A DNA stretch of 64,000 bases from Methylorubrum sp. B1-46 (GTDB taxonomy: Bacteria; Pseudomonadota; Alphaproteobacteria; Rhizobiales; Beijerinckiaceae). Position 1 is the stretch's first letter. The number at the start of each line of letters is the position of its first letter. The translations under genes and the position numbers were made by a program. The stretch is taken from assembly GCF_021117295.1 (NCBI RefSeq), contig NZ_CP088247.1, positions 3,611,001 through 3,675,000 of the forward strand, in the 5' to 3' direction. Below are positions 1-64,000 of the stretch, piece by piece. Below the pieces are notes generated by a model, which was given only the letters and a program-made list of their open reading frames with translations, did not search any database and had not been told where the DNA came from.

Positions 1-1
1 G

Positions 2-826
2 GAGGGCGCGCCGACCGCGCTCGCCATCCGCGCGCTGCTCAAGGATTGGGGCTCGGTCAGCGCCGCCGATCTCAGCCCCGCCGCGCTCGCCGGGGAGGCT
101 CTGTCGGGCAAGGTCGTCTACGGCTCGGCCCTCTCCCACGTGCTGGAGGCCCGCCGCATCGCCGCCTCCCTGCGCGAGCGGCTGCCGACGGAATCCTGGC
201 GGGCGCTGGCCGACCTGCGCGACACCCTGGTCTACACGGAGGCCTGGGCGCCGAACGAGGCGCAGCTCTTCGGCAAGGCCGAGCGGGCCCTGGGCCACCT
301 TGCCGCTCTGTCCGGCCTGATCCACGAGAATATGGGCCACGCCGCCGGCTGGCGCTTCGCCGATATGGGCCGGCGCATCGAGCGGGCGATCAACACCTGC
401 GGCTTCGGCCTGCGCTTCTGTGCACCGGATGCCGGCGCCGAGGATCTCGGCGTGATGCTCTCGCTGGCCGATTCGCAGATCGCCTACGGGGCGCGCTACC
501 TCGTCGGCGTGAGCCGCGACGCGGTCTGCGACATGGCGGTGCTCGACCCCAACAACCCCCGCTCAGTGGCCTACCAGCTCCAGGCCATCACCGCCCATCT
601 CGACGCCCTGCCGGCGCTCGCCGCCGACGGGCTGCCCGAGCCGCATCGTCGCCGGGCGCTGGCGCTGGCCAGCACGCTCCAGACGGCCGAGGCCGCCGCC
701 CTCGACGCCGAGACCCTGGAGCGGTTCGAGACCGATCTAGAGGGCCTCGCCGACGGAATCGCCGGCCGCTACTTCCCCAACGGTCCCGATGCCCTCAGGC
801 CCGAGAAGCTCACGGGCCTCGCGTGA
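2..826 (+). CDS. Alpha-E domain (DUF403) protein, 5' end outside the window
   Basis: The reading frame is open from base 2 and ends at TGA 824-826, giving 274 visible residues. The family is usually about 310 residues, so roughly 40 N-terminal residues are missing. The protein is all-alpha, with features typical of alpha-E proteins such as the segment HENMGHAAGWRFADMGRRIE and a C-terminal arginine-rich helix. Alpha-E proteins are found next to circularly permuted ATP-grasp enzymes and transglutaminase-like proteins in a module thought to make or process a peptide tag; the biochemical role is not established. The next gene, a transglutaminase, overlaps its stop codon, which fits that module. 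No catalytic residues are known for the family. Confidence 0.85.
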   Translation, partial: EGAPTALAIRALLKDWGSVSAADLSPAALAGEALSGKVVYGSALSHVLEARRIAASLRERLPTESWRALADLRDTLVYTEAWAPNEAQLFGKAERALGHLAALSGLIHENMGHAAGWRFADMGRRIERAINTCGFGLRFCAPDAGAEDLGVMLSLADSQIAYGARYLVGVSRDAVCDMAVLDPNNPRSVAYQLQAITAHLDALPALAADGLPEPHRRRALALASTLQTAEAAALDAETLERFETDLEGLADGIAGRYFPNGPDALRPEKLTGLA

Positions 827-1716
827 TTTACACCCTGCGTCACCTGACGACCTACCGCTACGCGCGGACCGTCCGCTTCGCCCGGTGCAACCTGCGCCTG
901 CGCCCCCGCGACGGCGAGGGGCAGCGGGTGCTGGAGAGCGCGCTGCACGTCGCCCCCGAGCCGACCCACCGCCTGGAGCGGCGCGACTTCTTCGGCCTCG
1001 ACACGCTGACCCTGACGCTGGACGAACCCCACCGCGAATTCGCGGTCGAGGCCGTCTCCCGCGTCGTGGTGGAGCGGGCCGCCCCGCCGTCCGAATCCGG
1101 ACTCGCCTGGGAGCGGGTGCGGGAGGCCGCCCTGGCGTTGCCGTCCCTCGGATCGGACGCGCCGGCGCATTTCCAGTTCCCGAGCCAGCGGGTGCCCCTC
1201 ATCCCCGAGGTGACGGACTACGCCCGCAAGAGCTTCTCGCCGGGGCGCGGCGCCCTGGGGGGGGCGGTCGAGCTGATGCACCGCATCCGCGACGATTTCC
1301 GTTTTGACGCCAAGGCCACCACCGTCTCGACGCCGCTGGCGGAGGCCTTCACCCTGCGCGCGGGCGTCTGCCAGGACTTCGCCCACGTGATGATCGCCGG
1401 CCTTCGCGGCCTCGGCCTGCCGGCGGCCTATGTCAGCGGCTACCTGCGCACCCGGCCGCCGCCCGGCCGCCCGCGCCTGCGTGGAGCCGATGCCAGCCAC
1501 GCCTGGGTCGCCCTGTGGTGCGGACCCAATGCAGGGGAGGGCGGCTGGATCGGCCTCGACCCGACCAATGCCTGCATCGTGCGCGACGACCACATCGTCG
1601 TGGCCCGCGCCCGCGACTACGCCGACGTGGCGCCGATCGACGGGATCGTCGCCTCGGCCGGGGCGCAGAAGCTGACCGTCGAGGTCGACGTCATCCCGGA
1701 GGACGAGGCGGCCTGA
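823..1716 (+). CDS. Transglutaminase-like cysteine protease family protein
   Basis: A 297-residue protein starting at GTG 823, which overlaps the upstream stop in a GTGA arrangement and implies translational coupling. An N-terminal beta domain (about 1-140, beginning IYTLRHLTTYRY) precedes the papain-like transglutaminase core. The expected catalytic triad is visible: Cys183 in AGVCQDFAHV, His226 in DASHAW and Asp246 in GLDPTN. Bacterial members of this family act as peptidases or amide-bond enzymes rather than true crosslinkers. Paired with alpha-E and ATP-grasp proteins they are predicted to cut or transfer a peptide modification. The substrate is unknown. It converges on the next gene with a 10-bp gap. 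Confidence 0.88.
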   Translation: MIYTLRHLTTYRYARTVRFARCNLRLRPRDGEGQRVLESALHVAPEPTHRLERRDFFGLDTLTLTLDEPHREFAVEAVSRVVVERAAPPSESGLAWERVREAALALPSLGSDAPAHFQFPSQRVPLIPEVTDYARKSFSPGRGALGGAVELMHRIRDDFRFDAKATTVSTPLAEAFTLRAGVCQDFAHVMIAGLRGLGLPAAYVSGYLRTRPPPGRPRLRGADASHAWVALWCGPNAGEGGWIGLDPTNACIVRDDHIVVARARDYADVAPIDGIVASAGAQKLTVEVDVIPEDEAA

Positions 1717-1726
1717 GGGCCGCCGA

Positions 1727-3010
1727 TCAGCCCGAGACGCCCGCGCGATAGAGTCGCCCGCGCTCGGTCCAGGCGACGGTGGCGAGGGCGAGGGCGCCCA
1801 GCACGGCGTAGCCGTAGGCCACGGGCATCACCGTGCCGTCGAAGGCGTGCCCGATCAGGAAGCCGCAGAAGGCGCCCAGGATCGTGGTGTAGAAGCCGAG
1901 GAACGACGAGGCCGTGCCGGCGATCGCGCCGAGCGGCTGCAGCGCGAGCGCGTTGAAGTTCGGCAGGGCGAAGCTGATCAGGAACTGGTTGAGCGCCAGC
2001 ACCGAGAGGAACAGCACCAGGGACGGATGCCCCTGGTAGTGCAGGCCGATGCCGACCTGGATCACACCCACGGCCGTGAAGGCGGTGACGCCGGCATGCG
2101 AGAGCGTGCGCATCCCGAGCCGGCGCACGAGGCGGGAATTGATCAGCGTCGCCGCGCCCATGGCCCCGGCCACCACGCCGAAGGCGACCGGGAACAGACC
2201 GCCGAGATGGTAGAGCCCGGTGTCGAACACCTGCTGGGCCGAGCCGACATAGCCCATGATGCAGCCGGTCAGCAGGCCGAGCGCCGTGGCGTAGCCGATG
2301 GCCGCGCGGGTGCGTAACACGGTCAGCAGGGCCTGCCCCGTGGCGCGTAGCGAGAGCGGGCGGCGGTATTCGGGATGCAGCGTCTCGGGCATGCGCAGGG
2401 CGAACCAGAGGGTCAGCACGCCGCCGAGGGCCAGCATCGACACGAACACGTAGATCCACGAGCCGAGCAGCAGCATGGTCGCGCCGATCGCCGGCCCGAG
2501 CATCGGCACGATCAGGAACACCATCATGATGAGCGACATCACGCTCGCCATCTCGCGACCCGAGAAGCGGTCGCGCACGATCGCGGTGGAAAGCACCCGC
2601 CCGCCCGCCGCGCCCATGCCCTGGATGACGCGGGAGGCGAGCAGCCACTCGTAGCTCGGCGCCAGCATCGAGAGGATGCAGCCCGCGGTGTAGATGCCGA
2701 GGCTGATCAAGAGGGTCGGGCGCCGTCCGAGCGCGTCCGAGACCGGCCCGTAGACGATCTGCGCTACGCCGAAGCCGATCATGTAGACGTAGACGAGCAG
2801 TTGCAGGCTGTTGGGGTCGGCGACCGCGAACCGCTCCTGGATGGCGGGGAAGGCCGGCAGCAGGTTGTCGATCGACATGGCGGTGACCGCCATCATCAGG
2901 GCGACGATGCCGACGAACTCGGCAAAGCCCGGCCCGGCCCAGACGGGCGCACCGGAGGATGCGGCCTCGGGGGCAGGGCTGCCGGAGGTGGGCCGAGGGG
3001 AGGGTGTCAC
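1727..3010 (-). CDS. MFS multidrug efflux transporter, Bcr/CflA type
   Basis: A 427-residue inner-membrane protein with about 12 hydrophobic segments, starting at GTG. The N-terminal 30 residues are polar, and the first helix begins around FAEFVGIVALMM. Motif A of the major facilitator family is visible as GPVSDALGRRP, and the first helix carries the Asp of DNLLPAFPAI typical of drug:H+ antiporters (DHA1). Bcr/CflA pumps export bicyclomycin, chloramphenicol and similar compounds using the proton gradient; the actual substrate here cannot be told. There is no regulator beside it. The closest alternatives are other 12-helix DHA1 pumps. Confidence 0.88.
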   Translation of the reverse strand: MTPSPRPTSGSPAPEAASSGAPVWAGPGFAEFVGIVALMMAVTAMSIDNLLPAFPAIQERFAVADPNSLQLLVYVYMIGFGVAQIVYGPVSDALGRRPTLLISLGIYTAGCILSMLAPSYEWLLASRVIQGMGAAGGRVLSTAIVRDRFSGREMASVMSLIMMVFLIVPMLGPAIGATMLLLGSWIYVFVSMLALGGVLTLWFALRMPETLHPEYRRPLSLRATGQALLTVLRTRAAIGYATALGLLTGCIMGYVGSAQQVFDTGLYHLGGLFPVAFGVVAGAMGAATLINSRLVRRLGMRTLSHAGVTAFTAVGVIQVGIGLHYQGHPSLVLFLSVLALNQFLISFALPNFNALALQPLGAIAGTASSFLGFYTTILGAFCGFLIGHAFDGTVMPVAYGYAVLGALALATVAWTERGRLYRAGVSG

Positions 3011-3095
3011 GGTCGGGGATGCTTTCAGGGATGGTGCCGGCCGGGATCGGGCGGCAACGATCCCGGGATGTGGCTGTGTCTCGTCAGTCGCGCTT

Positions 3096-3120
3096 CCCTC
3101 TCCCCTCGGCGGGAGAGGGG
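3096..3120. terminator. GC-rich hairpin downstream of the 3138-3731 gene
   Basis: CCCTCTCCC at 3096-3104 pairs with GGGAGAGGG at 3111-3119 around a six-base loop. It lies 17 bp past the stop of the minus-strand gene. There is no clear U-tract on the minus strand, so it may be a processing or attenuation hairpin rather than a full intrinsic terminator. Confidence 0.4.
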
Positions 3121-3137
3121 CTTTCGGAGAGGCGCAC

Positions 3138-3731
3138 CTATTTCTGCGGCGTGTCCCCCATCGCCGCGCTGAGCTGCGCGTAGTTCTTCGTCACCAGCGC
3201 GATGTTGCCCTGCGAAGGCTTGGCCGGCTCACCCGCGGCCAGCGCCGCCTCGATCTCCTTGACCGCCTCGGCCTTCTCCCCGGCGGGCATCCCCTTGTCG
3301 GCCTGGACCGCAGCGAGCTGCTTCTTCAGGAGCGCCGTGGGGCCAACATAGCTCTTGGTCTCGGGATCGATCCCCCCGAGCACCGCATCGACGGTGTCGC
3401 TGGCATCCTGGAACGCTTCGAGACTCTCGAAGCCGTTCCGCTTCACGATCGCCTCCGCCTCGCCCTGGGCTTGCGCCTCGGCCTTCGCATCGAGCTTGTC
3501 GGGCGCGCCGCCGGACAGTTTGGCCAGTTCGGGCTGCGCGGCGAGGAGACCGTCGATCTGCGCTTGCGTCAGCGCGATCTCCTTGCCCGGCTCCGGTGCC
3601 CCGGCCGGTGTGCGATCCGGCGCCGCGGCGGGGGGCTTCGCCTGGGCGAGCGCGGCTGCGGGGGCGAGGACGGCCCCGGCGAGGAGGGCGGAGAGGGAAG
3701 CGGCGCGAACGGCGCGCGAAAGGATCGTCAT
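3138..3731 (-). CDS. Secreted helical protein of unknown function
   Basis: The frame is longer upstream, but ATG 3731 puts a good signal peptide at the N-terminus (about residues 1-28, ending in PAAALAQA), so I use that start: 197 residues. The mature part is rich in Ala, Pro and charged residues and predicted to be mostly helical. I recognise no catalytic motif or named domain. It is probably periplasmic. It is transcribed away from the beta-lactamase-like gene, with a shared upstream region at 3732-3942. The function is unknown. Confidence 0.7.
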   Translation of the reverse strand: MTILSRAVRAASLSALLAGAVLAPAAALAQAKPPAAAPDRTPAGAPEPGKEIALTQAQIDGLLAAQPELAKLSGGAPDKLDAKAEAQAQGEAEAIVKRNGFESLEAFQDASDTVDAVLGGIDPETKSYVGPTALLKKQLAAVQADKGMPAGEKAEAVKEIEAALAAGEPAKPSQGNIALVTKNYAQLSAAMGDTPQK

Positions 3732-3942
3732 GATCGTCGGCCTCTGATGACGCGTCGGCTGCACCGGGCCTCGTTCCGCACGCGGGATGCGGCTCCGGCC
3801 TCGGGCTGCGCGCTTCTTGCAACGGGTCGCGGCGAAACCGTGATCGCAGGCCCGCCCCCACCCGCAGCACGGGGACGGGCCACGCCCCGGCCGCAAAGGC
3901 CGCCTCTGCTCGCTTCGCCTGCCGAGAGGAGACAAGAGCCCC

Positions 3943-5787
3943 GTGAGCCAGACCTCCGTGAGCCAAACCTCTTGGAGACCGGAATGCCGATGGCCCAGCG
4001 CCCGCCCGCACCGCGCGCTGTTTCGCCTCGCCGTTTGGCTCGCCGCCCTGCTCGCTGCCCTCACGCACGGGGCGCTAGCCCCGGTGCGCGCCGAGGACTT
4101 CGCCGAGCGGGCCCACGCCCTCGTCACGCCCTATATCGAGGCCGGCCTGTTCTCGGGTGTCATCCTCGTGGCGAAGGACGGGCAGCCGGTCTTTCGCCGC
4201 GCCTATGGGCTGGCCGACCGCGAATGGGAGATCCCCAACACACCGCAGACCCATTTCCGCATCGGCTCGCTGACCAAGGCCTTCACCGCGGCCGCCGTTC
4301 TGAAGCTCGCAGAGGCGGGCCGGCTCGGGCTCGACGATTCCGTCCGCCGCTGGGTCCCCATCGTGCCGGAGGCCTGGGCCGGGGTGAGCCTGCGCCACCT
4401 GCTCCAGCTCCGCTCCGGCATCATCAACTTCACGGCGCTGCCGAACTACTACGACCAGATCGCGCGCGTCGATCACACGCCCGCGCAGATCGTGGCCCTG
4501 ACGACAGGCGACCCGCTGCTGTTCCCGCCGGGCGAGCGCTTCGAGTACAGCAACACCAACTACGTGCTGCTCGGCATGGTGATCGAGGCCGCCTCGGGCC
4601 AATCCTACGAAGCCACGTTGCGCGAAACCATCCTGGCGCCGCTGGGACTGAAGCAGACCGGCTACGACGACCTGACCGTGATCCTGCCGCGGCGGGCGGC
4701 CGGCTACCGGCGGGGGCGGGCACAGTGGCGCAACGCCGTGCCGATGGCGGCGAGTTCGGCCTATGCCGCGGGCGCGCTCTACTCCACCGTCGACGACCTG
4801 CTCGCCTGGGACGAGGCGCTCGCCGGCCCGCGCCTGCTCTCGGAGGCCTCGCGCGCGGCGATGTTTGCCGACAACGGCACCGGCTACGCCCTCGGCTGGT
4901 TCGTTTCCCGCGTCTTCGGCAAGCCCGGCGACCCCGCGAGCGGCCACCGCATCGTCGGCCATGCCGGCTCGATCCCCGGCTTCCTCTCGATCAACGACGT
5001 CTATCCCGACGACCGGCTCACGGTGATCGTGCTCTCGAACACCGAGACCGCCCCGGCCCAGAAGATCGCCCGCGACCTCGCCGCGCTCCATCTCGGCCAT
5101 TACGAGGCGCCCGAAGAGATCGTCTTGGAGGACGTGATCCTCGACCGCTACCCCGGCACCTATCGCCTCGGTCCACGCGCCGTCCTCACCGTCGCCCGCG
5201 CAGGCAAGGGCCTGAGCGCGCGGCTCGACGGGCCCGGGCTGCGCGAACCCGCCTTTCCCTTCGTGCCCGAGAGCGACCGCACCTTCGTCTCGCCGGTCGC
5301 CGACATGCGCCTCACCTTCGAGACCGAGCCCGACGGCATTCCTACCGGGGTGATCCTGCACCGCGACCACCGCGACCGGACCGGGCCGCGGGTGAGCGAA
5401 GCGGAGGCCCGTTCCGTGCTCGCCGCGCCGCCGCGGGAACACCGCGAGGTCGCCATCGACCGCTCAGGCCTTCCCGCTTTGGCCGGCCGCTACGCCCTGG
5501 CGCCGGGCTCCGAGATCGCGGTGAGCGTCGAGGACGGGCGGCTCTTCGCGCAAGGCACGCGGCAGCCGCGCCACGAGCTCGTCCCGGAGGGCGAGCGCGC
5601 CTTCTTCCTGCGCACGCTCGATGCGGAGATCACCTTCACCACCGACGATACGGGCCGCATCACCGGCCTGATCCTGCACCAGAACGGCCTCGAGACCGAG
5701 GCGCCTCGTCTGCCCGAAGAGAGCAGCCCGGCCTCGCGCCTTGGACCAAGGGCGGGGTCGCCACCAAACCCGAAAGGGTCTAACTGA
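3943..5787 (+). CDS. Secreted serine hydrolase, class C beta-lactamase / penicillin-binding fold
   Basis: A 614-residue protein. GTG 3943 is the first start; a second GTG lies five codons later. A signal peptide with a hydrophobic core near residues 26-45 and an APVRA|ED junction near 50 sends it to the periplasm. The catalytic SxxK motif is SLTK at 109-112, the second motif is YSN at 202-204, and a HAG box precedes SIPGFLS. After the roughly 340-residue catalytic domain come two beta-rich C-terminal segments resembling DUF3471-type domains. Such proteins are D-aminopeptidases, esterases or carboxypeptidases more often than true beta-lactamases, and the substrate cannot be read from the sequence. 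It stands alone, with no operon partner. Confidence 0.85.
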   Translation: MSQTSVSQTSWRPECRWPSARPHRALFRLAVWLAALLAALTHGALAPVRAEDFAERAHALVTPYIEAGLFSGVILVAKDGQPVFRRAYGLADREWEIPNTPQTHFRIGSLTKAFTAAAVLKLAEAGRLGLDDSVRRWVPIVPEAWAGVSLRHLLQLRSGIINFTALPNYYDQIARVDHTPAQIVALTTGDPLLFPPGERFEYSNTNYVLLGMVIEAASGQSYEATLRETILAPLGLKQTGYDDLTVILPRRAAGYRRGRAQWRNAVPMAASSAYAAGALYSTVDDLLAWDEALAGPRLLSEASRAAMFADNGTGYALGWFVSRVFGKPGDPASGHRIVGHAGSIPGFLSINDVYPDDRLTVIVLSNTETAPAQKIARDLAALHLGHYEAPEEIVLEDVILDRYPGTYRLGPRAVLTVARAGKGLSARLDGPGLREPAFPFVPESDRTFVSPVADMRLTFETEPDGIPTGVILHRDHRDRTGPRVSEAEARSVLAAPPREHREVAIDRSGLPALAGRYALAPGSEIAVSVEDGRLFAQGTRQPRHELVPEGERAFFLRTLDAEITFTTDDTGRITGLILHQNGLETEAPRLPEESSPASRLGPRAGSPPNPKGSN

Positions 5788-5846
5788 AGGACATGCCGCC
5801 ACGCGCACCGGCGGTCTTCCCGCCCCCCGGCGGCAAGAGACAACAA

Positions 5847-5867
5847 TTGCGAAAAGTGTTGCGAAAA
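5847..5867 (+). repeat. Direct repeat upstream of the aldehyde dehydrogenase gene
   Basis: TTGCGAAAA occurs at 5847-5855 and again at 5859-5867, a 12-bp period close to one helical turn, in an AT-richer patch of a GC-rich genome about 130 bp before the ATG at 5997. The position suggests an activator or repressor site, or part of the promoter. No regulator is known from the sequence. Confidence 0.4.
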
Positions 5868-5996
5868 CGATCAAGTCGGCGGCCGCCAGAAGCCGCGTTG
5901 GCCCAAAGTCCAGCTTGATCAGACGGAGCGGCTGCTCTTGTCTCCCGCGATAACGCGGCAGTGCGGTCGACGAACGAGCGCAATGGAGGAAACGCG

Positions 5997-7520
5997 ATGA
6001 ACAAGCCCGAATTCCTGGCCGACGCCAAGACCAAGTCGCCGTTCTCGGCGCGTTACGACAACTTCATCGGCGGCCAGTGGGTCCCCCCCGCCGGCGGCCG
6101 CTACTTCGAAAATACTTCCCCCATCACTGGCAAGGTGATCTGCGAGGTCGCCCGTTCCGACGCGCAGGACATCGACAAGGCGCTCGACGCCGCGCACGCC
6201 GCCAAGGACGCCTGGGGCCGCACCGCGCCGGCCGAGCGCGCGCGCATCCTCAACAAGATCGCCGACCGGATGGAGGAGAACCTCGATCTGATCGCGCTCG
6301 CCGAGACCTGGGACAACGGCAAGCCGATCCGCGAGACCACCGCCGCCGACATCCCGCTGGCCATCGACCACTGGCGCTACTTCGCGAGCTGCGTGCGGGC
6401 GCAGGAAGGCGCGATCTCCGAGATCGACCACGACACGGTGGCCTACCACTTCCACGAGCCGCTCGGCGTCGTCGGCCAGATCATCCCGTGGAACTTCCCG
6501 ATCTTGATGGCGGTGTGGAAGCTGGCCCCCGCGCTCGCCGCCGGCAACTGCGTGGTGCTCAAGCCCGCCGAGCAGACCCCGGCCTCGATCCTCGTGGTCA
6601 TGGAACTGATCGGCGACCTGCTGCCGCCGGGCGTGATCAACGTCGTCAACGGCTTCGGCCTGGAGGCCGGCAAGCCGCTGGCCTCCTCGCCCCGCATCGC
6701 CAAGATCGCGTTCACCGGTGAGACGACCACCGGCCGCCTCATCATGCAGTACGCCTCGCAGAACCTGATCCCGGTGACGCTGGAATTGGGCGGCAAGTCG
6801 CCGAACATCTTCTTCGGGGACGTCGCCAACGAGGACGACGACTTCTTCGACAAGGCGCTCGAGGGCTTCACCATGTTCGCCCTCAACCAGGGCGAGGTCT
6901 GCACCTGCCCCAGCCGCGCGCTGGTGCACGAGTCGATCTACGACCGCTTCATCGAGCGCGCGATCAAGCGCGTCGAGGCGATCACGCAGGGCTCACCCCT
7001 CGATCCGGCGACGATGATCGGCGCCCAGGCCTCCTCCGAGCAACTCGAGAAGATCCTGAGCTACGTCGATATCGGCAGGCAGGAAGGCGCCGAGTGCCTC
7101 ACCGGCGGCGCCCGCGGCACCCGCGAGGGCGATCTCGCCGACGGCTTCTACATGCAGCCGACGGTGTTCAAGGGCCACAACAAGATGCGGATCTTCCAGG
7201 AGGAGATCTTCGGGCCCGTCCTCTCGGTCACGACCTTCAAGGACGACGAGGAGGCGCTCTCCATCGCCAACGACACGCTCTACGGCCTGGGCGCCGGCGT
7301 CTGGACCCGCGACGGAACCCGCGCCTACCGCTTCGGCCGCGCGATCCAGGCCGGCCGCGTCTGGACGAACTGCTATCACGCCTATCCGGCGCACGCGGCC
7401 TTCGGCGGCTACAAGCAGTCAGGCATCGGCCGCGAGACCCACAAGATGATGCTCGATCACTACCAGCAGACCAAGAACATGCTGGTCAGCTACTCCTCGA
7501 AGAAGCTCGGGTTCTTCTAG
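5997..7520 (+). CDS. aldB: NAD(P)+-dependent aldehyde dehydrogenase, AldB/ExaC type
   Basis: A 507-residue cytoplasmic enzyme oxidising aldehydes (acetaldehyde in characterised AldB/ExaC enzymes) to acids. ATG 5997 is chosen over the upstream in-frame start because GGAGGA at 5984-5989 sits just before it. The sequence matches E. coli AldB almost throughout. The general base is Glu263 in LELGGKSPN and the nucleophile Cys302 in [10 protein letters not shown]. The glycine box FTGETTTG (about 239-246) is present. In methylotrophs an enzyme of this type could clear acetaldehyde made by alcohol dehydrogenases such as XoxF/ExaA; that link is inference. A strong terminator follows, so it is probably monocistronic. 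Confidence 0.93.
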
Positions 7521-7550
7521 GATTTTTGCTAAGTTCGAGACCAACTTCAG

Positions 7551-7576
7551 CCCCGGCCGCAAGGCCGGGGTTTTTT
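7551..7576 (+). terminator. Intrinsic terminator of the aldehyde dehydrogenase gene
   Basis: CCCCGGCC, loop GCAA, GGCCGGGG, then TTTTTT: an ideal rho-independent terminator 30 bp after the stop codon. It is the clearest terminator in the window. Confidence 0.93.
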
Positions 7577-7593
7577 CGTCTCATACGGTCTCC

Positions 7594-7653
7594 GCTTGAT
7601 CGCTTCGGCTTCGCCTCGCGATGACGGCATCGGGCAAAAACCGAAGCGATCAA
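7594..7653. repeat. Partial copy of dispersed palindromic repeat family 1
   Basis: The stretch at 7594-7627 carries GATCGCTTCGGCTTCGCCTC followed by GCGATGACGG, the same half-site as the full palindrome at 16832-16926. An inverted match, CCGAAGCGATCAA at 7641-7653, pairs with TTGATCGCTTCGG at 7596-7608, so this copy can also fold. It lies between the convergent ends of the aldehyde dehydrogenase and ModE-like genes. Confidence 0.75.
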
Positions 7654-7725
7654 CCGGAAACGGTCTCATCGGATGGGCCTGCGCCGGGGGCGCGGCGGGC
7701 CCGGAAGCGCTCGGCCCCCGTGATC

Positions 7726-8814
7726 TCACCGGCCTGGAAGTCCGCTGCGTGAAGCGGACACCGCCAGGGCATCGGCCGCTTCCGGACCGGCAGGCCGGTA
7801 GCCGGAGGTGCGCGCGGCACGCGCCCTCACGGCGGCGATCAACGCGTCGAACGCCGAGCCGGCGAGGGCGCGGCTCGCGGCGAGGTAGTACGTCTCCCAG
7901 CCAACCGACAGGAAATCGAGACCGAGCCTCTCGGCCGCCGCCCGCACGCCGAGCCCGGCATCGGCCGCGCCGCAGGCGATCACCGCCGCCACGGCCTGAT
8001 GCGTGAACTCCTCGACCGCGTAGCCGTGGATCGCGTCGGGCGAGAGGCCGGCCTCCGCCAGCATGCGGTCGAACCAGTTGCGCGTGCCCGATCCCCGCTG
8101 GCGGTTGACGTAGCGCACGCCCTCCGCCGTCAGGTCGGCGAGGGTGCGGATGCCGAGGGGGTTGCCGGGGGCGAGCAGCAGACCCTGCTCGCGCTCGAAC
8201 AGCCTGTGCGTCACGAGCCCGGCGCTCGTTGCCAGCTCCGAGAACGGCGCATCGGCCTGCTCGGGATCGAGCACGCCGCAGTGGAAGCCCGCCGCATCGA
8301 CCCCGCCGTCGAGGAGAAGCTTCACCGCCGCGCTGCTGCCCATCACCGACGGTTCGATCGCGCCCTGCTCGGCCGGGATCTCGCGCAGGATCTCGATCAG
8401 CAGCGGGTCATGGCTTGCTGCGAGCCTCAGCGCGCCGGCCCGGCCGGTGAGCAGGCGCCGCACACGGTGCTCGATGGCGCGGGTCTCGCGCCCGAGGCTC
8501 GCATTGAGCCCCGGAATCGCGGAGGTGAGCGACTCCGCCAGAGCCGCTCCGAACTCCGTGAGTTCAGAGCCCTGGCCGCGGGTCTTGCGCACGAGCGGCT
8601 GCCCGAGAGCCGCTTCATACGCCTGCAGCCGTGCCCAGGCCGCGCGATAGGACAGGCCGAGCGTTTCGGCTAGGCCCTTGATCGAGCCCGTCCGTTGAAT
8701 GGCGTCAAACACCACCAGAAGATCGAGCACCTCGACCCTGTTCGCACCGACCTGAAGCGTACCGCCAAGCCTGACCGCCACGGCAACGGACACCCCATCG
8801 GCAAATTCGTTCAT
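7726..8814 (-). CDS. ModE-like transcriptional regulator with periplasmic-binding-type effector domain
   Basis: A 362-residue protein. Residues about 25-95 form a ModE/LysR-type winged helix (FDAIQRTGSIKGLAETLGLS, then YRAAWARLQAYE), and residues about 135-345 form a substrate-binding domain of the molybdate/tungstate or LysR kind (LRLAASHDPLLIEIL). One-component regulators of this layout sense oxyanions or small ligands and often control molybdenum- or tungsten-linked genes such as formate dehydrogenases. No transporter or molybdoenzyme lies next to it here, so the ligand and targets are unknown. It diverges from the gene at 8931 and may autoregulate from the shared spacer at 8815-8930. Confidence 0.85.
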   Translation of the reverse strand: MNEFADGVSVAVAVRLGGTLQVGANRVEVLDLLVVFDAIQRTGSIKGLAETLGLSYRAAWARLQAYEAALGQPLVRKTRGQGSELTEFGAALAESLTSAIPGLNASLGRETRAIEHRVRRLLTGRAGALRLAASHDPLLIEILREIPAEQGAIEPSVMGSSAAVKLLLDGGVDAAGFHCGVLDPEQADAPFSELATSAGLVTHRLFEREQGLLLAPGNPLGIRTLADLTAEGVRYVNRQRGSGTRNWFDRMLAEAGLSPDAIHGYAVEEFTHQAVAAVIACGAADAGLGVRAAAERLGLDFLSVGWETYYLAASRALAGSAFDALIAAVRARAARTSGYRPAGPEAADALAVSASRSGLPGR

Positions 8815-8930
8815 ATTGATGGGTCCTCAATTGTCGAGCACATCAGATAGCCCAAAAGTTGAAGACCTGTCGCGGCTCGGCGCCCGGTATCCCCGTGCGT
8901 CGCCACCGAGATGCATCACGGTCCCCTCCG

Positions 8931-9746
8931 ATGTTCTCAGCCCCCTTCGTCGCCTATCTCCATGCCGGCCCGTCCGGGGACGGCCGCACCGGCGCACCCC
9001 TGGTCGCCCAGCGCGCCGCAGTCGCCCTCTATCGGCGCGGCCGCGGGCCGCTCGCCGCGGAGATCGTCGAGACCGGTGAGGGAGGGCAGGGCCCGATCGG
9101 GCCGCGCCTGCGCGAAGCGTTGAGCCTGTGCCGCCGCTGCGGCGCGACACTGCTGATGGCCGATCTCAGCGCCTTCATCGAGGACGCCGCCTTCCTGCAG
9201 AATCTCAGCGCCGAACTGCGCCGCCTGGATCTGCGCTTTGCCGCCGCCGACAGGCCCGAGGCCAGCGAAGTGACGCTCGGCATCATGGCGGCCCTGGCCG
9301 AGGCCGAAGACCGCTGGGGCGTGAACCGTAGCCCGGAGGTCATGGCGCGCCGCCATGCGTTCTACGCGCGCATCACCGCCGAAGGGCGGGCGCAGCCGAC
9401 AGCCGGTAAAGGCGGCGCAGCGACCACCGCAACGGTTCGACCGCGCGCCTCATCGGACGGCCGCGGCCGAGCCGCAAGCGGCCTCGGAACCGGCAGCTTG
9501 GCCGTCAGTGCGCAGCGCAGCCGAAGGCGGGCGGAGGAGGTTGCGCCGATTCTGAGCGAGATCCGCGCCGCCGGTGCGCTGACGCTGGAGCAGGTCGCCA
9601 ACGCACTCAACGCCCTCGGAGTCCCCTCGGCGCGGGGAGACCGCTGGTATCCGATGCAGGTGACCCGGGTCGAGAAGCGCCTGGCCGCCGAGGGCCATGC
9701 GATGCGGCCCATGCCCCCTTCGTTCGAACACTCCCTTCACGCCTGA
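8931..9746 (+). CDS. Serine recombinase-like protein, probably catalytically inactive
   Basis: A 271-residue protein from ATG 8931; an in-frame start at 8859 is possible. Residues about 60-130 match the resolvase catalytic domain pattern, including DLSAFIEDAAFLQNL and LGIMAALAEAEDR, which correspond to the DRLSR and MALLAEHER regions. The C-terminal part (ILSEIRAAGALTLEQVANAL, then NALGVPSARG) matches the recombinase DNA-binding helix-turn-helix. The N-terminal YxRVS motif that carries the nucleophilic serine is replaced by AYLHAGPSG, without the arginine and in the wrong context. A basic, low-complexity linker joins the domains. It could be a domesticated DNA-binding protein. No repeats or attachment sites flank it. 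Confidence 0.72.
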   Translation: MFSAPFVAYLHAGPSGDGRTGAPLVAQRAAVALYRRGRGPLAAEIVETGEGGQGPIGPRLREALSLCRRCGATLLMADLSAFIEDAAFLQNLSAELRRLDLRFAAADRPEASEVTLGIMAALAEAEDRWGVNRSPEVMARRHAFYARITAEGRAQPTAGKGGAATTATVRPRASSDGRGRAASGLGTGSLAVSAQRSRRRAEEVAPILSEIRAAGALTLEQVANALNALGVPSARGDRWYPMQVTRVEKRLAAEGHAMRPMPPSFEHSLHA

Positions 9747-9785
9747 TTTCCCCGCGAAATCGGGATCGATCCGGATCCAGGAAGG

Positions 9786-10094
9786 ATGGCTGCTTCTCTG
9801 ACCGTCGGCGATCTCTTCAAGGCCAAGGCCGTCACCGATGAACAGGTGAATGCGGCGGTCGAGCGGTACCTCGTCGCGCCTGAGACGTCGGCCCATCCGA
9901 TCGCGGAGGGCTACACCGTCGATCTCGCCGCGGCCGTCGCGGGACATGGCTGGGCGAGCCGGGTCGCGGCCAATCCGCGAACCCACCCCTTGCTGAAGCG
10001 GGCCGCGGTTCAGACGGCGATCCTGCTGGCGCGAGCGCGCAAGGCCCGGACCGTGAGCAAAAAAGCGCGAACCGATCCACCGGCCCCACGCTGA
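9786..10094 (+). CDS. Small basic hypothetical protein
   Basis: A 102-residue frame starting ATG 9786, 39 bp after the recombinase-like gene on the same strand. The N-terminal half looks helical (LFKAKAVTDEQVNAAVERYL), the middle is VDLAAAVAGHGWASRVAANP, and the tail is rich in Arg and Lys, suggesting nucleic acid contact. The ribosome-binding site is weak, with AGGA only a few bases before the start. I do not recognise a family. It may be co-transcribed with the upstream gene. Confidence 0.5.
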   Translation: MAASLTVGDLFKAKAVTDEQVNAAVERYLVAPETSAHPIAEGYTVDLAAAVAGHGWASRVAANPRTHPLLKRAAVQTAILLARARKARTVSKKARTDPPAPR

Positions 10095-10136
10095 AGCGCC
10101 GAGCCGCCCGTGAGGCCAGGCCCCAGCGAGAACGAA

Positions 10137-11423
10137 TCATTCGGACGGCCGGATCACCGTTGCCACTCCCCCGTCGACCAGCAGTTCGGCCGGCATCGGA
10201 TGGCTCAGGAAGCCGGTGGGACTCGCGGTCAGCCCGTAGGCGCCCGATTGCAGCACGGTGACCAGGTCGCCCTCGGCGAGCGGCGGCAGGGGCGCAGCGC
10301 GGGCCAGCATGTCGAGCGGGGTACACAGCGGGCCGACCACGGCGGTCGCCGCGCGCGCGCCGCCCGCCTCCGTCACGGCTGCCAGGGGGAAGTCGCGCTT
10401 GACGATCTGGCCGAGATTGCCGCTCGCCGCGAGGTGGTGATGCATGCCGCCATCGGTGATGACGAAGCGGCTGCCGCGGGATTCCTTCACCGCCAGCACC
10501 CGCGCCACGTAGAGCCCCGCCGGCCCGGCGAGGTAGCGGCCGGGTTCCAGCACCACGCGGGCGCCCGCCAGCGACGGGTCGGCCCGCAGCGTGGCGATCA
10601 GGTCGGGCAGTCCGGCCCGGAGTGCGCCGAGATCGAGGGCGGCGTCGCCGGAAAAGTACGGGATGCCGAGGCCGCCGCCGAGGTCGATCGTCTGCAGCGG
10701 GCGGCCGATTCGTCCCGCGATCCGTGCGGCAAGGCCGAGGCCGTAGGCCCACTGACCGAGCAGGGTCTCGGCCTTCAGCCCCTGCGTGCCCGCGAAGAGA
10801 TGAAGCCCGACGAGGCGAAGCGGGCCTTGCGCCTCCACCGCATCGATGGCGGCCTCCATCTCCTCCTCGTCGAAGCCGAAGGGGGAGGGCTTGCCGCCCA
10901 TCCGCATCGCCCCGCCCTGAGCCGTGGCACCGGGATTGATCCGCAGGGCCACCCGCACAGTGACACCGTGGCGCTCCGCCGCCGCCGCGACGCGAAGAAT
11001 CTCCTCGCGGTTTTCGAGGTGGATCTCACCGATGCCGCCGGCGACGACGCGGTCGAGATCGGCCGCGCCCTTGCCCGGACCCGCGAACAGGATCTTTTCG
11101 GGCGGGACGCCGGCTTCGAGGGCTGCCGCGAACTCGGCGCCCGAGGCGATCTCGGCGCCCGCGCCCTCCTCGTGGAAGACGCGGATGACGGCCGGGTTCG
11201 GGTTCGCCTTCACGGAGTAGTCGATTTCGGCGAAGCCGGCCAAAGTCGCGCGCAGCGCCCGGTAGGTCCGGCGCATCACCTCGGCATCGTAGACGAAGAG
11301 CGGCGTGCCGAATTCCCTGGCGAGGTCGGTCAGCGGCAGCCCACCGACCTGGAGAGCGCCGCTCGCATCGCGCGAAAAATTCTCGGTGACCAGTGCGATG
11401 GCGAGGTCGGGAGCGTCGGTCAT
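10137..11423 (-). CDS. PLP-dependent decarboxylase, exosortase-A-associated type (fold type III)
   Basis: A 428-residue enzyme of the alanine racemase-like, diaminopimelate/ornithine decarboxylase family. The PLP lysine is Lys72 in DYSVKANPNP; EPGRYLAGPAGLYV and the C-terminal GAYG segment that completes the active site across the dimer are present. The family is known from clusters of the exosortase A / PEP-CTERM and exopolysaccharide type, where it is thought to decarboxylate an amino acid carried on the partner acyl carrier protein. Its start overlaps the ligase stop by 4 bp (ATGA), so the two are co-translated. Substrate unknown. Confidence 0.87.
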   Translation of the reverse strand: MTDAPDLAIALVTENFSRDASGALQVGGLPLTDLAREFGTPLFVYDAEVMRRTYRALRATLAGFAEIDYSVKANPNPAVIRVFHEEGAGAEIASGAEFAAALEAGVPPEKILFAGPGKGAADLDRVVAGGIGEIHLENREEILRVAAAAERHGVTVRVALRINPGATAQGGAMRMGGKPSPFGFDEEEMEAAIDAVEAQGPLRLVGLHLFAGTQGLKAETLLGQWAYGLGLAARIAGRIGRPLQTIDLGGGLGIPYFSGDAALDLGALRAGLPDLIATLRADPSLAGARVVLEPGRYLAGPAGLYVARVLAVKESRGSRFVITDGGMHHHLAASGNLGQIVKRDFPLAAVTEAGGARAATAVVGPLCTPLDMLARAAPLPPLAEGDLVTVLQSGAYGLTASPTGFLSHPMPAELLVDGGVATVIRPSE

Positions 11424-12946
11424 CGGCGCTCGATTTCCGCCGCCGCGCGCTCGGCGGTCAGGCGCTTGTAATCGACCTTGCCGTTGGGCGTGGTCGGGAG
11501 CGTGGCCACCGCCTCGATGGTGCGGGGCACGAGGTGGGGCGCCAGCGCCGTGCGCAAGCGCTGCAGCACGTCGGCCGTACCCGGCGCTCCCTCGGCCGGC
11601 ACGGTGACCGCGTGGATGCGCTGGCCGAGGCTCGGATCGGGCAGGCCGATCACGGCGGCCGCGCGGAAGGCGCCGGTTTCCATCAGTGCCGCCTCGACCT
11701 CGGTTGGACTGACGCGGAACCCTTGCGTCTTGATCATCGTGTCCTCGCGGCCGATGAAGCGGAAGAAACCGTCCTCATCCTCCACCACGAGGTCGCCGGA
11801 GCGGCAGACGAGCCCCGGTTCGCGTCCAGGCGGCGGGAAGGGGTCGGGGACGAGCACGCGGGCGGTGTCCTCCGGCCGCTTCCAGTACCCCATCGAGACG
11901 GTGGGGCCGCGATGGTGCAGGATGCCGGGCTCGCTCGGCCGCGCCCGCCGTCCCTCGGGGGTGAGCGCGAAAATCTCGGTCTCGGGGATGGCCCGGCCGA
12001 TCGAATCCGGCCGTCGGTCGATCTCTTCCGGGGGGAGGTAGGTCGAGCGGAAGGCCTCCGTGAGGCCGTACATCAGCACGATCGCCGTATGGGGCAGCCG
12101 GGCGCGCAGGCGCGCGATGGTCGGCAGGGCGAGGCTGCCGCCGGAATTGGTGATCGCGCGCAGCGCCGAGAGGTCGGCCTTGGCCAGATGCGGCGCGGCG
12201 CGCGTCAGCAGCGTCCACAGCGTCGGCACGCCCGCGAGCAGGGTGATGCGCTGCGCCTCCAGCGCCCGCACCACGTCGTCGCCGAGCCGCGGCGTGAGGA
12301 GCACGATCCGCGCGCCCTGCTCCACACTGGTAAGGAGTTGGTTGAGGCCGTAATCGAACGAGAACGGCAGCACCGAGAGGATGCGGTCGGCGGGATGGAT
12401 CCCGAGATAGGTCCGCACGATGCGGGTGCCGGCGATCAGGTTGGCGTGGGACAGCATCACGCCCTTGGGCAGGCCGGTCGAGCCCGAGGTGTAGAGGATC
12501 GCCGCCAGGCCGTTGGGCGCCGGCTCGCCGGGTCGGAGGGCGGCACCGTCCTCCCCCACCTCCTCGGTCAGGACGCGCAGGTCCGGAAGGTCGTTGAGCG
12601 CGCCCTCCAGCCCGGCGGCGTGAACGGGATCGGTCAGCAGCACCCGCGCGCCGCTGTCGGCGGCGATGTGGTGGACCTGGCGCGGGCGTAAGGCGGGATG
12701 GATCGGCACGAACACGCCGCCGGCCGCGCTGACCGCGAAGATCGCGACGCATTCGCGGATCGATTTCGGCAGCAGGATCGCGACCCGGTCGCCCGGCGCG
12801 AGCCCGAGGGCGCGCAGACGTTGTGCCAACGTGGCGACGCGAGCCCGGAAGCCGCCATAGGTGAGGGTCTCGCCCCCCTCGACGATGGCGGGAGAATCGT
12901 CCGCGCCGGCTCCTTCGAGCAGGTGGTGCAGCAGCGTCGGGGCCAT
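11420..12946 (-). CDS. AMP-forming acyl-CoA ligase / adenylating enzyme, exosortase-A-associated type
   Basis: A 508-residue ANL-superfamily enzyme. The P-loop-like motif ILYTSGSTGLPKGVMLSH is intact (around residue 145-162), the adenylate-binding MYGLTEAF segment is present, and the C-terminal catalytic lysine motif is TPNGKVDYKRL near the end. It should activate a carboxylate as an acyl-AMP and pass it to a thiol carrier. The carrier is most likely the acyl carrier protein encoded 19 bp upstream, and the decarboxylase overlaps downstream. Order on the minus strand: carrier protein, ligase, decarboxylase. The substrate, perhaps an amino acid, is inferred only from the partners. Confidence 0.88.
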   Translation of the reverse strand: MAPTLLHHLLEGAGADDSPAIVEGGETLTYGGFRARVATLAQRLRALGLAPGDRVAILLPKSIRECVAIFAVSAAGGVFVPIHPALRPRQVHHIAADSGARVLLTDPVHAAGLEGALNDLPDLRVLTEEVGEDGAALRPGEPAPNGLAAILYTSGSTGLPKGVMLSHANLIAGTRIVRTYLGIHPADRILSVLPFSFDYGLNQLLTSVEQGARIVLLTPRLGDDVVRALEAQRITLLAGVPTLWTLLTRAAPHLAKADLSALRAITNSGGSLALPTIARLRARLPHTAIVLMYGLTEAFRSTYLPPEEIDRRPDSIGRAIPETEIFALTPEGRRARPSEPGILHHRGPTVSMGYWKRPEDTARVLVPDPFPPPGREPGLVCRSGDLVVEDEDGFFRFIGREDTMIKTQGFRVSPTEVEAALMETGAFRAAAVIGLPDPSLGQRIHAVTVPAEGAPGTADVLQRLRTALAPHLVPRTIEAVATLPTTPNGKVDYKRLTAERAAAEIERR

Positions 12947-12965
12947 GGGACGGATCAGGCGGGGA

Positions 12966-13229
12966 TCAGACGTCGGAACGCCGGTCGTCGATGAAATGGG
13001 CCAGCGTGTCGACGCTGGCGAAATTGGCGAGGTCGAAGCTGTCCTCGTCGATCTCGACGCCGAAGCGATCGCCCAGATGCATCATCAGGTCGAGGATGCC
13101 GATCGAGTCGAGCGCGTCGCTGGTCACGAGGGAGGTCTCCCCGGTGACGGCGCCGGAGGGAAGGCCCGGGTTGCGGGCCGCGATGAAGGCGAAGATCGCC
13201 TCCCGCACGTCGGCCATCGACTGAACCAC
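12966..13229 (-). CDS. Acyl carrier protein
   Basis: An 87-residue acidic carrier protein. The phosphopantetheine serine is Ser42 in DALDSIGILDLM. GTG 13229 is preferred because a GA-rich ribosome-binding site precedes it; ATG 13217 is the alternative. It differs from the fatty acid synthase carrier in sequence and context. It is first in a three-gene unit with the adenylating ligase and decarboxylase and probably carries their shared substrate. Confidence 0.88.
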   Translation of the reverse strand: MVQSMADVREAIFAFIAARNPGLPSGAVTGETSLVTSDALDSIGILDLMMHLGDRFGVEIDEDSFDLANFASVDTLAHFIDDRRSDV

Positions 13230-13602
13230 GGCTTCTCGACCCCTCGAACCGTCCCGCGCTGGTCTCGGTTTGCGGGCTTAAGCCCATCGCGCGGGCAAGT
13301 CCATGGCCGGCCGAACCCCTTCGCGATTGCCGAAGCCGCGCGAGCCGCTCACCGGCGCGAAGAGCGCCGCGCGCAGCGGGCTTTTCAGGACGGTTGTCCT
13401 GAAATGCATGGAGCGGAGCGAAAGCCTAAGCCCGCGGAGGCGGGCGCCGGCGACTGAGGCAGGGAAAAACCAGAGCGATCGCCTCAAGCGATGGCTCTGG
13501 ACGATCCCCAGGCATCCGACGCTTCGAGCGGTCCGCTTAACCCGCGATTCACGCTGGAACCCGAGGCTTCCCGGCATTCCTCTCTCCCGGAGTCCTCGGC
13601 CC
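13230..13602. other. Gene-free spacer with hairpins between acyl carrier protein and DoxX genes
   Basis: 373 bp between divergent genes with no convincing coding frame. It must hold both promoters. At 13470-13500 CCAGAGC and GCTCTGG flank ATCGC/GCGAT, a strong imperfect palindrome. A smaller fold, AGGACGGTTGTCCT, lies near 13387-13400. The sequence looks like decayed repeats rather than genes. Confidence 0.5.
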
Positions 13603-14124
13603 GTGTTCGGTTCTGCCCAGAACGGCGTGCTTCTCGCCGCCCGCCTCCTCATGGCCTCGGCCCTGCTGCCGACCGGCATCGCGCGGGCGCTCAACGTCTC
13701 CGGCTTCGCGGTGACGCTTGCCGGCGCCGGTTGCCCCGCGCCGAACGCGGTCGCAACCGCAGCGGTGATCGTGCAGGTGTTCGGGCCGCTCGCGGTGATC
13801 CTCGGCGTGATGCCGCGGATCACCGGGCTCGCCATGGCCGCTTTCGTGGCCGGCATGGCGGCCCTGCTGCACCCGTTCTGGCTCCATGCCGGGGCCGCGG
13901 CGGTGACCGAGCGCAGCTTCCTTCTGGCCGATCTCGGGCTGGCCGGCGCCTTCCTGATGTACGCGATGACCGGCCCCGGTGCCTGGGGCTGGCAGGGCTT
14001 TTTCCGCACCGGCGGCGCGCCGGCGCCGGCAAGCGTCAAGGCGGCACCGAAGGCCCCGGCACGGCCGAAATCCGGCAGCGTCAAGCGGACGGGCGGCCGG
14101 GCTCCGGCGCGGGCGGCGGCCTGA
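13603..14124 (+). CDS. DoxX family membrane protein
   Basis: A 173-residue protein from GTG 13603, with GGAG about 10 bp upstream. Four hydrophobic helices occupy about residues 8-120, starting LLAARLLMASALLPTGIARA, the DoxX signature. A basic Ala/Pro/Lys/Arg tail of about 35 residues follows and is probably cytoplasmic. DoxX-like proteins are small inner-membrane proteins linked to quinone or thiosulfate chemistry or redox stress; no specific role can be assigned. The longer frame upstream (from 13303) looks non-coding. Its last 44 bp overlap the 3' end of the convergent transporter gene. Confidence 0.78.
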   Translation: MFGSAQNGVLLAARLLMASALLPTGIARALNVSGFAVTLAGAGCPAPNAVATAAVIVQVFGPLAVILGVMPRITGLAMAAFVAGMAALLHPFWLHAGAAAVTERSFLLADLGLAGAFLMYAMTGPGAWGWQGFFRTGGAPAPASVKAAPKAPARPKSGSVKRTGGRAPARAAA

Positions 14125-15625
14125 GCGGCGCGAGGCTCTCGCTCTTTGTTGCCGCATCGTCCCCTTCCGAAAGCCGGAAACCGCCTTTCGGGACGATGCT
14201 CTGAGGTGAACCGTCGGCGGGTGTCGGCACGGCCTCCGCGATCCGTCGCTGACCCGAGACCTCGGCGCCGGCATCCGGGTCGAGCCGCCGGAACACGAAG
14301 AACGAGCCGGCCGAAATCAACGCCACCCCGAGGAAGGCGAGGGGGAAATCCCCCGCCTCGATTCCCGAATGGCCGTGCCAGGCGGCGGCGCCCTCCAGAG
14401 CCAGGGCGCCGATGGAGACGCCGAGGCTGAGCGAGAGCTGCTGCGCCACGCTGGCCAGACTCGTCGCCGCGCTCATCTCGCGCGATTCGAGATCGGCATA
14501 AGCGATGGCGTTGACGCAGGTGAATTGCAGCGAGCGCACGCAGCCGCCGAGCAGCAGCACGCTGACGATGATCCAGTGCGGGGTCTGCGCCGTGAACAGC
14601 CCGTTGGCGGCCAGAAACGCCGAGGCGAGCAGGGCGTTGATCACCATCACCCGGCGGAACCCGTGGGCGCGCAGGATGCGCGGGCCGATGATCTTGATGA
14701 GCAGCGCGCCGGCGGCGGCGGCGAAGGTGATGAGGCCCGACTGCAGCGGGTCGAGCCCGAAGCCGAGCTGCAGCATCAGGGGCAGCAGGAAGGGGATCGC
14801 CCCCGTCCCGATCCGGAATAGGCTGCCCCCCGTCACCGCCGCGCGGAAGGTCTGGTGCTTCAGGAGATCGAGGCGGATCAGCGGGTGTTCGGTGCGCCGC
14901 GCGTGGCGCAGGTAGAGCGCGACCAGGAGGCCCCCGCCGGCCATGCAGGCCCAGGACACGCCATCCGGCAGGAGATGGCGCCCGGTCGAGGCGAAGCCGA
15001 GCATCAGGAGCGCGAGGCCGCCGCCCGAGAGCAGGAAGCCCGTCACATCCAGCGGCGGGCGCGTCTCCTCGCGGATATCGCCGAAATACAGGGTCGCCAG
15101 CACGATGCCAGCCAGCCCGATCGGGATGTTGATGAAGAAGATCCAGCGCCAATCGGCGTAGGTCGTGATGAAGCCGCCCAGCGGCGGCCCCAGGATCGGG
15201 CCGATCAGCGCGGGGATGGTGAGGTAGGCCAGCGCCCCGACGAGTTCGGATTTCGGCACGGAGCGCAGGATCACGAGGCGACCGACCGGCACCATCATCG
15301 CCCCGCCGATCCCCTGGACGAAGCGGGCGGCGACGAAGCCGGTGAGCGAGTTCGCGGCGGCGCAAGCGAGCGATCCGGCCATGAACACGCACAAAGCGGC
15401 TCGGAAGACGTTGCGGGCGCCGTAGCGGTCGGCCGCCCAGCCCGAGACCGGAATAAAGATCGCCAGGCTGACGAGGTAGGCGGTCAGCGCGAGCTTGAGG
15501 GCGATCGGGTCCACGCCGAGGCTCGCCGCGATCGCCGGCAGAGCCGTGGCGATCACCGTCGAGTCGGTGTTCTCCATGAACAGCGCGGTGGCGACGACGA
15601 GGGGGACGATCTGGGCGGGACGCAT
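14081..15625 (-). CDS. MFS drug efflux transporter, DHA2 (EmrB/QacA) type
   Basis: A 514-residue inner-membrane protein with about 14 hydrophobic segments. ATG 15625 is chosen because the protein then begins MRPAQIVPLVVATALF, just before the first helix; the frame is open to 15757. Conserved features are ENTDSTVIATALPAI in helix 1, GWAADRYGARNVF (motif A) and GPILGPPLGG in helix 5 (motif C of exporters). The substrate is unknown. The last 60 residues (SIVPKGGFRLSEGDD and onward) are encoded partly by a dispersed palindromic repeat and are not conserved in the family. The gene overlaps the convergent doxX-like gene by 44 bp. Confidence 0.88.
   Translation of the reverse strand: MRPAQIVPLVVATALFMENTDSTVIATALPAIAASLGVDPIALKLALTAYLVSLAIFIPVSGWAADRYGARNVFRAALCVFMAGSLACAAANSLTGFVAARFVQGIGGAMMVPVGRLVILRSVPKSELVGALAYLTIPALIGPILGPPLGGFITTYADWRWIFFINIPIGLAGIVLATLYFGDIREETRPPLDVTGFLLSGGGLALLMLGFASTGRHLLPDGVSWACMAGGGLLVALYLRHARRTEHPLIRLDLLKHQTFRAAVTGGSLFRIGTGAIPFLLPLMLQLGFGLDPLQSGLITFAAAAGALLIKIIGPRILRAHGFRRVMVINALLASAFLAANGLFTAQTPHWIIVSVLLLGGCVRSLQFTCVNAIAYADLESREMSAATSLASVAQQLSLSLGVSIGALALEGAAAWHGHSGIEAGDFPLAFLGVALISAGSFFVFRRLDPDAGAEVSGQRRIAEAVPTPADGSPQSIVPKGGFRLSEGDDAATKSESLAPLRPPPAPEPGRPSA
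14154..14199 (-). repeat. Palindromic repeat family 2, copy inside the transporter 3' coding end
   Basis: GCATCGTCCC at 14154-14163 is a perfect inverted match of GGGACGATGC at 14190-14199, with related sequence in between. Read on the minus strand it closely resembles the element at 33518-33561. Here it is translated as part of the C-terminal tail of the DHA2 pump. Confidence 0.65.
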
Positions 15626-15915
15626 CGGCAGGAAGAAGCGCACGACGCGCCGAAGGGTTGCGCCCCTGCATCGGAGGGGCGACGGAGGAATTGTGCGGAT
15701 ACGGGGCTGAAACCTCGCGTCGCAGGGGCGGATGAAACGCCGTGGCGGAACGGTCACAGGCTCGCAGGATACGCGCGCCGACGCCCGCCGGATCCTTCCG
15801 GGACCGCCGCCTTACGGCTAGGCTTCCGCCCGAAAAGCGATGCTGTCCGGCCTCGGCAGGGCGCGCATCCCCGAGCGCCCGATGGCGCCGGCCCCACAGC
15901 CCGCGAAAGAGCCTG

Positions 15916-16803
15916 ATGCCCCTGCGGTCGAATCATCGTTCCGGCTTCTCCCGCCTCGCACTCGCCGCGTCCCTGCTCGCCGGGCTCGCCGGCTGCGGCG
16001 ACGTCGTGCTCACCGACGGCGGCTCCCTCTCGCGCCGCGACCAGTTCGTGACCAGCGACGCGGTCGCCTCCGAGTCGAAGCTGTTCATCGACCCGACCTT
16101 GCCGCAGACCGTGCGCACCGTGCGGATCGTGCCGACCGTGTTCACCGAAGCCGTCTCCGGCCCCGGCCTGACGCCGGCCGAGCGGCGCGTGATCGCCAAC
16201 GCCGCCGACCGGGCGCTCTGCTACGACCTGTCGCTGCGCTACGACATCGTGTCCTCGGGGCGCGCCGACCTCACGGTGCGCTCGGCGATCACGCGGGTCG
16301 ATGTCACCAACGTTCCGGGGGCGAGCGCGACCATCGGCGCCTCGGCGGCGATTTCCGTCGCCGCGCAGGTCGGCGTCGGATTCGCCAACACGATCGGCAA
16401 GGTGCCGGTGCCGCGGGTGCCGATCGGGCTGGGCAGCCTGACCATCGAGGCCGAGGCGCTCGACGCCCGCAACCGCCAGCGCGCGGCGATGATCTGGGCC
16501 GGCGCGGCCAATTCCTTCACCAACCAGGCCCGCTTCTCCGCGGCCGGCGACGCCTACGACCTCGCGGGCGAGTTCGGCCAGGATTTCGGCTCCTACCTCG
16601 CCACCGGCAAGGACCCGTTCAAGGGCGAGTTGCAGTTGCCCACCTACGACCGCATCCGCATCACCACGCTGGGTGAGGCGCCCCTCGACCCGGATTGCGA
16701 GGCCTTCGGCCGGGCGCCCGGCTTCGACGGCATGCTCGGCGACATGATCGGCCTGCCGCCGGAATGGACCGACAAGGGGCCGGGCGTCTCCGCAGCGCGC
16801 TGA
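15916..16803 (+). CDS. DUF3313-like lipoprotein
   Basis: A 295-residue protein from ATG 15916; the longer frame from 15742 is not supported. A type II signal peptide is clear: basic N-terminus, hydrophobic core SRLALAASLLAGLAGC, lipobox LAGC with the acylated cysteine near residue 24. The mature part resembles the DUF3313 family: a conserved alternating domain with FIDPTLPQTVRTVRIVPTVF and a glycine/alanine-rich stretch (ATIGASAAISVAAQVGVGFA). DUF3313 lipoproteins are outer-membrane or periplasmic proteins of unknown role. It diverges from the DHA2 pump. The palindrome at 16832-16926 follows and may end transcription. Confidence 0.75.
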   Translation: MPLRSNHRSGFSRLALAASLLAGLAGCGDVVLTDGGSLSRRDQFVTSDAVASESKLFIDPTLPQTVRTVRIVPTVFTEAVSGPGLTPAERRVIANAADRALCYDLSLRYDIVSSGRADLTVRSAITRVDVTNVPGASATIGASAAISVAAQVGVGFANTIGKVPVPRVPIGLGSLTIEAEALDARNRQRAAMIWAGAANSFTNQARFSAAGDAYDLAGEFGQDFGSYLATGKDPFKGELQLPTYDRIRITTLGEAPLDPDCEAFGRAPGFDGMLGDMIGLPPEWTDKGPGVSAAR

Positions 16804-16831
16804 ATCTCGGCTCGATCGCCTCATCCACTTC

Positions 16832-16926
16832 CCGTCATCGCGAGCGTCAGCGAAGCGATCCAGCGGCGCGACCTCTCCGGAGAGGTCGCGCCGCTGGATC
16901 GCTTCGGCTTCGCCTCGCAATGACGG
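16832..16926. repeat. Full-length palindromic repeat, family 1
   Basis: A 95-bp almost perfect inverted repeat with arms of about 47 bp. The left arm begins CCGTCATCGCGAG and the right arm ends CTCGCAATGACGG; the centre is CTCCGGAG. As RNA it would form a very stable hairpin. It sits between the convergent ends of the DUF3313 lipoprotein and adenine deaminase genes. Related copies are at 7594-7653, 38341-38373 and 61093-61185. Confidence 0.9.
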
Positions 16927-16933
16927 AAGCCAT

Positions 16934-18739
16934 TCAAGCCGCCTCGAACAGCGGCACCTGCCGCATCTCCGGCACCAGCACCAGGCCCTTGTCGGTGATG
17001 CGGATCTGCGGGATCACCGAGAGCGGGATCAGGTTGAAGCCCATATAGGGGATGCTGCAGCCGGCCCGGTCCCAGGCCCGTTTCAGGGCCTTCACCTCCT
17101 CCGCGACCGCGCCGACGCGCTGGTCGGAGAGGAGCCCCGCCACCGGCAGCGGCACCATCGCGACGACCTGCCCCTCCTCGACGACGCAGACCCCGCCCTG
17201 ACCGGCGGCGATGGCGTCGAGCGCCACCCGCATATCGGCCTCGTTCCGTCCGGCGACGATGAGGTTGTGCGAGTCGTGACCGACGCTGCTCGCCACCGCG
17301 CCGCGCTTCAGGCCGAAGGCGGAGAGCAGCCCGTGGGCGATCCCGCCGGAGCGGTTGTGCCGCTCGATCACCGCGACGTGGCAGAGATCGTGCGTGGACA
17401 GCGTCGCCGGCCAGTCGGCGCCGGGGACCAGCGCGACGCGCTCGTGGATCAGCTCGATCCCCGGCAGCGCGGTGCGGATCGCGTTGACCGTGCAGGGCCT
17501 GGCGGGCAGCGGCGGGATCAGTGCGGGCAGGGGATCGGGCAGGCGTACCGTGGCGTAGGCCGGCGCCGGGTAGCGGTAGGGCCGGGCCAGCGCCTCTTCG
17601 AGCCGCGGGGTCGGCTTGCGGTCTTCCACCACGAGTTCGCCGCCGTACCACGTCGCCCGCGGCACGAGATCGTCGTTCAGGAGCACGAGGTCGGCCCGGC
17701 GCCCGCCGCCGATACCGCCGACCTCGCCGTCGAGGCCGTAGCGGGTGGCGCCGTGCAGCGAGCCCATCGCCCAGGCAGCGGGCTTCGGGATGCCGCGGGC
17801 CACCGCCTCGCGCACCACCCAATCGAGGCCGAAGGCGAGAAGGTCGTCGGCGTCGCGGTCGTCGGTGCAGGCGCAGACCCGTTTCCAGGCCGCGCCGTAC
17901 GCGGTCACGGTGCCGATTGCCTTCGGCAGCGAGTGCCACGGCGTCGTCGGCGGTCCGCCGCGCAGAAAGATCCAGAGCCCGGCCTCCAAGAGGTCGTCGG
18001 CGATGTCGGCATCCACGGCCTCGTGGGTGTCGGTGATGCCGCTCGCGGCATACGGCGCCACGAAGTCGCGGCCGTAGATGTGGCCCGAGACCGGGCGTCC
18101 GCGCTCCAGGGCGGCGCGGAGGATGGTGTGCGCCCGCTCGTCGCCGCTCGCCACCGCGACGAAATCCATCTTCTCGCCCAGTCCGATCGCCTCGGGCCAC
18201 GCGTCGAACAGCCCGGCGATCTTCTCCGCCGTCAGGTCGCCGCCCGCGGTCTCGAGGTCCGGCGTGGTGGCGGGCACGGTGCTCGGCACGGTGAGGAAGA
18301 TATTGAGTGGCGCGGCGCGGGCGTCCTCCAACATCCACTCGACGCCGTTCACGTCGAGGACGTTGCCGATCTCGTGGCTGTCGCAGACGATGGTGGTGGT
18401 GCCGTTGACGAGCGCGGCCTCGGCGTAGGCGCAGGCCGTGACCATGCTGCTCTCGATATGCAGGTGCGGATCGACCAGACCCGGCGCGATCAACCCGCCG
18501 CGCGCATCGTAGCGCGGAGCAGCGCCGCGATGCCGACCCGCCGGCTTCACCGCTGCGATGCGCCCGCCCGCGATCCAGATCTCGCGGTCGGGCAGGATGC
18601 GCTCGGAATAGGTCGAGAGCACCCGCGCCCCGGTGATGACCAGATCGGGCTCGGCGCGGGCCGAGGCGACCGCGGCGAGGCGCCGCGTCATCTGCGCCAG
18701 CGGCGCGACGGCGAAGCGGTCGAGGGGTTTGACGGTCAT
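16934..18739 (-). CDS. ade: Adenine deaminase
   Basis: A 601-residue amidohydrolase converting adenine to hypoxanthine and ammonia in purine salvage. ATG 18739 gives the usual family length of about 600; the frame extends upstream to 18793. The metal-binding motif [15 protein letters not shown] has His92 and His94. Further signature segments are [22 protein letters not shown], and [13 protein letters not shown] in the C-terminal adenine deaminase domain. HpnG in this same region is expected to release adenine from adenosylhopane, so this enzyme could recycle it; that connection is my inference. It is last in a long minus-strand run, 88 bp after rlmE. Confidence 0.93.
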
Positions 18740-18827
18740 CGGAACCTGCACGTCGCGCGTTGGTCGGAAGCGACCCCGCCGGCATCGTGCCACGGAAGCC
18801 GGACCGAGTGCAGCCGCCCTCGACGCG

Positions 18828-19544
18828 TCAGTCCGCGTCGTCCGCCGCAGCGTCGCCGGAGGGCCCCCGGAATCCGGTGGCGAGCACGTAGAGTTCGCTC
18901 GAATCGGCCCGGCTCGCCGCCGGCTTGACGTGGCGCACGGTCGCGAAATCGCGCTTCAGGTCGGCCAGCAGGCTCCCCTCGGTGCCGCCCTGGAACACCT
19001 TGGCCAGGAAGGCGCCGCCCGGCGCCAGGATCTCGGCGGCGAAGGCGGCGGCGGATTCGGCAAGACCGATGGTGCGCAGGTGGTCGGTCTTCTTGTGGCC
19101 GGTGGTGTTGGCGGCCATGTCCGACAGGACGAGGTCGGCCTTGCCTCCCAGCAGCTCGGTCAGGCGCGCGGGGGCGCTGTCGTCGAGGAAGTCGAGGGTG
19201 ATGAAAGTGGCGCCCGCCATCGGCTCGACGTCGAGCAGGTCGATGCCGACGATGCGCCCGCTCTCGCCGACGATCTTCGCCGCCACCTGCGACCAACCGC
19301 CGGGTGCGGCGCCGAGATCGACGATCCGCTGTCCGGGCTTCACGAGCTTGAAGCGCTCGTCGATTTCAATGAGCTTGAACGCCGCGCGGGAACGGTAGCC
19401 CTCGCGCTTGGCGCGGGCGACGTAGGGGTCGTTGAGTTGGCGTTCCAGCCAGCGCTTCTGGGAGAGGGTGCGCCCGCGGCCGGTCTTCACCCGCTGCTTC
19501 AGGTCGCCGCGCAGGCCGCCCGTTCCGCCTCGCCGGTCGGTCAT
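18828..19544 (-). CDS. rlmE: 23S rRNA (uridine-2'-O)-methyltransferase RlmE (FtsJ/RrmJ)
   Basis: A 238-residue SAM-dependent enzyme that methylates U2552 in the A-loop of 23S rRNA late in 50S assembly. The SAM motif is [13 protein letters not shown] (about 75-87). The catalytic K-D-K-E tetrad is visible: Lys57 (AAFKLIEI), Asp142 ([13 protein letters not shown]), Lys182 (FLAKVFQGG) and Glu217 (SSELYVLA). A basic 30-residue N-terminal extension is common in alphaproteobacteria. It follows the ppx/gppA gene by 122 bp on the same strand, an arrangement common in Rhizobiales. Confidence 0.95.
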
Positions 19545-19666
19545 GATCTCGATTCCTTCACGGGCCCGTCCCTATCCCGGCCCGCCCGGTCCGTGAAGTG
19601 CGCGAGAGCTTTGATGCCGCCGTATCGTCTTACGCCGAACCGGCGACCACTTCGGCGGCACATGAT

Positions 19667-20794
19667 CTAGCGGTAATGCCCGCGGCGCCAGACGCCGTCC
19701 TCGCGCATCATGTTCATCAGGAGGCCTTCGCGCAGGCCGCGGTCGGCGATGCGCAGGCGGTCCGAGGGGAAGACCCGGCGGATCGCCTCTAGGATGGCGC
19801 AGCCGGCCAGCACGAGATCGGCCCGGTCGCGGCCGATGCAGGGGTTGTCGGCGCGCTGTTCGAGGCGGGTGTCGAGCAGATCCTCGATCGCGTCGCCGAC
19901 CTCGCCGTCGCTCATCCAGAGCCCGTCGACCCGGCGCCGCTCGTAGCGGGCGAGGCGCAGGTGCATGGCGGCGAGGGTGGTGACGGTGCCCGAGGTGCCG
20001 AGTAGGTGGAAATAGGGCGCGGTGGCCGCCGCCGCCGCGCGGATCGCGAAGGGTGAGATCAGGTCGCCGACCTCCTCCACCATGCCCTCGAAGGTGCGGC
20101 GCGTGACCTCGGTGCCGCCGTGGCGCTCGGCCAGCGTCACCACGCCGACGGGCAGGGAATCCCAGGCGCGGATGCGCAAGGTCGGGTCGGTCGAGGGGTT
20201 GGCCGCAGCACCGTCGAGCCACGCGATCTCGGTCGAGCCGCCGCCGATATCGAAGATCACCACCGATTCCGCCCGCGGGTCGGCGAGCGCGGCGCAGCCG
20301 GTCACCGCGAGATAAGCTTCCGTCTGACGGTCCACGATCTCAAGATCGAGCCCGACCTCGGCGCGGACGCGGTCCACGAACTCGGCGCCGTTGACGGCGA
20401 GCCGGCAGGCCTCGGTGGCGATCACCTTGGAGCGGGCCACCGCACGGGACTTCATCTTTCCCCGGCAGATGCGCAGGGCTTCCACCGTGCGCTCGATCGC
20501 CGCCTCGGTGAGGCGGTTCGAGTTGCCGAGGCCCTCGCCGAGGCGGACGATGCGGGAGAAGGCATCGATCACGCGGAAACCGTTGGGGGTCGGCTCGGCG
20601 ATCAACAGGCGGCAATTGTTGGTGCCGAGATCGAGCGCGGCGTAGGCGTCGCGGCGGCCGTGGCGGCTGGTCTCGTAGCGGGACGGGTAGCTCTCGATCG
20701 GGCGTCCGCCCGTGACCGTGCGGGATCCCTCCCGCGATGTCTGCGGGTCGGCGGTGGGGCGGGCCGACACGGCGGCGGCGCTCTCATCCCTCAT
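19667..20794 (-). CDS. Ppx/GppA exopolyphosphatase family phosphatase
   Basis: A 375-residue member of the ASKHA superfamily. The first phosphate loop is ALDLGTNNCRLLI (about 52-64), the second is FDIGGGSTEIAWLDG near 175-189, and the catalytic glutamate region is KVIATEACRLA. Members hydrolyse long-chain polyphosphate or the pppGpp gamma phosphate; the sequence alone does not decide which, although short versions upstream of rlmE in alphaproteobacteria are usually annotated as exopolyphosphatase-like. The first 40 residues are polar and variable. The start is ATG 20794. Confidence 0.9.
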   Translation of the reverse strand: MRDESAAAVSARPTADPQTSREGSRTVTGGRPIESYPSRYETSRHGRRDAYAALDLGTNNCRLLIAEPTPNGFRVIDAFSRIVRLGEGLGNSNRLTEAAIERTVEALRICRGKMKSRAVARSKVIATEACRLAVNGAEFVDRVRAEVGLDLEIVDRQTEAYLAVTGCAALADPRAESVVIFDIGGGSTEIAWLDGAAANPSTDPTLRIRAWDSLPVGVVTLAERHGGTEVTRRTFEGMVEEVGDLISPFAIRAAAAATAPYFHLLGTSGTVTTLAAMHLRLARYERRRVDGLWMSDGEVGDAIEDLLDTRLEQRADNPCIGRDRADLVLAGCAILEAIRRVFPSDRLRIADRGLREGLLMNMMREDGVWRRGHYR

Positions 20795-20941
20795 CGACGC
20801 GACCGAACTTCCTGGCGATGCGGCCCGGCAAGGCGCCGGGCCATCGTGGCACCAAGGCTACAGGCGTTGTTCGGGAACTGCAAAGGCTGGATGGGCGGCC
20901 TCACACGATTTGCCGCATGGATTACCCCGCGTTGAAAGGGA

Positions 20942-22114
20942 TCAGCCCGGCTCCCGCTGCGGCTTGGCTGCCCCGCCAACCGCCTCGCCGACGGCGTAGC
21001 TGCGGCCCTTCCACACCGCCCGCCCGGCGCGGGCCGGGCGCAGCAGCACGTTCCACTGGATCGCCAGCGCCGTGCCCACCGTGAGCGGGTGGAGGAGGAT
21101 CGTCACCGGCGGCTCGGCGACCCGCAGGGTGATCGCCGCACGGGTAGCGAGCGAGACGAGGGCGGCGATGCCCGCGACCGCCGCCGCCGTGCCGGCGCCG
21201 AGCGCCAGGGCGGCAGCAAGGATCAGCCAGGGGAGGATGTGGCCGCCGAACAGCAGAGCCGTCCAGACGGGGAGGGCGGTGGGCGTCGCCATGCCCTCAT
21301 GCGCGTTCTTCGAGAAGCCGGCCCAGGACTGCGCGAAATCGCGGTACATCCGGCAGGCGGCGAGCGCGTGGCCGGCGACGAGATCGGTGCGAAAGCCGCG
21401 CACGCGCAGGAGCCGCGGCAGGCGCACGCCATCGTGCAGCGAGGTGCGGATCGCGCCGTGCCCGCCGGTGGCGGCGTAGGCCTCGCGCGTGATCAGGATC
21501 ATCTGACCGCAGGCGGCGCCGAGCGAGGTCCGGGGCGATGCCCGCATCATGGCGATCGGCAGGTAGCCGATCATCAGGAAGTCGATCATCGGCACGGTGA
21601 GGCGCTCGCCCAGGGTCTCCATCACCTGCCGCGGTACGCCGCTGACGAGATCGGCCCCGCTCTTGCTCGCGTGCGCGGCGAGCGCCGCCGCGCCTTCCGG
21701 CGCCAGGGTCACGTCGGCATCGAGAAACAGCAGGCGCTCGCCCCGCGCCGCCGCGGCGAGGCTGGCGCAGGCGTGGTTCTTGCCGGTCCAGCCCTCGGGC
21801 AGAGCGGGCACCGAGATCAGCCGCAGGCGCGGATCGCTCGCCGCGAGGCGCGCGACGATTCCCGCGGTGTCGTCGGTCGAGTGGTCGTCGCCGACCAGAA
21901 CCTCGACCGGGACACCACGGCTCGCCAGCGCGGCCCGCACCGTGCCCTCGATCACCGCCGCCTCGTTCCGGGCCGGAATCAGGATCGAGACGAGTGCATC
22001 GGTCGGCGTCGGCTCAGGCGTGCGAAGGATCGCGAGGTTGACCGCCGCCAGCACCGCCGGGAGCAGGGCCAGCGCCAGGGCGACGAAGGCGAGGATGAGG
22101 AGCGTCAGCGTCAT
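20942..22114 (-). CDS. Family 2 glycosyltransferase of the carotenoid cluster (CrtQ-like)
   Basis: A 390-residue membrane glycosyltransferase. One N-terminal helix anchors it, a GT-A catalytic domain follows (VSILIPARNEAAVIEG, GDDHSTDDTAGIV, and the DxD motif FLDADV), and three to four helices form the C-terminus. The layout matches CrtQ of the staphyloxanthin pathway and related proteins that glucosylate carotenoid carboxylates. It starts four bases inside the acyltransferase (ATGA overlap), and a CrtN/CrtP-type oxidase lies upstream, so the three genes look like one transcript. Predicted role: transfer of a sugar to a C30 or C40 carotenoid acid at the inner membrane. The exact substrate is unproven. 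Confidence 0.8.
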   Translation of the reverse strand: MTLTLLILAFVALALALLPAVLAAVNLAILRTPEPTPTDALVSILIPARNEAAVIEGTVRAALASRGVPVEVLVGDDHSTDDTAGIVARLAASDPRLRLISVPALPEGWTGKNHACASLAAAARGERLLFLDADVTLAPEGAAALAAHASKSGADLVSGVPRQVMETLGERLTVPMIDFLMIGYLPIAMMRASPRTSLGAACGQMILITREAYAATGGHGAIRTSLHDGVRLPRLLRVRGFRTDLVAGHALAACRMYRDFAQSWAGFSKNAHEGMATPTALPVWTALLFGGHILPWLILAAALALGAGTAAAVAGIAALVSLATRAAITLRVAEPPVTILLHPLTVGTALAIQWNVLLRPARAGRAVWKGRSYAVGEAVGGAAKPQREPG

Positions 22115-22923
22115 CGAGTCCGCGTCTCCGCACGATCGCCGTTCCGGTGTCCCGGCTCGAAGCGGCGGCCGGCCAGCGCGGCCGCGAGCCGCCGCCAGCC
22201 GTCATAAACGCCGCCGACGCCGCGCCGACCTGCCAGCAGCGTCTCGAACCGGGCGGGATCGCGGGTCATCACATCATCCGAGAGCCGGTCGAGGGCCGCC
22301 GTCAACGCCGCTTCCAGCCGGGCGAGGCGCTCCGGGCGGGGCAGGGCCAGCAGTTCGGCGGCGTCAAGAGGAGGGCCGAAGGCGAGGAAGGCCTCCGCGC
22401 CGCGCTCGTCCCAGAAGGCGTATTCCACGGCGAGCGGAAGGAATGTCGCCTCCGGCGCGATCTCGGCAAGCCGGGCGACGCCGGGCTTCAGCCCAAGGGG
22501 GCGCGTGCGCACGTCGGCGAAGCGCCCCTGCGCGGTGATCCAGATCGCACGGTTCGGCTGACCCAGGATCGCACGGGAGGCCGAGAGGAACTGCGCACCG
22601 CCCCGGGCGCTGTCGAGATCGACCGGGAAGGCGCCCATCTTCCGGAAGATGCCGTACTTCTCCAGCATCGCGGCGTCGATCGGCGCGAAGCTCTCGTGCT
22701 CGGGAAACAGGCGGTCGGCGGCGACGATCAGGATCGCCGCGTCCCACCACGCCGGGTGGTTGGCGTAGATCACCAGCGGCCCCGCGCCCGTCACCTTGGC
22801 CGGAACGCCCCAGCGAGCGAGCCGCAGGGCGTTCAGGTGGCGCCGCACGAAGCGGTCGAAATAGGCCGCCATGAACCGCCAGAACCGTGGTGAGCGCTCG
22901 GGCGGCTTGATCGACCGCGGCAT
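22111..22923 (-). CDS. PlsC-type acyltransferase of the carotenoid cluster
   Basis: A 270-residue acyltransferase of the lysophosphatidate acyltransferase superfamily. The catalytic HX4D motif is NHPAWWD (His56, Asp61). Downstream are GAFPVDLDS and a region where the usual FPEG motif reads ITAQGRF. It lies between a desaturase (11-bp gap) and a glycosyltransferase (4-bp overlap), which suggests it adds a fatty acyl group to the carotenoid sugar, the role of CrtO in staphyloxanthin synthesis. A role in phospholipid synthesis is the alternative but fits the context less well. Confidence 0.8.
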   Translation of the reverse strand: MPRSIKPPERSPRFWRFMAAYFDRFVRRHLNALRLARWGVPAKVTGAGPLVIYANHPAWWDAAILIVAADRLFPEHESFAPIDAAMLEKYGIFRKMGAFPVDLDSARGGAQFLSASRAILGQPNRAIWITAQGRFADVRTRPLGLKPGVARLAEIAPEATFLPLAVEYAFWDERGAEAFLAFGPPLDAAELLALPRPERLARLEAALTAALDRLSDDVMTRDPARFETLLAGRRGVGGVYDGWRRLAAALAGRRFEPGHRNGDRAETRTR

Positions 22924-22934
22924 GGCAGGGGCGC

Positions 22935-24473
22935 TCAGGCGCTTTTGCGCAGATCCGGCTCGGCGCGACTGCGAAAATCCTGATCGAGGGCATCGGCGGC
23001 GATCCAGCCGGACATCATCACCATCGGCATGCCGGGTCCCGGATGGGCGGCGCCGCCCGCGAGATAGAGGCCGCGCACTTCCCGCGAGCGGTTGCCGGGC
23101 TTGAACGCCCCCATCATCCGCCCGTGCGAGGCCAGCCCGTAAATCGCGCCGTTCAGAACCTTGTAGCGATCATGGATGTCCTGCGGCGTGAGGTGGCGCT
23201 CGACGACGATGCGCTCCTCGATGTCCGGCATGCCCCCGGTGCGCTTCAGCTTCTCCAGGATCGTCCGGCGATAGGCCGGGAACATCTTCGACCAGTCGTG
23301 GTGCGGGCGCAGATACGGCGTGTGCACGAGGACGTAGAGCGCCTCGCCGCCTTCCGGCGCCACGCTCGGATCGGTGGAGGAGGGGGCGGCGAGGTAGGCG
23401 GTCGGATCGGGGGCCGGCTCGCCCTTGCGGTAGATGAAGTCGAACTCCTCCTCCGGATCGCGGGAGAAGACGAAGTCGTGGTGGGCGAGGTGCTCGTAGC
23501 GCTTGTTGAGGCCGAGATAGAGCACCACGCCGGAGCAGGCCGGCTCGAAGCTCTTCTTCTCGTAGGCCTTGCCGACCTCGCCGCCGACGAGTTCGCGGTA
23601 GGTGCGCACCGAATCCATGTTGGAGATCACCGCGTCGTAGGCGCTGATCCCATCGCGGGTGCGCAGGCCGCGGAGTTGGCCCCCCGCGATATCGAGGCCG
23701 AGCACCTCGTCGGCAGGCTTCATCGTGGCGCCGAGTTCGGTGGCGAGCCGCATCAGCCCCTCGGCCACCGCGCGGGTGCCGCCCATCGGGTACCACACGC
23801 CTTCCGCCGTCTGCATATGGGCGATGGCGCAGAGCACGGCGGGCGCGCCGTAGGGCGAGGAGCCGACATATTGCACGAAGTGATCGAGCATCTGCGCGAG
23901 GCGGGCATCCTTGACCTTGCCGCGGATCGTGCTCGCCACGGTGGCGTGCATGCGTAGGCTGAGCACGTCGCGCAGGGTGCCGGGATTCATGTTGGCGCGG
24001 ATGTCGATCGTATCGAACAGATCCTGCACCGCCTTCCAGAAGAAGAAGCGCTCCGAGACGCCGTGCAGGTGCTCGGAGACGGCGATGAACTTCCTGTAGC
24101 CGTCGCCCACCCCTTGGCCCGGAGCGAACCGGTCCATGGAGGCAGCCATGGCGTCGACATCCTCGATCAGGTCGATGCGGGAATTGTCGTCGAAGAAGCA
24201 GCGCCATTGCGGGTCGAGACGGCGCAGATCCATGTAGTCATGGACGCTCTTGCCGGCCTCGGCGAAGATGCGCTCCAGCACGCGGGGTACGGTGAGGATG
24301 GTCGGCCCCATATCGAAGCGGAAGCCGCCCTCGTGCAGCACCGCGGCCTTGCCGCCCATCCAGTCGTTCTTGTCGTAGACCGTGACGCGATGCCCGCGGG
24401 CCGCCGCCACGCAGGCGGAAGCCAGACCGCCGAGCCCGCTGCCGACGACGGCGACCGAAGAACCCTGGCTCAT
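22935..24473 (-). CDS. Carotenoid desaturase/oxidase (CrtI/CrtN/CrtP family)
   Basis: A 512-residue FAD-dependent oxidoreductase. The N-terminal dinucleotide fold is VAVVGSGLGGLASACVAAAR (about 7-26) followed by YDKNDWMGGKAA, and the C-terminal FAD contact is LAGGAAHPGPGMPMVMMSG. These are hallmarks of bacterial phytoene or diapophytoene desaturases and of the related carotenoid oxidases. It heads a tight three-gene unit with the acyltransferase and glycosyltransferase. A second family member lies at 28142-29734, so one probably desaturates and the other oxidises terminal methyl groups; I cannot say which from sequence alone. Confidence 0.88.
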   Translation of the reverse strand: MSQGSSVAVVGSGLGGLASACVAAARGHRVTVYDKNDWMGGKAAVLHEGGFRFDMGPTILTVPRVLERIFAEAGKSVHDYMDLRRLDPQWRCFFDDNSRIDLIEDVDAMAASMDRFAPGQGVGDGYRKFIAVSEHLHGVSERFFFWKAVQDLFDTIDIRANMNPGTLRDVLSLRMHATVASTIRGKVKDARLAQMLDHFVQYVGSSPYGAPAVLCAIAHMQTAEGVWYPMGGTRAVAEGLMRLATELGATMKPADEVLGLDIAGGQLRGLRTRDGISAYDAVISNMDSVRTYRELVGGEVGKAYEKKSFEPACSGVVLYLGLNKRYEHLAHHDFVFSRDPEEEFDFIYRKGEPAPDPTAYLAAPSSTDPSVAPEGGEALYVLVHTPYLRPHHDWSKMFPAYRRTILEKLKRTGGMPDIEERIVVERHLTPQDIHDRYKVLNGAIYGLASHGRMMGAFKPGNRSREVRGLYLAGGAAHPGPGMPMVMMSGWIAADALDQDFRSRAEPDLRKSA

Positions 24474-24542
24474 TGAAAACGCGTCTCCCGCGATGCCCGA
24501 AGGAAGGTCATCACAGCAAAGCTAGACGTGGATGGGGGCGGG

Positions 24543-25430
24543 TCAACGTGCCACCCGGTCGCGCTCCGGCCATTCGAGGCCGCGGGCTGTGGACAGAGCC
24601 CTCAGGAAGTTGCCGATTTCCCGGCGCCGCTGCCCGGATTCGAGCACATCGGTGCCGACCCCAAGACACCATGCCCGTCGGCGGCGAGCGGGGCCGTCGT
24701 CGTCGGCCAGGTCCGCGACGGCGCTCGAATAGGCCTCGACGGCCGCACGATCCTCGGCGAAGCCGGCGGAGACGACGTCATCGGCGGTCAGCCGCAGCAA
24801 CGCGGCGAGTTCATCGAGATCGGTCTCCGGGTGGTACTGCGTGCCCCAGAACAGGCCTCGGCCGTAACGGATCTCCATCGCCTGCACGTCGAGGACGGCG
24901 TTGGCGGCCAGCACCGTCGCGCCGGGCGGGGGGCCGAGCACGGCATCGAGATGGATCGCGGGCGCGTCCCAGGCGAGGCCGCGGCCGGCAAGCAGGGGGT
25001 GTGCAGCCCCCTCGCCGGACGGCGCGATGCGTCGGGCGAAGCCGTATTCCGGCCCACGCGGATTGACGCCCACATCGCCACCCGCCACCGCCGCGGCGAC
25101 CTGCATGCCCCAGCACGAGCCGAAGACCGACAGGCCGGCCTCCAGCGCCGCGCGCATCAGGTCGAGCTGGCGCCGCACCGCCGGCCCGTCCTCGGCGACC
25201 CGCAGGGTGGAGCCGGTGAGCACCATGCCGTCGAACCCGTCGAGATCGGCCCCGCTTATGCTCTCGGCGTCGGCCGGATTCACCAGCGTACAGGCCGTCT
25301 CCGGCACGAGATCGGCCACCACGGCGGCGAAGGCCTGCGAAGTGGTCTGGCCGACCGCCTCCGCGCGCCTGGCGCGACCGGCGCGGTCGTTGCCGTCGGC
25401 GATCAGCAGGCGCAGCATCGGGTTCGTCAT
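24543..25430 (-). CDS. Class I glutamine amidotransferase-like protein
   Basis: A 295-residue protein with the class I glutamine amidotransferase fold. The nucleophile is Cys106 in GSCWGMQVAAAV and the partner His lies in GTQYHPETDLDE. Stand-alone relatives include GMP synthase-like amidotransferases and gamma-glutamyl peptide hydrolases. The acceptor reaction is unknown, and no synthetase partner is adjacent. It lies 69 bp before the desaturase and 99 bp after the ABC permease on the same strand, so it is inside the carotenoid region, but any role there is not obvious. Confidence 0.82.
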   Translation of the reverse strand: MTNPMLRLLIADGNDRAGRARRAEAVGQTTSQAFAAVVADLVPETACTLVNPADAESISGADLDGFDGMVLTGSTLRVAEDGPAVRRQLDLMRAALEAGLSVFGSCWGMQVAAAVAGGDVGVNPRGPEYGFARRIAPSGEGAAHPLLAGRGLAWDAPAIHLDAVLGPPPGATVLAANAVLDVQAMEIRYGRGLFWGTQYHPETDLDELAALLRLTADDVVSAGFAEDRAAVEAYSSAVADLADDDGPARRRRAWCLGVGTDVLESGQRRREIGNFLRALSTARGLEWPERDRVAR

Positions 25431-25529
25431 GGAAATCGGGCGGTTCCGGCAGCGACAGAACGGGGGCGCTGCCTCTGCCTGATCCGAGCCCTCAGGTCGC
25501 GAGCGCAGGTCGCCGCGGGGCGATCCGCC

Positions 25530-26741
25530 TCAGATGCGCCTGCGCGCCACAACCGTGAGCGCCACCGCCAACCCCGCCATCGCCAACGCCGCCAGCACAC
25601 CCCAGGCCGGCAAGGCGGCGGACGCGCCCTCGCCGAGGGCCGCCTGATAGGCCTCGATCGCCCAGGCGTTGGGGGTGAGCCAGCCGGCCTGCTGCAGCCA
25701 GGGCGGCATGAGGAAGCGAGGCACCATGCTGCCGCCCACCGCCGAGAGCAACAGCACGCCGAAGGTCGCGGCGAGATGCGCCTGCTGGCGGGTCGCCGAG
25801 AGGGCGCAGGCGGCCAGCGCGAGGCCGGCGGCCATGGCGGAGACGAGGATCGAGGTGACGATCCAGCCGAACCAGTGGCCGGAGACATCGACGCCGTGCA
25901 GCAAGGCGGCGGCGGCGAAGATCAGGCCGGCCTGGACCACGCCCTGGCCGAGCAGGAACAGGAATTTGCCCAGCACGATCACCGGCAGGCCGCCGGGGCC
26001 GGCAGCGAGGCGGTCGGCCAGCCCGCCCTCGCGCTCGTCCACCAGGGAGAGCGCGCCCTGCATCGCCGCAAACAGCAGGAACACGGCGGCGATGGCCCCC
26101 GCGTAGTAGCTCACCCGCTCGTTGCCGCGCCCGCTCGCGGTGGTGCGGGTCTCGACGAGACGCGTGAAGGAGAACGGCTCCTTCTTCGCCCGCTGCTCGG
26201 CAAACGCCTCGTCGAGGAAGGCGCGCTCGTCCGGGCCGATCTTGCCGGAGCGCTCCACGTCCGCGACGATGCGCGAGAGCACCACGTCGGGCAGGGCGTC
26301 GTTGAGGGCGCGCTGGAGCTGGCCCAGCGCGATCGGCGTGGCGAGTGCGCGGGACGGGCTCTCGATCAGCAGAACCGGCTGGCTCGCCGCCGCTTTTGCC
26401 TGCTCCGCGCCGACTGGTGCCGCGAGGTCGCCGCGCAGCACCAGGGCCACATCGACCTCGCCGCGGCGCACGGCGCGGAGGGCGCCGGCCTCATCCGCCA
26501 CGTTCAGGCGCTCGATGCGTAAGGAAGGCTCGGCTTCCAGCGCGGCGACGAGGCGCTGCGTGGTAGCGGTGCCCGCGAGGTCGGCGAGCCCGAGATGGAT
26601 GCGGATTCGGTCCCCGATCGCGCCGGAGAAGATCGCCGCGAAGATCGCGAAGATGACGGTCGGCAACACGAAGGCCATGGTCAGCGCCGCGCGGTCGCGC
26701 AGCAGCGAGAGCCACATCACCCGGAAGGCCGCCGCGATCAC
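25530..26741 (-). CDS. ABC-2 type exporter permease
   Basis: A 403-residue inner-membrane protein. GTG 26741 overlaps the ATPase stop (GTGA), so the true start is internal to a longer open frame. The layout is that of YhhJ/DrrB-type ABC-2 permeases: one N-terminal helix (ALTMAFVLPTVIFAIFAAIF), a periplasmic domain of about 170 residues, then five or so helices, ending VALTVVARRRI. It pairs with the ATPase encoded just upstream. Because the two genes follow a carotenoid desaturase and a DUF2141 gene with almost no spacing, the exported compound may be carotenoid-linked. That is inference. Confidence 0.87.
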   Translation of the reverse strand: MIAAAFRVMWLSLLRDRAALTMAFVLPTVIFAIFAAIFSGAIGDRIRIHLGLADLAGTATTQRLVAALEAEPSLRIERLNVADEAGALRAVRRGEVDVALVLRGDLAAPVGAEQAKAAASQPVLLIESPSRALATPIALGQLQRALNDALPDVVLSRIVADVERSGKIGPDERAFLDEAFAEQRAKKEPFSFTRLVETRTTASGRGNERVSYYAGAIAAVFLLFAAMQGALSLVDEREGGLADRLAAGPGGLPVIVLGKFLFLLGQGVVQAGLIFAAAALLHGVDVSGHWFGWIVTSILVSAMAAGLALAACALSATRQQAHLAATFGVLLLSAVGGSMVPRFLMPPWLQQAGWLTPNAWAIEAYQAALGEGASAALPAWGVLAALAMAGLAVALTVVARRRI

Positions 26742-27703
26742 GCTGCCGTCTCCAGGCTCGGCCCCTCGGCGAGGGCATCCCGATACAGGGTTTCCAGGCC
26801 GGGGCGGCGGACGCGGATCTCGGCGGCCGGCACGCCGTTCGCGCGGAGCGCCGCGAGGAGGGCAGCGCCGTCGAGCCCGCCCGCCGCGCCGTGATCGGCC
26901 CGCCAGATCTGCGCATCGCCGGGCAGCGGCAGAAAGCCGGAGCGGCGCAGGGCCGCCTCGGCCGCCGCATCGGGGGCCCCCTCCAGCACCGCCTCGTGCT
27001 CGGGCGGGGCGGCTTCGAGCGGGCACATCAGCGCGGCGAGCGGGCCCACGAGCCGGATCCGCCCGTCGGCGAGGATGGCAACGCGGTCGGCGAGGCGCTC
27101 GGCCTCGGAAAAATCGTGGGTGCTGACGACGAGGCCAGCGCCAGCCGCGCGCAGACCGGCCAGCACCGCGTGGATCGCCGCCCGCGCGTCGAGATCGACG
27201 CCCTGCGTCGGCTCGTCGAGCAGGATCAGGTCGGGGGAGGCCAGCAGGCTCGCGGCGATGTTGACCCGGCGCTGATAGCCCCCCGAGAGCGTGGCGACGA
27301 CGCGCCCGGCCACGTCGGCCAGCGCGCATCGCCCGATCGCCGCGGCGACCGCCCCGCGCCGCTCGCCCCGCTTCAGGCCGGCGAGCCGGGCAAACACGTC
27401 GAGGTTCTCCGCGACGGTGAGGCGCGGATAAAGCGCGATTTCCTGCGGCACGAAGCCGATCCTTCGCCGCGTCGCCCGATCCGCATGAGGATCGCCGCCC
27501 AGGACGCGCACGGAGCCGGCATCGGGCCGGAGCCGCCCGGCGAGCAGGCGGATCAGGCTGGTCTTGCCGGCGCCGTTCGGGCCAAGCAGCGCCAGTGTCG
27601 TCCCGCGGACAAGCGTGAGATCGAGTCCGCGCAGGGCTGCCCGGCCGCGATAGGCGAAGGCAGCCCCCTCGACGGCGGCGAGGGGCGTGTCCTCGGTGCG
27701 CAT
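26738..27703 (-). CDS. ABC transporter ATP-binding protein
   Basis: A 321-residue ATPase from ATG 27703. Walker A is GPNGAGKT (41-48), the Q-loop lies in GFVPQEIALYP, the signature is LSGGYQRRVNIA, Walker B is LILLDEPTQGVD and the switch His is in VSTHDFSEAE. About 90 C-terminal residues beyond the nucleotide-binding domain are typical of ABC-2 drug or polysaccharide exporters of the CcmA/DrrA class. It is 10 bp downstream of the DUF2141 gene and overlaps the permease by 4 bp, so all three are surely one operon with the desaturase at 28142. Confidence 0.92.
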   Translation of the reverse strand: MRTEDTPLAAVEGAAFAYRGRAALRGLDLTLVRGTTLALLGPNGAGKTSLIRLLAGRLRPDAGSVRVLGGDPHADRATRRRIGFVPQEIALYPRLTVAENLDVFARLAGLKRGERRGAVAAAIGRCALADVAGRVVATLSGGYQRRVNIAASLLASPDLILLDEPTQGVDLDARAAIHAVLAGLRAAGAGLVVSTHDFSEAERLADRVAILADGRIRLVGPLAALMCPLEAAPPEHEAVLEGAPDAAAEAALRRSGFLPLPGDAQIWRADHGAAGGLDGAALLAALRANGVPAAEIRVRRPGLETLYRDALAEGPSLETAA

Positions 27704-27713
27704 CAGCCGTCCG

Positions 27714-28142
27714 TCAGCGCCGCGGCAGGGGGCGGGCGAGGCGAACCCGCACCGCGGCGCCGGGCTCGCGCAGGTCGAAGCTCGCGCTGGAGAAGTCCGG
27801 CCGGGTCCGCCGCCCGACCGTGCCGGAGAAGCCGTAGGGTTCGAGCGGCAAGCCGAGGCCCGTCCGGTCGAGGCGGCCATTGCCGTTCTCGTCCTGGAAG
27901 GCGGCGACCGCCCAGAGGCCCGGAGGCACGTCGGTGAAGACGAAGCGCTCGGCACCGCCGCGGGCCGGGACGCTGCGGCCGATCGGGCAGGCGGCCTCGC
28001 TCAGCCCGCCCTGGCACAGGGTGACGTAGAGTTCGCCCGGACCCGGCTCGGCCCCCTCGACGATGACCTCCAGGCTCGCCGCCCGCGCCGGGCCCGCCAG
28101 CGCGGCCAGCACGACAAGACCCGGAACAAAGACCGCCCGCAT
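27714..28142 (-). CDS. Secreted DUF2141 protein
   Basis: A 142-residue protein from ATG 28142, which overlaps the stop of the upstream desaturase by one base (TGATG). A signal peptide, VFVPGLVVLAALAGPARAAS, covers about the first 25 residues. The mature domain has the DUF2141 pattern: a Cys pair (LYVTLCQGGLSEAACPIG), then VPPGLWAVAAFQDENGNGRL and a final beta strand. DUF2141 proteins are small periplasmic or secreted beta-sandwich proteins, often near carotenoid or lipid genes, with no known reaction. Coupling to both a desaturase and an exporter suggests a part in handling a hydrophobic product. Confidence 0.85.
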   Translation of the reverse strand: MRAVFVPGLVVLAALAGPARAASLEVIVEGAEPGPGELYVTLCQGGLSEAACPIGRSVPARGGAERFVFTDVPPGLWAVAAFQDENGNGRLDRTGLGLPLEPYGFSGTVGRRTRPDFSSASFDLREPGAAVRVRLARPLPRR

Positions 28143-29734
28143 CAGCTCGGGTCGCCCTGTGTGGCGAGCGGCGAGGTCGTCGGCAGGTCCGCCAGGATCG
28201 CGGGCGCCTTCTCCTTGGCGAGGTCCTCGATCAGGAGCCGGGCGGAGATGCGCGCGCCCTCGTAGATGACGGGCAGGCCCGAGCCCGGATGGGTGCCGCC
28301 GCCGACGAGGTAGAGCCCCGGCCCGAAGCGGTTGTGGGGTCTGAACCACAGCATCTGCATGAGGTCGTGGGCGAGGTTGAAGGTCGCGCCTTCATGGACG
28401 GCGAACTCCTCCTGCCAATCGCGGGGGTCGATCACGCGCTCGTAGCGGATCCGGCTCTCGATATCGGGCAGGCCCAAGAGCTTCAGGCGCTCCAGCACCA
28501 GCTTGCGGTAGCTTGGCCCCACCGCTTCCCAGTCGATCCCCGACTTGAGGTTGGGCACCGGCACCAGCACGTAGAGCGCTGTGTGGCCGGGCGGCGCCAT
28601 GCCGCCATCGGTGAAGCCGGCATGCTGCACGTAGATCGAGGGCTGCATCGGCAGGGTGCCGCCGGTGATCTCGTTGATGTTGCGCTCGTACTCCTTGGAC
28701 AGCAGGATGGTGTGGTGGCCGAGGCTCTCGGGCATTTTGCCCTCGATCCCGAGGTAGAGCATGTAGGTCGAGCAGGAGAGGCGGGCCTTGCCGATCTTGG
28801 CATCGCGCCAGCGCGGGCGGCGCTCCTCGGGCACCAGATCGCGGATCACCTTGGCGAAGTCGCCGTTCACGACCACCGCGTCGGCCTTCAGCGTCTCGCC
28901 GCCGACCACCACGCCGCAGGCGCGCTTACCCTCGAACAGTACGCGATCGACGGACTGACCGAGGCGGATATCGACGCCCATGCGGCGGGCCAGCCCGGCC
29001 ATCGCCTCCGAGACTGCGCCGCAGCCGCCGACCGGATGATAGACACCGTGCTCGTATTCGAGGAACGAGAGGATCGTGAACAGGCTCGGGCAGCGGAAGG
29101 GGCTCATCCCGAGATATTTGGTCTGGAACGAGAAGGCGAGGCGCACCCGCGGGTCGGCGAAGTAGCGCCGGAGGTCCCGGTCGACGCTGCGGCCGGGATG
29201 GAGATGGGGGAGGGCGGCGAGCATGGCCGGGCTCGCCATCGACAGGATGTTGTCGAAGGGCTGCTCCAGCACCGGCTTGAAGTAGTTCAGCTTGGTCCGG
29301 TTCTCTTCGAAGAACTTTTCGACGTTCTCCGCGTCTTCGGGGGCGAGGCGGGCGATCTCCTCTTTGAGCCGTGGCACATCTCCCGTGGCGCGGATCTGCC
29401 CTGAAATGCCGTTCTCGCCCTCGAAGACGAGATTGTATTGCGGGTCGAGCCGCTCCAGGCGGACATGGTCCTCCAGGCGCTCGCCGCAGGATTCGAAGAT
29501 GTCGGCGAGGATCTGCGGGTAGAGGAAGAAGGTCGGGCCGATGTCGAACCGATAGCCGCCCGGCGCCTCGACGGTCTTGGTGCGTCCGCCGACAGCCTCG
29601 TCGCGCTCGATGACGGTGACGTGCAGTCCAGCCTTGGCCAGGAGCAGCGCCGTGGCGAGCCCGCCCGGCCCCGCCCCGACGACGACGACGCGGCGGCCCG
29701 AGAGGGTGCGCAAACCTTCACGCGACTGCAGCAA
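28142..29734 (-). CDS. Second carotenoid desaturase/oxidase (CrtN/CrtP family)
   Basis: An FAD oxidoreductase of about 530 residues. No ATG or GTG occurs before the FAD motif; I chose TTG 29734, which has GGGAG 10 bp upstream, but TTG 29830 is also open. The dinucleotide motif is VVVVGAGPGGLATALLL with ERDEAVGGR, and the C-terminal motif is LVGGGTHPGSGLPVIYEGA. It resembles diapophytoene desaturases and carotenoid oxidases. It is the first gene of an operon with DUF2141, ATPase and permease genes. With the 22935-24473 enzyme, the glycosyltransferase and the acyltransferase, it makes a plausible pathway to a glycosylated, acylated carotenoid acid. Confidence 0.87.
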   Translation of the reverse strand: MLQSREGLRTLSGRRVVVVGAGPGGLATALLLAKAGLHVTVIERDEAVGGRTKTVEAPGGYRFDIGPTFFLYPQILADIFESCGERLEDHVRLERLDPQYNLVFEGENGISGQIRATGDVPRLKEEIARLAPEDAENVEKFFEENRTKLNYFKPVLEQPFDNILSMASPAMLAALPHLHPGRSVDRDLRRYFADPRVRLAFSFQTKYLGMSPFRCPSLFTILSFLEYEHGVYHPVGGCGAVSEAMAGLARRMGVDIRLGQSVDRVLFEGKRACGVVVGGETLKADAVVVNGDFAKVIRDLVPEERRPRWRDAKIGKARLSCSTYMLYLGIEGKMPESLGHHTILLSKEYERNINEITGGTLPMQPSIYVQHAGFTDGGMAPPGHTALYVLVPVPNLKSGIDWEAVGPSYRKLVLERLKLLGLPDIESRIRYERVIDPRDWQEEFAVHEGATFNLAHDLMQMLWFRPHNRFGPGLYLVGGGTHPGSGLPVIYEGARISARLLIEDLAKEKAPAILADLPTTSPLATQGDPS

Positions 29735-30003
29735 CGTCCCAAAACTCCCGACCTGAAATTGTGCGGCCAATCTTGGCAGGAAGCGCCGAGGCGGCAAGGG
29801 GCGCGGATTGTCGCGCTTCGCCGGTCTCAACAGATTCCCGGCGGCTTGGCGGTGACAGGCAGGCCTCGGTGCCTCGCACCGGTGCCGCTCGCCGGCTCAC
29901 CATCCTGGCGCTTGCCGGGACAAGGCGGGCAGGCTCGCTTTCCGAGGCACCGTGCGATTCGACGCCCCACGGCCTCGGTCGGGGACGAGCCAGGAGACCG
30001 GGA

Positions 30004-31047
30004 TTGAGCGACGACTACGATGACGACGACGACGAGGCATCGGGATGGCAGGCGATCGACGGGGCCCTCTCCCGGCTCTATCCGAACGAGAAGCCGCAGC
30101 ACTACGCCACCCCGCTCACCAGCCGGCCAATGATGGGCGGCCGCGATCCGCTCGACGGCTTCAGCGTTTGGAAGCGGCTCGCGCCGGTCCCGCACTGGCA
30201 TTTCCTGACCTACGGTTTCTCCGAACTCTACGCGAAGGAGAACGACGAGCCGCAGACCAGCGGCTATGGGTTCGAGCTCACCCTTCGGCTGCGCTGCGAT
30301 GCAGAGGACGTGGAACCGCCTGCCTGGGTCTTCGGCCTCTTCCAGAACATGGCCCGCTACGTGTTCTCGAGTGGCAACGTGTTCAGCGAGGGCGAGCAGA
30401 TGTCGGCCAACGGCCCTATTGCTCGCGACGAGCCAACGGCGATGACGTATGTCGCCTTCGCCCGCGACCCCGAACTGGCGCCGATCACGACGCCGTTCGG
30501 GAGACTGACCTTCCTGCAGGTCGTCGGACTGACCGAAGACGAGGCGGATGCGGCGCGGCGGTGGCACATCGGCAAGCTGCTCGACATCTTCGGTTCCGTC
30601 CTCCCCCTGCTCGTGACGGATCTTCGGCGCCCGTCCCTGCTCGGCCGTCCGGAGATCCGGCGGAGCGTCGACGAGGGCATCGCCCGCGACGGCTCGTCGA
30701 GCGGGCTTCTCTTCGTCGAGCAGCTGTCCTGGTCGTGCGCCGACGGGCCGACGGGGCGCCCGACCTACACCGTCACGATCGGCACGAGCCCGATCGCCGA
30801 CCTGATCGCGATCCTTCCTCTGCGCCTGCCCTTCGGGCGCGACCTCGTTCTGTTCGGCAGCAACCTCGTGCGGCTCGAACCGGGCGAGGAGACCAGCGTC
30901 GCGGAGGAGAGCGACGGTCTGGTCCTTCGCCTGAGCGAGCCGACGGCGCGTGCCCTGTCCGCGACGCTCAAACCCGAGCCTGGAACCTACGCCGTTCCGG
31001 GCTTCGACGCGGTCCGATGGCTCGTGGAATGCCGCGATTCGAAATGA
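30004..31047 (+). CDS. Suppressor-of-fused domain protein
   Basis: A 347-residue protein. TTG 30004 is preceded by AGGAG with 7-bp spacing; the 81 extra codons upstream look non-coding. It begins with an acidic run (SDDYDDDDDEAS) and then shows the bacterial SUFU pattern: LAPVPHWHFLTYGFSELYAK, GFELTLRLR, and WVFGLFQNMARYVFSSGNVF. Bacterial SUFU proteins are often found as immunity proteins of contact-dependent or polymorphic toxins, or as stand-alone proteins of unknown role. No toxin gene is adjacent. It converges on the HerA-like gene with a 17-bp gap. Confidence 0.8.
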   Translation: MSDDYDDDDDEASGWQAIDGALSRLYPNEKPQHYATPLTSRPMMGGRDPLDGFSVWKRLAPVPHWHFLTYGFSELYAKENDEPQTSGYGFELTLRLRCDAEDVEPPAWVFGLFQNMARYVFSSGNVFSEGEQMSANGPIARDEPTAMTYVAFARDPELAPITTPFGRLTFLQVVGLTEDEADAARRWHIGKLLDIFGSVLPLLVTDLRRPSLLGRPEIRRSVDEGIARDGSSSGLLFVEQLSWSCADGPTGRPTYTVTIGTSPIADLIAILPLRLPFGRDLVLFGSNLVRLEPGEETSVAEESDGLVLRLSEPTARALSATLKPEPGTYAVPGFDAVRWLVECRDSK

Positions 31048-31064
31048 GAACCGAAGCGGCGGCG

Positions 31065-32567
31065 TCAGGTCCGCCCTCGGCGGCGCAGGGGCACCACCGC
31101 CGCCGCGCCGATCTGCGGCCCGGTCTCGGCGTCGAGGTCGGGCACGGCGATGATCGGCGCGCCGCGCAGGTCTCGGCGCATGACGATGGCGCCGCGCTCT
31201 TCGAGATAGCCGAGCATCCGCCGGGCGCGGCCCGCCGAACTCGTTCCGTAGGCCTCGGCCAGGGCTGCGTCGGACGGGCAGGGCGAGCCTTCGAGCGCCG
31301 TGCGCGCGATGAGCAGGAACAGCCCGGCGAGATCTTCGGGCAGAGACGCCGCAATCTCCTGCGCCCTCTCCCAGCCCGGCCCCTCTGCGGTCGCGCCCTG
31401 GACCCCGGCCCGCGCCACGGCGAGCCGTCGCTTGAACTCGGGCAGGCCCATCGCCTCGCCGCCGATCCGGCGGATGCGGCAACGGACGGTGAAGTCCTGG
31501 TAGAGCGTGGCCGGCGTGCAGGCGGCGGCATCCGAATCCGCCAGAACCGAGGCGAGGATTTCGGCCATCGCCGCCTCGCGCTCGGCCGGGTCCATCGGCT
31601 CCTCCTCCGGCAGGTCCTCGCGCACCGGCGGGCGGTAATTGGCGAGCTGGACCAGCACATCGGGGCCCGGTGCCCGCACCGGCTTCGGCCGCGGGGCGGG
31701 CAGGGGCCGCGCCTCCTCTTCCGGCGAGGCGGTGAGGATCAGCGCGCGGGCCTCCTCGCCCATGGTCGGCAGCGGCAGCAGGGCAGGGGCGGCATTGCGG
31801 CTCTCGGTCACCGTCGGGCCGATGGCGATGGGAAGCGGGCGCTTCGAGATCGCGGGTCCGAGGCCGACGAAATGCCCGCGGGCGAGATCGCGGAACGTCT
31901 CGGCCTGGCGGCGGTCGAGGCCGAGCAGGTCGGCGGCTCGCGCCATGTCGATGTCGAGGAAGGTGCGACCCATCAGGAAGTTCGAGGCTTCCGCCGCGAC
32001 GTTCTTGGCGAGCTTGGCCAGCCGCTGCGTGGCGATGATGCCGGCCAATCCGCGCTTTCGCCCGCGGCACATCAGGTTGGTCATGGCGCCCAGCGAGAGG
32101 CGGCGGGCCTCGTCGGAGACCTCGCCCGCGGCGGCCGGGGCGAAGAGCTGCGCCTCGTCCACCACCACCAGCATTGGGTACCAGAGCGAACGGTCGGCAT
32201 CGAACAGGCCGCCGAGGAAGGCGGCGGCGGCACGCATCTGGTCCTCGGCGTCGAGCCCTTCGAGCGAGAGCACGACGGAGACCCGGTGCTCGCGAACCCG
32301 GGCGGCGATGCGCAACAATTCGGCCTCGTTGCCGTCGGCCTCGACCACGACGTGGCCGTAGCGCTCGGCCAGCGTGACGAAATCGCCCTCCGGATCGATG
32401 ATCGCCTGCTGCACGAGGCCCGCGCTCTGCTCCAGCAGGCGGCGCAGCAGGTGCGACTTGCCCGAACCGGAATTGCCCTGAACGAGGAGGCGCGTCGCCA
32501 GCAGCTCGGTGAGGTCCATCGTCCCGGGCCTGTCGCCGGCCCGCCCCAGATCGATCTCGTAACCCAT
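31065..32567 (-). CDS. HerA-like ATPase (DUF87 family)
   Basis: A 500-residue P-loop ATPase of the HerA/FtsK class. Walker A is GNSGSGKS (31-38) and Walker B is MLVVVDEAQLF near residue 133; a likely arginine-containing sensor segment is GRKRGLAGIIATQRLAKLAK. After the motor domain (to about residue 260) comes a Pro-rich linker and a C-terminal domain that may form a winged helix (EAYGTSSAGRARRMLGYLEE). HerA proteins pump or translocate DNA, often with NurA nuclease. No NurA, SIR2 or other defence partner is adjacent, so this is probably the stand-alone housekeeping version. Confidence 0.87.
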   Translation of the reverse strand: MGYEIDLGRAGDRPGTMDLTELLATRLLVQGNSGSGKSHLLRRLLEQSAGLVQQAIIDPEGDFVTLAERYGHVVVEADGNEAELLRIAARVREHRVSVVLSLEGLDAEDQMRAAAAFLGGLFDADRSLWYPMLVVVDEAQLFAPAAAGEVSDEARRLSLGAMTNLMCRGRKRGLAGIIATQRLAKLAKNVAAEASNFLMGRTFLDIDMARAADLLGLDRRQAETFRDLARGHFVGLGPAISKRPLPIAIGPTVTESRNAAPALLPLPTMGEEARALILTASPEEEARPLPAPRPKPVRAPGPDVLVQLANYRPPVREDLPEEEPMDPAEREAAMAEILASVLADSDAAACTPATLYQDFTVRCRIRRIGGEAMGLPEFKRRLAVARAGVQGATAEGPGWERAQEIAASLPEDLAGLFLLIARTALEGSPCPSDAALAEAYGTSSAGRARRMLGYLEERGAIVMRRDLRGAPIIAVPDLDAETGPQIGAAAVVPLRRRGRT

Positions 32568-32679
32568 CCCGTACCTCGCTGGCGCCCGCAGCTTCTAACA
32601 TGCGCGGGACGGGCGGGGTCCGCGGCGGGGCGGGCCGTCCACAGGCGGGAGGCCGCACGCGCCTCCCGAGAACCTGCCT

Positions 32680-33495
32680 TCAGCCCGCGAGCTGCCGCCC
32701 TGCCAGATGATGCAGCGCGATCGCCCCCGCCGTCGCGACGTTGAGCGAGTCGAAGCCCGGCGCCATGGCGATGCGCAGGCGACGGGCACGCGCCATCACC
32801 GCCTCCGGCAGGCCCGGCCCCTCGGTGCCGAGCAGGAGCAGCGCGCGGGACGGCGGCTCCAGCGCATCGAGGGTCTCATCGCCGCCGGGGGTCAGTGCGA
32901 GCGGCGTCAGGGCATGGCGCTCGGCGAGGGCCAGCAGCGCCGCTCCGCTCGCCGCGCGGGCGAAGGGCATGGTCAGCGCCGCGCCCGCCGAGACGCGGAT
33001 CGCCTTGCGGTAGAGCGGATCGCAGGTCTCGGCGTCGAGCCAGACCGCATCGGCGCCGAAAGCGGCGGCGTTGCGGAACAGGCCGCCGACATTGTCGTGG
33101 TTGGTCAGCCCCACCAGCCCGACGACGAGGGCCGGGGCGGGGGCCGGCGGGATCAGCGCCTCGGGCGCGGGCTCCGCACCGCGAAGCCCCACCGCCAGCA
33201 CGCCGCGATGGATCGGGAAACCCGCCACCGCGCTCATCACGTCCTTGCCGGCGAGATAGACCGGCAGCTGACCTGCGCGCTGCGCGAACAGGTCGGACAG
33301 GCCGGCCCAGCGCTCGGGCGCCAGCAGCACCGATTCCGCCGCGAAGCGGGCACTGCCGGAGAGCAGCAACCGCAGGGTCACCTCGCCCTCGACGATGAAG
33401 CGACCCTGCCGCCCCACGAGGTCGCGCTCGCGCACGAACCGGTAGGCGGCGAGCCGGGGATCGTCCGGATCATCGATGGCGGCTGGCTCGAACAC
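32680..33495 (-). CDS. SpoU/TrmH family RNA 2'-O-methyltransferase
   Basis: A 271-residue enzyme from GTG 33495. The N-terminal substrate-binding domain (about 1-105, with VEGEVTLRLLL) precedes the SPOUT knot domain. The three SpoU motifs are present: LTNHDNVGGLFRNAAAFGAD (motif 1 with catalytic Arg), LLLGTEGPGLPE (motif 2) and MAPGFDSLNVATAGAIAL (motif 3, the knot). It methylates a ribose 2'-OH in rRNA or tRNA using SAM; the target base cannot be assigned. Usual length for the family. It lies downstream of the MaoC gene across a 69-bp gap that contains a family 2 palindrome. Confidence 0.9.
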   Translation of the reverse strand: MFEPAAIDDPDDPRLAAYRFVRERDLVGRQGRFIVEGEVTLRLLLSGSARFAAESVLLAPERWAGLSDLFAQRAGQLPVYLAGKDVMSAVAGFPIHRGVLAVGLRGAEPAPEALIPPAPAPALVVGLVGLTNHDNVGGLFRNAAAFGADAVWLDAETCDPLYRKAIRVSAGAALTMPFARAASGAALLALAERHALTPLALTPGGDETLDALEPPSRALLLLGTEGPGLPEAVMARARRLRIAMAPGFDSLNVATAGAIALHHLAGRQLAG

Positions 33496-33517
33496 GCGCG
33501 GGTCGACTTTCGCTCTC

Positions 33518-33561
33518 GCATCGTCCGGTCCCGAAGGGCGGCAACCACCGTTCGGGACGAT
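33518..33561 (-). repeat. Palindromic repeat family 2, intergenic copy
   Basis: ATCGTCC at 33520-33526 and GGGACGAT at 33554-33561 are inverted, with GGTTGCCGCCCTTCGG-like sequence between them on the minus strand. It matches the element at 14154-14199 in order and orientation. It lies between the MaoC stop and the SpoU methyltransferase start, so it could act as an intercistronic hairpin. Confidence 0.65.
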
Positions 33562-33564
33562 ATT

Positions 33565-34038
33565 TCAGGCGCGGCCGCCGCCCATGCGCATGGCGAGGGG
33601 GTCGGCCTCCTCCTTCTTCGGCACCTTCACCAGGGCCTCGCCATCGAGCACCACTTCGTCGCCGACGGAGCAGGTGCAGGCGAGCCGGGCGCGGCGGCGC
33701 TCGGGAATCAGTTCGGCCACCTCGACCTTCACCTCGACGACGTCGCCGATGCGCACGGGCGCGCGGAAGTTCAGGGTCTGCGAGATGTAGACCGCGCCCG
33801 GCCCCGGCAAGCGGGTGCCGAGCACCGCCGAGATCAGGCCGGCGGTGTAGAGGCCGTGGGCGATGCGGGTGCCGAAGGGCGTGCGCGCGGCGAAGTGCTC
33901 GGAGAGGTGGATCGGGTTGCGGTCGCCGGTGATCTCGGCGAAGCCCACCACGTCGGAGGAGGAGATCTCCTTGCGGAGGATCTCGGTGAGTCCGACTTCG
34001 AGATCCTCGAAATAGAGCACGCGCAGTTCGGGCAACAT
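33565..34038 (-). CDS. MaoC-like (R)-specific enoyl-CoA hydratase family protein
   Basis: A 157-residue hot-dog-fold protein. ATG 34038 has GGGAGG eight bases upstream, so the TTG two codons earlier is rejected. The hydratase 2 motif is visible: FAEITGDRNPIHLSEHFA (catalytic Asp and His) followed by FGTRIAHGLYTAGLIS. Members hydrate trans-2-enoyl-CoA to (R)-3-hydroxyacyl-CoA or act on related thioesters; in M. extorquens a MaoC-type enzyme (mesaconyl-CoA hydratase) works in the ethylmalonyl-CoA pathway, but that protein is longer. The short length suggests a PhaJ-like role. It diverges from the CDF-like gene. Confidence 0.85.
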   Translation of the reverse strand: MLPELRVLYFEDLEVGLTEILRKEISSSDVVGFAEITGDRNPIHLSEHFAARTPFGTRIAHGLYTAGLISAVLGTRLPGPGAVYISQTLNFRAPVRIGDVVEVKVEVAELIPERRRARLACTCSVGDEVVLDGEALVKVPKKEEADPLAMRMGGGRA

Positions 34039-34165
34039 TCTCAAGGCCTCCCGGTCCGGAAAGCCGCTCGACGGGCGGCTTGGCTATCCTTTGGCAATCC
34101 CTTCGCCTTGCACAGCCGCGCGCGCAAATCCAGACGGACAAAAGGCCGAGCGGGGTTGCGGGGGT

Positions 34166-34201
34166 AAGGGCTCTCGGAAGGGCTCTCGGAAGGGTTCTCG
34201 A
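34166..34201 (+). repeat. Three tandem 12-bp repeats
   Basis: AAGGGCTCTCGG occurs at 34166-34177 and 34178-34189, with a diverged third unit AAGGGTTCTCGA at 34190-34201. They lie in the spacer between the divergent MaoC and CDF-like genes and could be a regulatory array or slippage product. Confidence 0.7.
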
Positions 34202-34256
34202 CAGCGCCCGGCGCTTCGGGCAATCACCGGCGCGCTCCACCTTCGGGAACCCCTCG

Positions 34257-34877
34257 GTGCCTCGTCTGACGCCCTCGCCGGGCCTGCGCCCGGTCGTCGC
34301 CCGCGTGGCGGCGCTGAATCTGAGCTATTTCGGCATTGAGATCGCGGTGGCACTCGCCATCGGCTCGGTGGCATTGATTGCCGACAGCCTCGATTTTCTC
34401 GAGGACGCGGCGATCAACCTTCTGATCTTCGCAGGCCTCGGCTGGAGCGTGCGTAACCGGGCGCGGCTCGGCACCCTGCTCGCCGGCATCCTGCTGGTGC
34501 CGGGCCTCGCCACGGCCTGGGCGGCCTACGAGAAATTTTCGGATTTCACCGCGCCGGCCCCTGTGCCGCTGACGCTGACCGGACTCGGCGCGCTGGGGGT
34601 CAACCTCGCCTGCGCGCTGATGCTCGCCCGCCACCGCGACGGGCACGGCAGCCTGACACGCGCGGCCTACCTCTCCGCCCGCAACGACGTCGCCGCCAAC
34701 GTGGCGATCATCGCTGCCGGCCTCGTCACCGCAGTGACGCTCTCGCCCTGGCCGGATCTCGTGGCGGCGGCCGGCATCGCCGTCCTCAACGCCGATTCCG
34801 CCTTCGACGTGCTCAAGGCCGCCCGCCGGGAATGGCGGGCCGCGGCCGAGGACGCCGCGTCGCAGGCCCGTGCCTGA
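34257..34877 (+). CDS. CDF-like cation transporter protein
   Basis: A 206-residue membrane protein from GTG 34257; the longer frame from 34080 crosses the tandem repeats and is less likely. About five or six hydrophobic helices are present. The second helix carries the cation diffusion facilitator pattern SVALIADSLDFLEDAAINLL, with Asp residues that bind Zn2+ or Co2+ in the family. A His-rich loop (RHRDGHG) sits mid-protein and the fifth helix shows ARNDVAANVAII. It lacks the soluble C-terminal domain of full-length CDF proteins. The metal is unknown. Confidence 0.75.
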   Translation: MPRLTPSPGLRPVVARVAALNLSYFGIEIAVALAIGSVALIADSLDFLEDAAINLLIFAGLGWSVRNRARLGTLLAGILLVPGLATAWAAYEKFSDFTAPAPVPLTLTGLGALGVNLACALMLARHRDGHGSLTRAAYLSARNDVAANVAIIAAGLVTAVTLSPWPDLVAAAGIAVLNADSAFDVLKAARREWRAAAEDAASQARA

Positions 34878-34912
34878 GCCTTCTTCCCCTTTCCTTCGAC
34901 CCTGCGGACCCC

Positions 34913-35761
34913 GTGCTGCGCCTCTTCCCCCTCTCCGACCTGCATCTCGAACGGCGGCGCCCGGACATGATCCCGCCGCCTTCGTCCCCCTTCGACGTGC
35001 TCGTCTGCGCCGGCGACCTGCACGAGGGCCAGCCCGAGGCCGGGCTCGCCACGGTGCGGGCCCTCGCGGGCGGGCGGCCGGTGGTGCTGGTGCCGGGCAA
35101 CCACGAGCACTACGCCCCGACCGGCGACGGGCGCAGCGCGCCCGAACTCCTCGCCGCGCTCGAGCGCGAGGTCGCCCGGCTGAACGGGCTGGGAGCCCGC
35201 ATCCACCTGCTCCAGGGCGGGCAGGCCGTCGTGATCGGCGGTGTGCGGTTCGTTGGCACGACGTTGTGGAGCGACTGGTCGCTCGCCGGGCGCTGGCTCA
35301 CCGAGGACACGCCCGACCGGCCGGACGATCCGGTCGCCTTCGCCGCCGCGCGGATGACCGACCCGGTCACCGGCTCGCGGGAATATCGCGGCTCGATCCG
35401 CCGCGCCGACGGTGCGCCCTGGTCGCCCGCGGACGCGATGGAGGCGCATGCCCGCGAGAAGGCGGCGCTGCTCGAAGCCCTGGCCCGGCCGCACGAGGGT
35501 CCGACGGTCGCGGTCACGCACCATCCTGCGAGCCCGCGCGCCGCGGACGCGTTCCGCAACGCGCCCGGCGTGCCTTGGTGGGTGCCGGCCTTCTACGCCA
35601 CCACCGTCCTCGACGATCTCCCCGATGCGGACCGCCCCGATCTATGGATCTCCGGCCACTTCCATGCCGGTCACGATATGCGGATCGGACGCACCCGCTG
35701 GCTCGCCAACCCCGTGGAAGGAAAGACGTTTCGTAGCGACCTCATCGTCGAGCTGGGATGA
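34913..35761 (+). CDS. Calcineurin-like metallophosphoesterase
   Basis: A 282-residue protein from GTG 34913, 35 bp after the CDF-like gene. The five metal-binding blocks are in order: DLHLE (D-x-H), VCAGDLHEG (GD), VPGNHEHY (GNHE), VTHHPAS and GHFHAGHD (GHxH). It hydrolyses phosphodiester or phosphomonoester bonds at a di-metal centre; substrate unknown. No signal peptide, so it is cytoplasmic. Probably co-transcribed with the upstream transporter gene. Confidence 0.88.
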   Translation: MLRLFPLSDLHLERRRPDMIPPPSSPFDVLVCAGDLHEGQPEAGLATVRALAGGRPVVLVPGNHEHYAPTGDGRSAPELLAALEREVARLNGLGARIHLLQGGQAVVIGGVRFVGTTLWSDWSLAGRWLTEDTPDRPDDPVAFAAARMTDPVTGSREYRGSIRRADGAPWSPADAMEAHAREKAALLEALARPHEGPTVAVTHHPASPRAADAFRNAPGVPWWVPAFYATTVLDDLPDADRPDLWISGHFHAGHDMRIGRTRWLANPVEGKTFRSDLIVELG

Positions 35762-35857
35762 CGCGCCCGATCGGCGCAACCCGATGACGACATCGCGCGT
35801 AAGCTCCGGGCCGCCGCCGAGCAGGCAAAACCGACAAGAAAACCCGGGAGATTCGCC

Positions 35858-36079
35858 ATGAACGCCTTCATCGCCGTCGTGCTCGTCTGCGCCAACGGCA
35901 TCCCGCAGCCGGATTGCACCGACGAGCGGGCGAGCGAGGTGCGCAAGGTGCGCGTCGCGAACGAACTCGGCTGCACCAGCGGCTGGCAGGAAATCATCGC
36001 CCGCACCGACCTGCGCGACGAGGTCGGCAAGACGAGCTACCTCAAGACCGAGTGCCGCCGGGTGAAGCAACGCGAATAG
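35858..36079 (+). CDS. Small hypothetical protein
   Basis: A 73-residue protein with a GGGAG ribosome-binding site seven bases before ATG 35858. It begins with a short hydrophobic stretch (AFIAVVLVCANG) and has three cysteines, one in PDCTDERASEVRKV and one near the C-terminus (TECRRVKQRE). The composition resembles small periplasmic or membrane-associated proteins of Methylobacteriaceae. No family is recognised. It stands alone between the phosphoesterase and hydrolase-fold genes. Confidence 0.65.
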   Translation: MNAFIAVVLVCANGIPQPDCTDERASEVRKVRVANELGCTSGWQEIIARTDLRDEVGKTSYLKTECRRVKQRE

Positions 36080-36203
36080 CGCGGACCGTTGCCCGTCCGA
36101 CGTCGCCTCCGCGCGGGAATCTGCTATTCAGGCGCGGCCGAGTCCTGAATTCCGCATGAGCGGGCGGGTCCGGCACAGATTTTCGCCGATCGTCGAGAGA
36201 CTG

Positions 36204-37346
36204 ATGCGCCTGAAGTCCGGACTCGCTGCCCTGCCTTGGCCCGCCCTGGGCCTGCTGGCCGCCCTGTCCGTCACCGGGCCGGCCCTCGCCGCCGCGCCGC
36301 CGGCCCAGCCGACGGAAGGGCCGGGGGGCGTCGGCGACAAGGCTGCCACGATCACCAAGCGCGCGGTCGGCAAGGCCAGTGCGGCAACCTACGCCTTCTA
36401 CAAGGCGGGTCCGGCGCCCGAGGGCGGACGGCCGGTGGCCGTGTTCCTGCACGCCTGGGGCGCGCCGAACCCGCAGGCCTACGGCGCCTGGATCGACCAC
36501 CTCGCCCGCCACGGCTGGCTCGTGCTGTTCCCGCGCTTCCAGGAGGTGAACCGCACCCGGCCCTCCGACGCTCCGGCCATCGCCGCGCGCCTGCTCAAAT
36601 CCGCGCTGGCCGAACTGGCGAGCGACGCCGACGCCAAGCCCGACACCGGCCGCCTCGCCCTGATCGGTCATCTGGCCGGCGCGCCGCTCGCCGCCCACCT
36701 CGCGGCGGAGGCCGGACAGGAGGGACTGCCGGCGCCCAAGCTCGTCTACATCGTGATGCCCGGCGGCATCGCCCGCGACGCGAAATCCCGCGGCATCCCG
36801 CTCGGCGACCTGGACGGCATGTCGCCCAAGACCCTGCTCGTGACGGTGATCGGCGACCGGGATGCCCGCGCCGCCGACGCTGCCGCCCGCCGCATCCTGC
36901 GCGACGCCCATACCGTTCCGCCGGAGCGCAAACTGTTCGTGCGGGCGCTCTCCGACGATCACGGTTTCCCGGCGCTGACCGCGACGCTGGCCTCGCCCGC
37001 CGGGCTCGACGCGGCCTATGACAGCGGGGCGATCAAGCTGCCGCCCGACCCGCCGGGAGAGAAGCCGCCGCCCTTCCGCTGGTCGGCCGACATGGCGCTC
37101 TCGGGCGAGCAGACGACGCTCGTCTCGCAGATCAACAACGCCCGCGCCGACAGCCTCGATTTCCTCGCCTTCTGGCGCACCTTCGACATGGCGGCGACCG
37201 CCGCCTTCGCCGGCAAGGACGCCCAGAGCCTGAAGAACGACCCCGCCTTCAGCGACATGCGCCGCTGGGGCGACGGCTGGCCGGTGAAGCGCCTCGGCGT
37301 CGAGACGCCGAAGGTGCCGGCAACGCCGGCCGCCGTGCAGCGCTGA
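36204..37346 (+). CDS. Secreted alpha/beta-hydrolase-fold protein lacking the nucleophile serine
   Basis: A 380-residue protein. ATG 36204 starts a normal signal peptide (ALGLLAALSVTGPALAA); ATG 36156 would add 16 residues. The early part of an alpha/beta hydrolase is clear: VAVFLHAWGAPNPQAYGAWI (oxyanion region) and WLVLFPRF. The nucleophile elbow, normally GHSxG, reads LIGHLAGAPLAAHLA, so a leucine (Leu157) replaces the serine. An acid/His region may be SDDHGFPAL. It may be an inactive binding protein or use another residue. Its substrate is unknown. A glutathione transferase gene follows. Confidence 0.75.
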   Translation: MRLKSGLAALPWPALGLLAALSVTGPALAAAPPAQPTEGPGGVGDKAATITKRAVGKASAATYAFYKAGPAPEGGRPVAVFLHAWGAPNPQAYGAWIDHLARHGWLVLFPRFQEVNRTRPSDAPAIAARLLKSALAELASDADAKPDTGRLALIGHLAGAPLAAHLAAEAGQEGLPAPKLVYIVMPGGIARDAKSRGIPLGDLDGMSPKTLLVTVIGDRDARAADAAARRILRDAHTVPPERKLFVRALSDDHGFPALTATLASPAGLDAAYDSGAIKLPPDPPGEKPPPFRWSADMALSGEQTTLVSQINNARADSLDFLAFWRTFDMAATAAFAGKDAQSLKNDPAFSDMRRWGDGWPVKRLGVETPKVPATPAAVQR

Positions 37347-37389
37347 GCACCGCATCCCGTTCGAAACTGCAAAGGATTGTTTGACGCCG

Positions 37390-38001
37390 ATGAAGCTGTT
37401 CCACTCGCACAGCTCGCCCTTCGTGCGGAAGGTGATGGTGGTCGCCCACGAACTCGGCCTGGCCGAGCGGCTGGAGCTGCTGCCGAGCGCCGTCCACCCG
37501 GTCAAGCGCGACCGCTCGGTGCTGGCGCAGCACCCGCTCGCCCAAGTGCCGACCCTGATCCTCGACGACGGCGAGAGCCTCGCCGACAGCCGGGTGATCT
37601 GCGAGTATCTCGACGTGCTCGGCGGCGGGCGCCTGTTTCCGGCCGAGGGGGCCGCGCGCTGGCGGGCCCTCAACGAGCAATCCACCGCCGACGGCGTGCT
37701 CGATGCCGCCCTGCTGATCCGCTACGAGTTGACCGCACGGCCGGAAGCCGAGCGCTCGGCCGCCTGGATCGAGGGCCAGACCGCCAAGATCGAGAGCGCA
37801 CTGGCATGGTTCGAGGAGCATGCCGAAAGCTTGGATGAGCGTGTCGACATCGGCACCATCGCGCTCGCCTGCGCGCTCGGCTACCTCGACCTGCGCTTCT
37901 CCGACATCGCCTGGCGCGACGACGCGCCGAAGCTCGCCGCGTGGTTCGCCCGCTTCGAGGAACGGCCCGCCATGGTGGCCACGCGCCCGCCGGTGGGTTA
38001 G
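37390..38001 (+). CDS. Glutathione S-transferase family protein
   Basis: A 203-residue protein from ATG 37390; TTG 37381 is closer to the AAAGGA site and cannot be excluded. The N-terminal thioredoxin-like domain begins MKLFHSHSSPFVRKVMVVAH, with Ser in the usual catalytic position, and has the cis-proline VPTLIL and LADSRVICEYLD, where glutathione's glutamate is bound. The helical C-terminal domain starts near residue 85. Family members conjugate glutathione to electrophiles or reduce peroxides. In methylotrophs such enzymes can act on formaldehyde or halides, but nothing here shows that. Confidence 0.88.
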   Translation: MKLFHSHSSPFVRKVMVVAHELGLAERLELLPSAVHPVKRDRSVLAQHPLAQVPTLILDDGESLADSRVICEYLDVLGGGRLFPAEGAARWRALNEQSTADGVLDAALLIRYELTARPEAERSAAWIEGQTAKIESALAWFEEHAESLDERVDIGTIALACALGYLDLRFSDIAWRDDAPKLAAWFARFEERPAMVATRPPVG

Positions 38002-38069
38002 CCCATCGGGGGTCTTCCGGCTGGCTCGCCCCTTGCTAAGCTTGGGCTGTCCCATCCGGGAGGCCCGTC

Positions 38070-38282
38070 ATGCCCGATTTCGTCGCCGCGGCGCTCGCAT
38101 CCGCCGTCTTCTGCCTTGCCGTCATCGCGCTCAATGCGCTGACCCGCCTCGCGCTCCAGGCCCATCTGGCACCGGACGGGCTCGCCGAGAACGGGTTTCT
38201 GCAATACGGGGGCGCTCTGGTGCTGGCGCGGACGACCTATCGGCGGGCGACGCGGGTGCCGGACCGGCTGCTGGGCGAGTGA
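38070..38282 (+). CDS. Small single-helix membrane protein
   Basis: A 70-residue protein with GGAGG seven bases upstream of ATG 38070. Residues about 4-26 form one hydrophobic helix (FVAAALASAVFCLAVIALNA); the rest is polar and ends TRVPDRLLGE. I do not recognise it. The good ribosome-binding site and codon use support a real gene. It is followed by a partial family 1 repeat. Confidence 0.55.
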   Translation: MPDFVAAALASAVFCLAVIALNALTRLALQAHLAPDGLAENGFLQYGGALVLARTTYRRATRVPDRLLGE

Positions 38283-38340
38283 TCCGCGCCTGCGGGTAAA
38301 ACTCTTCTAACCAAGCGGCTTATCCTGAAACGTTGCACTT

Positions 38341-38373
38341 CTGGATCACTTCGCCGACGCTCGCGATGACGGG
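38341..38373. repeat. Half copy of dispersed palindromic repeat family 1
   Basis: CTGGATCACTTCGCCGACGC followed by TCGCGATGACGG matches one arm of the full element at 16832-16926 with few changes. It is between the convergent ends of the small membrane protein and amidinotransferase genes. Confidence 0.75.
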
Positions 38374-38447
38374 GCGGTTGATCCAGGCCGTCATCCTGAG
38401 GCGGAGCCGAAGCAAGCCGGGAGCACGACGGCGGCCGAACATGAAGA

Positions 38448-38476
38448 AGCCCGCCGCGAGGCGTTCGCGGCGGGCT
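38448..38476 (-). terminator. Hairpin terminator of the amidinotransferase gene
   Basis: AGCCCGCCGCGA at 38448-38459 pairs perfectly with TCGCGGCGGGCT at 38465-38476 around five bases. On the minus strand it is followed by TCTTC, a weak pyrimidine tract, about 40 bp past the stop codon. Confidence 0.65.
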
Positions 38477-38516
38477 CCAGTCGATGAAAGCCCCACCCCG
38501 CGGGCGGGGCGATCGC

Positions 38517-39710
38517 TCAGAAGTACGACTTCAGCACGCCGCGGCGGCGCACGTCGAGCGTGGCGCAGTGGAACGAGCCGCCGAACGGGCCGTAGGACAG
38601 GAAGGGGGCCGGGATCGGATCGAAGCCCCAATCCTTCAGGGCCTTGATCAGGGTCGGCTGGCTCTGATCGACGACGATCTTCTTCTCGTCGATGGCGAGC
38701 ACGTTGATCGAGGTCCAGGGCGAGCACATCGAGATCTTGCTCATGAAACCCGAGACCGGGTCGGGGCGCGGCGCGATCAGCACGTCCCACTTCTTGAGCA
38801 CCGCCGGGAGCTTCTCGACGTCGATGTAATCCGGGTTGACCAGCACCTTGCCCGGCGCCAGCGGCATGAACGACGAATCGATGTGCATCGGCTGCGGGCA
38901 GCGGCTCTCGATCTCGTGGATGCGGAAGCCCGGGCCGAGATGGCGGCGCAGCCACTCGATGCCCATCAGGTTCGTCACGTTCGAGCGGGTCACGAACAGG
39001 TCGCGGCCGCAGCGCACGAAGTCGGCGGCGTCGAACACCGGCTCGAACTCGTTGACCGTGAACTGCATCGGCTCGCCGGCCTTCAGGTTCGGCACCCGGT
39101 AGTCGTAGTTGTAGAGGTCGTCGGTGAGCTGCGGACGCGGCGCCGAGGTCCAGCGCGCGCCGGCGCGGAAGTATTCCTTGAACAGCGAGCGGTAGGCATC
39201 GCTCTCGAAGTAGCGCGAGCGCCAGCACATCGGGCTCTCGATGATCTCATCACCGATCACGAGGTACGGGTCGCGCGGGCAGGCGACGCAGAAGCCACGC
39301 GAGGTCCAGCGTGGCGCCTTGAACTTCTTCGAGAAATCGACCGGATCGGGACGGCGCACCTTCACGCCCTCGCCGGCCAGGATCGAGATGAAGTTGTCCA
39401 GCTCCTGCTGAGCCAGCTTCTTCATGAACTTCGGATACTTCCAGCCGGAGGCGAAGCGGTAGAACGGCTGGGCCGCCCGCGGCAGGTTGAAGATCACGGT
39501 GAGGTGATGGGTCGGGATCGTGGCGCCGTCGAGCGAGCCGACGATCACCTCCTCCAGCGGATCCCACTCGTTCCAGGCCATCACCGGGCTGCGGGTGGCG
39601 GGCGAGCGGCCTTCCAACGCGTGGCGGCCCTCGTAGCCCTGCGAAAAACCGTTCGCCGAGGCGTCGTCGATCAGGGCGGAATCCGCCGTGATCTGCGGCT
39701 CGCGATCCAT
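38517..39710 (-). CDS. Arginine:amine amidinotransferase (AGAT/StrB1 family), candidate for guanidinylating hopanoid head group
   Basis: A 397-residue protein. ATG 39710 has GGGAG six bases upstream and is chosen over the longer frame. It aligns with animal arginine:glycine amidinotransferase over most of its length. The catalytic triad is present: Asp227 (PVFDAADFVRCGRD), His276 (PQPMHIDSSF) and Cys382 (GGSFHCATLDVRRRG). The family moves the amidino group of arginine to an amine: glycine in creatine synthesis, an aminocyclitol phosphate in streptomycin synthesis (StrB1). The gene diverges from hpnL at the head of hpnL-M-I-J-K, whose products make an aminocyclitol ether. Guanidine-substituted hopanoid cyclitol ethers are known from Methylobacterium, so I infer that this enzyme makes the guanidine. 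Free glycine as acceptor is the alternative. Confidence 0.85.
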   Translation of the reverse strand: MDREPQITADSALIDDASANGFSQGYEGRHALEGRSPATRSPVMAWNEWDPLEEVIVGSLDGATIPTHHLTVIFNLPRAAQPFYRFASGWKYPKFMKKLAQQELDNFISILAGEGVKVRRPDPVDFSKKFKAPRWTSRGFCVACPRDPYLVIGDEIIESPMCWRSRYFESDAYRSLFKEYFRAGARWTSAPRPQLTDDLYNYDYRVPNLKAGEPMQFTVNEFEPVFDAADFVRCGRDLFVTRSNVTNLMGIEWLRRHLGPGFRIHEIESRCPQPMHIDSSFMPLAPGKVLVNPDYIDVEKLPAVLKKWDVLIAPRPDPVSGFMSKISMCSPWTSINVLAIDEKKIVVDQSQPTLIKALKDWGFDPIPAPFLSYGPFGGSFHCATLDVRRRGVLKSYF

Positions 39711-39921
39711 TTGAGGCTCCCTAGAAGCGGCATCGCGCGACAATCGTCGCCAGCGTCCACCGCGGGCGCCGCTTTGCTCCCCGGTGTGTCAATCGGGTGA
39801 TAGACAGGGCTGGGCAAAGCTGCAACCTGCCGGAACGCTTCCCGCCACCGGCTAAGCTTCGATGGTCGCTTCGGGTGGGATTTCGACAACACAAGCCTTG
39901 GCGATCACTCGAAAGAGGCTG

Positions 39922-41055
39922 ATGAAGCGTCTCACAACACTGGCATCGATCGTGGGACTAGGCACGGCGCTCGCGCTGTTCCTGTCTTCCGGCGTGTCCG
40001 ATGTCACGGCCGCAGTCGTCAGCGCGGGCTGGGGAACGCTCGCCGTCGTGCTGGCCCGCTTCGCCGCCGTCGCCTGGGCCGGTTTCGGCTGGCACACGGT
40101 GTTCCCCCGCGGCGCCGGGCCGACCCTGCGTGACTGCATCTCGCTGCGCTTCGTGCGCGAGGGCATCAACACGCTGCTGCCGGTGGCGCAGGTCGGCGGC
40201 GATTTCATCGGCGCGCGCCTGCTCACCCGCCGCGGCACGCCCGGCGGCATGGCCGGCGCCAGCATGTTCGTCGACCTGATGACCCAGGCGGTCACGCAGC
40301 TCGTCTTCACCATCGCCGGCCTCCTCCTGCTGATGCAGATCACCGGCGACGGGCCGCTGGTCCGCACCGTCGCGGGCGGCGTGCTTCTCGCGATCCCGGC
40401 GCTCGCCGCCTTCTACGTCATCCAGCGCCGCAGCGGTCACCGCCTGATCGAGGCGGCGCTCAGCCGCTTCGCCGCCGGCCGCGAGTGGCGCGCGCTCGGC
40501 GCGATCGACGTGCTCTACCAGAACCTGCGCCGGCTCTACGGCAACCGCGCCCGCGTCGGCGCGGCGCTGCTGATCCACCTCGCCGGCTGGGTCGCCGGCA
40601 CGGTCGAGGTGTGGATCGCGCTGAACGCCATGGGCTATTCCATCAGCTTCGTCGATGCCCTGGTGATCGAGAGCCTCGCCCAGGCCGTGCGCGGCGCCGC
40701 CTTCGTCGTGCCCGGCGCCATCGGCGCCCAGGAAGGCGGATTGATCGCGCTCGGCGCCCTGTTCGGCATCCCGCCGGAGGCCGCACTCGCTCTGTCGCTG
40801 GTCAAGCGCGTCGCCGACCTTGCCGTCGGCCTGCCGAGCCTCGCCCTGTGGAACCTGATGGAGCGCAAGACTGCAGCCTCCCCCGAGCCCGCCGGCGCCG
40901 AGGCCGTTCGCGAAGGACTCGGCGCGATCCGGGCGCGGCTCGGCCGCCGCCTCGCGCCCGCTCCCCTCGCTCCGACCTACGGCTTTCCCGCCGCCCGGAA
41001 CCCGGCCACCCTCTCCCCCGACAACGAAGCTGGAGCGCTCCAGAAGTGCGCCTGA
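39922..41055 (+). CDS. hpnL: HpnL, hopanoid-cluster lysylphosphatidylglycerol synthase-like membrane protein
   Basis: A 377-residue inner-membrane protein. ATG 39922 follows GAGG with short spacing; the upstream frame start at 39862 is less likely. About eight hydrophobic helices are present, with signature segments of the UPF0104/flippase-like family: LRFVREGINTLLPVAQVGGDF, and FVVPGAIGAQEGGLIALGAL near 275. The cytoplasmic tail is Ala/Pro-rich. HpnL proteins occur in hopanoid operons and are proposed to flip or move lipid intermediates, but no biochemical function is proven. The gene overlaps hpnM by 10 bp, so the two are coupled. Confidence 0.9.
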   Translation: MKRLTTLASIVGLGTALALFLSSGVSDVTAAVVSAGWGTLAVVLARFAAVAWAGFGWHTVFPRGAGPTLRDCISLRFVREGINTLLPVAQVGGDFIGARLLTRRGTPGGMAGASMFVDLMTQAVTQLVFTIAGLLLLMQITGDGPLVRTVAGGVLLAIPALAAFYVIQRRSGHRLIEAALSRFAAGREWRALGAIDVLYQNLRRLYGNRARVGAALLIHLAGWVAGTVEVWIALNAMGYSISFVDALVIESLAQAVRGAAFVVPGAIGAQEGGLIALGALFGIPPEAALALSLVKRVADLAVGLPSLALWNLMERKTAASPEPAGAEAVREGLGAIRARLGRRLAPAPLAPTYGFPAARNPATLSPDNEAGALQKCA

Positions 41056-41666
41056 ACCGCCGCACCCTCCTCGCCGCCGCCGCGATCCTCGCCGCTGCGG
41101 GGACGCCGCAGATCGTCCGTGCCGCCGAGGATCCGGCGGTCGAGCCGATCAAGCGCCTCTACGCCAAGTTCGAAGAGGCGCTGAAGAACGGCGCGGGCGA
41201 CCTCAAAAGCCGGCTGGCCATCGTCGGCGATACGCTCGCCGCGACCTTCGACACGCCCGCCATGGTGCGCACCGCCGTCGGCCCGAAGTGGAAGACCTTC
41301 AAGCCCGAGCAGCAGGACGCGCTGACCGAGACCTTCGGCAAGTATTTCGTCACGCTCTACGCCAACCGCCTCTCGCAGGCGGCCGGCGGCAAGTTCGAGG
41401 TCAAGCCGCAGAGCGAAGCGCGCGGTCCCAACCGCGTGGTCTTCACCCACGTCTCGAACAAGGACGGCGACGAGTCGGACGTCGATTACGTCGTCAACGC
41501 GAGCAACCGGGTGCAGGACGTGCTGCTCAACGGCAACGTCAGTGAGGTCGCCTCGATGCGGGCGAGCTTCTCCGATCCGCTTAAGGGCGGCGCCGACGGC
41601 CTGTTGAAATTCATGCTCGAACGCACCGACGGAATGCTCGCCGCCAAAGTCTCGCCCCGAGAGTAG
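41046..41666 (+). CDS. hpnM: HpnM, MlaC/Ttg2D-like periplasmic protein
   Basis: A 206-residue protein from GTG 41046, starting inside the end of hpnL. The signal peptide begins RLNRRTLLAAAAILAAAG, with a twin-arginine-like start, and cleaves near VRA|AED. The mature part is the Ttg2D/MlaC family (YAKFEEALKNG, TFGKYFVTLYANRL, FKPEQQDALTE), periplasmic phospholipid carriers. In hopanoid clusters it is named HpnM and probably shuttles hopanoids or other lipids between membranes, perhaps with the RND protein HpnN. A palindromic element follows immediately. Confidence 0.9.
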   Translation: MRLNRRTLLAAAAILAAAGTPQIVRAAEDPAVEPIKRLYAKFEEALKNGAGDLKSRLAIVGDTLAATFDTPAMVRTAVGPKWKTFKPEQQDALTETFGKYFVTLYANRLSQAAGGKFEVKPQSEARGPNRVVFTHVSNKDGDESDVDYVVNASNRVQDVLLNGNVSEVASMRASFSDPLKGGADGLLKFMLERTDGMLAAKVSPRE

Positions 41667-41679
41667 GGGCTTAGTGTCT

Positions 41680-41746
41680 CTCACAGAACGCCCGCTGCGC
41701 TGCCTTCGCCTGAGCGAGAACGGTCAGCGAGCGGGCGTTTTGTGAG
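41680..41746. repeat. Palindromic repeat family 3, copy after hpnM
   Basis: Left arm CTCACAGAACGCCCGCTGCG at 41680-41699 pairs with the right arm at 41725-41746, which ends GCGGGCGTTTTGTGAG. The middle is CGAGAACGGT. A sister copy follows hpnH at 50966-51032. As RNA each forms a long hairpin, so it may end or stabilise the upstream transcript. Confidence 0.85.
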
Positions 41747-41921
41747 GCATTCTTAGAAGCCATTCCTGCCGCCGAAGCGTCGAGCGTTTCGGCGGCAACG
41801 CGAACCTCAGGACAAAGGCCCGGAGCCGACCGCGACCCGGTTGGGGCGGCATCCGGGCCTTGACCATTCAGGCCGCCGCCCGCGGCCCCCGACCCACGAC
41901 AGCAGCGAGCAACGCCGCGCC

Positions 41922-43118
41922 ATGGACCTGAACGAGCTGCTGGCCTGGATCGCCCCCGTGCTTCTGCTGACGGCGCTCGCCGGCTGCGTCTATGCCCTGC
42001 TCGCCGCCGTTCTCGTCGGCCGCTTCGCCGCCCAAGCCTCTCCCGTTCTTGCAAAAGACGCGCCGCGGCCGAGCGTGACGATCCTCAAGCCGCTCTGCGG
42101 CCTCGAGCCGGACCTGTTCGAGAACCTCGAAACCTTCTGCCGCCAGGATTATGCCGGCCCGCTGCAGGTCGTGTTCGGCGTCCAGAACGCCTCTGACCCG
42201 GCGCTCAGTGTGGTGCAACCCCTGCGCGAGGCCCATCCCGGCCTGCGGATCGATCTCGTGGTGGATGCGAGCCAGCACGGCTCGAACCGCAAGGTCTCCA
42301 ACCTCATCAACATGTCGGAGCGGATCGCCCACGAAATCGTGGTGCTGGCCGACAGCGACATGTCGGTACGGCCCGACTACCTCGAGCGCGTCGTCGCTGC
42401 GCTGTCGCAGCCGGGCGTCTCCGGAGTGACCTGCCTCTATCACGGTGTGCCGGGCGATCGCGGCGTCTGCGCCCAGCTCGCGGCGCTCGCCATCGATGTG
42501 CAGTTCGTGCCCAACGTCATCCTCGGCACCACCTTCGATCTTGCCCGGCCCTGCTTCGGCTCGACCATCGCCATGACGGCGGCCTCGCTCGCCCGTATCG
42601 GTGGCTTCCGCGCCTTCAAGGATGATCTTGCCGACGACTACGCCATCGGCGAAGCCCTGCGCAGTGAGGGCGGCACGGTGGCGATCCCCGCGCTGACCAT
42701 CGGACATGCCTGCGTCGATACCGAGCTGTCGGGCTTGTGGCGGCACGAGCTGCGCTGGAACCGCACCATCCGCAACGTCGATCCCAAGGGCTATGCCGGC
42801 TCGGTGGTCACGCACGCTTTCCCGCTGGCGCTGCTCGCCGCGCTGATCCCCGGTGCCGGGACCGGTGCGCTGGCCGTAGCCGCCCTGGCGCTCGCCTGCC
42901 GCATCGGGCTCTGCCTGCGCATCGAGCGCGCCTTCGGGCTCGCGCCCCACGCCTACTGGCTGTTGCCGATTCGCGACATGCTCTCCTTCGTCAACTTCAC
43001 CTGGAGCTTCGTCTCGGGTGCGGTGACATGGAAAGGTCACGATTACCGTGTGGTTGCGGACGGTACGCTGATTCCGGAGCACGGCCTCGGTCGCGAGTCG
43101 CGCGCGACTTCGGTCTAA
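41922..43118 (+). CDS. hpnI: HpnI, hopanoid glycosyltransferase (N-acetylglucosaminyl transferase)
   Basis: A 398-residue membrane glycosyltransferase of the ceramide glucosyltransferase type (GT21-like). ATG 41922 begins MDLNELLAWIAPVLLLTALA, one membrane helix; the catalytic domain has SVTILKPLCGLEPDLFENLE, the metal-binding DSDMS and the acceptor motif HELRWNRTIR. Three C-terminal helices follow. HpnI is known to add GlcNAc to bacteriohopanetetrol; HpnK then removes the acetyl group and HpnJ contracts the ring. It is the first of three genes in that order, 58 bp before hpnJ. Confidence 0.93.
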   Translation: MDLNELLAWIAPVLLLTALAGCVYALLAAVLVGRFAAQASPVLAKDAPRPSVTILKPLCGLEPDLFENLETFCRQDYAGPLQVVFGVQNASDPALSVVQPLREAHPGLRIDLVVDASQHGSNRKVSNLINMSERIAHEIVVLADSDMSVRPDYLERVVAALSQPGVSGVTCLYHGVPGDRGVCAQLAALAIDVQFVPNVILGTTFDLARPCFGSTIAMTAASLARIGGFRAFKDDLADDYAIGEALRSEGGTVAIPALTIGHACVDTELSGLWRHELRWNRTIRNVDPKGYAGSVVTHAFPLALLAALIPGAGTGALAVAALALACRIGLCLRIERAFGLAPHAYWLLPIRDMLSFVNFTWSFVSGAVTWKGHDYRVVADGTLIPEHGLGRESRATSV

Positions 43119-43176
43119 GCTTCAAACCATTCGCCCTTATACATTCCAACGCTCGAGCCTTGAGGCCTTGAACCCC

Positions 43177-44601
43177 ATGCGCACGCTTTTCCTGCAGGCC
43201 CCCACCTTCGACGGCTTCGATGGCGGCGCCGGCTCGCGCTACCAGGCCAAGCGCGAGATCAAGTCCTTCTGGTACCCGACCTGGCTGGCCCAGCCGGCCG
43301 CCCTGGTGCCGAACTCGAAGCTGATCGACGCGCCACCCCACAACATCAAGCTCGACGAGATCGTGGCCCAGGCCAACGATTTTGACCTCGTGGTGCTCCA
43401 CACCTCGGTCCCGTCCTTCAAGTCGGACGTGAAGACCGTCGAGGCTCTGAAGGCCGCGAACCCCCGACTGATCGCCGGCCTGATCGGCGCCAAGGTCGCG
43501 GTGGACGCCGCCGGCGCCATGGCCCAGGCCCCGTGCATCGATTTCTGCGCCCGCAACGAGTTCGACTTCACCGTCAAGGAAGTCGCCGACGGCGTGCCGA
43601 TGTCGGAAATCAAGGGTCTGTCCTATCGTGATGCCAACGGCGTCGTGGTCCACAACGAGGACCGCGAGATCATGACGGATATGGACCAGCTGCCCTTCGT
43701 CACGAGCGTGTACAAGCGCGACCTCGAGATGGAGAAGTACTTCATCGGGTACCTCAAGCATCCCTACATCTCGTTCTACTCCGGCCGCGGCTGCAAGAGC
43801 CGCTGCACCTTCTGCCTGTGGCCGCAGACCGTGGGTGGACACACCTACCGGACCCGTTCGGTCGCCCACGTGATCGAAGAGATCAAGTACTGCATGAAGG
43901 AGTTCCCGCAGACGAAGGAGTTTTTCTTCGACGACGACACCTTCACGGACAACCTCCCGCGTGCGGAAGAGATCGCCCGCGAGCTGGGCAAGCTCGGCGT
44001 GACGTGGTCGTGCAACGCCAAGGCCAACGTGCCGCGCGAGACCCTGAAGGTGCTCAAGGAGAACGGCCTGCGCCTGCTTCTGGTCGGCTACGAGTCCGGC
44101 AACCAGAAGATCCTGAACAACATCAAGAAGGGCATGCGCGTCGAGGTGGCCGAGAAGTTCACCAAGGACTGCCACGATCTCGGCATCGCCATCCACGGCA
44201 CCTTCATCGTCGGCCTGCCCGGCGAGACCAAGGAGACGATCCAGGAGACGATCGCCTTCGCCAAGCGCATCAATCCGCACACGATCCAGGTCTCGCTGGC
44301 CGCGCCCTACCCGGGCACCTTCCTCTACAAGCAGGCGGTGGAGAACGGCTGGCTCGACGTCGAGAACGCCGAGCTGGTCGATGAGAACGGCGTGCAGATC
44401 GCGCCGCTCCACTACCCGCACCTGTCGCACTCGGAGATCTTCTCGGCGGTCGAGGAGTTCTACCGGAAGTTCTACTTCCGCGCCCCGAAGATCGCCTCGA
44501 TCGTCAATGAGATGGTCCGCTCACCCGAGATGATGAAGCGGCGGCTCCGCGAGGGCGTCGAGTTCTGGCACTTCCTGCGGGACCGCAAGGCCGCCGCGTA
44601 A
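43177..44601 (+). CDS. hpnJ: HpnJ, radical SAM enzyme for cyclitol ether formation
   Basis: A 474-residue enzyme. I take ATG 43177, three codons after an in-frame TTG. An N-terminal B12-binding-like domain (about 1-140) is followed by a radical SAM domain with the 4Fe-4S cysteines Cys206, Cys210 and Cys213 in GRGCKSRCTFCLWP. HpnJ converts the glucosamine-linked hopanoid made by HpnI and HpnK into the five-membered aminocyclitol ether. Helical tail after residue 420. A strong hairpin lies just after the stop codon. Confidence 0.94.
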   Translation: MRTLFLQAPTFDGFDGGAGSRYQAKREIKSFWYPTWLAQPAALVPNSKLIDAPPHNIKLDEIVAQANDFDLVVLHTSVPSFKSDVKTVEALKAANPRLIAGLIGAKVAVDAAGAMAQAPCIDFCARNEFDFTVKEVADGVPMSEIKGLSYRDANGVVVHNEDREIMTDMDQLPFVTSVYKRDLEMEKYFIGYLKHPYISFYSGRGCKSRCTFCLWPQTVGGHTYRTRSVAHVIEEIKYCMKEFPQTKEFFFDDDTFTDNLPRAEEIARELGKLGVTWSCNAKANVPRETLKVLKENGLRLLLVGYESGNQKILNNIKKGMRVEVAEKFTKDCHDLGIAIHGTFIVGLPGETKETIQETIAFAKRINPHTIQVSLAAPYPGTFLYKQAVENGWLDVENAELVDENGVQIAPLHYPHLSHSEIFSAVEEFYRKFYFRAPKIASIVNEMVRSPEMMKRRLREGVEFWHFLRDRKAAA

Positions 44602-44627
44602 CGCCGGTCAGGGACGTTCAAAACCGG

Positions 44628-44655
44628 AATGGCCGGGCCTTGGGCCCGGCCATTT
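44628..44655 (+). terminator. Hairpin between hpnJ and hpnK
   Basis: AATGGCCGGGC at 44628-44638 pairs perfectly with GCCCGGCCATT at 44644-44654. The U-tract is poor (TTCCGTTTCC), so it may cause partial termination or RNA protection between the two genes. Confidence 0.55.
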
Positions 44656-44726
44656 CCGTTTCCGGGGCTCCGCCCTGGACCCCCGAGAGGGCTTGCCCTC
44701 TCGACACCCGAGAGAGGGGGCAGAGC

Positions 44727-45569
44727 TTGAAGCGACTGGTCGTCACCGCCGACGATTTCGGCCTCAGCCGTGAGGTCAACGAGGCCGTGGAGCAGGCCCA
44801 TCGCGAGGGTATCCTCACCGCCGCCAGCCTGATGGTGTCGGCACCCGGTGCGGCCGATGCCGCCGCCCGCGCGCGACGCACGCCGTCCCTCCGGGTCGGG
44901 CTGCACCTCGTCCTGGTCGAGGCTTGGCCGACCCTACCGCCCGCAGAGCTGCCCGACCTGACGGACGGGCAGGGGCTGATGCGGCGCGACATGGAGCGCC
45001 TCGGCCTCGATCTCGCCCTGAAGGCGCCCGCCCGGCGGCAGCTCGCTACCGAGATCCGGGCGCAGTTCGAGGCGTTCCGCGCGACCGGCTTGCCGCTCGA
45101 TCACGTCAACGCGCACAAGCATTTCCACATCCACCCGCTGATCGCCGGCCTCGTGCTGCGCATCGGCCGCGATTTTGGGATGCGGGCGTTGCGGGTGCCG
45201 CGCGAGCCGCGCGACCTGCTGCGGCGGGCCGAGCCCAGCTTCCAACCGAAACCCGCCTTCGACACCGCGCCCTGGGCGGCGCTGCTTGCCCTGCGCGCCC
45301 GGCATGCCGGCCTGCTGATCCCAGCCCGAACGCTCGGCCTCGCATGGTCGGGTGCGATGACGCCGGAGCGCGTCACCGCCCTGTTGCGCCATCTGCCGGA
45401 CGGGCTGACCGAACTCTACACCCATCCCGCGACGGCCGGCGGCTTCCCCGGCGAGGCGCGTGGCTACCTCTACGCGGCCGAACGCGACGCCCTGGTCGCA
45501 CCGCAGGCGCGGGACGCCGCCGAGCGCAGCGGCGCCGAGCGGGGCGGCTTTTCGGATTTTCTCGCCTGA
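44727..45569 (+). CDS. hpnK: HpnK, YdjC/ChbG-family deacetylase
   Basis: A 280-residue enzyme from TTG 44727, preceded by a strong GAGGGGG site six bases away. The YdjC deacetylase metal motif begins VVTADDFGLSREVNEAVEQA, and the His pair sits in VNAHKHFHIHPLIAG. HpnK removes the acetyl group from the GlcNAc-hopanoid, leaving the free amine found in the cyclitol ether. It completes the HpnI-HpnJ-HpnK set. The free amine is the expected acceptor of the amidinotransferase encoded at 38517-39710. Confidence 0.9.
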   Translation: MKRLVVTADDFGLSREVNEAVEQAHREGILTAASLMVSAPGAADAAARARRTPSLRVGLHLVLVEAWPTLPPAELPDLTDGQGLMRRDMERLGLDLALKAPARRQLATEIRAQFEAFRATGLPLDHVNAHKHFHIHPLIAGLVLRIGRDFGMRALRVPREPRDLLRRAEPSFQPKPAFDTAPWAALLALRARHAGLLIPARTLGLAWSGAMTPERVTALLRHLPDGLTELYTHPATAGGFPGEARGYLYAAERDALVAPQARDAAERSGAERGGFSDFLA

Positions 45570-45836
45570 GCCTCATTGCGATGGGACGGCCGGCATCGGT
45601 GTGAAGCGGCTTCGCGCGAGAGCCCGCAGGTGATCGGGCGCCCTGACCTCGGGCTTAGCCTCGACACGGGTGGCCGTCTCCGGTGCGCGCAACCTCCGAA
45701 CGCTGATCGAAATCAACGCCGTTCGACGCGCCGGGAGGCATCCTGCGAGGAGAACCACGCCCGAAGGCCGACGGCATCAGGATCCGCCGGGGCGACGACC
45801 GGGCGAACCACTCCAGGGCCGGGAGAACCCAGATCC

Positions 45837-46352
45837 ATGAGACGACGCGCCGCCCTCGGATCGCTCGGCCTCGCGGCGGGCCTGGCCGTTGCGTTGGCGG
45901 GCGCCCCCGCCCGATCCGCGGGCCTCGATTGCGGTCCGCCCTCGGCGCCGCATCCGGAGGCCGATGCCGTCCTGACCCAGGCGATCCTCTCGCCGCAACT
46001 CGACGAGAAGGCGGGCGCGGCACTCGCGTCAGCGGTCCGCCGCCTCACCAGCGCGGGCGTGCCCCGTGCAGTCATCGTCGACCGTGCCGTCGCCGCCTAT
46101 TGTCCGCTGGTCGCCCGCGACGGAAGCCTGACGCTCGATCGCCAGCGCGAGGCGGTCCGCCGCTTCGCTTCCACGCTGACGAGCCTCGTCTACGATCCTC
46201 CCGAACCGAACCAAGGTGAGACCGCGTTCATCCTGAGCCTGCCGGTCAGGCCGGCGCTGTCGCTGCAGATCGATGCCGCCGCCGCCAAGGCGGGGAAGAC
46301 ACGCGACGCCTGGATTCTGGAGGCGATCCAGGCGCGGCTGGCGGGCGACTAA
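45837..46352 (+). CDS. Secreted hypothetical protein with ribbon-helix-helix-like C-terminus
   Basis: A 171-residue protein from ATG 45837, with GGGAG about 11 bases upstream. A signal peptide (LGSLGLAAGLAVALAGAPARS) is clear. The mid-region has two Cys residues that could form a disulfide (LDCGPPSAP and AAYCPLVA). The last 45 residues, LSLQIDAAAAKAGKTRDAWI onward, look like a CopG/Arc ribbon-helix-helix, which is odd for an exported protein. Probably the last gene of the hpnL-K transcript; it converges on hpnN with a 22-bp gap. Function unknown. Confidence 0.65.
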   Translation: MRRRAALGSLGLAAGLAVALAGAPARSAGLDCGPPSAPHPEADAVLTQAILSPQLDEKAGAALASAVRRLTSAGVPRAVIVDRAVAAYCPLVARDGSLTLDRQREAVRRFASTLTSLVYDPPEPNQGETAFILSLPVRPALSLQIDAAAAKAGKTRDAWILEAIQARLAGD

Positions 46353-46374
46353 GGCCACCCGCCCAACCGAGCTT

Positions 46375-49023
46375 CTACTTCACCGCCGCGGGCTCGCGCG
46401 CCACCTCACCGGCCGACCGGCCGGCTTCCGTGCCTTCGGGACGGTCGGCATCCGGATGCTTCGGCGGCGGCCCGAGGAAGGCCGGCACCACGAAGAACGC
46501 GGCGATCAGGGTGAAGAACAACGACAGCGCGAGCAACTCGCCCATGCTGGCGGTGCCGGGATGGCTCGACAGGATCAGCGAGCCGAAGGCTGTGCCCGTG
46601 GTCATCGCCGAGAAGAAGATCGCCCGCGTCAGGCTGGAGGCGAGCATGTCGACGACGCCGGCGCGCCACGCGATGACGTAGTAGATGTGGAAGGCCACAC
46701 CGACTGCCAGCATCAGGGGCAGGGCGATGATGTTGGCGAAGTTCAGCGGCATGCCGATGACCTTGAGCGCCATCAGCGTCCACAGGGTCGCCAGCACCAG
46801 CGGGCCCAGCGTCATCGCTACGTCCCAGGGTTTGCGCAGGGCGACCGAGAGCAGGATGAAGATCAGCGCGAGCGCCGTCAGGCCCGCCTGCACGAAGGCG
46901 CCGAGGATGGTGTAGCTCGATTCCGTCGTCGCCACCGGCGCGCCGGTGGCGTGGGGATCGACCGTCTGCACCTCGTTGGCGAAGCGGCGCAGCACCTCGT
47001 CGTTGTTCGAATCGCCCTTCGGGTGAACCTCGATGCGGGCGCGGCCGTCGCTCGTGACCCACTCGGCCTTGAGGGGCTTGGGCAGGTTGTCGAGGGTGAT
47101 CTTTTTCGGGTCGAGCAGCCCGGCCAGGCGGCTCATCAGCGTCTTCAGGTCGGTGGTGAGCGCGACGCTCGCCGCCTCGCGCTTTTCCGCGGGCGCGGCG
47201 GCCAGCGTGTCGAGGGTGCCAGAGAGGCGGTCCGCCGCCTTGGCGCCGGCCGAATCGCCGCCGGCGATGGTCTTCAGCGCCGCGGCGGTGTCCTTCAGCG
47301 CCTTGACGTTCTCGGCATCCGTCGGCGGCGGCGGCTTGCGGGCCGGGTTGAGCGCCGGGCCGAGGAGCTGCGCCGTCTCCTGGATGGTGGCGAGCTTCTG
47401 GTCCTGGTCGCGCGGCACGAAGGTATCGATCGAGATCACCTTGGCGACCGCCTCAAGCCCCTCCAGGCGCTTGGTCAGTTCGGGCACGGCATCGACGTTC
47501 GGGGCCAGCACGTCGATCGAGTTCGGACTGGTCGCCGGATCCTTGATCAGGTCGAGATAGGTCGCGATCGACTCCACCTTCGGGCTGCGAAGGTGCATCG
47601 GGTTGGAATCGAACGGCAGCTTCAGGAGCAGGGGGATGCCGGCGACGGTGATGAGGCCGACGAAGATCAGCACCCACTTGCGGTGCTCGATGATCCAGTG
47701 ATCGACGCCCGCCATCCACGTCGTCTCGACCGCCCGCTTCTCGCCGCGCGGGTTGAACACCGCGATCAGGGCCGGGAGCAGGGTCAGCGAGAACAGATAG
47801 GCTACGATCATGCCGACGCCGGCGATGAGGCCGAGTTCGGACACGCCGCGGAACTTCGTGGGCAGGAAGGCGAAAAAGCCGGCGAGCAGCGAGATCGCCG
47901 CAAGCGTCAGCGACCAGCCGACGCCCCGCGCCGCGCCGCGAAGCGCGGAATCGACGTCGCCGAGTTCATAGCGGTCGGCGCGGTAGCGCACGGCGAACTG
48001 GATGCCGAAATCGATGCCGAGGCCCACGAACAGGGCGGCGAAGGCCACCGAGATCGGGTTCAGCTCGCCCACCATGAGGAGGCCCAGGGCCGCCGTGACG
48101 ACGAGTCCCGAGAAGGTGGTGATCAGGACCGCCACGACGAGCGGGCCGGAGCGCAGGGCGAGCCACAGGAACAGGACGATGGCCGCCGTCGTCAGCGAGT
48201 AGTTCAGGAAGGCGTCGTCGGCGAGCGTGGCGAACTCGTCGTCGGCCACCGCCACCGGGCCGGTCAGGCGGATGCGCAGGCCGTGGGCCGCGTCGATGTT
48301 CTGCTCGGCGGCCACGCGTCGGATCAGCTTGGTCGCCTCGCGGCCCGGCTCCAGCGCATTGTAGTCCAGCACCGGCTGGATCATCACGAACTTGCGCTTG
48401 TCCGTGGTCTCGCTGCGCCCGCCCGCGAGCAGGGTCTGCCACGACATGCGGGCGCGCTGCCCGTCGAGGGCTTTGCGCAGCGTCTCGTCGATCTGCGTCA
48501 TCGGCTGGGCGAGGTCTTCGAGCTTGGCGTCGCCGCTCTTCACGCCCTTCACGCCGAGGCTGAGCACGCGCATCACGCCGCGCAACGACGGATCGGCGGC
48601 CAGCGGCCCGAGAAGGCCCTGCTGCTCGATCAGCCGCTGGGTCGTCTGCTCCAGCTCCTCCTGCGACATCAGCAGGAGGCCGTTGCGATCGAAGAACGGG
48701 CCGCCATCGGGCCGGTAGACGGTCTCGATCTCGGAGCGGTGCGATTTCAGGGCCTCGGCGAAGCGCGCCGCCCCCTCTTCGGCGATCTCCGGCGTCTCGC
48801 CGTCGATGACGGCGGCCACGAGGTTCGTGCGCTGCGGGAATGCCTTCTCAAAGGCGATCTCGTCCTGGCGCCAGGGAACGCTCGGCTCGATCAGCCGCTC
48901 GACATCGGTGTTGATGCGGAACATGTGGGCAGCGGTGCCCGCGCCCGCCACCGTGAGGAGCGCCGCGGCCACCAGTACCAGCCAGCGGCGCCTGACGGAA
49001 AACGCGACGAGACGTTCGATCAC
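46375..49023 (-). CDS. hpnN: HpnN, hopanoid RND transporter
   Basis: An 882-residue RND/MMPL-family protein with about 12 membrane helices in two halves. It starts MIERLVAFSVRRRWLVLVAA, then a large periplasmic domain (about 45-250), a helix bundle (250-430) with GLGIDFGIQFAVRYRADRY, the family signature, a second periplasmic domain (about 460-690) and the final helix bundle. HpnN moves hopanoids from the inner to the outer membrane. It is convergent with the secreted-protein gene and divergent from hpnH across a long spacer. Confidence 0.93.
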   Translation of the reverse strand: MIERLVAFSVRRRWLVLVAAALLTVAGAGTAAHMFRINTDVERLIEPSVPWRQDEIAFEKAFPQRTNLVAAVIDGETPEIAEEGAARFAEALKSHRSEIETVYRPDGGPFFDRNGLLLMSQEELEQTTQRLIEQQGLLGPLAADPSLRGVMRVLSLGVKGVKSGDAKLEDLAQPMTQIDETLRKALDGQRARMSWQTLLAGGRSETTDKRKFVMIQPVLDYNALEPGREATKLIRRVAAEQNIDAAHGLRIRLTGPVAVADDEFATLADDAFLNYSLTTAAIVLFLWLALRSGPLVVAVLITTFSGLVVTAALGLLMVGELNPISVAFAALFVGLGIDFGIQFAVRYRADRYELGDVDSALRGAARGVGWSLTLAAISLLAGFFAFLPTKFRGVSELGLIAGVGMIVAYLFSLTLLPALIAVFNPRGEKRAVETTWMAGVDHWIIEHRKWVLIFVGLITVAGIPLLLKLPFDSNPMHLRSPKVESIATYLDLIKDPATSPNSIDVLAPNVDAVPELTKRLEGLEAVAKVISIDTFVPRDQDQKLATIQETAQLLGPALNPARKPPPPTDAENVKALKDTAAALKTIAGGDSAGAKAADRLSGTLDTLAAAPAEKREAASVALTTDLKTLMSRLAGLLDPKKITLDNLPKPLKAEWVTSDGRARIEVHPKGDSNNDEVLRRFANEVQTVDPHATGAPVATTESSYTILGAFVQAGLTALALIFILLSVALRKPWDVAMTLGPLVLATLWTLMALKVIGMPLNFANIIALPLMLAVGVAFHIYYVIAWRAGVVDMLASSLTRAIFFSAMTTGTAFGSLILSSHPGTASMGELLALSLFFTLIAAFFVVPAFLGPPPKHPDADRPEGTEAGRSAGEVAREPAAVK

Positions 49024-49795
49024 GTAAAACCCTGCCTGCCTAACGATCCGGCCTGTCCCCGCGTGACGACGGGCCAGGACACTCGAAGTCCCGTCCTCCC
49101 CGCGACACAGGACGCGGCGTCCTCAAGCAGGCGGCGACGCGCCGAATCGATCCTCGTCATGGCCCGCGGGACGTGACCCTCGCGAGCGAGAAATCCGGAT
49201 GGGGACTACCGGTCGGCAGCCCCTTGTCCAGCGGACACGAAATACGCGAGGAGACGTGAACGGACTCCACCCCGATCATCCGTGTCGTTGGCGCGCTACC
49301 TACTTGCCCCGGCGGGGGAATGCAACGCGCCCCGGCAAACCGGTCCGCTCCGGTGGGGTGGGTGCGATTGCGCACTGCACCCGGATTGCGCAGGATTATC
49401 GCTTCGCACAAGCGTTCCGGCTGATGTCGACTCGATGCGGCGCCGTGACGATCCGCTCGGGCCGGCCGGGGATGAGCCGCGGAAACCGGCACGAGGCATG
49501 CACGAGAAATCGTGAACTCGTCTGGTCCTACGCAGTTTGCCATGTGCGAGAAAAGGTCAAAAATCCGCCGCAGAAGGCGGAAATCAGAAGGTTATTCCGC
49601 TCCGGATCGCACGGCCGCAGGCTTCATCTCAGAAGCCGGCGGACGGCCGCGACACCGGCAGGCCACACCCCCTCGAAATCGCGCCTGACAAGCGCCCTTT
49701 GGGAACAGTTCCAGCCTAATGCGCTGGAATTCCTGTCCTTCTCACGCTAAGCAGCCCGGCTAAGTCCGGGACCACAGCATCTAAGGAGCCGCGTC
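49024..49795. other. Gene-free region between hpnN and hpnH
   Basis: 772 bp with no credible coding frame; candidate frames on both strands have poor composition. It must contain both divergent promoters. Small folds: TCCGCC/GGCGGA at 49564-49581 and CCCGG/CCGGG at 49755-49770, the latter just upstream of the hpnH ribosome-binding site. Short A-rich stretches occur near 49550-49590. No regulator site is recognised. Confidence 0.6.
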
Positions 49796-50959
49796 TTGGG
49801 AATCCCCATACGGTACGTCGCGAAGATCGGCGGCTACATCCTCAAGCAGCACATCACGGGGCGGAAGCGCTACCCGCTCGTCATGATGATGGAGCCGCTG
49901 TTCCGCTGCAATCTCGCCTGTGCCGGTTGCGGGAAGATCGATTACCCCGACGAGATCCTGAACAAGCGCCTGCCGGTGGACGAGGCGCTGGAATCGGTGC
50001 GCGAGTGCGGCGCACCCGTGGTCGTGATCGCCGGCGGCGAGCCTCTCCTCCACAAGGATCTGCCGCAGATCGTGCAGGGCATCATCGCGCAGAAGAAGTT
50101 CGCGATCGTCTGCACCAACGCGCTGCTGCTTGAGAAGAAGATCAAGGAGTACAAGCCGAGCCCGTACTTCACCTGGTCGATCCATCTCGACGGCGACAAG
50201 GAGATGCACGACCAGTCGGTGTGCCAGCGCGGCGTCTACGACAAGGCGGTGGCGGCCATCGCCAAGGCCAAGGAGATGGGCTTCCGGGTCACCATCAACT
50301 GCACTTTCTTCAACAACTCGTCCGCCGACAAGATCGCCGACTTCTTCGATTCGGTGACCCGCATGGGCATCGACGGCATCACCGTCTCGCCGGGCTACGC
50401 CTACGAGCGCGCGCCGGACCAGAAGCACTTCCTCAACCGCAAGGCGACCAAGGACCTGTTCCGCGGCGTGTTCCGGCACGGCAAGGAGAAGGGCCGCGAG
50501 AAGTGGACCTTCCAGCAGTCGGGCCTGTTCCTCGACTTCCTGGCCGGCAACCAGTCCTACCACTGCACCCCGTGGGGCAACCCGACCCGCACCGTGTTCG
50601 GCTGGCAGAAGCCCTGCTACCTGCTCGGTGAAGGCTACGCGGCGACCTTCAAGGAGCTGATGGAGGAGACCGACTGGGACGCCTACGGCACCGGCAACTA
50701 CGAGAAGTGCGCCGACTGCATGGTCCACTCGGGCTACGAGGCCTCCTCGGTGGTCGATTCGGTCAAGAAGCCGTGGAAGCCGCTGGTGCACGCGATCCGC
50801 GGCATCAAGACCGAAGGCGACATGGCGCCGGAGATCTCTCTCGAGAACCAGCGCCCGGCCGAGTTCGTGTTCTCGCGCAACGTCGCCCAGAAGCTCTCCG
50901 AGATCAAAGCCTCGGGCGTCGACACCAAGCAGGAAGCCCGCAAGCGCACCGCTGCCTGA
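49796..50959 (+). CDS. hpnH: HpnH, radical SAM adenosylhopane synthase
   Basis: A 387-residue enzyme starting at TTG 49796, with AAGGAG seven bases upstream. The cluster cysteines are Cys38, Cys42 and Cys45 in LFRCNLACAGCGKID. HpnH joins the 5'-deoxyadenosyl group of SAM to diploptene, giving adenosylhopane, the first step of the extended C35 side chain. The C-terminal part (CYLLGEGYAATFKELMEETD, and a Cys pair in YEKCADCMVHSG) is typical of the family. A palindrome follows the stop codon. It is transcribed away from hpnN and toward hpnG. Confidence 0.95.
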   Translation: MGIPIRYVAKIGGYILKQHITGRKRYPLVMMMEPLFRCNLACAGCGKIDYPDEILNKRLPVDEALESVRECGAPVVVIAGGEPLLHKDLPQIVQGIIAQKKFAIVCTNALLLEKKIKEYKPSPYFTWSIHLDGDKEMHDQSVCQRGVYDKAVAAIAKAKEMGFRVTINCTFFNNSSADKIADFFDSVTRMGIDGITVSPGYAYERAPDQKHFLNRKATKDLFRGVFRHGKEKGREKWTFQQSGLFLDFLAGNQSYHCTPWGNPTRTVFGWQKPCYLLGEGYAATFKELMEETDWDAYGTGNYEKCADCMVHSGYEASSVVDSVKKPWKPLVHAIRGIKTEGDMAPEISLENQRPAEFVFSRNVAQKLSEIKASGVDTKQEARKRTAA

Positions 50960-50965
50960 GTGTCG

Positions 50966-51032
50966 CTCACAAAACTCCCGCTGCGCTGTCCTCGCCAGAG
51001 CGAGAACGGTCAGTGAGCGAGAGTTTTGTGAG
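50966..51032. repeat. Palindromic repeat family 3, copy after hpnH
   Basis: CTCACAAAACTCCCGCTGCG in the left arm (50966-50988) pairs with the right arm CAGTGAGCGAGAGTTTTGTG at 51011-51030, extending to 51032. It matches the copy after hpnM in arms, loop (CGAGAACGGT) and position just after a stop codon. It lies between convergent hpnH and hpnG and probably insulates them. Confidence 0.88.
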
Positions 51033-51135
51033 GCAGTCTGAGCCCAGCTCTCCATCGCCTGCAAGAAGACCCGCGTGGTACCGGCCGCGCGGGTCTTCTC
51101 GTTTCCGGATTCTCGCTCGGCGACGAGGCGGCCGT

Positions 51136-51813
51136 TCACGCCACCCCGAGATCGGGTCCGAGCCGGGTGCGGCAGCGGGCGAGCGACGCGAAGGCCGCCG
51201 AGGAATCGCGGCCGAGCCGGATCAGCTCGCCGATCCGGGCGCGCCCTCGCAGCAGCGCGCCGAGCACGGCCCGAATGTCAGGCTCGCCCTCCGGCGTGAG
51301 GGCCGTAGCCGCGAAGGCGGGCAGGGCGCGCTCGGCCGGGTCGCAGACGACCCGAAGCGCCGCGAAGGGGAGGGCGTGGCGGGCCGCATAGGCGGCGGCC
51401 ACGTGCGATTCCATATCGACCGCCAGAGCGCCGGTGCGCGCATGCAGGCTCCCCTTGTCGGCAATCGTCATGACCGCGACGTCGGAGCCTGCGAGGCCGC
51501 CGGCGGCAACGCGGCCCGGCAGCCCGTGCAAGGCTTCGAACAGGCGGCGGCCGATCGCGGGATCGGCCGGAAACCGCGTCTGCGCATCGAGATGCGTAGC
51601 GACGACGACGTCACCCGGTCTCAGGGCAGGATCGAGGCCGCCGGCGATCCCGAAGCTGACGACCGCGCGCAGACCGTGCGAGGGACGCTCGTCGAGTGCC
51701 CGCCTCAGACGGGCGGGATTGCCGCCGGCCTGGATCGTCTCGATGCCGGGGCCCGCGGCGATACGGGCCTCGCGGGCCAGACCCATCACCGCCAGAACCG
51801 TGCCGCCTGCCAT
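51136..51813 (-). CDS. hpnG: HpnG, hopanoid-associated nucleoside phosphorylase
   Basis: A 225-residue member of the nucleoside phosphorylase superfamily. Signature segments are SFGIAGGLDPALRPGDVVVA (phosphate/ribose region) and ALAVDMESHVAAAYA (ribose/base region with Met-Glu). HpnG acts after HpnH, releasing adenine from adenosylhopane to give the ribosyl-type intermediate on the way to bacteriohopanetetrol. In this genome it is on the opposite strand to hpnH and only 30 bp after a polysaccharide export gene, rather than beside hpnH in an operon. Confidence 0.9.
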   Translation of the reverse strand: MAGGTVLAVMGLAREARIAAGPGIETIQAGGNPARLRRALDERPSHGLRAVVSFGIAGGLDPALRPGDVVVATHLDAQTRFPADPAIGRRLFEALHGLPGRVAAGGLAGSDVAVMTIADKGSLHARTGALAVDMESHVAAAYAARHALPFAALRVVCDPAERALPAFAATALTPEGEPDIRAVLGALLRGRARIGELIRLGRDSSAAFASLARCRTRLGPDLGVA

Positions 51814-51843
51814 CCCCGCGCCCTCGCGAACCGCGACCCCGGA

Positions 51844-53010
51844 TCAGCGCGTGACGGTGTAGAGCGAGGCGCCGGCGGCGACCGGCGCCGTCACGGTCGA
51901 GAACACGCTCAGCACCTTGCCCAGTTCGGCGAACGGCGCGCTCGAGACATAGACGAGGTCGCGGTTGCGCATGCGGAAGCTCTGGGTCAGGAACAGGCCT
52001 TGCGGATCGCGCAGGTTCACCCGGTACACCACCGGTACCTGCGGCGAGGCCAGAAGCGGCGAGTTCGGCCGCAGGCGCCGCACCACCGCCGCCGGCTCGT
52101 AGCGGAAGATGAACACGCCTTCCGGATCGGCCTGGAAGTCGCGCAGGCCGGAGGCGCGGGCCAGCGCCTGCGACAGCGTCAGACCGTCGGCCGAGAACGG
52201 CACCTCGGTGGTGGCGCCGAGCGCGCCCACCGCCAGGAAGGTCTGCGGGTCGCGCACCAGCGTCAGCGTATCGTTCGGCCGCACGAAGATGTTTTCGCGC
52301 GGGTTGGCCACGACCGTGCTCATCGGCACGGTGACGGTGCGGTTGCCGCGCGACAGGCGCACGAAGGTCTCGGCCACGGGCGTGCGCACGCCGCCGGCCT
52401 GGGCGATGACGTCGAGCAGCCGGTCGCCGCGACCCGAGAGCGGCACGCGCATGCCCATCGCCCCCTCGCCGGTGACGGTCGCCGATTGCGAGATCGGCTT
52501 GGTGACGGAGACGAGCACCTGCGGCTGGATCGCCTTGCCGGCGAGTTCGGTCTCGATCAGCGCCTGGACGTCCTGGGTGCGGCGTCCGACGACCTTGATG
52601 CGGCCGGCATAGGGCACGGTGATGCCGCCGTCCGGCCCGACCACCTGCTCGGGGATCATGGCGGACTTGGAACCGGCGGAGAAGCGGTCGGCGACCAGCG
52701 GCCCGGAGAACAGGCCGCCGGAGCCGGCTTCCCAGACCTGAACCGCGACATAGTCGCCGACGCCGATCACCGGCTCCAGAGCAGGCCGGTTGTCGCCGAA
52801 GGTGACGAGGAGACTGTCGAGGGGGCGTGTGCGCAGGGACTCGACGAGGGCGGGGGTGACGTCGATGATCTCGTAGCGAGCGAACAGGCCCTCGGCGGTG
52901 GCGACATCGGCGCCGCTCTCGATCGCCGAGGTGGTCGGCCCCGCCGCCGGCAGGATCGAGCACCCCGACACCGCCGTGGCGGCGAGGAGGGCAAGGGCTG
53001 GAGCGCGCAT
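51844..53010 (-). CDS. Polysaccharide export outer-membrane lipoprotein (Wza/BexD-like)
   Basis: A 388-residue lipoprotein. A type II signal ends at the lipobox VSGC near residue 17. Residues about 80-180 form the polysaccharide export domain (GVGDYVAVQVWEAG, VPYAGRIKVVGRRTQDVQAL), followed by two SLBB-type beta-grasp segments (VRPNDTLTLVRDP and MRNRDLVYVSSAPF). Such proteins form the outer-membrane channel of Wzx/Wzy or ABC polysaccharide systems. No other polysaccharide genes are adjacent in this window. Its 3' end is 30 bp before hpnG, so the two could share a transcript. Confidence 0.87.
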   Translation of the reverse strand: MRAPALALLAATAVSGCSILPAAGPTTSAIESGADVATAEGLFARYEIIDVTPALVESLRTRPLDSLLVTFGDNRPALEPVIGVGDYVAVQVWEAGSGGLFSGPLVADRFSAGSKSAMIPEQVVGPDGGITVPYAGRIKVVGRRTQDVQALIETELAGKAIQPQVLVSVTKPISQSATVTGEGAMGMRVPLSGRGDRLLDVIAQAGGVRTPVAETFVRLSRGNRTVTVPMSTVVANPRENIFVRPNDTLTLVRDPQTFLAVGALGATTEVPFSADGLTLSQALARASGLRDFQADPEGVFIFRYEPAAVVRRLRPNSPLLASPQVPVVYRVNLRDPQGLFLTQSFRMRNRDLVYVSSAPFAELGKVLSVFSTVTAPVAAGASLYTVTR

Positions 53011-53311
53011 TCAGGTCGCCTGACGGTTTCTCTCATCGGGTGGGTAGCCGAAAGCGGCCAAGCTGTCCGTGGCGAGGCCGCCACACCGGGCGGGGCAGCA
53101 CGAATTGCGTCCGCCTTTCCCCGAAGCCCACACCTCTCCCACGCCTCCCGAAGGACCGCCCTGGACGCGGCGGACACCGAGACCCGGCCGAGAGGATGGT
53201 CCCGCGATTCCGATCCACTACCTGTCCGCTTCCGGCCGCGCCGGTGCCGACCGTCTCGCAGGCGGGTCGAGGCGCTCGGCCCGTCTCCCCATCGCTCGTC
53301 CAAGGAGCCGG
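53011..53311. other. Spacer between the export lipoprotein and gluconokinase genes
   Basis: About 300 bp between divergent genes. It must contain both promoters. Open frames here are antisense-type and unconvincing. The only clear element is AAGGAG at 53302-53307, the ribosome-binding site of gntK. No hairpin or repeat stands out. Confidence 0.5.
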
Positions 53312-53860
53312 ATGACCGATTCTCGACCCACCGCCCCGACCGTTCTCGTCGTGATGGGCGTCTCCGGCTCCGGCAAGAGCACGGTGGCCGCGCTGCTGGC
53401 CGAGAGGCTCGGCTGGACCTTCGCCGACGGCGACGACTTCCACGCACCCGACAGCATCGCCCGCATGCGGGACGGGCATCCTCTCGACGACGCGGCGCGC
53501 CAACCCTGGCTCGGCCGCATCCGCGCCTGGATCGAGGCCCGACTCGCAGCCGGAGAGAGCGCGGTCGTCGCCTGCTCGGCCCTGAAACGTGCCTATCGCC
53601 GGACCCTGATCGGCGCTTCCCCCCGCATCCGCCTCGTCTTCCTGGAGGGGAGCCGGGAGCTCATCCAAAGCCGGATTCGGGCGCGCCATGGCCACTTCAT
53701 GCCGGCCACGCTTCTGGACAGCCAGCTCGCCGCCCTCGAACCGCCGGGACCGGACGAAGCCCCGATCACCGTCGGCATCGAGGAGGGCCCCGACGCCATC
53801 GTTGCGGCGGTTGCCACGCGGCTCGGCGTCCCGGCCAGCGACATCTGCGGATCGTCATGA
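53312..53860 (+). CDS. gntK: Gluconokinase
   Basis: A 182-residue kinase phosphorylating D-gluconate to 6-phosphogluconate with ATP. ATG 53312 has AAGGAG four bases upstream. The P-loop is MGVSGSGKS (about 15-23), followed by FADGDDFHAPDSIARMRDGH, the gluconate-binding region, and VACSALKRAYR with the lid. Normal length for the GntK family. Its stop overlaps the start of the HAD phosphatase gene by four bases (ATGA). Confidence 0.93.
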   Translation: MTDSRPTAPTVLVVMGVSGSGKSTVAALLAERLGWTFADGDDFHAPDSIARMRDGHPLDDAARQPWLGRIRAWIEARLAAGESAVVACSALKRAYRRTLIGASPRIRLVFLEGSRELIQSRIRARHGHFMPATLLDSQLAALEPPGPDEAPITVGIEEGPDAIVAAVATRLGVPASDICGSS

Positions 53861-54669
53861 ACAGCATGGACATCGCCCTCGTCGTCTCCGACGTCGACGG
53901 AACGCTCGTCACCGACGACAAGCGGCTCACGCCGGCCGCGATCGACGCGGTGCGGCGGCTCGGCGCGGCAGGGATCGGCTTCACCCTGGCCTCCAGCCGC
54001 CCGCCGGTCGGCCTGCGCTCACTCGCCGAGAGGCTCGACCTGCGCCTGCCGATGGGCGCCTTCAACGGCAGCACCGTCTGCGCCCCCGACCTCCGGCCGA
54101 TCTCGGAGGCGGTGATCCCCGAGGCGGTCGCCCGCGAGGCGGCCGCGCGCCTCGACGCGGCCGGGATCGACCTGTGGGTGTTCGCCGACGGCGCCTGGAA
54201 CCTGCGTGACGCGCAAGCGCCCTATACCGATCTCGAGCGCCGTACCTTGCAAACGGATCCGACGGTGATGCCGGACCTGTCGCCCCTGCTCGGACGGGCA
54301 GCCAAGATCGTCGGCGTGAGCCGCGACCATTCCGGCCTTGCGCGGCTGGAGGCGACGCTCGTGGCGGCGCTGGACGGGCGGGCGGCCGTCCATTGCTCAC
54401 AGCCCTACTACCTCGACGTGACGCCGCCCGGCATCGACAAAGGCAGCTTCGTCGCCGATCTCGGGCGCCAGCTCGGCCTTCCGCGGCAGCGAATCGCCAC
54501 GCTGGGTGACGCCGCCAACGACATCGCCCTGTTCCGCGAGAGCGGATTGTCGATCGCCATGGGCAACGCCGCCGCAACCGTGCAGCGGGCGGCTTCAGTG
54601 GTGGCACCGAGCAACAACGAGGACGGTTTCGCCCGCGCGATCAACCGGTTCGTGTTCGGGGACACCTGA
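53857..54669 (+). CDS. HAD-superfamily phosphatase, Cof/IIB type
   Basis: A 270-residue hydrolase translationally coupled to gntK. The catalytic Asp pair is in SDVDGTLVTDD (Asp12, Asp14). Motif 2 is LASSRPP, motif 3 includes the Lys of GIDKGSFVAD and motif 4 is TLGDAANDIALF. The type IIB cap lies at about residues 85-190. Family members remove phosphate from sugar phosphates or nucleotides. Coupling to gluconokinase suggests a sugar acid phosphate, but this is only inference. Confidence 0.87.
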   Translation: MNSMDIALVVSDVDGTLVTDDKRLTPAAIDAVRRLGAAGIGFTLASSRPPVGLRSLAERLDLRLPMGAFNGSTVCAPDLRPISEAVIPEAVAREAAARLDAAGIDLWVFADGAWNLRDAQAPYTDLERRTLQTDPTVMPDLSPLLGRAAKIVGVSRDHSGLARLEATLVAALDGRAAVHCSQPYYLDVTPPGIDKGSFVADLGRQLGLPRQRIATLGDAANDIALFRESGLSIAMGNAAATVQRAASVVAPSNNEDGFARAINRFVFGDT

Positions 54670-54919
54670 GGCCCCTGCCTCCGGCCGCGGCGGGCGGCTG
54701 TGCCTCTTCTGCGACAGGGTCGGGGCCGCGCGCCCCGGCATCCGCAGGGATTTGCCCGGGCTCCACGTTCCCGCCTCATTTGGCCCCGACCCAGGTGAGA
54801 CAAACTGAGCCGTAACGAGTGCCCCTCGCGAGGCTCCCGCGGCAGCCGCTTCCCGTCAGGGATGGGCTGCCGGTCCACGGGAGGCTGAAGCGAGGCACCC
54901 AAAAACGACCGGGTCCCCC

Positions 54920-55819
54920 ATGCGTCTTCTCCTCGCCGCCCTGCTTGCCGCCGCCCCGGCGTCGGCCTTCGCTCAAGCGGCGGCGCGGGACAACATCGAT
55001 GCACTGATCGCCGAGCAGGCCCGGGCCAACAAGGTGCCCGAGGCGTTCGTCCATCGCGTGGTCAAACGGGAGAGCAACTACAACGCCCGCGCCAAGGGCG
55101 GCTCGGCGCTGGGCCTGATGCAGATCAAGCACGCCACCGCGCGGGGCCTCGGCTATACCGGCGACGCCGCCGGGCTGTTCGACCCCGAGACCAACCTGAA
55201 ATACGGCATCGCCTATCTCGCCGGCGCCTACCGCGCCGCGAAGGGCGATCTGGAGCAGGCCTACCGCTACTACAATCGCGGCTACTACTACGCCGCCAAG
55301 CGCCTCGGCATCGACGCCACGCCGCCCGACGATGCGGGGGCGACGACCGTCGCCTCTGCCGCGCCGGCCGCCGGCACGAGCGCTCGCTCGGCCAACGGCT
55401 TCGACGGTCTATTCGCCCTTCGCGGCAACGCACCGGCGGCTGGCACCCCGCAGGCGCTGGCCTACGCCGCGCCGGGGCCGGGCCCAACCGACGCCGTGGA
55501 GGTGCCGCTCCCGCCGCGCCGGCCCGCTGCCCTCGCCGCCGAACCGGCGCTGCAGGTCGCAAGCCTCGCCCAGGCCGCCGCACAGCCGCAGGCCGCAGCC
55601 CAAGCCACGCTTCAAGTACCGAACCAGCCTCAGCCGAGTCCGCAGGCTGCCGCCGGACAGCACGCGGCCGTGTCCGATTCCGTCGAAGTGCCGCTGCCGC
55701 CGCGCCGCCCCTCCGAGACCGCGCTCGCGGCGATCGTCCGCGCCCCCATCGTGGTGGCTCGCAAGCCCGCCGAACCCGCCCCGATCCGGGAGGCCTCGGC
55801 AGCCCCCGCCACACCGTGA
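54920..55819 (+). CDS. Secreted lytic transglycosylase (SLT domain) with Pro-rich tail
   Basis: A 299-residue protein from ATG 54920. Signal peptide MRLLLAALLAAAPASAFAQA. The SLT domain covers about residues 25-130. The catalytic glutamate is Glu51 in VVKRESNYNARAKGG, followed by SALGLMQIKHATARGLGYTG and the YYNRGYYYAAKR segment. It cleaves peptidoglycan with 1,6-anhydro product formation. The remaining 170 residues are Ala/Pro/Gln-rich and disordered, with VEVPLPPRRP occurring twice (near residues 193 and 254). Stand-alone gene. Confidence 0.88.
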   Translation: MRLLLAALLAAAPASAFAQAAARDNIDALIAEQARANKVPEAFVHRVVKRESNYNARAKGGSALGLMQIKHATARGLGYTGDAAGLFDPETNLKYGIAYLAGAYRAAKGDLEQAYRYYNRGYYYAAKRLGIDATPPDDAGATTVASAAPAAGTSARSANGFDGLFALRGNAPAAGTPQALAYAAPGPGPTDAVEVPLPPRRPAALAAEPALQVASLAQAAAQPQAAAQATLQVPNQPQPSPQAAAGQHAAVSDSVEVPLPPRRPSETALAAIVRAPIVVARKPAEPAPIREASAAPATP

Positions 55820-56000
55820 CCATGTCGTGCGCCTATCGCACGTCAGCCGCCTGTCCATAGAGGAACGGGCGCTCTAGCCAGTCGCCCTTCCTGCGGTTAT
55901 ACAGCCCGCCTCGAATCTCCGTCACTCAACGCGGTGCCATCGGCGATCCCCCGATTAAGGGGATGGGCCTTGGGCGCCCTATTTGCCTGAGGTACATCCC

Positions 56001-56189
56001 ATGGCCGTTCCGAAGCGAAAGACGTCCCCCTCCCGCCGCGGCATGCGCCGCTCCGCCGACGCCCTCAAGGCCCCGACCTATGTCGAGGACAAGGACTCGG
56101 GCGAGCTGCGCCGCCCGCACCACATCGACCTGAAGACCGGCATGTATCGCGGCCGTCAGGTTCTGAAGGTGAAGTCCGCCGAGGCGTAA
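56001..56189 (+). CDS. rpmF: 50S ribosomal protein L32
   Basis: A 62-residue basic protein. ATG 56001 starts [20 protein letters not shown], the invariant L32 N-terminus (the first Met is normally removed). The C-terminus [14 protein letters not shown] is the alphaproteobacterial form. The four zinc-binding Cys found in some L32 proteins are absent, as is normal for this lineage. It stands alone and is followed by a strong hairpin. Confidence 0.97.
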
Positions 56190-56198
56190 GGACTGAGA

Positions 56199-56220
56199 GC
56201 CGCCGGAACTGTCCGGCGGC
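56199..56220 (+). terminator. Hairpin after rpmF
   Basis: GCCGCCGGA at 56199-56207 pairs perfectly with TCCGGCGGC at 56212-56220 across a four-base loop, 9 bp after the stop codon. A U-tract is missing, so it may be a weak or rho-assisted terminator. Confidence 0.55.
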
Positions 56221-56230
56221 CACAGATCCG

Positions 56231-56497
56231 TTATCTGGAGGCCGCGGCCCGTGCGTAGAGCGCGGCCGCGGCCTTCGTGCGTTCCAAGCGGGCCGGACGC
56301 AGGGCAGGGTCGGCGCTGACGATCAACTGGGTCAGAAAATCCGCCATCGGGCGACCGCCCCGGAGGCGGGGACCGGCTCCGGCGGATGACTGGGCCACCA
56401 GAGCACGCGAGGAGGCGTCGGGACCGCTGGTCTCACCTGAGTCGGCGTGGCCCTGATCGGCACAATCGGTCTTGGAACGGTCCATGTCGCGTCGCAT
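56231..56497 (-). CDS. Small hypothetical protein
   Basis: An 88-residue frame from ATG 56497; ATG 56485, with GGAG 12 bases upstream, is also possible. The first half is polar and disordered. The C-terminal part (MADFLTQLIVSADPALRPAR, then LERTKAAAALYARAA) looks like two helices. No family recognised. Codon use is plausible, and it lies between convergent rpmF and the phaR region. It could be an artefact of high GC, so confidence is moderate. Confidence 0.45.
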   Translation of the reverse strand: MRRDMDRSKTDCADQGHADSGETSGPDASSRALVAQSSAGAGPRLRGGRPMADFLTQLIVSADPALRPARLERTKAAAALYARAAASR

Positions 56498-56799
56498 CTC
56501 CGGCCCCGCACGCGATCTCGTGCAAGGCCTGGGCCGACGTTAACCGGATCTTAACGAACTGTCTCGCGCCCGGCAGGTGCGGAATCCGAGGAATCCTCGA
56601 CCAGGGATGGCCCCGCCTGTCACACACGGACACGCCCCGCGGAGCATGTCCGAAGAGCCGGAAGAACAGCCGCAGGAACGTCGATCGGAGCGACCCTCGA
56701 GGCTGCTGAGGCCACCGCAGGAGGTTGTGGTGGAACGAAGAAAAGGGGCATCGCCCTCGAGCGATACCCCCTGAAAGACGCCGCGAAGATGCCGCAGCG
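56498..56799. other. Spacer between the small minus-strand gene and phaR
   Basis: About 300 bp with no convincing gene. The upstream side of the small gene at 56231-56497 lies here, and so does the phaR terminator (56737-56771). The rest shows no repeat or recognisable site. Confidence 0.5.
56737..56771 (-). terminator. Intrinsic terminator of phaR
   Basis: On the minus strand GGGGTATCGC, loop TCGAG, then GGCGATGCCCC and TTTTCTT: a stable stem followed by a U-rich tract, about 30 bp after the phaR stop codon. Confidence 0.85.
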
Positions 56800-57411
56800 C
56801 TACTTGCGCGCCAGCAATTCCAGGCGGGCCTGCATCTCCGCCATCTGCTTTTTCAATTCGTCGAGGTCGTTTCCTCCGCCGGCGGCAGGGACGGCGGCCG
56901 GCGGCGAGGCGGGCGCGGCGCCCGAACCCGAGGGCGGGGCAGGGGGGCCGAAGCCGCCGGTGAACATCTTCATCGCATCGCCGAAGAAGGTCATGTTGGC
57001 CCGCACCTGCTCCTGCAGAGCCTGCTGGAAAGCGGAGGGGCCGAAGCTCTGAGCCATCTTCTCGCGAAGGCCGTCCTGGTCCTTGGCGAAGTTCGCCATG
57101 GAGAATTCGAGGAAGCTCGGCACCATCGTGCGCATGCTGTCGCCGTAGAAGCGGATCAGTTGCCGCAGGAAGGCCACCGGCAGCAAGTTGTCCTCGCCGG
57201 CCTTGTTTTCTTGCTCGAAGATGATCTGGGTCAGGACCGAGCGGGTGATGTCATCGCCCGAGCGCGCATCGTAAACGATGAAGTCCTCGCCGTTCTGCAC
57301 CATCGTCGCGAGGTCTTCGAGCGTGACGTAGGTGGATGTGCCGGTGTGATAGAGCCGGCGATTGGCGTATTTCTTGATGACGGTCTGATGCGCCCTGCCG
57401 TTCTCGGCCAT
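56800..57411 (-). CDS. phaR: PhaR, polyhydroxyalkanoate synthesis repressor
   Basis: A 203-residue regulator. ATG 57411 has GGGAGG ten bases upstream; two earlier in-frame starts lack a ribosome-binding site. The N-terminal DNA- and PHB-binding domain (about 10-75) reads VIKKYANRRLYHTGTSTYVT, LEDLATMVQNGEDFIVYDA. The middle is helical (LRQLIRFYGDSMRTMVPSFL), followed by a Pro/Ala-rich linker and a C-terminal coiled coil (DELKKQMAEMQARLELLARK). PhaR binds PHB granules and represses phasin and PHB genes. It diverges from phaA-phaB; in methylotrophs PhaR also adjusts acetyl-CoA flux. Confidence 0.93.
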   Translation of the reverse strand: MAENGRAHQTVIKKYANRRLYHTGTSTYVTLEDLATMVQNGEDFIVYDARSGDDITRSVLTQIIFEQENKAGEDNLLPVAFLRQLIRFYGDSMRTMVPSFLEFSMANFAKDQDGLREKMAQSFGPSAFQQALQEQVRANMTFFGDAMKMFTGGFGPPAPPSGSGAAPASPPAAVPAAGGGNDLDELKKQMAEMQARLELLARK

Positions 57412-57733
57412 CGTTGCGACACCTCCCGCTTCGGTCATGAGTCTGCGCAAAGCTCAACGCTCCGCCATGATCGGCTGCCCGCCTGCGCAGGCCGGGTCCT
57501 GCATTCGTCAGCTCCGACCTTAAGGCTTACGCGACGCGGCGAAAACAGCAATTTATCTCTGTCCCCGCAGAATCCGACGGCACGCGTCTGTGCGGGTGCG
57601 ACGTTCCGGCCATCTTGTCCGAAAGCACGCTTGACTTCGCGAGTGCTGCGCTCTTCATCCGGTGAACGGCAAGTCGCGCACCGGACATTCTGGTCTACCA
57701 AATATCGCGCAGCCGAACGAGGAGAACGTCACG
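57412..57733. promoter_or_regulatory. phaR-phaA divergent intergenic region
   Basis: 322 bp between divergent phaR and phaA, expected to hold both promoters. A possible phaA -35 box TTGACT lies at 57631-57636, with a 17-bp spacer before TTCATC at 57654-57659; the -10 match is poor. GGAG close to the ATG at 57734 is the ribosome-binding site. An AT-rich patch sits near 57540-57560. PhaR sites cannot be defined from the sequence. Confidence 0.4.
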
Positions 57734-58918
57734 ATGGCAGCCAGCGAAGATATCGTCATTGTCGGGGCGGCGCGCACACCGGTGGGTTCGTTCGCCGGCG
57801 CCTTCGGCTCCGTGCCCGCGCACGAACTCGGCGCGGTGGCGATCAAGGCGGCTTTGGAGCGGGCGGGCGTTTCGCCGGACGACGTGGACGAGGTGATCTT
57901 CGGCCAGGTGCTCACGGCGGCCGCCGGCCAGAACCCGGCGCGCCAAGCTGCCATCGCCGCCGGCATCCCGGAGAAGGCCACGGCCTGGGGCCTCAACCAA
58001 GTCTGTGGCTCAGGCCTGCGCACCGTCGCCGTCGGCATGCAGCAGATCGCCAACGGCGACGCCAAGGTGATCGTGGCCGGCGGCCAGGAATCGATGTCGC
58101 TCTCCCCCCATGCGCAGTACCTGCGCGGCGGCCAGAAGATGGGTGACCTCAAGCTCGTCGATACGATGATCAAGGACGGCCTGTGGGACGCCTTCAACGG
58201 CTACCACATGGGCCAGACCGCCGAGAACGTGGCTCAGGCCTTCCAGCTCACCCGCGAGCAGCAGGACCAGTTCGCGGTCCGCTCGCAGAACAAGGCCGAG
58301 GCCGCCCGCAAGGAGGGCCGGTTCAAGGAGGAGATCGTCCCCGTCACGGTGAAGGGCCGGAAGGGCGACACGATCGTCGACACCGACGAGTACATCCGCG
58401 ACGGCGCGACCGTCGAGGCGATGGCCAAGCTCAAGCCCGCCTTCACCAAGGACGGCACCGTGACCGCGGCCAACGCCTCGGGCCTCAACGACGGCGCCGC
58501 CGCCCTCGTGCTGATGTCGGCCTCCGAGGCCGAGCGCCGGGGCATCAAGCCGCTGGCCAAGATCGTGTCCTGGGCAACCGCGGGCGTCGATCCCAAGGTG
58601 ATGGGCACCGGCCCGATCCCGGCCTCGCGCAAGGCCCTGGACAAGGCCGGCTGGAAGCCCGCCGACCTCGACCTGATCGAGGCAAACGAGGCCTTCGCCG
58701 CCCAGGCACTGGCCGTGAACAAGGACATGGGCTGGGACGACGAGAAGGTGAACGTCAATGGCGGCGCCATCGCCATCGGCCACCCGATCGGCGCCTCGGG
58801 CGCCCGCGTCCTCATCACCCTGCTGCACGAGTTGAAGCGCCGCGATGCCAAGCGAGGCCTCGCCACCCTCTGCATCGGCGGCGGCATGGGCGTCGCGATG
58901 TGCGTCGAGCGGGTCTGA
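57734..58918 (+). CDS. phaA: Acetyl-CoA acetyltransferase (beta-ketothiolase) PhaA
   Basis: A 394-residue thiolase joining two acetyl-CoA into acetoacetyl-CoA, the first step of PHB synthesis and the entry to the ethylmalonyl-CoA pathway in methylotrophs. ATG 57734 is preceded by GGAG at suitable spacing. The acyl-accepting Cys91 is in [14 protein letters not shown], the His is in [17 protein letters not shown], and the second Cys is in [15 protein letters not shown] at the C-terminus. It is 275 bp before phaB on the same strand. Confidence 0.95.
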
Positions 58919-58982
58919 GTGACCGGCCTTGGAGGGGAGGGCATCTGCTGCCCTCTCTTCCCCTGAAATGCCTTGCCCTGAC

Positions 58983-59013
58983 CTCAAGCTGAATTTGACG
59001 AAAACAGCTTGAG
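58983..59013. promoter_or_regulatory. Inverted repeat upstream of phaB
   Basis: CTCAAGCTG at 58983-58991 and CAGCTTGAG at 59005-59013 form a perfect 9-bp inverted repeat around an AT-rich 13-base centre. It is between phaA and phaB, with an AT-rich stretch (GTGAAATTTAAATG) just after. It may be a regulator site of a phaB promoter or a hairpin. Confidence 0.5.
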
Positions 59014-59193
59014 AGTTTGTGAAATTTAAATGCGGTGCCAGTGTCCGGTCGCCCGGTTACACAGCCTGGGCAAGGCGCAGCGACCCGCTCCCGCGAAGGT
59101 GGTGACAGGATCCTTGTCCTGTTGGCCACACGCCTAGCGGGTGTTTCGCGAACCAGCTTAACAACAACCCGATACGGGAGCACGGAGGAAATC

Positions 59194-59922
59194 ATGGCTC
59201 AGGAACGCGTCGCCCTCGTCACGGGCGGAACGCGCGGCATCGGCGCCGCGATCTCGAAGCGCCTGAAGGACAAGGGCTACAAGGTCGCTGCCAATTACGG
59301 CGGCAACGACGAGGCCGCCAACGCCTTCAAGGCCGAGACCGGCATCCCGGTGTTCAAGTTCGACGTCGGCGATCTCGCGAGCTGCGAAGCCGGCATCAAG
59401 GCGATCGAGGCAGAACTCGGACCGATCGACGTCCTGGTGAACAACGCCGGCATCACCCGCGACGGCGCCTTCCACAAGATGTCCTTCGAGAAGTGGCAGG
59501 CGGTCATCAAGACCAACCTCGACTCGATGTTCACCTGCACCCGTCCGCTGATCGACGGTATGCGCTCGCGCAATTTCGGGCGCATCATCATCATCTCGTC
59601 GATCAACGGCCAGAAGGGCCAAGCCGGCCAGACCAACTACTCGGCCGCCAAGGCCGGCGTGATCGGCTTCGCCAAGGCGCTGGCGCAGGAGAGCGCCTCC
59701 AAGGGCATCACCGTGAACGTGGTGGCCCCCGGCTACATCGCCACCGAGATGGTGATGGCGGTGGCCGAGGACATCCGCAACAAGATCATCTCGACGATCC
59801 CGACCGGCCGCCTCGGCGAAGCCGACGAGATCGCCCACGCGGTCGAGTATCTCGCCAGCGACGAGGCCGGCTTCGTGACCGGCTCGACGCTGACGATCAA
59901 CGGCGGCCAACACTTCGTCTGA
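59194..59922 (+). CDS. phaB: Acetoacetyl-CoA reductase PhaB
   Basis: A 242-residue short-chain dehydrogenase reducing acetoacetyl-CoA to (R)-3-hydroxybutyryl-CoA with NADPH, for PHB and the ethylmalonyl-CoA pathway. ATG 59194 follows GGAGGA; the upstream extension is not used. The nucleotide motif is TGGTRGIG (10-17), NNAG lies at 83-86, and the catalytic Ser-Tyr-Lys are in SSINGQKGQAGQTNYSAAK (Ser135 or Ser136, Tyr149, Lys153). The polymerase gene phaC is not in the window. Confidence 0.95.
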   Translation: MAQERVALVTGGTRGIGAAISKRLKDKGYKVAANYGGNDEAANAFKAETGIPVFKFDVGDLASCEAGIKAIEAELGPIDVLVNNAGITRDGAFHKMSFEKWQAVIKTNLDSMFTCTRPLIDGMRSRNFGRIIIISSINGQKGQAGQTNYSAAKAGVIGFAKALAQESASKGITVNVVAPGYIATEMVMAVAEDIRNKIISTIPTGRLGEADEIAHAVEYLASDEAGFVTGSTLTINGGQHFV

Positions 59923-59947
59923 TCGACGTCCTCGTCCCGCGCCTTCC

Positions 59948-59992
59948 GAAGGCCGCCGGTCCGCTCGACGGGCCGGCGGCCTTCGCCATTTT
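59948..59992 (+). terminator. Terminator after phaB
   Basis: GAAGGCCGCCGG at 59948-59959 pairs perfectly with CCGGCGGCCTTC at 59973-59984, followed by GCCATTTT. Located 25 bp after the stop codon; a good intrinsic terminator with a short U-tract. Confidence 0.8.
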
Positions 59993-60074
59993 CGGGCAGA
60001 ATGCTCGCTTGCCCGAGAAAAATACCTTATTCCGCGTTTCCACCTCCCCGAATCCTCCGATCGATGAACCGGCT

Positions 60075-61028
60075 GTGCTGCGCCTCGCGCTGATCCTGCG
60101 GCGGAACCTGCCCCGGCTGGCGGGCCTCGCGACCATCCCGCTGATCCGGGCGGTGTTCCTCCTCGCGCGGATGCTCGGCACCGACCGGGCGAGTGCGGCC
60201 GGCGGCCGACTCGCGCGTCTCGTCGGCCCGTTCCTGCCCTCGCACCGCACGGCGATGGCCAACCTCCGCGCAGCCTATCCGAAGGAGGACGAGGCGCGCC
60301 TGCGGGCGATCGCAGGGGAGGCCTGGGAGAATCTCGGGCGCACCGGCGCGGAATACGCCCATCTCGACACGATCTTCGACTTCGATCCCGAGAACCTCGC
60401 CACCCAGCGCATGGAGGTGCGCGGGCTGGAGCAGTTCTTCGCGATCCGCGACGACGGGCAGCCGGGGCTGATCTTCTCCGCCCACCTCGCCAACTGGGAA
60501 TTGCCGGCGATCTGCGCGGAAAAATTCGGGCTGGAGACCACCGCGGTGTTCCGGCCGCCGAACAATCCGGCCGCCGCCCAACTGGTGCAGGAGGTGCGCC
60601 GCAAGACCATGGGGGGCTTGGCCGCCTCCGGGCCCGGTGCCGTCTTCGCCATGCAGGGCGTGGTGGAGCGCGGCGGCCATCTCGGCCAGCTCATCGACCA
60701 GCACTTCACCCGCGGCGTGGTGGTTCAGTTCTTCGGCCGCCCGGTTCTCGCCAACCCGCTGCTCGGCAAGCTCGCCCGGCACCACGATTGCCCGGTCCAC
60801 GGCGCGCGGGTGGTGCGCAAGCCGGGCGGGCGCTTCCTGCTCGAACTGACGCCGCCCCTCGACCTGCCCCGCGGCCCCGACGGGCTCATCGACGTTCAAG
60901 GCGCGATGCAGGCGATGACGCGCGTGGTCGAGGGATGGGTGCGCGAGCATCCCGGCCAGTGGCTGTGGATGCACCGCCGCTGGCGGCCCAACATGCTGCC
61001 GAAAGGGACACCGACGCACACCGCCTGA
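60075..61028 (+). CDS. Lipid A biosynthesis lauroyl/myristoyl-type acyltransferase (HtrB/LpxL family)
   Basis: A 317-residue inner-membrane-associated acyltransferase from GTG 60075; the start is uncertain because no ribosome-binding site is clear. The catalytic HX4E motif is HLANWE (His137, Glu142). The N-terminal amphipathic helix region (LARMLGTDRASAAGGRLARL) and the C-terminal WVREHPGQWLWMHRRWRPNM are typical of LpxL/LpxM. It adds secondary acyl chains to lipid A in the cytoplasmic leaflet. The gene stands alone; a family 1 palindrome follows it. Confidence 0.88.
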   Translation: MLRLALILRRNLPRLAGLATIPLIRAVFLLARMLGTDRASAAGGRLARLVGPFLPSHRTAMANLRAAYPKEDEARLRAIAGEAWENLGRTGAEYAHLDTIFDFDPENLATQRMEVRGLEQFFAIRDDGQPGLIFSAHLANWELPAICAEKFGLETTAVFRPPNNPAAAQLVQEVRRKTMGGLAASGPGAVFAMQGVVERGGHLGQLIDQHFTRGVVVQFFGRPVLANPLLGKLARHHDCPVHGARVVRKPGGRFLLELTPPLDLPRGPDGLIDVQGAMQAMTRVVEGWVREHPGQWLWMHRRWRPNMLPKGTPTHTA

Positions 61029-61092
61029 CAGCGCGCCATTCCATCGTTCAGAGGGGGCGGCGCGGCGGCGACGCCCCAGCTTTCCGCTCTCT

Positions 61093-61185
61093 CCGCCATC
61101 GCGAGCGTCAGCGAAGCGATCCAAGGCGCGACTTCTCCGGAAGAGTGACGCTCTGGATTGCTTCGGTTTCGCCTCGCAAGGACGG
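61093..61185. repeat. Palindromic repeat family 1, diverged full copy
   Basis: About 93 bp, starting CCGCCATCGCGAGCGTCAGC and ending CGCCTCGCAAGGACGG, centre TTCTCCGGAAGAG. It matches the full element at 16832-16926 with scattered changes. It lies between the convergent ends of the lipid A acyltransferase and aminopeptidase genes. Confidence 0.85.
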
Positions 61186-61197
61186 ACTTGAATCGGA

Positions 61198-62457
61198 TCA
61201 GTCGGCCCACTCGCCGCGGCGCATCACCGGCACGGCCTCGCCGGACGCCGTGATCCCGTCCACGTCGATCTCGGCCGAGCCGATCATCCAGTCGATATGG
61301 ATCAGGCTGCGGTTGGCGCCGCGGTCGGCGAGGTCCGCTTCGCTCAGGCCCTCGCCGCCGTTGCGGAAGCATTTCGAGTAGGCCTGTCCGAGCGCGATGT
61401 GGCTCGCGGCGTTCTCGTCGTAGAGCGTATTGTAGAACAGGAGGCCCGAGGCCGAGATCGCCGAAGAGGCGGGCACCAGCGCCACCTCGCCGAGACGGGC
61501 CGCGCCCTCATCGGTGTCGAGCACCTTGGCGAGCACGTCGCTGCCGGTGCGCGCATGCGCCTCGACGATCCGCCCCTCCGAGAAGCGCACGCGGATCTCG
61601 TCGATCAGGGTCCCCTGGTAGGAGAGCGGCTTGGTGCTGGCGACAGTGCCCTCCACCCGCAGGCGGTGCGGCGTGGTGAACACCTCCTCCGTCGGGATGT
61701 TGGCGTTGCAGACGACGCCGTTCTTGGCGGTCGTGGCACCGCCGCACCATTCGTGATCGTCGGCGAGGCCGACCGTCAGGTCCGTGCCGGGGCCGCGGAA
61801 GTGCAGGGCCGAGAAGCGGGACCCGTTGAGCCGCTCGGTGCGGCGGGCGAGGTCGCGGTTGTGCGCGCCCCAGGCGGCAATCGGATCAGGCCCGTCAATG
61901 CGCGAGGCGGAGAACACGGCGTCCCACAGCCGGGCGACCGCCTCGTCCTCGGGCAGGTCGGGAAAGACCGTGCGGGCCCAGGGCTTCGTCGCCGCCGAGA
62001 CGATGGTCCAGTTGGTGGAGAAGCCCGCGATCAGTTCCAGGGCCGGCACGTAGGCCTGGGAGCGCGAGCGATTGGCGCGGGCGACCTTGGCCGGATCCTG
62101 ACCCGCCAGCAGGGACGGGTCGTCGCCGGAGATGGCGAGGCGGGCCGCGCCGCTGCGGTAGGCGTCGGCCATGCCGGCGTAGAGCCAGCCGGCGGCCTTG
62201 TCGAAGGCCTCGTCGGATGCGTGGGCGAAGCGGGCGAGGGTGGCGGCGTCGTCCGCGTAGAAGGTGGTGACCAGCGCGGCGCCGGCCTTGTAGGCGTGTT
62301 CGGTGATGGCGCGGGCGAGCGGCACCGCTTCGAGGGGTGCCGTCATCACCAATTCCTGTCCCGGCCGCAGCCCGAGGCCGACCCGCACGGCGACCTCCGC
62401 CAGCCGGTCGAGGCGCTCGGTGAAGGGGAGGGCGGCCGTTCCCGGCATCTGGCTCAT
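61198..62457 (-). CDS. M29 family aminopeptidase (aminopeptidase T/II type)
   Basis: A 419-residue cytoplasmic metallo-aminopeptidase, normal length for the family. Conserved blocks: ANIPTEEVFTTPHRLRVEGT with metal-binding Glu, RTGSDVLAKVLDTDEGAARL, a FYNTLYDENAASHIALGQAY block carrying Glu and His ligands, and SLIHIDWMIGSAEIDVDG. These bind two metal ions (Co2+/Zn2+). It removes N-terminal residues from peptides. ATG 62457 is the start. It is followed on the minus strand by a family 1 palindrome and converges on the lipid A acyltransferase gene. Confidence 0.92.
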   Translation of the reverse strand: MSQMPGTAALPFTERLDRLAEVAVRVGLGLRPGQELVMTAPLEAVPLARAITEHAYKAGAALVTTFYADDAATLARFAHASDEAFDKAAGWLYAGMADAYRSGAARLAISGDDPSLLAGQDPAKVARANRSRSQAYVPALELIAGFSTNWTIVSAATKPWARTVFPDLPEDEAVARLWDAVFSASRIDGPDPIAAWGAHNRDLARRTERLNGSRFSALHFRGPGTDLTVGLADDHEWCGGATTAKNGVVCNANIPTEEVFTTPHRLRVEGTVASTKPLSYQGTLIDEIRVRFSEGRIVEAHARTGSDVLAKVLDTDEGAARLGEVALVPASSAISASGLLFYNTLYDENAASHIALGQAYSKCFRNGGEGLSEADLADRGANRSLIHIDWMIGSAEIDVDGITASGEAVPVMRRGEWAD

Positions 62458-62529
62458 GGGGCGATCCTCACGCTATTTTGCCGCGCGCGATCCCCCGGCT
62501 CAGATGCGGGCATCAGACCCTCACGCGGC

Positions 62530-62823
62530 TCAGGCCGCGCGCGACCACGTGATCTCGCCCAGATTCTCGCGGAAGGCAAAGCGCAGGAGGTGGTCGGAGA
62601 CGACATTCTCCAGCCGTGTCAGGCCGGCGGGGTCGGGCGTGGCAACCTGCATCAGCAGAGCCTCGGAACTCGCCTCGAAGGTGCAGATGCGGTCCTCGCC
62701 GAACGGAACGCGGCCCTTGTCGCCGCTCTCCTCGACGGGGAACTTGTGGCTCCAGTGGCGGCAGAGCTGCTTGAGGTAGCGGCTCGCTTCCGCAGTCGGC
62801 ACCCGGGCCTGAGAGATGGGCAT
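62530..62823 (-). CDS. DUF2218 family protein
   Basis: A 97-residue protein from ATG 62823, with AAGGAG seven bases upstream; a TTG one codon earlier is not used. It matches DUF2218: YLKQLCRHWSHKFPVEESGD, KGRVPFGEDRICTFEASSEA, LRFAFRENLGEITWSR. Members are small, soluble and often found near iron or siderophore genes, with no known reaction. It lies 72 bp before the aminopeptidase gene on the same strand and could be co-transcribed. Confidence 0.85.
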   Translation of the reverse strand: MPISQARVPTAEASRYLKQLCRHWSHKFPVEESGDKGRVPFGEDRICTFEASSEALLMQVATPDPAGLTRLENVVSDHLLRFAFRENLGEITWSRAA

Positions 62824-63235
62824 CAATGGTCTCCTTCAAAGTCGGTGCGGGCGGGGACGCACGTAGGGCACGCGGCGAAAACCGCCCCGGATGCGCGTCT
62901 CCTGCCCGCCGCTGCGGTGCATCGCTCTGCGAAGAAGCGGCGCCGCAATGCAACATGTGGGATGAGGGCCTAAAATCGTCATGCGACGAAACCGAGGCGG
63001 CTCCCCTCACACCCGGTCGCCGCAGAGGGTGATTGTCCGGGCGAAAGGGTTAATGATCTCATCATCCGGGGCTCGAATCCGGTTGTGCACAAGGCCGCTT
63101 CCCATCCCTTGGGCCAGCATCATGCCGCGTTCTTGTGCGCTGCACAACAACCACCGGAGGACGGTTCGCGTTCCCATGTGCGCGCCGTCACAAGAGCCCG
63201 TCACACGCGCCGTCGCAGGAATGCCGGGCGGATCC
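62824..63235. promoter_or_regulatory. Spacer upstream of the DUF2218 gene with two related palindromes
   Basis: 412 bp without a credible gene. TTGTGCACAA at 63083-63092 and TTGTGC-GCT-GCACAA at 63133-63147 are two palindromes built from the same half-site, about 53 bp apart. Such pairs can be operators of a dimeric repressor, for example of the GntR kind. They lie upstream of the DUF2218 gene and downstream of the oxidase gene. Confidence 0.35.
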
Positions 63236-64000
63236 TCACACCGGGAGGGCCGGGGGCGGATCCTCGGACAGGGCCACGACCTTGCCGGGATTGAGCAGGT
63301 CGTGCGGATCGAGAGTGCGCTTGAGCCGCTGCATCAGGTCGAGGCCGACAGGATCGGCGGTGCGGGCGAGTTCGTCGCGCTTGATCAGGCCGATGCCGTG
63401 CTCGGCGGCGATGGAGCCGTCCATCCGCTCGACGATGCCGTGGACGATGGCGTTGAAGCGGCTCCACTGGCTCAGAAACGCAGCCTTCTCCATGCCGACG
63501 GGCTGGGTCAGGTTGAAGTGGATGTTGCCGTCGCCGAAATGGCCGAACGGACAGGGGCGCAGGCCCGGCATCGCCGCCTCGCAGGCCGCACTCGCCTCTT
63601 CCAGGAAATCGGCCAGCCGCGAGAGCGGCAGCGAGACGTCGTGCTTGATCGAGCCGCCCTCCGCCTTCTGCACCTCGGGCAGCAATTCGCGTAAGCGCCA
63701 CAGGGCGGCATCCTGCGCGGCGCTGCCGCCGATCACGGCATCCTCCACCAGCCCCGCCTCCATCGCCTGCGCCAGTTGCGCCTCCATCTCGGCACGCGTG
63801 TCGGCGCCGGGACGGGGCGAGGACAATTCGACGAGAGCATAGGCCGCATGAGTGCCGGCGAGCGGCGGGCGCACGTCGATGCCGTGCTTCAGGACGATCT
63901 CCAGGCCGAAGCGGGGCATATACTCGAAGGCGGTCAGCCCCCGGTCGGCGCCGGCCCGCAGCCGGGCGAACAGGGCGAGCGCTGCCCGTGCCGAGGGCAG
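63236..64000 (-). CDS. FAD-linked oxidase C-terminal domain protein (hydroxyacid dehydrogenase type), 5' end outside the window
   Basis: 254 visible residues, open to the window edge; family members are about 460-480, so half is missing. The C-terminal FAD-oxidase motifs are PFGHFGDGNIHFNLTQP (metal-binding His residues), AAEHGIGLIKRDELA and MQRLKRTLDPHDLLNPGKV. These occur in D-lactate, D-2-hydroxyglutarate and glycolate (GlcD) dehydrogenases. The substrate cannot be assigned from this part. ATG 63919 is internal and not the true start. Confidence 0.88.
   Translation of the reverse strand: MPSARAALALFARLRAGADRGLTAFEYMPRFGLEIVLKHGIDVRPPLAGTHAAYALVELSSPRPGADTRAEMEAQLAQAMEAGLVEDAVIGGSAAQDAALWRLRELLPEVQKAEGGSIKHDVSLPLSRLADFLEEASAACEAAMPGLRPCPFGHFGDGNIHFNLTQPVGMEKAAFLSQWSRFNAIVHGIVERMDGSIAAEHGIGLIKRDELARTADPVGLDLMQRLKRTLDPHDLLNPGKVVALSEDPPPALPV

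Follow-up and report, generated by a model that had tools for sequence, protein, structure and literature searches.

The window analysed here is a stretch of 64,000 nucleotides from Methylorubrum sp. B1-46. On its minus strand it encodes an arginine amidinotransferase (38517..39710), a proposed aminohopanoid amidinotransferase, and divergent from it lies hpnL (39862..41055, plus strand; TIGR03476, PF03706), the gene for a flippase-like membrane protein. Downstream on the plus strand are an hpnM-like gene (41046..41666) and the genes for the glycosyltransferase HpnI (41919..43118; TIGR03472), the radical SAM protein HpnJ (43168..44601; TIGR03471) and the deacetylase HpnK (44640..45569; TIGR03473, YdjC). 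Four members of the hpnL-M-I-J-K cluster described in the initial annotation stand, their products scoring above the NCBIfam cut-offs (HpnL 378 bits, HpnI 442, HpnJ 815, HpnK 346), whereas hpnM falls short, with 94 bits against the HpnM cut-off of 160. The annotated interval (38517..46352) also contains an open reading frame at 45576-46352, and the hopanoid genes extend beyond it with the hopanoid transporter gene hpnN (46375..49023, minus strand; TIGR03480), the adenosylhopane synthase gene hpnH (49796..50959, plus strand; TIGR03470) and hpnG, encoding a hopanoid-associated phosphorylase (51136..51813, minus strand; TIGR03468). The products of hpnH and hpnG also score above curated NCBIfam cut-offs; HpnN is above that of TIGR03480 and just below that of NF052374 (1097.9 versus 1100 bits).

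At its full extent, the amidinotransferase reading frame covers 38517-39743 (minus strand; 408 residues from a TTG). An alternative ATG at 39710 (codon 12) gives 397 residues, the TTG at 39743 adding 11, and many homologous matches start at codon 11 or 12. If the ATG is the right start, the intergenic stretch to hpnL spans 39711..39861. Numbered from this ATG, the intact protein carries the Asp/His/Cys catalytic triad at D227, H276 and C382, the same residues named in the initial annotation. A phmmer search against PDB sequences matched SxtG (452 bits, E-value 2e-134), human AGAT (348 bits, 6e-103), HsvA (324 bits) and StrB1 (257 bits, 3e-75), with at least 340 residues aligned to each of SxtG, AGAT and StrB1. 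By these comparisons the protein belongs to the AGAT/StrB1 family, with its five-bladed beta/alpha propeller fold, and is predicted to transfer the amidino group of arginine. As the PF02274 profile had no match in the source genome, and no Pfam-A or NCBIfam model named the protein, homologues were searched with the protein itself. The source genome holds one copy. The triad is retained in 114 of the 115 matched loci, the remaining one being a fragment, and D, H and C are present in all 136 close homologues compared (16 loci and the best 120 of 4739 proteins).

Linkage to hopanoid genes

A scan of named genomes gave 112 relatives, of which we analysed the best 80; all but one, a "Methylobacteriaceae bacterium", bear the title Methylobacterium or Methylorubrum. 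In all 80 loci an hpnL match lies divergent from the amidinotransferase, 118-311 bp away between matches, as had been noted for the window itself. HpnI and HpnJ are found at the locus in 80 of these 80 relatives and HpnK in 79. Since the divergent order recurs in every one of the 80 relatives analysed, the linkage is more than chance.

In the family sample (199 genomes of the source organism's family), an amidinotransferase match of any kind is present in 34 genomes. Clade A comprises 17 genomes at 72% identity or more and clade B 15 genomes at 57-62%, one of them a fragment; the weak matches in G060 (42%) and G128 (29%) were excluded from both. HpnJ scores over the cut-off in 43 of the 199 genomes: 17/17 in clade A versus 26/182 in the others (Fisher p 2.5e-13, ignoring kinship) and 0/15 in clade B (Fisher p 0.045, likewise ignoring kinship). 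In clade B, G102 carries a split HpnJ match, both pieces under the cut-off (540 and 100 bits), with hpnI and hpnK matches next to it. Both the amidinotransferase gene and hpnJ occur in all ten same-genus genomes, with HpnJ over the cut-off; one copy, in G108, contains an internal TGA. Within clade A the two genes share a contig in 15 of 17 genomes, 0.9-6.0 kb apart (different contigs in G145 and G160). A clade-A gene is absent from 26 of the 43 HpnJ-positive family genomes, and guanidinylation would therefore be an optional step.

The class sample (385 genomes) contained 24 genomes with a match and 29 with HpnJ over the cut-off. Four genomes with matches at 64% identity or more (two of the source genus, plus G254 and G381) are all HpnJ-positive, eight matched at 37-40% across most of the protein have no HpnJ over the cut-off, and the remaining 12 matches are weaker. 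With the source genus set aside, HpnJ is present in 2/2 close-homologue genomes versus 25/381 others (Fisher p 0.005, ignoring kinship). Thus all 19 clade-A genomes tested, 17 from the family sample and two from the class sample, are HpnJ-positive. In the phylum sample (398 genomes), 18 genomes were matched and HpnJ was over the cut-off in none of the nine matched genomes tested; these include G867 and G1047, whose 53% matches come from outside Alphaproteobacteria and fall outside clade A in the tree.

G254 and G381 belong to other alphaproteobacterial families; in that of G254, one of seven genomes has the gene. In G254 the amidinotransferase gene and an hpnL (264 bits against a cut-off of 196) are arranged head-to-tail, and hpnI and hpnJ are on a separate contig with their own HpnL (333 bits). 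One of two close homologues in G381 is likewise head-to-tail with an HpnL (232 bits), apart from hpnIJK; the second has no HpnL match within its 15 kb. The head-to-tail loci are L106 and L108, and in L085 the amidinotransferase gene lies between hpnN and hpnK. The linkage to hopanoid genes thus survives rearrangement.

In the HpnL tree, the amidinotransferase-linked copy of G254 groups with copies from the source family (96/94), apart from the cluster copy of the same genome, which suggests that the amidinotransferase and hpnL may have been transferred together. G133 and G037 lack the amidinotransferase, yet their HpnLs belong to this group as well, and the HpnL type is therefore not special to the enzyme. 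A distinct clade of amidinotransferase-linked HpnLs was not upheld: the tree has three label changes, and monophyly of all 15 linked copies was rejected (p-AU 0.034), although not once G381 was removed (0.229). There are also hpn clusters with HpnL and no amidinotransferase. Of the two hpnL genes in G254, one lies within the hpnIJK cluster and the other, of Methylobacteriaceae-like type, adjoins the amidinotransferase gene; on this basis we tentatively consider that the two genes could form a transferable module, in which a hopanoid amine would become a permanently cationic guanidine and HpnL would act as the lipid handler, moving the lipid across or between membranes.

Clades A and B

The amidinotransferase tree (53 rows) has a firm clade-B branch (100/99, 16 rows) and a softer clade-A branch (94/93, 23 rows), 21 rows of which are joined at 100/99. 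Among the best 120 of 4739 proteins, clade A includes members from Microvirga, Enterovirga, Paramagnetospirillum kuznetsovii, Paraburkholderia adhaesiva and Burkholderia sp. H160. Clade B is its sister and lies beside a SugE-type exporter rather than hpn genes. A SugE-like SMR gene is convergent with the clade-B enzyme, within about 150 bp, in 14 of the 15 family loci and on one of two Bradyrhizobium plasmids (none is in the other plasmid's table), and the two clade-B SugE-like genes scanned are both over the SugE cut-off. In clade A, one weak SugE match (35% identity) lies 2.4 kb from the enzyme, in locus L014.

At 16 positions the two clades are each at least 90% fixed, to differing residues; the clade-A rows of this comparison (16 loci and the best 120 of 4739 proteins) were placed by identity and are not all in the tree. 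Tyr occupies the site of human AGAT Arg322, a residue that presumably binds the carboxylate of arginine, in the window protein, in 132 of 136 clade-A rows and in 16 of 16 clade-B rows; Arg is found in 11 of 13 distant rows and in L146, the StrB1-type control. The kinship with StrB1 claimed in the initial annotation holds at the level of the family, with SxtG nearer to the window protein and a Tyr in place of the StrB1-type Arg. Orthology with StrB1 was rejected by the tree together with this Tyr.

Guanidinylated hopanoids and the proposed function

Methylobacterium had been named as a maker of guanidine-substituted bacteriohopanetetrol cyclitol ether (BHT-CE), in agreement with a passage in PMC5358736, which reports BHT-CE and its guanidine form from M. 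extorquens. The attribution of this compound to Methylobacterium goes back to Renoux and Rohmer 1985, as cited in PMC5642901, where the compound is proposed as a sediment marker. The sources given there are methylotrophs (Renoux and Rohmer 1985; Knani 1994), Zymomonas mobilis (Flesch and Rohmer 1989), Geobacter sulfurreducens (Eickhoff 2013), Gloeocapsa, Dolichospermum and Aphanizomenon. That no enzyme had been assigned to this step agrees with our search of the open-licence literature, which found no assigned enzyme or gene for hopanoid guanidinylation; an assignment elsewhere is possible.

Set against these producers, the gene is found in all ten same-genus genomes, as described above, and in none of the four genomes assigned to Zymomonas. 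HpnJ is over the cut-off in 17 of 219 Sphingomonadaceae genomes, and none of these 17 has an amidinotransferase match with the query that matched 34 genomes in the family sample. Four of the 17 belong to genus g339, identified as Zymomonas by the plasmid identity of two, and hpnI, hpnJ, hpnK and hpnL occur together in the three inspected. Zymomonas is credited with guanidine-BHT-CE in PMC5642901; guanidine is mentioned neither in PMC4676935 (BHT, BHT-glucosamine and free-amine BHT-CE purified from Z. mobilis) nor in PMC12969272 (its membrane modelled with BHT-CE and BHT-glucosamine). If PMC5642901 is right, Zymomonas is a counter-example and has a different enzyme for the step; if it is mistaken, the genus serves well as a negative control. 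A 2025 lipid survey (PMC12583986; 54 cultures analysed, 63 structures reported) grew M. soli, M. oxalidis, Methylorubrum rhodesianum, M. aquaticum and Enterovirga rhinocerotis. Three species grown there carry the amidinotransferase gene (loci L058, L024 and L002), and "guanid" does not occur in the main text of that paper; the compound was either not made under those conditions or not sought.

Because the family, the catalytic residues, the neighbourhood, the chemistry of the genus and the co-occurrence with HpnJ agree, we infer that the enzyme guanidinylates hopanoids. Such a role is strongly supported on genomic grounds, and 38517-39710 very probably encodes an arginine:aminohopanoid amidinotransferase that gives guanidine-substituted BHT-CE. 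The initial annotation had likewise placed the amidino transfer on the hopanoid aminocyclitol, and the linkage, the triad and the presence of HpnJ in 17 of 17 clade-A family genomes, all observed here along with the family membership, support that prediction. Following the step assignments in PMC12583986, which cites Schmerk et al. 2015, HpnI would attach N-acetylglucosamine to bacteriohopanetetrol (BHT), HpnK would expose the free amine and HpnJ would convert the sugar to the aminocyclitol ether (BHT-CE); these steps and the Methylobacterium product (PMC5358736) are the parts of the mechanism drawn from the literature. C382, acting with H276 and D227, would accept the amidino group from arginine with release of ornithine, and would then pass it to the free amine of the hopanoid. 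The product would be guanidine-substituted BHT-CE, a lipid with a permanent positive charge, which HpnL may subsequently place or flip. The substrate and donor, the reaction itself and the part played by HpnL are thus predictions. If true, the assignment would reveal an amidinotransferase with a lipid acceptor, allow guanidinylated-hopanoid sources to be predicted from genomes and provide a clean mutant for probing the function of permanently cationic hopanoids.

The acceptor might instead be BHT-glucosamine, before HpnJ acts, with guanidinylated BHT-glucosamine as first product and further processing optional. Guanidine-substituted BHT-glucosamine is reported in PMC5642901 from Dolichospermum BIR53 and a Nostoc culture, and hpnI and hpnK share the cluster, but HpnJ accompanies the enzyme in every clade-A genome tested and the M. 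extorquens form is stated in PMC5358736 to be the cyclitol ether; we regard this order of steps as improbable.

Even less of a case can be made for an enzyme that adjoins the hpn genes without acting on hopanoids and whose product is a soluble guanidino compound derived from glycine, a polyamine or some other amine, which we consider very unlikely. Close solved relatives do use soluble amines, judging by their PDB molecule names (HsvA is titled polyamine amidinotransferase), and a small guanidino compound made for export would be consistent with the SugE-type neighbour of clade B. Clade A, however, follows HpnJ and HpnL across rearrangements, and the 16 differently fixed positions set it apart from clade B. 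Were the acceptor a different membrane amine, such as an aminolipid that HpnL handles, this would account for HpnL rather than hpnIJK being the closest partner in G254 and G381, and HpnL is only a "putative membrane protein" in NCBIfam, with a putative cargo. Both genomes nevertheless have HpnJ and HpnL also occurs in hpn clusters lacking the amidinotransferase, which makes such an acceptor extremely improbable. Hopanoid guanidinylation after HpnJ is the reading we retain.

Comparison with known systems

The nearest solved relative of the window protein, ahead of StrB1, is SxtG of the saxitoxin pathway (PDB 6u1r), which has no known hopanoid link. SxtG acts in a different pathway and on a small-molecule acceptor. 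HsvA (PDB 5wpi) has a polyamine acceptor and is likewise without a hopanoid link, and AGAT/GATM (PDB 1jdw) uses glycine and has Arg322 where the window protein has Tyr. StrB1, an inosamine-phosphate amidinotransferase (PDB 1bwd), shares the fold, and its acceptor is an aminocyclitol, the same chemistry as proposed here. According to a passage in PMC2242806 (2007), the prokaryotic members of the family had been shown to act only in antibiotic or toxin synthesis. The HpnI-HpnK-HpnJ pathway (PMC12583986), whose genes adjoin the amidinotransferase, makes the free-amine acceptor; as described it stops at this amine, whereas the step proposed here would carry it on to the guanidine.

Zymomonas and a copy with an internal TGA

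The four genes hpnI, hpnJ, hpnK and hpnL are all present in Zymomonas genomes (locus L102; G602 and G746, genus g339), and a search of these genomes for the amidinotransferase found none. Zymomonas is therefore a suited host for a gain-of-function test. In one genome of the same genus as the window (G108), the match to the amidinotransferase contains a TGA (G108:C111:9777-10961), which may mark a pseudogene or come from an error in the sequencing.

Two hpnL genes in G254

G254, from another alphaproteobacterial family, carries hpnL twice, once in its hpn cluster and once adjoining the amidinotransferase (L121:8175-9122 and, beside the enzyme, L106:9536-11805). The adjoining copy is nearer to the hpnL of the window's family than the hpn-cluster copy.

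The wider amidinotransferase family

The window protein (38517-39710, minus strand) matched no Pfam-A family and zero NCBIfam models above cut-off in profile searches, although solved structures exist for the amidinotransferase family. In 14 of 15 loci of the window's family (L086-L096, L098, L100 and L101), and also on a Bradyrhizobium plasmid (L147:7947-9423), the gene for the sister clade B enzyme and one for a SugE-like SMR exporter are oriented convergently; the pair may serve synthesis and export of a small guanidino compound. A 48% identical amidinotransferase is encoded on a Streptomyces plasmid (L148:1792-15554) with a TauD-type dioxygenase, a methyltransferase, a dehydrogenase, an ATP-grasp protein and an MFS protein, surroundings that, judged by gene content, look like a natural-product cluster.
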